Virus record (IMG/VR): IMGVR_UViG_3300031857_021885
Coordinates: 1 to 24,314 of that record
DNA from: a virus
DNA: 24,314 nucleotides
Reading direction: 5' to 3' (one strand)
This document shows positions 1-24,314 of this stretch, piece after piece. The position numbers and the translations under genes were made by a program. Position 1 is the first letter of the stretch; each line of letters starts with the position of its first letter. Under the pieces are notes generated by a model that worked only from the letters and a program-made list of their open reading frames with translations, was not told the origin of the DNA and made no database searches.

Positions 1-567
1 CTTGCTCTGCTGTGGCGCTACATCACGGTGAACGGTGGCGACTGCGGCATCCCCATTGGCGCGAGCACCAGCCAGATCATGGCCAACATGGCGCTCAACC
101 CTGTGGATCACTTTGCGCGGCGCGAGCTGGGCCTGACCACCTACCTGCGCTACTGCGACGACATGATCGCTCTGTTTGAGACGTCAGAGCAGGCGCATCA
201 GGCCCACCGGGCAATCGACGCGAAGGTCCAGGAGCTGGGCTTGCGGCTCAACAGCAAGAGCGGTGTCGGCTGGCTGGCGGATGGCGTCGACTGGGTGGGC
301 TACCGGCATTGGGCCACCTACAAGCTGATCCGCAAGCGGACCCTGAAGCGGCTGAAGCGGGCGGCCTGTGGTGGCTGCAGCATCGAGACGACGATGGCCT
401 ACCTGAGCCATGCCAAGCAGACCGCCAGCCTGCCGCGAGTCGCCCAGGTGCTGTGGCAGGGGAACAGGGAGCAGCGCCCAGAGATCAGGGCCTGGTTGGT
501 GAAGCATCGCCCACGGCTGGCCCTGGGTCGCGGTCTGGTGAGCAGGCTCTGTAGTGCCGGCGTCTAA
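1..567 (+). CDS. Reverse transcriptase, 3' part (DGR/retron-like)
   Basis: The frame is open from base 1, so the 5' end lies outside the window; about 188 residues are visible. The visible part covers the palm and the start of the thumb: GIPIGASTSQIMANMAL matches the RT motif with the (I/L)PIG..TSQ..AN signature of DGR and retron-type enzymes. LRYCDDMIAL is the catalytic box, YCDD instead of the commoner YADD/YMDD. The basic run RKRTLKRLKR follows, as in DGR-type RTs. It would copy an RNA template into cDNA. No template or variable repeat and no Avd-like accessory gene was seen downstream, so a DGR would need its other parts to the left. The gene lies 66 bp upstream of the tyrosine recombinase on the same strand. 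RT identity is secure; the subclass is inferred. Confidence 0.85.
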   Translation, partial: LALLWRYITVNGGDCGIPIGASTSQIMANMALNPVDHFARRELGLTTYLRYCDDMIALFETSEQAHQAHRAIDAKVQELGLRLNSKSGVGWLADGVDWVGYRHWATYKLIRKRTLKRLKRAACGGCSIETTMAYLSHAKQTASLPRVAQVLWQGNREQRPEIRAWLVKHRPRLALGRGLVSRLCSAGV

Positions 568-633
568 AACCTTGGATGTGCTAGGAAAGGAGCGGGCCGG
601 CGAGTAGCAGCTCCCGACCCCTGACCGATCTGC

Positions 634-1530
634 GTGAACAGACCGATGGCATCAGCCTACCCCGCAGCCATTGCTGCGCCTTCGATCTCCCTGTGCTCAG
701 CCTGGGAGAGGTTCAAGAGTGAGCGGGCGATCTCGCTCAGCGCCACCAGCCTCTGCACCGACTACCAGCAGGTGACCCGCTGGCTGTCGCGCTGCCCCGT
801 CCAGGACGTCACCGAGGGCCGCCAGGTGCTGCTCTGGGTGCTCGGCCAGGAGCCACTCCAGAGCGCCCGCCGGGTGACCATGTTCGTCCGGAGCATGTAC
901 CGCTGGGCGGCCAGTGATGACGTGGGCCTGCTGCCCCGCAATCCCGTCGCGAACTTCAAGCTGCCCAAGGCCCCCCAGCGGGACCACGAGGTGACGATCA
1001 TCCCCCGCGAGGAGGTGCCCATCCTGATGGCTTCCCTGCAGCAGGGGAGCGCCGGCGGCCCGAACTGGTCGCTCTATGCCGAGTGGATGCTGCAGACCGG
1101 CATGCGCACCGGTGAGGTGCGGGCCCTGTGTTGGGATGACCTGGATGGCTCGAGGGTCCGGGTCCACAGCAACTTCACCCTGACCCATGGCCTGAAGAAC
1201 TCCACGAAAACGAACCGGGCCCGCTGGGTGCCGATCAACGCGAAGGCCGCGGCCGTCCTCGAGCGGCTTCCCCGCGAGGACGACTTCATCTTCCCCTGGA
1301 ACCGGGCCACCTTCCAGAAGGTGTTCCGACTGCGCGTCGACCGCCTGCATGCCGCCGGCCAGCTGTCAGCCCGCTACCGGCCCTATGACCTGCGCCACGT
1401 GGCGATCAGCCGCTGGCTGGAGGCGGGGATCCCCGTTGCACAGGCCGCCCAGTGGGCCGGCAACACCAGCGAGGTGATCTGGCGGCACTACGCCAACACG
1501 ACCCAGGAATGGGAGATGCCCGTACTCTGA
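634..1530 (+). CDS. int: Tyrosine recombinase / phage integrase
   Basis: The 298-residue protein is a typical tyrosine integrase: a helical SAM-like core-binding domain (about residues 20-110) and a catalytic domain (about 125-295). Visible active-site residues are Arg158 in TGMRTGEVRAL, Lys192 in STKTNRARWVPI, Arg254 in YDLRHVAIS and the nucleophile Tyr286 in WRHYANT. The His of the usual HxxR box is Tyr251 and the second His/Trp position appears to be Asn277, tolerated variations in the family. It would integrate and excise the element at an att site not identifiable here. The frame begins with GTG at 634; an ATG lies at 646 and neither has a convincing ribosome binding site. An intrinsic terminator follows the stop. 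Confidence 0.9.
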   Translation: MNRPMASAYPAAIAAPSISLCSAWERFKSERAISLSATSLCTDYQQVTRWLSRCPVQDVTEGRQVLLWVLGQEPLQSARRVTMFVRSMYRWAASDDVGLLPRNPVANFKLPKAPQRDHEVTIIPREEVPILMASLQQGSAGGPNWSLYAEWMLQTGMRTGEVRALCWDDLDGSRVRVHSNFTLTHGLKNSTKTNRARWVPINAKAAAVLERLPREDDFIFPWNRATFQKVFRLRVDRLHAAGQLSARYRPYDLRHVAISRWLEAGIPVAQAAQWAGNTSEVIWRHYANTTQEWEMPVL

Positions 1531-1547
1531 CCTCATGCAGCGATCGA

Positions 1548-1571
1548 GCCGGGATTCGTCCCGGCTTTTTT
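1548..1571 (+). terminator. Rho-independent terminator after the integrase
   Basis: An 8-bp GC-rich stem (GCCGGGA/TCCCGGC region) with a short TTCG-type loop ends 18-41 bp past the integrase stop and runs directly into six T residues. This is the clearest intrinsic terminator in the window and separates the integrase transcript from the small membrane-protein genes that follow. Confidence 0.85.
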
Positions 1572-1614
1572 GTGCCCGGCCGCGGCGATAGCGTGATTTA
1601 GCCCACTGACGACC

Positions 1615-1881
1615 GTGTTCGAGGTTCTCGCAGCCGCCGCCGGCGCAGCCATCTCTGCGACGCTCACGGCCATCACTATGGGGATTTCCGCGAGCAGTAA
1701 GCGCGCAATAGAGGGTCGTGACGCCGTGATCCGCTTGACGACAGCGGTCGAGAACGTCGCGGGCCGCCTTGAGCAGCTTCATGTCGACATCAAAGCGGAT
1801 AGGAGAGAGATCTTTGGCAGAATGAATGACATCGAGCACCGCCTGACGCGACTGGAAGTCTTCCACACGGAGAAACAATGA
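1615..1881 (+). CDS. Small membrane protein with coiled-coil tail
   Basis: The 88-residue protein has an N-terminal hydrophobic, Ala-rich segment (about residues 3-27) that can span a membrane once. A charged helical region follows (about 35-85, with EQLHVDIKADRREIFGRM and heptad-like leucines) that looks like a coiled coil. The start is a GTG without a visible ribosome binding site. Its stop overlaps the start of the next gene (ATGA at 1878-1881), so the two are probably translated together. Position between integrase and endolysin suggests a lysis-accessory or holin-type role, but no family was recognised. Confidence 0.6.
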   Translation: MFEVLAAAAGAAISATLTAITMGISASSKRAIEGRDAVIRLTTAVENVAGRLEQLHVDIKADRREIFGRMNDIEHRLTRLEVFHTEKQ

Positions 1882-2120
1882 ACCTCAAGGAACTCTTTGT
1901 CAGCTTGGCCGCTTCGGGTCTTTTCACTGGGCAAGTTATTTTCTCGGTCGGCTACATCGGAACCTGCGAAGCCGTGAACCTTCTTGGCCCTCGCAACCTC
2001 ACGCTATGCGAAGGGCGTTGGGCGACTGTCATCGCGCTGTTCTTTCCCAGTGGGCTGCAGAAAGGCGCAGGCGCCGTGACAGCCCTGAACGACAAGCGAA
2101 AGGGCCTGTTTCGCGGCTGA
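1878..2120 (+). CDS. Small membrane protein, holin candidate
   Basis: The 80-residue protein has two hydrophobic stretches (about residues 5-25 and 48-60), separated by a segment with two cysteines (GTCEAVNLLG, LTLCEGRW), and a basic C-terminus (NDKRKGLFRG). Small size, two possible membrane helices, a charged tail and location beside the endolysin fit a class II-like holin. This rests on topology and context only. It is coupled to the upstream gene by a 4-nt ATGA overlap. Confidence 0.55.
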   Translation: MNLKELFVSLAASGLFTGQVIFSVGYIGTCEAVNLLGPRNLTLCEGRWATVIALFFPSGLQKGAGAVTALNDKRKGLFRG

Positions 2121-2144
2121 TCTCTTACCTCCTGCTCTGATCCC

Positions 2145-2453
2145 ATGCGCTCACTCATCGACATAGCGATCGGCTTCCTCGCGATGGGGCTGACGGAGGC
2201 CCTGATCAAGCCGATCGCCAAGCGCTTCGTGCAGCGCCGCCTGCTGCGTCACGCGCCGACCCTGCTGACCTACATGGATCAGCAGATGCCGACCCTGCTG
2301 CAGGTCTACCGGGGCCAGGAGCTCGAGCAAGTGCTGCGCACCCAGCTGGAGACCATCACCGGTGAGAGCTGGGCCGGGGCCAGCCTGGATGCCCTGTTCC
2401 AGCTGTACGACCCGCGCATCACCGCCGATCGGCTGCACAGCCGGCCTCAGTAG
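2145..2453 (+). CDS. Unknown 102-residue protein of the lysis region
   Basis: The protein starts with an amphipathic or membrane-associating segment (SLIDIAIGFLAMGLTEALIKPIA) and continues as a mostly helical soluble part rich in Leu and Gln. No domain was recognised. The gene starts 24 bp after the preceding stop on the same strand. Its 3' end overlaps the 3' end of the convergent endolysin gene by 7 bp. A structural or lysis-accessory role is possible from context only. Confidence 0.55.
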   Translation: MRSLIDIAIGFLAMGLTEALIKPIAKRFVQRRLLRHAPTLLTYMDQQMPTLLQVYRGQELEQVLRTQLETITGESWAGASLDALFQLYDPRITADRLHSRPQ

Positions 2454-3649
2454 TCCCACTCCGCCGCCGGCGTCGCCCCTCCTCCGGGCACAAAACCGCC
2501 GCCATCGGTGTCGAGGTGGATGAAGCCACGACGCCGGCCGTCGCCCAGGCCGCCGCGCCAGCGCACCCGGATCCACTGGTAGAACTCCTCGAGGCTGCGG
2601 CCCACGGGGTAGATGTCCATCGCGCGCCCGGAGACGTGGCGAGAGTTGGGCACGCCGCCCACCTGCCTGTTGATCGGCTCCGGCCGGTAGAAGGAAGTGA
2701 CGCCCAAGCCGCCGCCCCAGGCCTCGCGGATCTTCTGGAACTCTGCTGCGGTCTCCAGCAGCCGAGCCCTGACCGACGCATCGGGACCCGGGATCCGGCG
2801 TCGATCCCACTGCAGAACCTCCCCCACGGTGAGGTTCGGCGTGACCAGGCAGTCGAAGTCGTTCCAGTCGACCTCCGCCACCAGGGCCTCGCCGCCGGGC
2901 TGGTCGACCGTCCAGTGCGGCAGGAACACGTGCCAGGTGCCGGCCCCAGCGGCCAGCTCCACCCGCGCGTGTGCATCGCCGGCTAGCTCGGTCAGTTTCG
3001 TCACCCCGTAGGACTTGCCGGTGTGGACCGCGATTTTTTCCCGATCGCCCAGGGCCGCGGCCTGCTCGGGCTTCTTCTTGAGCCAGGTGTTCTGCAGGGC
3101 CTCGATGGTGAAGAGGGCCGACTCGGCTGCCTTGGCAGGCTCTGAGGGTGCTGGCTTGGCCGCGGCCTGCATGCCCCGCCGCCAGAGCTTGCCCTCCGCC
3201 TCCCGGCGCCGCCGCAGACCCGCCTCGAAGCTGCTGCCGGGGTTGCGGTAGAGCAGAAGGGCTTCCGGAACCTTGGCCCACTCGCGATCGCGCAGGCGTT
3301 TGCTGATCGTCTCGAAGCCTTCGGCCCCATAGAACTCCCAGCCGAGGTTGAACGCAAACGAGATCAGGGCACCCTGCTGCTCCGCGCTCATTTCGCCCCA
3401 GTGGGGGATCTGCCGGAGCTTCGGGAGGATGCGCAGCTCGATGGTGCTCGAGAGCATCTCATCGGCGATCTTCTGGCTGATCTGATCACCTTCCTTGACC
3501 GGCGTGCCGTCGTAGTGGGAGGTGTTGCCCCATCCGATCGTCCACCACCCGGCGGGACAGCGGTAGGAGGTGAGATGACAGCCCTCAAACTCCCGCAGAA
3601 GCTCGATGCCCGCTGCGTAACGCTCCAAAGGGTCGGATTTCCGGGTCAT
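2447..3649 (-). CDS. Two-domain endolysin: GH24 lysozyme plus M15 peptidase
   Basis: The 400-residue protein combines two wall-cutting domains. Residues about 10-160 are a T4/P21-type lysozyme (GH24): Glu22, Cys31 and Thr37 have the E-x8-(D/C)-x5-T spacing, with Cys in the Asp position as in some phage lysozymes. Residues about 200-250 look like a small beta-rich linker or wall-binding domain. Residues about 290-385 are an M15A-type zinc peptidase with ligands His338 (SRHVSGRAMD), Asp345 and His378 (FIHLDT). It would cleave both glycan and peptide bonds of peptidoglycan. No signal peptide is visible, so export would need a holin. It is the last gene of the minus-strand block and faces the holin-like genes. 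Confidence 0.88.
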   Translation of the reverse strand: MTRKSDPLERYAAGIELLREFEGCHLTSYRCPAGWWTIGWGNTSHYDGTPVKEGDQISQKIADEMLSSTIELRILPKLRQIPHWGEMSAEQQGALISFAFNLGWEFYGAEGFETISKRLRDREWAKVPEALLLYRNPGSSFEAGLRRRREAEGKLWRRGMQAAAKPAPSEPAKAAESALFTIEALQNTWLKKKPEQAAALGDREKIAVHTGKSYGVTKLTELAGDAHARVELAAGAGTWHVFLPHWTVDQPGGEALVAEVDWNDFDCLVTPNLTVGEVLQWDRRRIPGPDASVRARLLETAAEFQKIREAWGGGLGVTSFYRPEPINRQVGGVPNSRHVSGRAMDIYPVGRSLEEFYQWIRVRWRGGLGDGRRRGFIHLDTDGGGFVPGGGATPAAEWDY

Positions 3650-3682
3650 CGCTGCATCGTCAACGATCCAATCTAGGAAGAT

Positions 3683-4252
3683 TCAATAGGTGAACCGAAT
3701 CCAGCAGCGCCTCGACAACGCCTTCCCGCGGTCTGGCGAAGGTGTCCTGAGATAGGTGTTGAACAGTTCGGCCGACGCGATCTGTCTGTCGCCATTTAGG
3801 TAGATCACAGCACTGGCCTCAAACGGCTTGCCGGGCACCTGATACAGGTGGATGCGTTCAGACCACCCGGGGCACGGGTTGCGCTCCATCGTGCTGAGCG
3901 CAAAGCCCGGCTGCTCCTCGAGGCCCACTTGGATCGCGCAGGGCGGCAAGGCCTCCAGCTGGAGGTGGTGCATCAGCATCGGCTGGCTGATGCGCCAGCG
4001 GGCAACCATCTCGCCCCCCTCAGGCGCATCCCATAGCTCGTAGCCCTCGGCCAACCACTGCACCCCAAGCAGATCGGGCGGCAGAGGGATCAGATCCCGA
4101 TTGGTGCTGCCCAGTCCCGAACCATCATCCTGCAGTGTTCCGGGCTGCAGAAACAGCCTCTGACCGATCGGCCGCGGCCGGCCGTGTTGCTCTTCTCCTT
4201 GGCCGCGGCCCGCCAGCTGCAGATACCACCCGCGGTTCCCGTCGATCGTCAT
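3683..4252 (-). CDS. Unknown 189-residue protein
   Basis: The start is taken at the ATG at 4252 (MTIDGNRGWY), preceded by GAGAGA about 6 nt upstream. The frame continues upstream, but that part looks like a shadow of the nuclease gene. The protein is mixed alpha/beta with a Trp-rich middle (VQWLAEGYELWDAP, VARWRISQPM); no motif or domain was recognised. Its start lies about 128 bp inside the upstream nuclease gene, an unusually long overlap, and 33 bp separate it from the endolysin start. Function unknown. Confidence 0.6.
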   Translation of the reverse strand: MTIDGNRGWYLQLAGRGQGEEQHGRPRPIGQRLFLQPGTLQDDGSGLGSTNRDLIPLPPDLLGVQWLAEGYELWDAPEGGEMVARWRISQPMLMHHLQLEALPPCAIQVGLEEQPGFALSTMERNPCPGWSERIHLYQVPGKPFEASAVIYLNGDRQIASAELFNTYLRTPSPDRGKALSRRCWIRFTY

Positions 4253-4643
4253 CGGTCTCTCTCGGCAGCCTGGAACGAATGAGGCTCTCGAGCATCGGCA
4301 GCCAGATCTCATGCTGACGGCAGAGCATCCGCTCGGTCATTGCGACCAGGGCCCACCCATCGAGTTGAGCCGTGAGGGCCTTGATCGCATCGCGTTCGAT
4401 GCCCCCACCGCTGGAGTGTCCGCTCTTCACCCACTGGCCGCCCTGGATCTCGAGCAGGACACGGGCTGCCGGCCAGGCAAAGTCCGCCTTCATGGCGACG
4501 GCGCGGGTTGCGAGGCCGCGGCGCACCCGCTCCCTGGCCCATTCACGCCAGCCAGGGATGACCAACTCACGCTCGAAGGGCAGCTCCGGATAGCGGACGA
4601 TCCACTGGCTCGCGAAGCGGTCCTCGAGGTGAGACCGCTTCAT
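4125..4643 (-). CDS. PD-(D/E)XK-like endonuclease
   Basis: The 172-residue protein contains the core ADFAWPAARVLLEIQGG..., then HSSGGGIERDAIK and GWALVAMT. This matches small phage/Vsr-like nucleases of the restriction-endonuclease fold, which read (D/F)AWP...EI(D/Q)GG.W..G.H..G.G...D..K....GW. Asp in ADFAW and Glu in LLEIQ would be the metal-binding pair, with Gln in the usual Lys position. A role in processing recombination or replication intermediates fits its place downstream of ERF and SSB-like genes. It overlaps its upstream neighbour by 4 nt (ATGA at 4640-4643). The Arg/Ala-rich C-terminal 45 residues overlap the next gene and may be dispensable. Confidence 0.65.
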   Translation of the reverse strand: MKRSHLEDRFASQWIVRYPELPFERELVIPGWREWARERVRRGLATRAVAMKADFAWPAARVLLEIQGGQWVKSGHSSGGGIERDAIKALTAQLDGWALVAMTERMLCRQHEIWLPMLESLIRSRLPRETDDDRREPRVVSAAGGPRPRRRATRPAAADRSEAVSAARNTAG

Positions 4644-5029
4644 CGGTCGCTGATCGGCATCCAGGGAGACAACCGCTGCTGCAGCTGCGTGAGGCTGCCC
4701 GAGCAGCAGGCCGCGGCCACCGCCAGCGAAGGAGCCAGGCTGTCAGCCGACAGCAGACCGTGCTGGAGGTCCAGCATGCACTCGACGATGTTGCAGGCTG
4801 CGCGCATCTGGTCGGCATTGAGGCGGGCCAGCTGGAGCTCCATCCAGGAGGGGAACGTCTGGTCGGGCCATTCCGACGGGCGATCGAGCATGACCAGGCG
4901 TCCATCACTGGTGATGGCGGAGGTGTCAAAGCGTGCGATCAGGGGGATGGCGCGGTCCCCATCGACGATGGAGCCGGCGAAGGGGGCATAGAGCACGCCG
5001 GCCCCGACACGGAGCTGAAAGCTATTCAT
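4640..5029 (-). CDS. Unknown 129-residue protein in the recombination operon
   Basis: The start is the ATG at 5029 (MNSFQLRVGAGVLYAP), overlapping the end of the upstream gene by 8 nt, so translation is probably coupled. The first 65 residues look beta-rich and the second half helical (MELQLARLNADQMRAACNIVECML). No domain was recognised. It is enclosed by the SSB-like and nuclease genes with overlaps on both sides, so a role in phage recombination or replication is the contextual guess. Confidence 0.6.
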   Translation of the reverse strand: MNSFQLRVGAGVLYAPFAGSIVDGDRAIPLIARFDTSAITSDGRLVMLDRPSEWPDQTFPSWMELQLARLNADQMRAACNIVECMLDLQHGLLSADSLAPSLAVAAACCSGSLTQLQQRLSPWMPISDR

Positions 5030-5192
5030 GGTCGTAGAAGATCTGGACATGCGCTGAGGGGATCCCTGCCAGGAAGCGGTGGGTCTCGCGCCAGCGGGGA
5101 TCAGAAGCCAGGAACTGCCGAGAGCGCCGCTCTGGCCCCATCCGCCAGACAAGAAGGACAGTCGCGTCAGAACGGGACCTCTTCGTCCTCAA
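5022..5192 (-). CDS. Short unknown protein between SSB-like and 129-residue genes
   Basis: The end at 5022 is well supported by an 8-nt overlap with the next start. The beginning is not: candidates are TTG at 5192 (56 residues, chosen because it lies just inside the SSB-like gene), ATG at 5141 (39 residues) and ATG at 5255 (77 residues, mostly overlapping). The distinctive part is ATVLLVWRMGPERRSRQF and RWRETHRFLAGIPSAHVQIFYDHE, which looks like a small alpha/beta protein. No family was recognised. Confidence 0.45.
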   Translation of the reverse strand: MRTKRSRSDATVLLVWRMGPERRSRQFLASDPRWRETHRFLAGIPSAHVQIFYDHE

Positions 5193-5655
5193 AGGCGTCG
5201 GCTTGCCAGACGGGAGGGCTGCCGGGGGTGGCGAGACGCTGCGGAGGTTCGGCATGGGAGGGCTGCGGAAGAGGCGAGGGGGATCGCCGCACCGGGGGCG
5301 GGGCTGCAGTGCGGGTGGGCGCTGGTGCCTGTGCCTGACGTTGCTGGGCTTGTGGATCGAGGCGGGCCCGCAGACGAGTCCAGGTGCCTGTCACCTCGGT
5401 GCCGTTGAGGAAGAACGTGACTGTGGGGGCCTGGTGCTCGACACCGTTGCGATCACGCCACACCTTCGGCTTGCGATCCGGCGCTTTGCTGCGCAGGTAG
5501 TCGCAGAAGGCGTCGATGTCTTCCTGCGCGATGGTGACGGAGACCCTGTGGGTGGTGGGATCCTTCAGTTCCCAGCCGTTGCGGGAGAAGAACTCAGCCT
5601 CACGCTGCAGCTCTTGCTGGGTGGAAAGGTTGATGGAGCCAGAAAGAAAGATCAT
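5167..5655 (-). CDS. SSB-like single-stranded DNA-binding protein
   Basis: Taken from the ATG at 5655 (MIFLSGSINLSTQQ), which overlaps the ERF stop by 4 nt (ATGA). The 162-residue protein has a beta-rich N-terminal part (about residues 1-105, with RVSVTIAQEDIDAF and APTVTFFLNGTEVTGTWTRL). A long Pro/Gln/Ala linker follows (about 106-150), and the last residues read FEDEEVPF. That layout is the hallmark of bacterial SSBs, whose acidic xxDxDxPF tip recruits replication and repair partners. The N-terminal domain does not obviously match classical OB-fold SSBs, so this may be a divergent analogue. Adjacent to ERF, it would coat single strands during annealing. Confidence 0.6.
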   Translation of the reverse strand: MIFLSGSINLSTQQELQREAEFFSRNGWELKDPTTHRVSVTIAQEDIDAFCDYLRSKAPDRKPKVWRDRNGVEHQAPTVTFFLNGTEVTGTWTRLRARLDPQAQQRQAQAPAPTRTAAPPPVRRSPSPLPQPSHAEPPQRLATPGSPPVWQADAFEDEEVPF

Positions 5656-6527
5656 CGCGTTGCAGTCGCAGGGCGTGGTGCCTGGCGGGGGCCTGCCCCC
5701 TGAGTAGCCCCGGCAGATGCAGCACCGTTTCGAGGACGCTGCCCTGCGCTCGCTCCATCGTCGTCGTCTTCTGCGGCGGCAATGCCGAACACCATGAACA
5801 GGCCATAGCGGCGGGCCATGGTGCAGGCGGAGGCCCACTGCTGCAGGCTGCTGATCAGGGTGTTCTCCTTGACCAGCAGTGGCACGTCACAGGACACCCA
5901 GCCGCCGGCCTTGTGGAGCAAATAGGTGCGGATGAAGCTCTGACCATGAATCACGATCTCCCGGTGGAAGTGGGAGAGACCGTGGGTCCCGGCACTGCGG
6001 GCGATCAGGCTGACCGCGGCGATGTCGGCATAGCGATAGGAGACCTCATCGCCGGCGCGTGTCTTGATGCTGGCGACCTGGCCCTTCTCGAGCGTTGCAG
6101 CACCCTGTTGCCATTCAGCCAATGCGGCAAAAAGTTGGGCCTGCTGTTCAGGTGTTGGCTGGTAGCCGATCGCACCATCCACCCTTGCGCCGGGATCCGC
6201 ATGGTGAAACTCCGCCACCTGAGAGGCGATCAGATCAAGGCTTTCCTGCAGGCTGCCAATCTGAGAGGTGCGCTCATCCAAGACCTGGAGGCCAGATGCC
6301 ATACCCTTGATCTGCGATTGAGTCTGCGCAGCCCATTCCCGCATGGCATCCATGCGTGTCGCCAGAACCTCCACTTGGTCTGGTGTTTCGGCCTCTGCCG
6401 AGGGTGACGACAGCTCTGCTTGAGAGCCTGCTGGCTCCGACACCGCAGAGTCAGGCGCTGCGCCGACTGCCCGTGGTGGGCCATCAGGACGCCGATCGGC
6501 GCGCGGCTCCTGTTCAGCATTGACCAT
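5652..6527 (-). CDS. erf: ERF-family single-strand annealing recombinase
   Basis: The 291-residue protein starts at ATG 6527 (MVNAEQEP). It has a low-complexity N-terminal region, a predicted coiled coil (about residues 50-100) and an ERF core (about 115-255). The core reads LFAALAEWQQ...VASIKTRAGDEVSYRYADIAAVSLIAR...THGLSHFHREIV, then GGWVSCDVPLLV and NTLISSLQQWASACTMARRYGLFMVFGIAAAEDDD. This is the ERF signature of 'YRYADL...ALSYARRYALxxxxGI..EDDD' type. It anneals complementary strands in phage recombination or circularisation. The upstream spacer to the divergent gene at 6594 holds one copy of a conserved near-palindrome. The next gene is SSB-like and overlaps by 4 nt. Confidence 0.85.
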   Translation of the reverse strand: MVNAEQEPRADRRPDGPPRAVGAAPDSAVSEPAGSQAELSSPSAEAETPDQVEVLATRMDAMREWAAQTQSQIKGMASGLQVLDERTSQIGSLQESLDLIASQVAEFHHADPGARVDGAIGYQPTPEQQAQLFAALAEWQQGAATLEKGQVASIKTRAGDEVSYRYADIAAVSLIARSAGTHGLSHFHREIVIHGQSFIRTYLLHKAGGWVSCDVPLLVKENTLISSLQQWASACTMARRYGLFMVFGIAAAEDDDDGASAGQRPRNGAASAGATQGAGPRQAPRPATATR

Positions 6528-6575
6528 GATGCACGACCCGTTCAGAGCATTGGACGGCGCCAACCCTAACAGCCA

Positions 6576-6589
6576 TTCAGGATCTTGAA
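6576..6589 (+). promoter_or_regulatory. Near-palindrome TTCAGGATCTTGAA, copy 1
   Basis: A 14-bp near-perfect inverted repeat (one mismatch) lies in the 66-bp spacer between the divergent ERF gene and the 6594 gene. It is one of four intergenic copies in the window (also 15609-15622, 21439-21452 and 21994-22007). Spacing to the next start codon differs between copies, arguing against a ribosome binding site and for an operator or promoter element. Confidence 0.5.
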
Positions 6590-6593
6590 CGCA

Positions 6594-6863
6594 ATGCCCG
6601 ATCGCCCCTCTCAGCCCGTGGATCGCTCCTGTCGCGAGGTCGCCCGCCTTGAGGAGATCCAGACCGCGCAGGGCCGGGTCTGGCGATTCGTCAGCTCCAA
6701 CGAGTCGGTCGCCGACCACGCATGGCTTCAGCGCGAACGACTGCTGCAAATCAGCAATGGCGCAGCAGCCATCGAGATCTGCTGGGAGCCGGCCGATGGA
6801 TCAGGGACGGCTGTCGAGCTCAGCCATTCCCCTCAGCTGCCCGTTCTGCGCTCTGTCGGCTGA
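6594..6863 (+). CDS. Unknown 89-residue protein
   Basis: The ATG at 6594 (MPDRPSQPVDRSCREV) is preferred; an in-frame TTG at 6585 lies inside the conserved near-palindrome. The protein looks like a compact beta-rich fold: QTAQGRVWRFVSSNES, ISNGAAAIEICWEPADGSGTAVEL. No domain was recognised. It is divergent from ERF and convergent with the next gene, overlapping that gene's 3' end by 44 bp. This is the only plus-strand gene between 2453 and 8240, so its promoter must be in the short ERF spacer. Confidence 0.5.
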   Translation: MPDRPSQPVDRSCREVARLEEIQTAQGRVWRFVSSNESVADHAWLQRERLLQISNGAAAIEICWEPADGSGTAVELSHSPQLPVLRSVG

Positions 6864-7686
6864 GCTTGGCTAGCGCAATCGCAACGGCCGCGGCCTCGTC
6901 CTCCACCTGCTCAGAGGACCAGGCGGCGCGGCCCTGGGCCACGTCGCGGACCTTCGCCAGCCGCTCCTTGTCGCTGGTTGGGTAGACCGCCACAAATCTT
7001 GACCAGTCGTCGACCAGATCAAAGCCGGCTTCCACCATGCCCTGGCGGATCCGGCGAGCAAGCTGCTTGCTCTGCTCGCTCGCCTGTTCAGGCGTCAGCT
7101 GGGTGACGCTGATCGGTGGCTGCAGCAGGCCCAGGTAGACCGCCAGCATTTCCTCAGGCCCATAGGGCCCGTCGCTGTCCTCGATCACGGTGGCCTGCGC
7201 CGCCTTCTCGGCCAGCTTCTGGTCACTGGGGGCAGTGGCCCGACCTCGGCGCAGGTCTGCCAGCCAGGTGTTCAGCGTTCCGAGCGTGTCGAACACCACG
7301 CTGCCGATGTTCTGCGCTCTGCCTCGCTCAAGGGTGTGGATTTGCGAGCTGTAGAGCCGCCGAACGGTTGCCACCGGCTCAAAGGCTTGATGGGTGTTCG
7401 CCTCGTTTCGCTGCGGTGCCACCGGCGATTCGGCCATCGCTGCCTTGGCGCGCCACACAACCCCGTTGGCCACCACCAGCTCGCCCCTGGCATAAGGGCG
7501 CGGCAACCAGTCCGGCACGCCGGGGGCAAGGTCATCCCTCATCGCCTGCTCGCAGAGATCGGCGGCATCCGAGAAGGACAGGCCCGAACGACTGCGCCAG
7601 GCACGCAGCATCGTCAGAAAGGCGCTCCGGCCCTCTTCATGGCGCTCCAGGCGCTGAGCTTCGTACTCCGATGCTTCGTGCTTCAT
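6820..7686 (-). CDS. Unknown 288-residue protein, possible regulator
   Basis: Taken from ATG 7686 (MKHEASEYEAQRLER). The N-terminal part is helical, and residues about 20-50 (AFLTMLRAWRSRSGLSFSDAADLCEQAM) resemble a helix-turn-helix of the 'LRAWR...GLS..DAA.L' kind. The middle contains a Trp-rich module (VPDWLPRPYARGELVVANGVVWRAKAA) and the rest is helical. The phage position (minus strand, opposite the replication initiator) is where a lysogeny regulator often sits, but no repressor family was recognised. A 61-bp gap separates it from the upstream minus-strand gene. Confidence 0.5.
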   Translation of the reverse strand: MKHEASEYEAQRLERHEEGRSAFLTMLRAWRSRSGLSFSDAADLCEQAMRDDLAPGVPDWLPRPYARGELVVANGVVWRAKAAMAESPVAPQRNEANTHQAFEPVATVRRLYSSQIHTLERGRAQNIGSVVFDTLGTLNTWLADLRRGRATAPSDQKLAEKAAQATVIEDSDGPYGPEEMLAVYLGLLQPPISVTQLTPEQASEQSKQLARRIRQGMVEAGFDLVDDWSRFVAVYPTSDKERLAKVRDVAQGRAAWSSEQVEDEAAAVAIALAKLSRQSAERAAEGNG

Positions 7687-7747
7687 CCGCGGCAGTCTCT
7701 CAGAACCTCTCGGCCGGTCAATCGTCGTTCTGGACCGTAGACCGGCT

Positions 7748-8092
7748 CTAGCGTTGATCATCGGAATCTGTACGGTGAGCCGCACCCTCCACTGGCATGA
7801 ACGGCTGCTCGTTCAACTCCTTGTACGAAGCCCGAGGATTGATGCGGTCCTGATCCTGCAGATGCCAGGCAGAACAGCAGAAGATCGCCGCATCCAGGCA
7901 GCGCGCACGCTGCAGGCGATCGAGCACCAGCGTCGCGTTGAGCGCCTTGAGCAGCTGCTGCGGATCCCAGGCCCCCAGACCGAGGGCTGAGCTGGGCTTC
8001 GCCGAGCTGTCGTTCCGTCCAAGTTCCTGTATGGTCTGGCCGCCCCGGCGCGCCGGTGGCAGTTCCGTGGCCGCCTGTCCTTCGGAACGCAA
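7748..8092 (-). CDS. Unknown 114-residue protein
   Basis: The frame runs from ATG 8092 to a stop at 7748. The most protein-like part is the middle (LGLGAWDPQQLLKALNATLVLDRLQRARCLDAAIFCCSAWHLQDQDRI), a leucine-rich helical region with several cysteines. The first 30 residues are less convincing and the true start may be further in. It is divergent from the replication initiator with a 147-bp spacer. That spacer holds a hairpin (GTCCCG/CGGGAC at 8094-8110) and a minus-strand terminator-like element. Function unknown. Confidence 0.4.
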   Translation of the reverse strand: MRSEGQAATELPPARRGGQTIQELGRNDSSAKPSSALGLGAWDPQQLLKALNATLVLDRLQRARCLDAAIFCCSAWHLQDQDRINPRASYKELNEQPFMPVEGAAHRTDSDDQR

Positions 8093-8174
8093 GTCCCGGC
8101 CTTCGGGACGGCCTACAACGTCATCGAGAGGCCGCGGCTTCAGGCCGACTCGTGCCGCTCACGCACGCATCCAG

Positions 8175-8207
8175 AAAAAAGCCGACAGAACCCTCACGTC
8201 CTGCCGG
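8175..8207 (-). terminator. Terminator-like hairpin / possible attenuator, minus strand
   Basis: Read on the minus strand there is a 7-bp stem (CCGGCAG with CTGTCGG, one G-U pair), a 12-nt loop, then one C and six T residues. It lies upstream of the 7748-8092 gene and just outside the initiator gene. It could terminate antisense transcription coming out of the replication region, or act as a leader attenuator for the minus-strand regulatory genes. Confidence 0.45.
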
Positions 8208-8239
8208 CAGAAACCTGAACCACAACCACATCTTAGCGA

Positions 8240-9466
8240 ATGGATGAACAACCAGGTGGGCTGAAAACGTCCGGAGTTCGCATCAACGTCCGCAATCAGA
8301 GTTCCTATTGCAACACCGTCACGATCCCAAACGCGACGGCCCAAGACGCCTCTCTCAGCTGGGCTGCCAGGGGGCTCTTGGCCTACATGCTGTCGATGCC
8401 GGCGAACTGGGCATTCCACGAACACGACCTTGTTCACCGCAGCCCGCAGGGTCGTGATCACCTGCGCTCGATCGTCAGGGAGCTGGAAGCTCACGGCTAC
8501 CTGGAGCGCCATCAGGCACGAGACGAGCATGGCCGGCAGGCCGCGGCGCAATGGCGGGTCTGGGATCGGCCTCAACACCAGCGGGACACAACGACAGCAC
8601 CGTTGACGGGAAAACCGTCGACGGAAAACCCGTCCACGGACAGATGCCGCGCCACGGCTGCAAAGTCACCGCAGACGGAAAATCCGTCCACGGTCGAAAT
8701 GGCACCGTTGACGGGAAAACCGTCGACGGCTGAACCGTCGACGGAAAACCCGTCCACATACAAAAGAAACAATCTAGAAATAAAACCAATACCCCCCCTT
8801 ACATCCCTTCGGGATGTACCCCCCCACGGGGGGGAGCGTGCTCGAATCGCCGAATCGGGATCAGCCATTCAGCACTCAGATCGAACCCCAACCACGTCCA
8901 ACGGCCAGGACGGCGCGCCAGAGGCCACCAGGAGCGCCAGGAAGGCCGCTCAACCCGCTTCCGCGGCTACTGACACCACCACTGCTGCCAGAGGCGCCTC
9001 AGAGGGCCGCAGAGCGCAGAGGTCTGCATCAGCCCCACTGCCGGACTACGCCGAGCCAGTTCGTCCGCAGCTCGAGGCCTGGTGGCGACTGCGTCGCAAG
9101 CGGCACCGCGCGGAAGCCCAGACCGCACTCACCGCCCGCTCCTTGAGCGCACTGGCCTACGCCCATGAGCTTGGCGTCCTGGAGCCTTTCGCTGAGCTGG
9201 CCGCCGAATCCGGCTGGCTCTCGCTCGGCTTCAACGGCCATCGCGACTACATCGCAAAGCTGGCGGCAGAACGAAGCCTGGATGATTGCTGCAGCCATCC
9301 AGAATCCTGTATGGTCCCCAGGCAGTCGGGGCGTGGCCTTCGCCCTCGCTCGACAACACGACAAGCCGATGCCGCTGAGCGCGCCATCGCCATGTTCTCC
9401 GCCCCTCCTGAACCACCCGGAACATGCTCACCGCTCCCGATTTCATCAATGCCCTCGCCGGCCTGA
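8240..9466 (+). CDS. Phage replication initiator (winged helix, lambda O-like layout)
   Basis: The 408-residue protein begins with a winged-helix domain (about residues 15-112): LSWAARGLLAYMLSMPANWAFHEHDLV, then GRDHLRSIVRELEAHGYLER. This is the HTH_36-like pattern of many phage and plasmid initiators. Residues about 114-175 are a repeated TGKPSTENPST segment whose DNA is the iteron array. A Pro/Thr/Ser/Ala-rich linker follows, and residues about 270-350 form a second domain (EPVRPQLEAWWRLRRKRHRAE, ESGWLSLGFNGHRDYIAKL) resembling the C-terminal helicase-recruiting region of such proteins. It would bind the embedded origin and load the host helicase. No clear ribosome binding site precedes ATG 8240. 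Its 3' end overlaps the next gene by 43 bp. Confidence 0.75.
   Translation: MDEQPGGLKTSGVRINVRNQSSYCNTVTIPNATAQDASLSWAARGLLAYMLSMPANWAFHEHDLVHRSPQGRDHLRSIVRELEAHGYLERHQARDEHGRQAAAQWRVWDRPQHQRDTTTAPLTGKPSTENPSTDRCRATAAKSPQTENPSTVEMAPLTGKPSTAEPSTENPSTYKRNNLEIKPIPPLTSLRDVPPHGGERARIAESGSAIQHSDRTPTTSNGQDGAPEATRSARKAAQPASAATDTTTAARGASEGRRAQRSASAPLPDYAEPVRPQLEAWWRLRRKRHRAEAQTALTARSLSALAYAHELGVLEPFAELAAESGWLSLGFNGHRDYIAKLAAERSLDDCCSHPESCMVPRQSGRGLRPRSTTRQADAAERAIAMFSAPPEPPGTCSPLPISSMPSPA
8599..8759 (+). repeat. Iteron array inside the initiator gene (putative origin)
   Basis: Nine copies of an 11-bp unit NCCGTSSACGG lie here. They start at 8599, 8614 and 8629, then 8668 and 8683, then 8704, 8719, 8734 and 8749 (the last and the 8668 copy are degenerate). 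Within each cluster the start-to-start distance is exactly 15 bp, with 4-bp spacers, mostly AAAA or GAAA. The central CCGTCGACGG is a perfect 10-bp palindrome in three copies. In-gene iterons next to an AT-rich stretch are the layout of lambda-type phage origins. Confidence 0.7.
8757..8838 (+). other. AT-rich unwinding candidate and hairpin of the origin
   Basis: Immediately after the iterons, about 36 bp (8757-8792) are roughly 78% A+T in an otherwise very GC-rich region. Next is a perfect 8-bp stem hairpin (TACATCCC-TTC-GGGATGTA, 8800-8818), flanked by a C7 run before it and C7/G7 runs after it. The layout suggests a duplex-unwinding element followed by a structured priming or helicase-loading site. 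It is all coding sequence of the initiator. Confidence 0.55.
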
Positions 9467-9888
9467 TTGAGTGCCTTCCGCACCACAAAGCGCTCTCCGA
9501 GCGGGGGCTGGCGTTTGCGTGGTCTTCCCTTCCGCCCCAGGCCAAGGCCGATCTCTCCCCGCCTCTGTTGGCCTACGCCACCACCCAGCGCCTTCTGGAC
9601 CCGGAGCCGCGTCAGCAATTGGCTATCCACATTCAGCTGCTCGCCTACCTCTACCCGCTTCACAACGGTGTTCCCTTCGTTCAGCAGGGGCTGCGCCCTG
9701 ATCTGCAGCGCCGAATCCAGCAGCCTGGCGTTTTCCACCCGCTGATCACCCATCCGGAGCACCAGCGGGCCCTCCCTCCTGCGGCAGATGTCCCCCTTCC
9801 GCAGGAGTCGCGGGAACAGCGCCGGCGCCGAATCCAGTCCCTCGCTGAGGCGACCCTGCAAGTTGCCCTGATGGAGGTCGAGCCATGA
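9424..9888 (+). CDS. Unknown 154-residue protein of the replication operon
   Basis: It starts 43 bp inside the initiator gene and ends in a 4-nt ATGA overlap with the next gene, so it belongs to one tightly packed operon. The protein is mostly helical (FINALAGLIECLPHHKALSERGLAFAWSSLPPQAKADL; IQLLAYLYPLHNGVPFVQQGL) and ends with a basic helix (SREQRRRRIQSLAEATLQ). No domain was recognised. Position directly after the initiator could suit a helicase-loader or replication accessory protein; this is context only. Confidence 0.55.
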   Translation: MLTAPDFINALAGLIECLPHHKALSERGLAFAWSSLPPQAKADLSPPLLAYATTQRLLDPEPRQQLAIHIQLLAYLYPLHNGVPFVQQGLRPDLQRRIQQPGVFHPLITHPEHQRALPPAADVPLPQESREQRRRRIQSLAEATLQVALMEVEP

Positions 9889-10187
9889 CCCCCATCGCAC
9901 AGGAAGCAGCTGGTCGCCTGCTCGCCCGCTGGGCCCTGGACGGTCGCATCACCCTTGAAGCCCTCGACCAACCGCCCGGTGCATGGCAGACCCTTGAGGC
10001 TGATCGCCGTGTCGCCAATCAGCGCGCGCAGCGTCTCGGCCGCGGCCTCGTCTACCCGCCACCGGCCAGCTGGCGCAACCTCGCCCGCGAATGGATCGAC
10101 GCCCATCGCCAGGAGTGGGAAACCCTCCTTCTCGCCAGCCTCAACGGTGAGCAGGAACCCGTCACACCGGGGCCGGTTCTGCCATGA
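9885..10187 (+). CDS. Unknown 100-residue protein of the replication operon
   Basis: ATGA overlaps at both ends (9885-9888 and 10184-10187) show coupled translation. The protein is helical with several Trp residues (LLARWALDGRITLEALDQPPGAWQTLEADRRVANQRAQRL; ASWRNLAREWIDAHRQEWETLLL). No motif was recognised and no function is proposed. Confidence 0.55.
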   Translation: MTPIAQEAAGRLLARWALDGRITLEALDQPPGAWQTLEADRRVANQRAQRLGRGLVYPPPASWRNLAREWIDAHRQEWETLLLASLNGEQEPVTPGPVLP

Positions 10188-10921
10188 CCGACAGGCTGCA
10201 AGAGCCCAGGCCCTTCACCTGGCTCGATCCTCTCCCGATCCGTTGGGATGCAGGCGCCAACCTGTTCCGTCTTCAACCGCCCAACGACGACGCCCCGGCA
10301 CCGGCGCCGATTGAGACAACCTTCGAGCAGATCACCAACGAGGTCCACCACCCACGTCATCGCATCCCACGTCGCATCCCCGAGGTGCGCCGGGCCCTCT
10401 GTTCGATCCTGCGTTTCGCGCACCACCCCGATCTGATCGGCCGCGGCACGTGGGTTCCGGAGGCTCCCTGCTACAAGCCATTCCGCTCCACCATCACCCC
10501 TCTCCTCGATCACCCTCTCTGGCAGGGCCATGCCGTCATCGCAGCACCTTTCCTGGTCTTCCTCCCACGCCGTCCCATTGCTGGGATCATCGACGCGATC
10601 GTTCAGCACCCTGAAGGGGAGATCGGCATCGTTGCCCTGCAGACCTGCAGGCGAGAGGAGCATCTGGTTTCAGCGGCTCGCACTGAGCTCGGCGGCCTGA
10701 TTGCCGCCTTGGCCGATCACCAGCGCCTCTGGGTCACTCATGCCATCACCCTCTGGGCCGCTCCGGGGTCCACCGAGGTCGAGCACCACCATCCGGACAT
10801 CTGCCTGAGTCACTGGGTTGATGCCATTGATCTCCATGGCTTCGGCGCCAGATTGAAGCCCAGGACTCTGGGCAATGCTGCAGCACCTGACCCGTCAGCA
10901 GATCCGGCAGAGCTTCGATGA
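10184..10921 (+). CDS. Unknown 245-residue protein, possible degenerate PD-(D/E)XK fold
   Basis: The protein has a proline-rich N-terminal part and a central region: FLVFLPRRPIAGIIDAIVQHPEGEIGIVALQTCRREEHLVSAARTELGGLIAAL. The pattern of 'GxxD' strand, turn, hydrophobic strand and following helix resembles RecB/YqaJ-type nucleases, whose core is GxxDxI...(D/E)xK(T). Here the second motif reads ALQT, so the acidic and lysine residues are absent; it would be inactive or the resemblance is accidental. It is coupled to the preceding gene by ATGA. Its last 47 bp overlap the next gene. Confidence 0.55.
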   Translation: MTDRLQEPRPFTWLDPLPIRWDAGANLFRLQPPNDDAPAPAPIETTFEQITNEVHHPRHRIPRRIPEVRRALCSILRFAHHPDLIGRGTWVPEAPCYKPFRSTITPLLDHPLWQGHAVIAAPFLVFLPRRPIAGIIDAIVQHPEGEIGIVALQTCRREEHLVSAARTELGGLIAALADHQRLWVTHAITLWAAPGSTEVEHHHPDICLSHWVDAIDLHGFGARLKPRTLGNAAAPDPSADPAELR

Positions 10922-11210
10922 TGCCGATCTCACATCCCTGCGGATCTGGGTCCATCTCCTCTGCTCTGCCGCGGGCTGGTGCGATCCGACCACTGACCAG
11001 GTCACCTCCCCAGGCCTCGCGCGCTTCCTGCTCCTTCACGCCGGCCGCGGCCATTGCCTCTTCAGCGTCCAGCTGGAGGCCCTCCCGCCAGCCGCCCTCG
11101 CATCACTCGCACTTCTCGCCTCTCGTCCCCATGGCCAAGCCACCTGTTGCCGTCCTTCCCCCGGGAACCATCGTCACCCGGCAGGCCCGCGGCAAGAAAC
11201 ACATCCATGA
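10875..11210 (+). CDS. Unknown 111-residue protein
   Basis: It starts at ATG 10875, inside the preceding gene. The N-terminal 80 residues look like a real compact protein (MLQHLTRQQIRQSFDDADLTSLRIWVHLLCSAAGW; GLARFLLLHAGRGHCLFSVQLEALPPAAL). The last 27 residues, rich in His, Pro and Arg, overlap the next gene and look like non-native reading of that gene's DNA, so the ancestral stop may have been lost. Function unknown. Confidence 0.5.
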   Translation: MLQHLTRQQIRQSFDDADLTSLRIWVHLLCSAAGWCDPTTDQVTSPGLARFLLLHAGRGHCLFSVQLEALPPAALASLALLASRPHGQATCCRPSPGNHRHPAGPRQETHP

Positions 11211-11358
11211 CCAAGGACGTGTCCTCGAATCGTTCACAACCTCGGATAAGCTGAACCGCAGGCAGCTCTGGTATCGCGTCGAGATCCAGCCGGGTCTCGT
11301 CCGTGATTGGCCAGGTTCCCACTGCCAGGTCCTTTGCCCTGCACCCGCAAGCGCCTGA
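11131..11358 (+). CDS. Unknown 75-residue protein, beta-rich
   Basis: Taken from the internal ATG 11131 (MAKPPVAVLPPGTIVTRQ); the longer upstream reading is a shadow of the preceding gene. The sequence suggests a small SH3-like beta barrel (GTIVTRQARGKKHIHDQGRVLESFTTSDKLNRRQLWYRVEIQPG), a fold often used for nucleic-acid or protein binding. It overlaps the preceding gene by 80 bp, and its stop (TGATG) overlaps the next start by 1 nt. Confidence 0.5.
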   Translation: MAKPPVAVLPPGTIVTRQARGKKHIHDQGRVLESFTTSDKLNRRQLWYRVEIQPGLVRDWPGSHCQVLCPAPASA

Positions 11359-11492
11359 TGGATTGGACCTCGATCCTTCGTAATGCCGGCATCCCGGACT
11401 CGCCCGGACGGCAGGAGGCCATCGAGGCTGCGGCTCGTCGTGTGGCTTCGCGTCGGGCCGCGGCTACCAAGCCCAGCACTGAGAAGCGATGA
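11358..11492 (+). CDS. Unknown 44-residue protein
   Basis: A short gene with TGATG and ATGA junctions to both neighbours, read as MDWTSILRNAGIPDSPGRQEAIEAAARRV followed by a basic Arg/Ala/Lys tail. One helix plus a cationic tail suggests a nucleic-acid-associated small protein, but no family was recognised. The junctions argue it is translated. Confidence 0.5.
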   Translation: MDWTSILRNAGIPDSPGRQEAIEAAARRVASRRAAATKPSTEKR

Positions 11493-11758
11493 CACTCGCC
11501 ATCCTTCCCCCACCCGAGAATCCGCCACTCACCGTGGCCGAGGCGCTGCGCAACATCGCCCGCGAGGCCATGGAGCGCCGCCGCGCCCGTGGCATTGCTG
11601 ACGACACTCATGGCCCCGAGGACCTCCTGGTCTTGAGTTCAGCGGAGAATCACCCTGATCGATCCGGTGCCAGCCCGGTACTCCACCCGTTTGATGAAGC
11701 GGAGCAGCACTGGTCTGAGGTTGGCATCGCTGGTCAGCAGGAAGCTCTCCTCGTCTGA
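11489..11758 (+). CDS. Last gene of the replication operon, 3' end possibly altered
   Basis: The 89-residue reading starts at an ATGA overlap. Residues 1-50 look native (PPLTVAEALRNIAREAMERRRARGIADDTHGPEDLLVL), typical of short phage helical proteins. From about 11639 onward the frame runs through the 3' end of the convergent serine recombinase gene for 120 bp, and those 40 residues look like out-of-frame sequence. This suggests that arrival of the recombinase segment replaced the original end of the gene. Function unknown. Confidence 0.45.
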   Translation: MTLAILPPPENPPLTVAEALRNIAREAMERRRARGIADDTHGPEDLLVLSSAENHPDRSGASPVLHPFDEAEQHWSEVGIAGQQEALLV

Positions 11759-12970
11759 GAAAAGCGCCTGGTAGTCGGGCATCAGCCAGGGATCGGCAAT
11801 CCGCTCCATGCGCAGCATCGCGATCTGATCCCTCAACCCGATGATCCCCTTCCGGAGGTTGGGAACCCCTTGGGCTTCCAGGTCCTCGAGCTGCCGAAGC
11901 TGCTCTCGCATCCGGGCTTCCTCTGGAGGAATCTCCATTGCGCCCTCATTCATCACGGTCTCGGCCATGCGCTTGGCCTGCTTGACCAGCACCCGGGCCA
12001 GCTCGCGACGGATCAGCTCCTCTCTCACCGTCCTGCTGTAGTTGCTGCAGCTGAGGTTTCGGCACTGATACCGGGCTGCATGCGTCGGGCTCCTCCGCGT
12101 TTTCCAGCCCATGTTCTTGCCGCAGGTGGCGCACTGCAGAAGGCTCGTGAGGAGATGCGCCTTCGGTCCTTTTCTCTCTCGAGTCTTCGTCTCGTGCCGC
12201 AACCTGTAGAACCGCATTGCGGTGTCGTACTCCTCGTCGCTGATCAGTCGTGGAGCCCTGTTCCATTCCACCCGCTCCCACTGACCGATCGCCTGGCGGC
12301 CGTAGCCGACACCTCCACGAAGCATCGGGTTCAGCGCCCAGTTCAACAGGCCTGTGGGTGTGGGCTTCCACGGGAAGTCCCCCGGCAGGTGTCGAACCGT
12401 CCGGAACACGGCCATCTGGTCAGCAATCAGCTGCTCGAACAGCCAGCGAGCCTGCTCCCACGTATCCGGATCCATTGCCGGCTGGCAGTCCACCGCTCGA
12501 TACCCGAACGGCAGCCGCCCTCGAGCCAGGAAGCCGCTCTCTCGCCGCCGGCGCAGACCGTCAGCGCTCTTCAGCCCGATCATCCGGGCCTGGACACGGT
12601 TCATCAGGCTGGTGACGCCGCTGGAGAGCAGTCCGCTGATCGTCTGGTTCTCCCACACCTGCCCGAACAGATCGCGCACCTCTGTTCCGGCCGCGGCGCA
12701 TTCCTCGAGGAACTCCATGTCGCTGCCATCCCGAGCCAGGCGGGATAGGTCAGCCATCAGCACCCGGCGTACGCGGCCCTGGGCCACCAGCAACCTCAGC
12801 TCGGACCAGCCCGGACGGTGCCCCTTCGAGGCGCTCCGCCGTTCAGCGATCACCCGGTCAACGCCAAGTCGCTCGAACTCGGCGACCTGCATTTCTATGC
12901 TCACGTCCTGGGCGTCCTGGGTAGTGGAGACCCGCGCGTAGCCCACCACCAGCCGGGGGTCGTGAATCAC
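11639..12970 (-). CDS. Serine recombinase, XisF-like
   Basis: The 443-residue protein has the resolvase domain at residues 8-140: YARVSTTQDAQDVSIEMQ with nucleophile Ser15, and the active-site box LMADLSRLARDGSDMEF. A 'recombinase' domain follows (about 165-260: GFLARGRLPFGYR, TPTGLLNWALNPMLRGG), then a zinc ribbon (LLQCATCGKNMGW...YQCRNLSC) and a helical tail. This is the large-serine-recombinase layout; among cyanobacteria it most resembles XisF-type excision recombinases, which remove DNA elements. The start is GTG at 12970, with AGGAG too close, so an internal GTG about 21 bp on is possible. It opposes both flanking plus-strand operons. Confidence 0.88.
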   Translation of the reverse strand: MIHDPRLVVGYARVSTTQDAQDVSIEMQVAEFERLGVDRVIAERRSASKGHRPGWSELRLLVAQGRVRRVLMADLSRLARDGSDMEFLEECAAAGTEVRDLFGQVWENQTISGLLSSGVTSLMNRVQARMIGLKSADGLRRRRESGFLARGRLPFGYRAVDCQPAMDPDTWEQARWLFEQLIADQMAVFRTVRHLPGDFPWKPTPTGLLNWALNPMLRGGVGYGRQAIGQWERVEWNRAPRLISDEEYDTAMRFYRLRHETKTRERKGPKAHLLTSLLQCATCGKNMGWKTRRSPTHAARYQCRNLSCSNYSRTVREELIRRELARVLVKQAKRMAETVMNEGAMEIPPEEARMREQLRQLEDLEAQGVPNLRKGIIGLRDQIAMLRMERIADPWLMPDYQALFSDEESFLLTSDANLRPVLLRFIKRVEYRAGTGSIRVILR

Positions 12971-13031
12971 TCCTGTCTCAGCCGGGACTGCGTGGGTGCA
13001 TAACTAAACTACTCGGAGGAGTGCTTTCGTT

Positions 13032-13706
13032 ATGAGCCCACGGCAGAAGAGCAGCAGAATCGAGGCGGGCGCTGCGATCTCGGGGGAACTGCCGAGGCCA
13101 CGGCTCGCCTCCTTGAGGGAATTGAGGCCCGATCCGCGCAATGCCCGAAAGCGCACCGAGCGGTCTGCCTCACTGATCGAGGGCAGCCTGTCGGAGTTCG
13201 GCGCGGCCCGATCGATCGTCATCGACGAGGACGGAACGGTCCTGGCCGGCAACGGCACGATCGAGGCCGCCGCCTCGATGGGCATCGAGAAAGTGCTGGT
13301 TGTCCCCGCTGACGGCAACACCCTGGTGGCCGTCCAGCGGACCGACTTCACCGAGCGGCAGAAGCGCCGCTACTCGATCGCTGACAACCGGGCCTCAGAC
13401 CTTTCGGAGTGGGATGCCGCCACCCTGGCCGACCTGGCCCTCGAGGATCCAGATCTGAACCTCGACAGCTTTTTCACCGAATCAGAGCTCGATGATCTGA
13501 TGGGAGAGCTGAACCAGGAAGAAGGGGGAGATGATGAGAACAGCGGCAGCCAAGGGAAGATGGAGGTCAAGCTGTGCTTTGAGCAGCAGGAAGACTTCGA
13601 TACCTTCCTTGGAACCCTGCAGCAGCTCTCATCCGCATTGCCAAAGATCCGCACGACCGAGCAACGGCTTCAGTTCGTCCTCGATCAGTTCCTGACAGGT
13701 GCCTGA
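13032..13706 (+). CDS. ParB-like (ParB/Srx fold) phage protein
   Basis: The 224-residue protein has a ParB N-terminal-type domain (about residues 25-110): LRELRPDPRNARKRTERSASLIEGSL, ARSIVIDEDGTVLAGNGTIEAAASMGI, then RQKRRYSIADNRASDLSEWD. This matches the ParB-like proteins found immediately upstream of phage terminase genes; GNGTIEAA stands where ParB has its GxxR nucleotide-binding motif. An acidic linker and a separate C-terminal part (about 170-224) follow. Its role may be DNA binding or nicking at packaging. ATG 13032 has a strong GGAGGAG site 10 nt upstream. The 3' end overlaps the small terminase by 8 nt. Confidence 0.8.
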   Translation: MSPRQKSSRIEAGAAISGELPRPRLASLRELRPDPRNARKRTERSASLIEGSLSEFGAARSIVIDEDGTVLAGNGTIEAAASMGIEKVLVVPADGNTLVAVQRTDFTERQKRRYSIADNRASDLSEWDAATLADLALEDPDLNLDSFFTESELDDLMGELNQEEGGDDENSGSQGKMEVKLCFEQQEDFDTFLGTLQQLSSALPKIRTTEQRLQFVLDQFLTGA

Positions 13707-14109
13707 CAAGAAGCCGCGACCGTCACCTCTCAACCGGACCACGAAGGCTGAGCGCGAATACCGCATGAGGAAGATCGTGCAGCTGATCAACGGCGGCTAC
13801 GGCAACCAGCAGCTTCGGGACTACGCCATGAATGAGTGGGGCCTGGGGGAGAAGGCCGCGCGCAACCTGGTATCCGGCGCCTACGACACCATGGTGTCAG
13901 CGATGAGCCAGCTTGATCTGCAGCGCATCGCTGCGATCACGCTGGGGCGCTTTGAGCAGGCCTATCGGCTGGCCGCCAGCCAGCGCAACCCGATGGCCAT
14001 GATCCAGGCCAATGCCCAGATCGCTCAATACTGGGTGAAGCACGCTCCCGAGATCACGTACAGCGGGGGCAGCAGCAGCGACGCGCACGACCCCGAGGAG
14101 GACTTCTGA
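13699..14109 (+). CDS. terS: Terminase small subunit (probable)
   Basis: The 136-residue protein starts at GTG 13699, inside the ParB-like gene, and lies 3 bp upstream of the large terminase. The N-terminal half contains a helix-turn-helix-like region (MRKIVQLINGGYGNQQLRDYAMNEWGLGEKAARNLVSGAYDTM), followed by a helical oligomerisation segment (LQRIAAITLGRFEQAYRLAASQRNPMAMIQANAQIAQYWVKHAPE) and an acidic tail. This matches the usual small-terminase layout: DNA recognition, then ring formation. The call depends partly on position. Confidence 0.75.
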   Translation: MPDKKPRPSPLNRTTKAEREYRMRKIVQLINGGYGNQQLRDYAMNEWGLGEKAARNLVSGAYDTMVSAMSQLDLQRIAAITLGRFEQAYRLAASQRNPMAMIQANAQIAQYWVKHAPEITYSGGSSSDAHDPEEDF

Positions 14110-14112
14110 TCC

Positions 14113-15600
14113 ATGGCGCTGCGTGGTCGCCAGCTGGAGCAGCGAGGTTTCACGGGCCCGAGCCTGGCGGATTGGTACTCCCGTGAGCCCCTGGTGCCCT
14201 CGAGCTCGCGGAAGCTCAAGCCATGGGAGACCCTCCCGAAACGCTGGCCCGACTTCGCCCACGAGACCCTGGTGGCCTCCGGGGGCAAATACGTGCCCTT
14301 CGACCCCTACGGCTACCAGCGGGACCTGGTGCGCACCATCCGGCGCTGCACCAATACCTACGTGCTCAAGAGCCGCCAGACCGGCGTCTCCGAGACGGTG
14401 ATCAGCTACATGCTCAGCCAGGCCATCCGCAAGCCGGCCTGGACCGGTGTGGTGTTCTCCAAAACCGGTGACGACGCCTCAGAGCTTGCGGCCCGGATCA
14501 AGGGCCAGGCAGCCACTCTGCGGGACCGCTGCCCGAAGTTCAGCAAAGACAGCATGCGCAAGATCGTGTTCGAGGGCGCCGGCAGCCTGCACTTCCTCCC
14601 GCCGACCGAGCGGGCCGCCCGGGGCATCCCCTCGGCCTCGTTCATCTTGTTCGACGAAGCGGCTTTCATCGACAAGCTCCAGGGCATCGAGACCGGCGCC
14701 CTGCCCACCACCTCGATGCTGGGGGACCGGGCCCGCCATGTCTGGGTCACCACCCCCAACGGCCGCAGCGGCCCCTTCTGCGACCACTGGCAGGAGGACC
14801 ACGGGGAGGAGATCGTCGACCCGACCCCCATGGGGGCATCGAAGGTGCCGCGGCTGCAGATCAGCCCCGACAACCAGTTCGCCAAGATGGCGATCCACTA
14901 CAGCGAGCACCCGATCTACGGGGCCGACCCGGACTGGGCTGAGAAGACCCGCCGGCGCCGCCAGCTCACCCTCAAGCAGTGGCAGCAGGAGTACGAGCTC
15001 GACTTCGCCGCCAGCGACTTCGAGATCTTCAGCCACGAGCTGATCGAGCTTGCCGAGGCCTCCGGCGGCTGGGAGAACCCCAAGCGGGGCCATGCCTACG
15101 TGATGGGGATCGACCCCAACGGCGGCGGCAACGACAACTTCGCCGTGGTCGTAGTCGACGTGTCTACGAGCCCCTGGAAGGCGGTCGCCGGCTTCTACGA
15201 GAACCAGAGCAGCCGCGACTATGGGCTGCGAAACGCCGCACGCCTGTTCGATCAGTACCAGCCCTCCCTGATCTGCGTCGAGAAGAACGGCGTCGGCGCA
15301 GCTGTGGGCGAGGCCCTCTGCATCCTCCGGCCCGAGGCCGAGGTGGAGGAGATCAGCACTTCGCACACCACCAAGATCCTGATGACCGACCGGATCGTGC
15401 TGCTCCTCGAGCAGCAGGAACTCACCATCCCGCCGGACAGCTACATCGGCAAGGAGATGCGCAACTTCCGCCAGACCGACAAAGGCAAGCGGGAGGCCGC
15501 GGCCGGCCAGAACGACGACGCCGTGATGGCCCTGGCCCTGGCCTGTCATGCCGGCTCGGTGCAGCGCCCCCTGGACTCCAGATGGGTGGCGATGGTCTGA
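14113..15600 (+). CDS. terL: Terminase large subunit
   Basis: The 495-residue packaging motor carries an ATPase with Walker A-like KSRQTGVSE (residues about 86-94) and Walker B SFILFDEAAF (about 176-185, Asp181-Glu182). It also has an RNase H-like nuclease domain with acidic residues Asp334 (GIDPNGGGND), Glu390 (ICVEKNGVGA) and Asp468-Asp469 (QNDDAVMAL). It cuts and pumps phage DNA into proheads through the portal. The length and domain order are normal and it looks intact. Unusually, the portal gene is not next but about 7.7 kb downstream. Confidence 0.93.
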   Translation: MALRGRQLEQRGFTGPSLADWYSREPLVPSSSRKLKPWETLPKRWPDFAHETLVASGGKYVPFDPYGYQRDLVRTIRRCTNTYVLKSRQTGVSETVISYMLSQAIRKPAWTGVVFSKTGDDASELAARIKGQAATLRDRCPKFSKDSMRKIVFEGAGSLHFLPPTERAARGIPSASFILFDEAAFIDKLQGIETGALPTTSMLGDRARHVWVTTPNGRSGPFCDHWQEDHGEEIVDPTPMGASKVPRLQISPDNQFAKMAIHYSEHPIYGADPDWAEKTRRRRQLTLKQWQQEYELDFAASDFEIFSHELIELAEASGGWENPKRGHAYVMGIDPNGGGNDNFAVVVVDVSTSPWKAVAGFYENQSSRDYGLRNAARLFDQYQPSLICVEKNGVGAAVGEALCILRPEAEVEEISTSHTTKILMTDRIVLLLEQQELTIPPDSYIGKEMRNFRQTDKGKREAAAGQNDDAVMALALACHAGSVQRPLDSRWVAMV

Positions 15601-15608
15601 TTTGCCTA

Positions 15609-15622
15609 TTCAGGATCTTGGA
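15609..15622 (+). promoter_or_regulatory. Near-palindrome TTCAGGATCTTGGA, copy 2
   Basis: This second copy of the repeated element sits 8 bp after the terL stop and directly before the small reading frame at 15622. Here AGGATCTTGG could also serve as a ribosome binding site for that ATG, so the element may do double duty. Confidence 0.45.
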
Positions 15623-15768
15623 TGGTAGGATTCGAGGCATGGGGACAGCCCCCGAACCTTGACAACCGCATAGTCCGCGGGGCGTCGGCCCCGGTCCCGG
15701 AGGTGGCCTCAACCCAGGCACTCCTGAGTCCCGCCTGGGGGCTCACCCACCACCGGAGAAACCGATGA
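15622..15768 (+). CDS. Possible 48-residue protein or structured leader
   Basis: A short frame with AGGA 6 nt before its ATG ends in an ATGA overlap with the next gene at 15765, both signs of a translated leader gene. Against it, the product (MVGFEAWGQPPNLDNRIVRG... ending LTHHRRNR) looks unlike a folded protein. The DNA is also full of inverted repeats: GGGG/CCCC at 15640-15653, and CCCAGGC/GCCTGGG at 15713-15739 with a nested ACTC/GAGT loop. A cis-acting RNA leader is equally likely. Confidence 0.35.
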   Translation: MVGFEAWGQPPNLDNRIVRGASAPVPEVASTQALLSPAWGLTHHRRNR

Positions 15769-15947
15769 CCGACACCACCGCCGCCCTCGCCACCGAGGAG
15801 CTCATCCGCCAGCTGGATGAGGCCATGGAGGCGTATGGCCGCTCCATCGATCGGGGCCTGGCCCTGGCCGCAGAGATGCGCCAGCTGGCCGACTCGATCG
15901 ACGCCGGCATGGCTGATGCCACCGCCGAGCTGCAGGAGTGGTTCTGA
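15765..15947 (+). CDS. Small helical protein, 60 residues
   Basis: GGAG lies 6-8 nt before the ATG at 15765. The product is almost entirely helical with heptad-like leucines and alanines (TEELIRQLDEAMEAYGRSIDRGLALAAEMRQLADSIDAGMADATAELQEWF) and net negative charge, consistent with a small coiled-coil or adaptor protein. No family was recognised. A strongly structured 111-bp spacer separates it from the next gene. Confidence 0.55.
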   Translation: MTDTTAALATEELIRQLDEAMEAYGRSIDRGLALAAEMRQLADSIDAGMADATAELQEWF

Positions 15948-15993
15948 GGGCAGCCCCTTCGGGGGCATGAGTCATTCCCTGGCCCCACCAATG

Positions 15994-16044
15994 GGGACCC
16001 GTGGCAGCCACTGGCCTGGAAGCGATGGCCTGGCTGCCGGTCCC
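15994..16044 (+). other. Long hairpin in the spacer before the 16059 gene
   Basis: The outer arms GGGACC (15994-15999) and GGTCCC (16039-16044), middle arms GGCAGCCA (16003-16010) and TGGCTGCC (16031-16038) and inner GGCC/GGCC pairs form one long stem with a roughly 10-nt loop. It ends 3 bp before GGAG, the ribosome binding site of the 16059 gene. It is well placed to control translation or RNA processing. There is no T tract, so it is not a typical terminator. Confidence 0.6.
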
Positions 16045-16058
16045 TTTGGAGACAGAAA

Positions 16059-16448
16059 ATGCAGAAACTGCATAACCCGACCGCCCGTGATCTGGGCCGC
16101 ATAGCCGGCACCCTGGTGCGTCACCTGCGCTGGTTGAACGATCAGATCGACTGGGCCGAGGTGGCCGCGATCGTGATCCACGGCCTCAAGATCCTGATTG
16201 TGTTCACCCTGCTCGCCGGCCAGGCCACCCGCCGCGCGTGGGTTGGCCTCCCTGGCTTCAGCGAGCGCCTCGGAAAGGCCTACGCCGCCCTGCTGGTGCC
16301 CACCACTCCCCGGGCCACAGCGCATGCCCTGCAGGCCCTCCCCCTGGTGCCTGAGCTGCAGGAGCTGGCCGCCACGATCCGGGCCCTGCTGGCCGATTGG
16401 ATCGCCCAGCGGCGCCAGTCCCTCGAGGCCTATCTGGCGCTCGCTTGA
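16059..16448 (+). CDS. Single-span membrane protein, 129 residues
   Basis: GGAG 7 nt upstream supports ATG 16059. The N-terminal 35 residues are basic and soluble. A hydrophobic segment follows (WAEVAAIVIHGLKILIVFTLLAG, about residues 32-54) long enough for one membrane span, then a helical, Leu/Ala-rich C-terminal region (about 65-129). No family was recognised. Its neighbour at 16566 is also a membrane-anchored protein. Confidence 0.6.
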   Translation: MQKLHNPTARDLGRIAGTLVRHLRWLNDQIDWAEVAAIVIHGLKILIVFTLLAGQATRRAWVGLPGFSERLGKAYAALLVPTTPRATAHALQALPLVPELQELAATIRALLADWIAQRRQSLEAYLALA

Positions 16449-16462
16449 GGCCGAGGCCGGCA

Positions 16463-16494
16463 GCAGCAGCCTGGTGCCCCTTCAGGGCTGCTGC
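16463..16494 (+). other. Perfect 9-bp hairpin in the spacer before the 16566 gene
   Basis: GCAGCAGCC (16463-16471) pairs perfectly with GGCTGCTGC (16486-16494) around a 14-nt loop, with further GGCC pairing just outside. It lies 15 bp after the stop of the 16059 gene, inside a 117-bp spacer. No T tract follows, so it may act in RNA stability or processing rather than intrinsic termination. Confidence 0.5.
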
Positions 16495-16565
16495 GAAGCT
16501 GGCCATCAGCACCACGGGCCCGCCGGGAGCCCTCATCCCGGCCCACCCTCCACATCTGAACCGCC

Positions 16566-17018
16566 ATGTCTGAGCTCATTCCTGCCAACGGCTCACCTCC
16601 TAGAAAATGGACCGCCAAGCGCATCGCGATCTCCGTCCTGAAGTTCTATGGCGCCTGCCTGGTGATGGTCAGCGGCATCTCGCTGTCGTTCTGGCTGATC
16701 TACCTCGTCGCGGTCAGGATCCACCCGCAGGGCAGCGCCGCCAGCTCGAGCACCAGCGCTGCAGATGGCAGCCGCCTTCCTGAGGTGGGCAGCACCACCT
16801 TCATCGGTCGCACCAACTGCGACCGGGCCGTAAAGGCGATCCTCCGTGACCCTGGCAGCTACGAACGCATCAGCGCCCAGATCGTCGACGTCAAGCCAGG
16901 CGCCGGCTGGGCTGCCCAGGTGGATTTCCGATCCCGCAACGGCTTTGGTGGTTACGACCAGGGCACTGCCTACTGCGTGTTCAACGGCAGCGAGTACCGG
17001 GCCCTGATGGAGGAGTGA
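16566..17018 (+). CDS. Membrane-anchored protein with extracytoplasmic domain
   Basis: The 150-residue protein has a basic N-terminus (PPRKWTAKR), one long hydrophobic span (about residues 22-52) and a Ser-rich linker. A soluble domain follows (about 75-150) with two cysteines (GRTNCDRAVKAILRDPGSYERISAQIVD; VDFRSRNGFGGYDQGTAYCVFNGSEY). The 'LRDPxSYxxIS...FRxxNxFGGY...aYC.F' pattern recalls a common small secreted or membrane-anchored family of unknown function. Orientation is probably N-terminus inside with the Cys-containing domain outside, where a disulfide could form. Confidence 0.6.
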   Translation: MSELIPANGSPPRKWTAKRIAISVLKFYGACLVMVSGISLSFWLIYLVAVRIHPQGSAASSSTSAADGSRLPEVGSTTFIGRTNCDRAVKAILRDPGSYERISAQIVDVKPGAGWAAQVDFRSRNGFGGYDQGTAYCVFNGSEYRALMEE

Positions 17019-17023
17019 TGCTT

Positions 17024-17050
17024 CCCGTCCACGGTTGATCCGTCGACGGG
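17024..17050 (+). repeat. Second, non-coding iteron pair (origin-like sites)
   Basis: Two 11-bp units, CCCGTCCACGG (17024-17034) and TCCGTCGACGG (17039-17049), match the origin iterons and are spaced by exactly the same 15 bp with a 4-bp gap. They lie 6 bp after the 16566 gene's stop and about 205 bp before the KilA-N start, outside any convincing gene. The pair can also fold into a stem with one C-C mismatch, so an RNA hairpin is the alternative reading. Confidence 0.6.
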
Positions 17051-17165
17051 TCGTAGCCTCCTGCAGCCGGGTCGGCGCGGATACAACACCCGTGAGGGGA
17101 AGCAGCGCAGGGGTGGGGGTGCCGTCGGTCGCCCCCTGCAACCCCACTGGAGGCCCGGCACCCTC

Positions 17166-17196
17166 TTGACCGCAGCGCAGCCGCTGTGCTTATGCT
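17166..17196 (+). promoter_or_regulatory. Candidate sigma-70-type promoter of the KilA-N gene
   Basis: TTGACC (17166-17171) and TTATGC/TATGCT (17190-17196) have 18-19 bp between them. They are followed by a leader with two small hairpins (CCTGCTG/CAGCAGG and CCCGC/GCGGG) before the KilA-N ATG at 17256. The region just upstream (about 17115-17163) is also self-complementary (GGGTGCCG with CGGCACCC). Confidence 0.4.
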
Positions 17197-17255
17197 GCAT
17201 CGACCTGCTGGCAGCAGCAGGGGCACCGACCGCCCGCCCTGAGCGGGAACACACC

Positions 17256-18116
17256 ATGAACAGCTCACTCTCCCCCCTGGGGATGGATTGCCGCATCTGG
17301 AACGGCGTGGAGATCCAGCGCCGGCCCAGCGATGGCTACGTGAACGCCACCGCCATGTGCAAGGCCAATGGCAAGCATCTGCCGCACTACATGGCGAACG
17401 AGCGAACCGGCCAGTATTTGCGGGCTCTTTCGGGGTCCGTCGGAATCCCGACCGACCTCCTCAAGCAGACCATCACCACCGGCCTGAACCACCTGCGCGG
17501 CACCTGGATCCATCCCCGTCTTGCCGTGGATCTGGCCCGCTGGATCAGCCCGGCCTTTGCCGTCTGGATGGACGGCTGGTTCCTCGAGGCCGCAGCCTGC
17601 CAACAGTCCCAGGTGCGGGACACTCAACCCGTCGCCCAGCCGATCGCCAGACCGGAACCCACCACGGTGCTGACCGCGCCGGGCAACTGGTGCCGCCTGG
17701 TAGACGACTACGTCGACACCGTCGAGGACGGCATGGCCGATGTGCCCTTCGCGCAGCGGCGTCGCTCGATGCGCTTTGCCCGGCCCCTGGCCACCCACTT
17801 CATGCAGTGGATGATCGATCACCATGCCCGGCTGGAGCTGCCAGGTCCCGCCGCTCAGCCCCTGCCCCGTCACCAGCAGGCTCAGCTGGTAAGCACCGCA
17901 CCCAACACGCCGGCAGCAACCGAGATCCTCACCGGACCGGAGCTGGCGCGCCGGCTCAACATGAGCCGCCAGATGGTCAGCTACTGGGCCCGTCAACAGC
18001 CGATCGGGGCAGAGTTGCATGGTTGGCGCCTGATCGGCCGCGGCAAGCGCTTCTCACAGGAGCTTGGCTATCCCGTGCCGCCCGGCCCGCCAAGCTGGCT
18101 GTTCCAGCGTGCATGA
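17256..18116 (+). CDS. KilA-N domain protein with C-terminal HTH
   Basis: The 286-residue protein starts at ATG 17256. A KilA-N DNA-binding domain (about residues 10-115) is clear: GVEIQRRPSDGYVNATAMCKANGKHLPHYMANERTGQYLRAL, then GTWIHPRLAVDLARWISPAFAVWMDGWF. After a linker and a helical region, residues about 230-275 form a second helix-turn-helix (EILTGPELARRLNMSRQMVSYWARQ...GWRLIGRGKRF) of the excisionase/MerR-like type. KilA-N proteins act as phage regulators or antirepressor-like factors. Two DNA-binding modules plus iteron-like sites in the upstream spacer suggest control of phage gene expression or replication. Confidence 0.85.
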   Translation: MNSSLSPLGMDCRIWNGVEIQRRPSDGYVNATAMCKANGKHLPHYMANERTGQYLRALSGSVGIPTDLLKQTITTGLNHLRGTWIHPRLAVDLARWISPAFAVWMDGWFLEAAACQQSQVRDTQPVAQPIARPEPTTVLTAPGNWCRLVDDYVDTVEDGMADVPFAQRRRSMRFARPLATHFMQWMIDHHARLELPGPAAQPLPRHQQAQLVSTAPNTPAATEILTGPELARRLNMSRQMVSYWARQQPIGAELHGWRLIGRGKRFSQELGYPVPPGPPSWLFQRA

Positions 18117-18154
18117 CCAGGCTTCACACAACACACACAAGACAGGAGGACTAG
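18113..18154 (+). CDS. Possible 13-residue micro-ORF
   Basis: ATG 18113 overlaps the KilA-N stop (ATGA). The frame MTRLHTTHTRQED ends at a TAG embedded in the ribosome binding region of the 18158 gene. It shares the TAG-in-junction layout of the four following genes, so it may be a coupling leader that carries ribosomes to the next start. It is too short for any functional claim. Confidence 0.3.
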   Translation: MTRLHTTHTRQED

Positions 18155-18157
18155 AGG

Positions 18158-18382
18158 ATGACTTTCGGATGCGGAGCGACTCGATGCAGCTACTGCGGGC
18201 GCCCGATTGCTGGTCACGGCCCTGCTGATCAGCTCACAATCGTTGGCGGAGAGGCGTTTCATTATCAATGCACGCTGCCTCCTGCGCTAGCGCCTCAAGC
18301 GAGCCCAATGAGCCCTTGGGTTCAGCCGGGCGATCTGCGAAAGGCGCCCATCAAACCACTGCCTTTTAGAGAAGGAGACTAG
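18158..18382 (+). CDS. Small putative zinc-binding protein, 74 residues
   Basis: AGGAGG 9 nt before ATG 18158 is one of the best ribosome binding sites in the window. The protein has a CSYCGRPI motif and, about 25 residues later, AFHYQC, so Cys-x2-Cys plus His-x2/3-Cys could hold one zinc ion in a LIM or treble-clef-like knuckle. The proline-rich C-terminus (SPMSPWVQPGDLRKAPIKPLPF) looks disordered. It is the first of four small genes with related junctions and lower GC than their surroundings. Confidence 0.6.
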   Translation: MTFGCGATRCSYCGRPIAGHGPADQLTIVGGEAFHYQCTLPPALAPQASPMSPWVQPGDLRKAPIKPLPFREGD

Positions 18383-18385
18383 GGC

Positions 18386-18544
18386 ATGAACGAAGACTTT
18401 TGGATTAGAGCGATTGTTGTCGCTCAGGTTGCTGTTGTACTGATTGCGATAGCAGTTACGATCTGGTGGCTGCCTCAGAAGTGGCAGGTCTGCCAGAAGC
18501 TATACGACAACCGCCCGGCGCAGATTTTCTGCCTGGGCTCCTAG
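18386..18544 (+). CDS. Small membrane protein, 52 residues
   Basis: AAGGAG in the end of the preceding gene supports ATG 18386. The product has a short acidic N-terminus (MNEDFW), one strong membrane helix (RAIVVAQVAVVLIAIAVTIWWL, residues 8-29) and a soluble tail with two cysteines (QVCQKLYDNRPAQIFCLGS) that could form a disulfide if outside the membrane. Its codons are visibly richer in A/T than those of the phage core genes, suggesting separate acquisition. No family was recognised. Confidence 0.6.
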   Translation: MNEDFWIRAIVVAQVAVVLIAIAVTIWWLPQKWQVCQKLYDNRPAQIFCLGS

Positions 18545-18556
18545 AGGAACACACTA

Positions 18557-18751
18557 ATGGATCTTTGGACAATGCCCATTGAGATCACTTCCGACTATGG
18601 ACGCATTGGCAATATCCTCTGGTGCAACAGCAGGCCTTCGCCACATCGCAGCGCATTGATGATGCGCCTTGTTACCTATTGGGGCTTCGTCCTCGTCGGG
18701 GAGCCCGACCCTGGAGTCATGTACGGCACCGAGGTTCCATACACCCCCTAG
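18557..18751 (+). CDS. Unknown 64-residue protein
   Basis: The gene is preceded by TAGAGGAAC, which contains the previous gene's stop codon and the likely ribosome binding site. The product (MDLWTMPIEITSDYGRIGNILWCNSRPSPHRS...RLVTYWGFVLVGEPDPGVMYGTEVPYTP) looks beta-rich with several aromatic residues. No motif was recognised. It has lower GC than neighbours and ends in TAG within the next junction. Confidence 0.5.
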   Translation: MDLWTMPIEITSDYGRIGNILWCNSRPSPHRSALMMRLVTYWGFVLVGEPDPGVMYGTEVPYTP

Positions 18752-18763
18752 AGAGAACATCTA

Positions 18764-19276
18764 ATGACCGCCGACTACCGCGCCCTGTGCGCTGAGCTGA
18801 CAGAAGTGCTTGTTGACGAGTACGGCTACGGCACCGAATACGAGCAGGGATTACCCCTGACACCCAGCATGGTCTCAGACCTGCTCACCCGCGCCCGCGC
18901 CGCCCTGGCCCAGTCGGAGCCGGTGGAGCCGACCTTCGCCGAGATCATGGAGCTCGCTGAGGACTTCTTCACCTTCCGCGGCAACACCCATGGGGACAGC
19001 TTCTTTGCTACCGACCTCACTGCCAAAACAGATCCAGCGCAGGCCTCGGAAGCGTTCACTCGCGCCGTCCTGCAGCGCTGGGGACGCTCCACCCCGCAGC
19101 CTACCCCGGTAGGCGTGACCGATGAAGCCTTAATGGAAGCCGCCAGAGCTGCGGTCGACACCTACCCCCGCGTGAGCGAGCTGCCGTACTTCATGGATCC
19201 CGATTCCAGCGAGTACGAGCCGATGCTCCTGGCGCTGCGCGCTGCTGCGGCCATGGGCTGCCCTGCCCTCCCCTAG
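18764..19276 (+). CDS. Unknown 170-residue acidic protein
   Basis: ATG 18764 follows TAGAGAGAACATCTA, a junction nearly identical to the one before it. The protein is acidic and mostly helical (YRALCAELTEVLVDEYGYGTEY; EPTFAEIMELAEDFFTF; VTDEALMEAARAAVDTYPRV). Segments of this type (VTDEALM.AAR..) occur in phage-encoded proteins of unknown function that seem modular. It ends with TAG ten bases before the convergent dCTP deaminase gene. Confidence 0.6.
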   Translation: MTADYRALCAELTEVLVDEYGYGTEYEQGLPLTPSMVSDLLTRARAALAQSEPVEPTFAEIMELAEDFFTFRGNTHGDSFFATDLTAKTDPAQASEAFTRAVLQRWGRSTPQPTPVGVTDEALMEAARAAVDTYPRVSELPYFMDPDSSEYEPMLLALRAAAAMGCPALP

Positions 19277-19285
19277 TGACCACCT

Positions 19286-19867
19286 CTAAACCCGAGCCAG
19301 GGTCACCCGCTCTGGCTGGCCCTGGTACTTCCCGTCGCGGTCCTGGTACGTGGTGTCGCAGGGATCGCCCTCGAAGAACAGCAGTTGGCAGATGCCCTCG
19401 TTGACGTAGATGCGGCAGTCGGCCCCGCTGGCGTTGCTGAACTCCAGCGTGAGGTGCCCCTCCCAGCTGGCCTCGGCCGGGGTCGTGTTGACGATGATGC
19501 CCAGGCGCGCATAGGTGCTCTTGCCCAGGCAGACCACCGTGATGTTTGCCGGCACCCGCAGCCGTTCCAGCGCCACGCCGAGCCCGTAGGAGTGGGCCGG
19601 GAGGATGAAGTAGGCCCCGTCTTCGTCCTGCTGCAGGGGGGCTGGCTCGAGGTTGGCCGGGTTGAACCGCTTCGGGTTCATCACCGTGCCGGGCACGTGC
19701 CGGAAGATCAGGAACTCCCTGGGGGAGAGCCGCAGGTCGTAGCCGTAGGAGCTGCAGCCGAATGAGAGGGTCGGCCGCCCCTCGGCGTGGCGCAGCAGAT
19801 CGGATTGGAACGGGCAGATCATCCCGGCCGCGGCCTGGGCCTTGATCCACCTGTCGTTCTTCAACAT
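19286..19867 (-). CDS. dcd: dCTP deaminase
   Basis: The 193-residue protein matches dCTP deaminase: FGCSSYGYDLRLSPREF (substrate-side strand), the phosphate-binding segment GKSTYARLGI and the catalytic segment PAEASWEGHLTLEFSN, with the conserved Trp-Glu-Gly, followed by the C-terminal ICQLLFFEG strand. It converts dCTP to dUTP, which after dUTPase action gives dUMP for thymidylate synthesis. No bifunctional dUTPase signature was noticed. It is the last gene of the alphaCTD-like/thyX operon and overlaps the 70-residue gene by 7 nt. Together with ThyX it would raise dTTP supply for phage replication. Confidence 0.88.
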   Translation of the reverse strand: MLKNDRWIKAQAAAGMICPFQSDLLRHAEGRPTLSFGCSSYGYDLRLSPREFLIFRHVPGTVMNPKRFNPANLEPAPLQQDEDGAYFILPAHSYGLGVALERLRVPANITVVCLGKSTYARLGIIVNTTPAEASWEGHLTLEFSNASGADCRIYVNEGICQLLFFEGDPCDTTYQDRDGKYQGQPERVTLARV

Positions 19868-20073
19868 CCGCCCAGGGCGTCGAACGACGTGGGATGGCCA
19901 CCAAGTCGATCGGCAGTCGCCAGCTCGCGGAAGTAGAGGCAGCGCGCTTCAGCGGCCCTGCGCTGGGCCTCCTTGGCCTCGGCCTCGAGCCGAGCCGCCT
20001 CGGCGCCGGCCAGGTGCGCACGTTGGGTGGCGCACTGCCGCAGGTTCAACATCAACGGATAGCGATCGTTCAT
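19861..20073 (-). CDS. Unknown 70-residue helical protein
   Basis: Taken from ATG 20073, overlapping the thyX stop by 4 nt. Most of the protein is one long Ala/Glu/Arg-rich helix (ATQRAHLAGAEAARLEAEAKEAQRRAAEARCLYFRELATADRL), likely a coiled coil. No family was recognised. Tight coupling between thyX and dcd suggests a role linked to nucleotide metabolism, but nothing in the sequence shows one. Confidence 0.5.
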   Translation of the reverse strand: MNDRYPLMLNLRQCATQRAHLAGAEAARLEAEAKEAQRRAAEARCLYFRELATADRLGGHPTSFDALGGC

Positions 20074-20816
20074 GGCGCAAGGCGGGCCTTGCCCAGTCTG
20101 TTGACCTCGTACCAGCCGGCGATCTCCGGCGTCCAGATCTGGAACTTCGGCCAGATCAGATCGCACAGCGCCCGGATCTCCGGCTGGGCATCGGCCTTAG
20201 AGCGGAGATCCAAGAAGTGCATCAGGGCCCGCAGGCTGAAGCTGACGACGAAATGCTGCCTGTAGTCGAAGGGCAGCAGGCTCCGGGCATGCTCCTCAGC
20301 CCAGCCATCCTTCTCGACCCGGTCCCGATAGACGGCCGCGGCCACGGAGCACAGGCCCAGGTCGTGGTCCCGCTGGGCCTGGCTGTAGGTGTAGCTGTGG
20401 CCCTGCCGGTCTCGGTAGCTGCCCAGGGGCCGCAGGTAGAAAACCTCCTCGAGGGCCTCAGGGGTGTTGAGCTCGGCGGCCCGACAGATGCGGGCCCCGG
20501 TGTAGCGCATGCTCTGCACATCGAAGCTCACCCCGACCCGATGGGTGCGGGCCTGCTGCATGACGCTGTGGGGGAAGAAGCCGACGTTCAGCACAATCTG
20601 AGCGTGCTCCAGGGGCCCGTAGTGGCCTCGCTCGCCGGCCAGCAGCCGCTGCACACAGATCTCGCCGGCGCGCCGCTCATCGGGCCACCCGTCCCGGTGA
20701 TCCGCCACAAAGCCCTCGGCATAGTCCTGGTGCATTCCGGCCCAGCAGGCCTGCTGCGGATTCGGGGTGGCTGCGATCACGGCCACACGGAACAAGGGAT
20801 CCTGCAGGGTCTTCAT
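20070..20816 (-). CDS. thyX: Flavin-dependent thymidylate synthase
   Basis: The 248-residue protein carries the ThyX motif RTHRVGVSFDVQSMRYTG, corresponding to the RHRxxSxxxxSxRY signature, in the form common in picocyanobacteria and their phages. HYGPLEHAQIVLNV precedes it (conserved His for FAD/dUMP binding) and SLRALMHFLDLR follows, the conserved C-terminal 'R.....FL.LR' element. It methylates dUMP to dTMP using methylenetetrahydrofolate and FADH2. It overlaps the alphaCTD-like gene by 4 nt (20813-20816) and the 70-residue gene by 4 nt. Confidence 0.92.
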   Translation of the reverse strand: MKTLQDPLFRVAVIAATPNPQQACWAGMHQDYAEGFVADHRDGWPDERRAGEICVQRLLAGERGHYGPLEHAQIVLNVGFFPHSVMQQARTHRVGVSFDVQSMRYTGARICRAAELNTPEALEEVFYLRPLGSYRDRQGHSYTYSQAQRDHDLGLCSVAAAVYRDRVEKDGWAEEHARSLLPFDYRQHFVVSFSLRALMHFLDLRSKADAQPEIRALCDLIWPKFQIWTPEIAGWYEVNRLGKARLAP

Positions 20817-21430
20817 GCGCGGCGCTCCAGCAGTGTGTTGGCCAGGACCCGGAGATGTTCGGGGCCATGGGCCGCGGCCAGATCGGCCGCGTGCATCAGC
20901 AGGGCGGCCTGGCGTTCGTTGTCCTCGGTCCAGCTGCAGAACGCACTGTCGATGTTCTCCAGCTGGTCCTCGACGCTGCCGAATGGCTCCTGGGGCACAG
21001 CGGCCAGGGGAAGCGCCTCACCCCCCTGCAAGGCATCCACGGGGGCCGCGGCCTGGCGGCGCTGGTGCTGGCGCACGGCGTAGACCACCTCCTGGGCGAT
21101 GGTCTCGCCCACCCCCTTGATCTCGGTCAGCTGCCAGGTCGCCAGGAGCTCCACCTGGTCGACGTAGTGGATCCCAGAGCGGCGCAGGGCGTTGTGAGCG
21201 GCAGTCGAGAGGTTCAGGTCGCTGAGGGGGGCGCGCTGCAGCTCAGGCACCTTCCCGGTGCGCAAGGCCGCCGCCAGATCATTGGTGTAATGCAGCAGCT
21301 GATCGAACACCGGCCGGTTGCGATGGCGATTCCAGAGGCCGATGGCCACCGAGGGGGGAACGGCGGAATCAACGGCAGGAGGGGCTGCTGTCCCCTTGCG
21401 GCTGGGCAAGGCCGCGTACCAGGTCGTCAT
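20813..21430 (-). CDS. RNA polymerase alpha-CTD-like protein
   Basis: In this 205-residue protein, residues about 66-124 (APLSDLNLSTAAHNALRRSGIHYV... LTEIKGVGETIAQEVVYAVRQ) align without gaps with the C-terminal domain of the RNA polymerase alpha subunit ([21 protein letters not shown]... LLKTPNLGKKSLTEI). Of the E. coli DNA-contact positions, Arg265 is Ala, Cys269 is Ala, Lys298 is Thr and Ser299 is Ile; Asn268, Gly296 and Glu302 remain. There is no alpha N-terminal assembly domain; residues 1-60 and 130-205 are unrelated. It may bind sigma or host regulators in place of alpha, or be a helix-hairpin-helix domain reused otherwise. It heads the thyX-dcd operon. Confidence 0.65.
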   Translation of the reverse strand: MTTWYAALPSRKGTAAPPAVDSAVPPSVAIGLWNRHRNRPVFDQLLHYTNDLAAALRTGKVPELQRAPLSDLNLSTAAHNALRRSGIHYVDQVELLATWQLTEIKGVGETIAQEVVYAVRQHQRRQAAAPVDALQGGEALPLAAVPQEPFGSVEDQLENIDSAFCSWTEDNERQAALLMHAADLAAAHGPEHLRVLANTLLERRA

Positions 21431-21438
21431 GGGTAGCG

Positions 21439-21452
21439 TTCAGGAACTTGGA
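21439..21452 (+). promoter_or_regulatory. Near-palindrome TTCAGGAACTTGGA, copy 3
   Basis: This copy lies 8 bp upstream of the alphaCTD-like start (minus) and 55 bp upstream of the 21508 gene (plus), in the divergent spacer. A dimeric regulator bound here could affect both directions, including the thyX-dcd operon. Confidence 0.5.
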
Positions 21453-21507
21453 CAGGCTATCCGGCATCGTCAGGCTGGGATGGTCCCGTCGCCGATCAGA
21501 GACCACG

Positions 21508-21741
21508 ATGCAGGAACAGCCACAGCCGCCCATCGTCGAGCTGCAGGCCCTGGTGGACCTCTTCGCCGTGGCGTCTTACCGGGCTGAGGGGCATGCCACC
21601 GGCACGCATGCGGGAGTCGCCGCAGTGCTCGAGGCCCTGTCAGATGCAGCGCAACGCCAGGCGGCCCGGCAGGTGGAGCGGTACGACCACCGCAGCCTCT
21701 ATGAGTTCGCCGTGGCCATGAAACGGGCGGGGAAGCCTTGA
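21508..21741 (+). CDS. Unknown 77-residue protein
   Basis: ATG 21508 (MQEQPQPPIVELQALVDLF) is preferred over the TTG at 21448, which lies inside the repeated near-palindrome. The protein is helical (LVDLFAVASYRAEGHATGTHAGVAAVLEALSDAAQRQAARQVERYDHRSLYEFAVAMKRAG). No family was recognised. It is a lone plus-strand gene between two minus-strand transcripts, with its stop 5 bp from the convergent NblA-like gene. Confidence 0.55.
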   Translation: MQEQPQPPIVELQALVDLFAVASYRAEGHATGTHAGVAAVLEALSDAAQRQAARQVERYDHRSLYEFAVAMKRAGKP

Positions 21742-21745
21742 GCCC

Positions 21746-21967
21746 TCACGCCCCCTCGAACAGGGAGGGGTGCAGCGGCCGCGGCTTGAGAAAGGTCTGC
21801 TGCAGCATTGCGTTGCTGGCCCGCTGCTGCATCTCGAACAGATCCACGACCATCAGGGCCTTGCGCTGGAGCTCTTCCAGGTCCTCGGCCTCTTTGATCT
21901 CACTGCGCATGATCTGGAACTTCAGCTTCGCTTCGAGGGACAGCTGAGGCACAACGGGGTCAGGCAT
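21746..21967 (-). CDS. Small two-helix protein, NblA-like candidate
   Basis: Taken from ATG 21967 (MPDPVVPQLSLEAKLKFQIM), giving 73 residues. The layout LSLE + helix (AKLKFQIMRSEIKEAED) + second helix (LEELQRKALMVVDLFEMQQRASNAMLQQTF) resembles NblA proteins (LSLE.xF.LR.....V..xS.EQA.E.L..LY.Q...R......LLK), small dimeric adaptors that trigger phycobilisome degradation. Freshwater cyanophages are known to carry nblA. The similarity is weak outside LSLE and the helix layout, and a generic helical phage protein is quite possible. Copy 4 of the near-palindrome lies 27 bp upstream. Confidence 0.4.
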   Translation of the reverse strand: MPDPVVPQLSLEAKLKFQIMRSEIKEAEDLEELQRKALMVVDLFEMQQRASNAMLQQTFLKPRPLHPSLFEGA

Positions 21968-21993
21968 GACCGGCGCAGCGTTTCGCCATTCTG

Positions 21994-22007
21994 ACCAGGA
22001 TCCTGAA
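21994..22007 (-). promoter_or_regulatory. Near-palindrome TTCAGGATCCTGGT, copy 4
   Basis: This minus-strand copy has the most symmetric core (CAGGATCCTG, perfect 10-bp palindrome). It is in the 62-bp gap between the sigma-factor stop and the NblA-like gene, 27 bp upstream of the latter's ATG, pointing the same way as the gene. Confidence 0.5.
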
Positions 22008-22029
22008 TGCCTACGTTGTGGGCAGCCGG

Positions 22030-23172
22030 TCACCCCACGCCGCAAGGGACTTCAACCTCTTCCTGGGAGGGTGGGGAGCACAGGACCTGTTCTGCAGGAT
22101 CTGAAGTCTGGGTGACCGGCCCCCCTTGCAGCAGGGTCATCTGGCCCGGAGCCGCATCGAGGTTCCGGCGCCGGTAGATGCGCCGGGGCTGGTGCCGGAC
22201 CTTAGTGGATGGCACTTCGACCAAAGGGAGCTGATCCAGCGCCTGGGAGGCTGGTGCGGTCCACTCCGGCAGCGGCACCGGCTCAGGGGCAGCCGCAGTC
22301 GGCTTCATCACGCCCCCCTGGCCCTCGATCGCGACCCAGGCCCTCAGCTTGTTGCGGGCGGTGACCTCGATCTGTCGGATCCGCTCGCGGGTCAGGCCCA
22401 GCTCGGAGGCGATCGCCTGGAGGGACAGGCTCTGGAGGTAGAAGCGGTGCATCACCGCCTGCTCGTTGGGGGTGAGCTTCGGCAGCAGCCGCTCGAGGAT
22501 CGTCATCTGCAGGGTGGATTCCACGGAATCCAGGGGATCACCGTCCTGGCTGCGCGGGCAGGCGATCGCATCCCAGAGCGCCAGGTTGTCGCCCACCGGC
22601 TTGTCGAGGGACAGCACCGAGCGCCTCAAGGCGGCGTTGCGCAGCAGTTCCAGCTGAGCCGTGTTCAGCTTCAGGTCCTTGCAGATCTGCTCATCGCTGG
22701 GACGCCTGCCGTGGTGCTCCGCTCTGGCCAGGTAGGACTGGACGTTCCGGAGCTTGTCGCCGATGTTGCAGGGGATCCGGATCGAGCCGCTCATGTTGCT
22801 GAGGGCCCTGGTGACCGCCTGCCTGATCCACCAGTAGCTGTAGGTCGAGAACGCATAGCCCCGCGCCGGGTCATAGAGCTCTGCCGCCCGGTTGAGGCCG
22901 ATCGCCCCCTCCTGCACCAGGTCCTCGAGGGGGAGGCCCAATTTCTGGTACTTCCGGGCGATCGAGACCACCAGCCGCATGTTCGTCTCGATCAAGCGCC
23001 GTTTGGCCCTGCCGCCGGCCCTGCGCACCCCGGGCGGCGCCTTCTCCGGCCCTCCTTCCCAGTCCAGCCAGCGGCGCACCAGGCGGCCAGCCTCGAGCTG
23101 CTGTTCATGCGTGAGGATCACGAAGCGCCCGAACTGGTCGAGCATGCGGTCACAGGCGGATTGCACGGCCAT
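22030..23172 (-). CDS. Sigma-70-family RNA polymerase sigma factor with C-terminal tail
   Basis: The 380-residue protein has a short region 1.2 (about 15-38) and a full region 2 (about 57-123: [61 protein letters not shown]). Region 3 (about 127-190) follows, then region 4 (about 227-280: [49 protein letters not shown]). It is closest in pattern to group 2 sigma factors of cyanobacteria (LSLDxxVGDN segment included). Residues 281-380 are an extra Pro-rich tail with a basic patch ([14 protein letters not shown]), not part of the normal family. It would steer host RNA polymerase to selected promoters. The start at 23172 faces the portal gene across a 108-bp spacer holding a large dyad. Confidence 0.92.
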
Positions 23173-23200
23173 ACAGAAGCCAGGACGCGCGCAGCCTACG

Positions 23201-23236
23201 GAATCCTTCTATCCATGGCCATGGATACCGGGATTC
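23201..23236. promoter_or_regulatory. 36-bp dyad between sigma and portal genes
   Basis: The centre is an 18-bp perfect palindrome, TATCCATGGCCATGGATA (23210-23227). After 3 bp on each side, matching outer arms GAATCC (23201-23206) and GGATTC (23231-23236) extend the dyad to 36 bp with only the two 3-bp joints unpaired. It lies in the divergent promoter region 28 bp upstream of the sigma start and 44 bp upstream of the portal start. This is the expected position of an operator controlling both directions. Confidence 0.65.
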
Positions 23237-23280
23237 TGCGTTCTGGATCGCTTCTATCGTGATCCGATGGGCTGATCGGG

Positions 23281-24314
23281 ATGGCGGAGTTCGAGGAAAG
23301 GCAAGACGGTGTGCTGGTCAATGCCCTCACCGGCATGGGCACGGGCCGGGATCGCACAGCAGTCACCACGGTGGCCCCGCCGGAGTTCCTGGCAGAGGGG
23401 GATCTGGACAGCCTCTATCTCGGTTCCTGGCTGTGCCGGAAGGTGGTCAACATCGTTGCTTCCGAGTCCACCCGCATGGGCTGGGACATCGGCCTGGGCG
23501 ACGACACGAAGAAGGCCCGCCGGCAATCCGACGATCTGATCGCCGCCGGCGAGCGAATCCGGATCCGCAAGCACGTCCGCCGGGCGGTGCAACTGGCTCG
23601 GCACCACGGCGGTGCGGTCCTGATCATGCTGGTGGATGACGGGGCTAAGGGCTTTGAGCAGCCGATCCGCTGGCGCGCCCTGAAACGCATCCGAGGCCTC
23701 TACGCCCTCGATCGCTGGAGGATCTGGCCCGCGCCGGGCTGGTCTGGCATCGGCACCCCGGAGTACTACGAGTTCAACACCAACGCCGACGCCGATCTGG
23801 CCCGCATGGGGCTGGAGGGCACCCAGACGGTGAAGATCCACTCCAGCCGGGTGTTGAGGTTCGAGGGGGAGGAGGTGCCCTGGCGCTGGCGGTCCCACTT
23901 CAACTGGTGGGGCGTGTCGGTGCTGCAGCCGATCTGGGAGGTGTTCCGCCGCTACGAAACCGGCCAGAACAGCGCGGCAAGCCTGCTCCATGACTTCGAC
24001 CAGTTCGTCCACAAGATCCCCGGTCTTGGGCAGATGATCGCCTCCGGCAACCAGGAGGCCATCACCCGCCGCCTCGAGGTGAACCAGATGGCCCGCTCCG
24101 TCTACCGGGGCCTGGTGCTCGATGCCAACGAGGACGCCAGCTTCATCACCCGATCGGCGGCCGGCATCGCCGATGTTCTCGATCGCCTCACCCAGGAGGT
24201 GACTGGCGCCTCCGGCCTGCCCCACACCAAGCTCTGGGGCGAATCACCCAGCGGCCTGGGGGCCACTGGCCGCAGTGAGGACCGGGGCTTCGCGCAGGAC
24301 ATCGCCGAATACCA
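23281..24314 (+). CDS. Portal protein, partial (DUF1073-type)
   Basis: The frame is open from ATG 23281 to the window end (344 residues visible). The N-terminal half matches DUF1073-type portals: LYLGSWLCRKVVNIVASESTRMGWDI, RRAVQLARHHGGAVLIMLVDDG, RALDRWRIWPAP-like segment, VKIHSSRVLRFEGEEVPW, GVSVLQPIWEVFRRYETG. It ends with ASGLPHTKLWGESPSGLGATGRSEDRGFAQDI, the conserved portal 'LGxSPxGxxATG' region. It forms the dodecameric ring through which TerL pumps DNA. Some members of this family carry an Acb1-like anti-CBASS domain at the C-terminus, which is outside the window here. The upstream ribosome binding site is weak. Confidence 0.88.
   Translation, partial: MAEFEERQDGVLVNALTGMGTGRDRTAVTTVAPPEFLAEGDLDSLYLGSWLCRKVVNIVASESTRMGWDIGLGDDTKKARRQSDDLIAAGERIRIRKHVRRAVQLARHHGGAVLIMLVDDGAKGFEQPIRWRALKRIRGLYALDRWRIWPAPGWSGIGTPEYYEFNTNADADLARMGLEGTQTVKIHSSRVLRFEGEEVPWRWRSHFNWWGVSVLQPIWEVFRRYETGQNSAASLLHDFDQFVHKIPGLGQMIASGNQEAITRRLEVNQMARSVYRGLVLDANEDASFITRSAAGIADVLDRLTQEVTGASGLPHTKLWGESPSGLGATGRSEDRGFAQDIAEY

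Follow-up and report, generated by a model that had tools for sequence, protein, structure and literature searches.

What reads a pair of iteron-like sites that lies outside genes, upstream of a KilA-N gene and 8.3 kb from the nearest other iteron? In the window, the 24,314-bp stretch of viral DNA analysed here, the pair occupies the non-coding interval between the stop of an ORF at 16566-17018 and the KilA-N start at 17256. The features of the pair, of the gene behind it and of the initiator region are as follows.

17025..17034, + strand: iteron-like unit 1, CCGTCCACGG, found by motif search of the window and identical in three related contigs.
17040..17049, + strand: iteron-like unit 2, CCGTCGACGG, a perfect palindrome that starts 15 bp after unit 1 (motif search, shuffles).
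17024..17050, + strand: possible RNA hairpin of 10 pairs with one C-C mismatch and the loop UUGAU, not followed by a T-run (fold -19.6 kcal/mol, z -3.8).
17256..18116, + strand: KilA-N domain protein of 286 aa (Pfam PF04383, E 1.4e-20).
8240..9466, + strand: replication initiator with an N-terminal winged-helix domain (PHROG replication initiation, E 1.8e-17).
8600..8744, + strand: seven CCGTNNACGG iterons within the initiator gene, most in 15-bp phase (motif search).
8753..8792, + strand: 40-bp segment with the highest AT content in the window (72%), a candidate unwinding element (AT scan).

The pair has the layout CCGTCCACGG-N5-CCGTCGACGG (17025-17049) and equals the iterons of the initiator gene in both unit and start-to-start spacing (15 bp); its spacer, TTGAT, is unlike those between the initiator-gene iterons. 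Nine copies of the motif CCGTNNACGG are present in the window, where 0.39 would be expected and 100 shuffles gave at most three; seven of them lie in the initiator ORF, two at the pair and none elsewhere. When the whole record was searched for the paired pattern at 15-bp spacing with two mismatches allowed, only the initiator gene and the site upstream of KilA-N were returned, without random scatter, and the 100 shuffles gave no match. Positions, counts and shuffles thus confirm what the sequence-only reading had described, namely two origin-iteron-like units in 15-bp phase, outside genes and 8.3 kb from the others.

Because the AT peak of the window (40 bp from 8753) lies directly behind the iterons, the replication origin probably sits inside the initiator gene. 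This recalls phage lambda, whose origin has its iterons inside gene O (PMC6022878): here too, seven sites (8600-8744) lie inside the initiator gene with AT-rich DNA behind them. Unlike at ori-lambda, a further pair with the same unit and phase is found 8.3 kb away at 17025, in non-coding DNA, with two units only and no AT-rich DNA. A PDB search with the initiator N-terminus gave no significant match.

A search for the strict pair through about 2.9 million IMG/VR contigs yielded 30 stretches, about 20 of them within initiator genes, three being copies upstream of KilA-N in relatives of the window and the remainder scattered. The iteron is carried by about 19 divergent phage initiators with a window-like winged-helix N-terminus (E 1e-10 to 1e-68), and this domain lies just upstream of the iterons in every such gene, including distant ones (31-43% identity). 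Among these initiators the iteron DNA is read in two frames, giving ENPST/GKPST-type (PST) repeats in one and VDGK-type repeats in the other (contigs L009, L016 and L025). That one motif appears in two reading frames and is tied to one protein domain means that it is the DNA site, and not the peptide, that has been conserved. The comparison therefore supports the earlier proposal that the iteron is read as DNA, a signal in itself and not a by-product of a peptide repeat, and it supplies a putative DNA-binding code for a widespread initiator domain.

The sequence-only reading had overlooked a structured RNA (17066-17159) that the pair abuts. Its features, and those of the leader that it may target, are given below.

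17066..17159, + strand: structured antisense-type RNA, sRNA-Xcc1-like, with stems P1 (17066-17073/17152-17159), P2 and P3 (Rfam RF02221, covariation).
17081..17101, + strand: conserved RNA core, ATACAACACCCGTGAGGGGAA (Rfam match, core scan of viral contigs).
17120..17131, + strand: P3 loop, in which GTCGGT at 17124-17129 complements the KilA-N leader (loop-leader comparison).
17225..17230, + strand: ACCGAC, predicted loop target, 31-26 nt before the KilA-N start codon, co-changing with the loop in sister phages.
17054..17059, + strand: TAGCCT, candidate -10 element of the antisense RNA, proposed from inspection of the sequence.
17166..17196, + strand: candidate KilA-N promoter, TTGACC (17166-17171), 19 bp, TATGCT (17191-17196), likewise proposed, with a spacing outside the 16-18 bp of our promoter scan.

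The Rfam model RF02221 (sRNA-Xcc1) aligned over its full length (positions 1-87 of 87) to 17065-17148, with 31.2 bits and E 0.0015 over all Rfam. Because this score is under the gathering threshold of 53 bits, the window RNA is classed by sequence as a relative of sRNA-Xcc1 and not as a member. With sRNA-Xcc1 (PMC2996969) it shares the closing stem, the three-stem structure with the ATACAA-ACCCG-GGGGAA core, the length and the place upstream of a gene; it differs in its lower score and in a longer P3 hairpin. Relatives from proteobacterial phages score above the threshold (59.6-85.3 bits), and the cyanophage-type RNA of contig L246 matches the family with 38.2 bits (E 2e-5). Over ten cyanophage-type sequences the structure is paired in 97.4% of cells, with double changes at 11 of the 27 pairs, and pairing collapses once the structure is slid along the alignment. 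The fold z-score by itself is unremarkable (-0.9); the case for the RNA, drawn from sequence comparison, is one of covariation and homologues and not of fold energy. The stretch 17020-17034 (GCTTCCC...ACGG) complements CCGTGAGGGGAAGC of the RNA core (17091-17106) and tolerates an indel-like change in the related contig L035, which may represent a refolding switch on read-through. No tRNA or tmRNA was found by search, and the NiCo riboswitch and other minus-strand Rfam matches were discarded because their E values are at chance level.

The core ATACAANACCCGNNNGGGGAA recurs in at least 120 viral stretches, several of them above the Rfam threshold, and the following gene begins, as a rule, some 100-180 nt past it. 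Among 49 downstream proteins, the Pfam domains found were KilA-N (10), Rha (7), AntA (5), ORF6N (5), P22_AR_N (4) and Bro-N (2). In Xanthomonas integrons, sRNA-Xcc1 is reported upstream of symE (PMC12444791), a placement that by analogy fits the rule that the RNA would be encoded just before its target. In contig L176 (2288-2842), two tandem sRNA-Xcc1-type RNAs each precede their own antirepressor-like gene with a matching leader.

The loop of the RNA appears to be matched to the leader of the gene that follows. At 40 divergent loci, the 3' hairpin region of the RNA was compared with the leader of the next gene: the longest stretch of exact complementarity averages 7.0 nt for true pairs and 4.9 nt for mismatched ones, and the observed sum was not attained in any of 20,000 permutations. 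The complement usually spans the ribosome-binding region of the next gene. For six cyanophage-type RNAs, the only one of 720 permutations to reach the observed sum is the true pairing itself. Loop and KilA-N leader also co-vary across three sister phages, in the same loop and at the same -31/-30 position: GTCGGT/ACCGAC in the window, GTCTGG/CCAGAC in L035 and GAGAGA/TCTCTC in L039. Matches are 6 nt long in Synechococcus phage S-SRP02 and in contig L134, and 9 nt in L246. Taken singly, each 6-nt match is short, and the longest unrestricted complement in the window is a different 7-mer; at the sequence level, it is co-change and not length that carries the window's loop match. In L246 (633-1098), the 9-nt match lies just before the start of a small gene of unknown function instead of KilA-N, which means that this type of RNA is not confined to a single kind of gene.

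These properties suggest that the RNA at 17066-17159 may work like the c4 antisense RNA of phage P1, from which we infer the mechanism by analogy. Like c4 of phages P1/P7 (Rfam RF01695; PMC12197685, PMC8546580), the RNA is small and structured, lies ahead of an antirepressor-type gene (here KilA-N at 17256; KilA-N, Rha, AntA, ORF6N or P22_AR family-wide) and has a loop complementary to the target leader near the ribosome-binding site; in the window this is the 6-nt match at -31 to -26. As in P1/P7 heteroimmunity, loop and target differ between sister phages. Unlike c4, the locus has a separate candidate promoter between the RNA and the target gene, so that the RNA would act in trans, and the iteron-like pair in front of the RNA is new. 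The likeness is one of working only: RF01695 has no match in 16900-17400 up to E 10, and we do not assign the RNA to the C4 family. Within the literature, which we covered incompletely, we met no description of sRNA-Xcc1 RNAs as c4-like regulators of phage antirepressor genes. The pair aside, these poorly understood RNAs would thereby gain a testable role as c4-like antisense RNAs encoded beside phage regulator genes, their loops and targets acting as matched, swappable immunity keys.

The KilA-N gene itself varies in step with these elements. Between 17375 and 17500 the DNA of the window, L035 and L039 is only about 50% identical, versus mostly 88-98% over the rest of the gene; the middle of the KilA-N domain has thus been exchanged along with the RNA loop and its leader target, a pattern that immunity types would be expected to show. 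The domain also resembles that of the abortive-infection protein BstA (phrog_6287, E 8.7e-8, a replication-inhibitor family), which likewise has a DNA element beside its gene: aba, which overlaps the start codon and carries terminal CCCGCC repeats (PMC8585504). Unlike in BstA, the match is limited to the KilA-N part (residues 15-105), with an unrelated C-terminal half, and unlike in aba, a single CCCGCC is present in 17200-17310 of the window.

Among the viral contigs and genomes scanned, a pair in front of such an RNA was seen only in the window's clade. The RNA of S-SRP02 is 77% identical and lies directly upstream of KilA-N without a pair, other members of the RNA family, S-SRP02 and L134 among them, have no iteron pair upstream, and neither the other ncRNA loci scanned nor any other viral contig scanned has the pair in front of such an RNA. 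The sole match to pair plus RNA core in 85,000 genomes, in a spirochaete atpA gene, is on the opposite strand and lacks the RNA, and we regard it as chance. A stricter cyanophage-type RNA pattern had no matches in genomes.

The spacing of the pair relative to the RNA suggests how the two may be connected. The element TAGNNT recurs 7-8 nt ahead of the CCGGG of the first stem in the window, S-SRP02, L134 and L246, a position from which the RNA would begin near 17066, with the pair spanning about -41 to -17. A scan for the sigma-70 consensus with 16-18 bp spacing detected no promoter near the pair or the RNA.

The reading we tentatively favour, at a little less than an even chance, is that the pair serves as a DNA operator bordering the 5' end of a c4-like antisense RNA gene, that the RNA controls KilA-N, and that the reader of the pair is most likely the initiator. 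Transcription of the RNA would begin near 17066, driven by a promoter immediately behind the pair with TAGCCT at 17054. The P3 loop of the RNA would pair with the KilA-N leader at 17225-17230 and hold KilA-N translation down. A protein dimer bound to both units would block this promoter, so that the RNA would fall and KilA-N would rise. If the reader is the phage's own replication initiator, the start of replication would be tied to the release of KilA-N. This scheme takes the motif match, the RNA and its family, the loop-target co-change and the association of the motif with the initiator's winged-helix domain from computation, and adds to them a putative promoter, binding event, direction of regulation and reader. 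Of the earlier proposal that the site regulates the KilA-N region, the DNA signal stands, and the key neighbour becomes the c4-like RNA at 17066-17159 in place of KilA-N directly. That the initiator doubles as a transcription switch, turning off the RNA by binding the iteron pair and freeing KilA-N when replication starts, is possible though rather doubtful. It would amount to a direct wire from replication initiation to an antirepressor-type switch of a temperate phage, by way of an antisense RNA. Since this type of iteron recurs across many phages that are not related, the pair could in addition detect the initiator of a competitor.

The relatives that carry the pair bear directly on the identity of its reader. 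The pair is present in four contigs (the window, L038/G004, L039/G001 and L040/G002), always 230-231 bp ahead of KilA-N and on the border of an unchanged block of some 100 bp, identical in the window and the three further contigs. As L039 and L040 do not differ within the stretch compared, the four contigs count as three lineages. G001, a 70.8-kb contig collinear with the window, contains the pair letter for letter and no other CCGTNNACGG. In the same place, its initiator is about 50% identical, with a different winged-helix region and iterons of the CCCC-AA-GGG type, and a search throughout G001 found no second copy of the window-type winged-helix domain. The matching domain is thus present in the window and G004 and absent from G001; G002 is partial, and the initiator region is outside its coverage. 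DNA identity between the window and G001 is about 91% in the KilA-N block and 71-75% in the replication half, so the block may have moved by recombination after the initiators diverged. Either the reader of the pair is a different protein, or the G001 pair is an unread remnant, and for this reason we rate the initiator as reader at less than an even chance.

A different reader would fit G001, where pair and KilA-N occur together without the matching initiator. In such a case the pair would still be an operator on the antisense-RNA promoter, and its reader would travel with the KilA-N block, for example the C-terminal helix-turn-helix of KilA-N acting in autoregulation, with the iteron match reflecting a shared or captured specificity. 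The KilA-N C-terminus is about 95% conserved and has a weak match to HTH_17 (E 0.0032). The KilA-N domain, on the other hand, is a poor candidate, its middle being swapped among the window, L035 and L039 while the pair is identical, and a different reader would leave the match to the origin iterons of the same genome unexplained. We consider this unlikely.

About equally unlikely is that the pair serves as an RNA hairpin, either separating the upstream gene from the antisense RNA, as a stop or an insulator, or forming a leader that refolds with the RNA core. The sequence-only reading had cautioned that the pair can fold with one C-C mismatch, and it can (17024-17034 with 17040-17050, -19.6 kcal/mol); the local fold is strong (z -3.8) and starts 6 nt past the upstream stop codon. 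In the full-length fold the iteron stretch pairs with the RNA core, and GCTTCCC at 17020 complements GGGAAGC of the core, a complement that survives a small change in L035. However, a hairpin needs neither palindromic arms nor equality with the origin iteron, one arm position is mismatched, and the pair is invariant among relatives. An intrinsic terminator at 17024-17050 was rejected, as the GC-rich hairpin is present and the T-run absent, and no terminator-like site was found. A DNA reading of the pair is therefore favoured over an RNA hairpin.

It is less probable still that the pair is a relic with no present role, iteron DNA that recombination copied or carried to a place beside the KilA-N block. 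These phages are mosaic, G001 has the pair without its reader, and an identity of about 91-93% around the pair makes its 25 unchanged bases weak evidence of selection. Against this, the pair is unchanged in four contigs (three lineages), including L035, where the gene upstream has been replaced right up to the pair. A second origin or initiator loading site, the latter suggested earlier and attractive in that sites and phase are those of the origin, is very unlikely and not supported, since the pair has two units only and AT content within 300 bp of it peaks at 45% per 40 bp, versus 72% at 8753 by the initiator iterons.

Two further observations concern other parts of these phages. In contig L163, which has an sRNA-Xcc1-type RNA, positions 2666-2812 match the RT-14 RNA (RF02921) at its gathering threshold. 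In the window, a reverse transcriptase fragment occupies the contig end (1-564; phrog_1423, E 5e-36).
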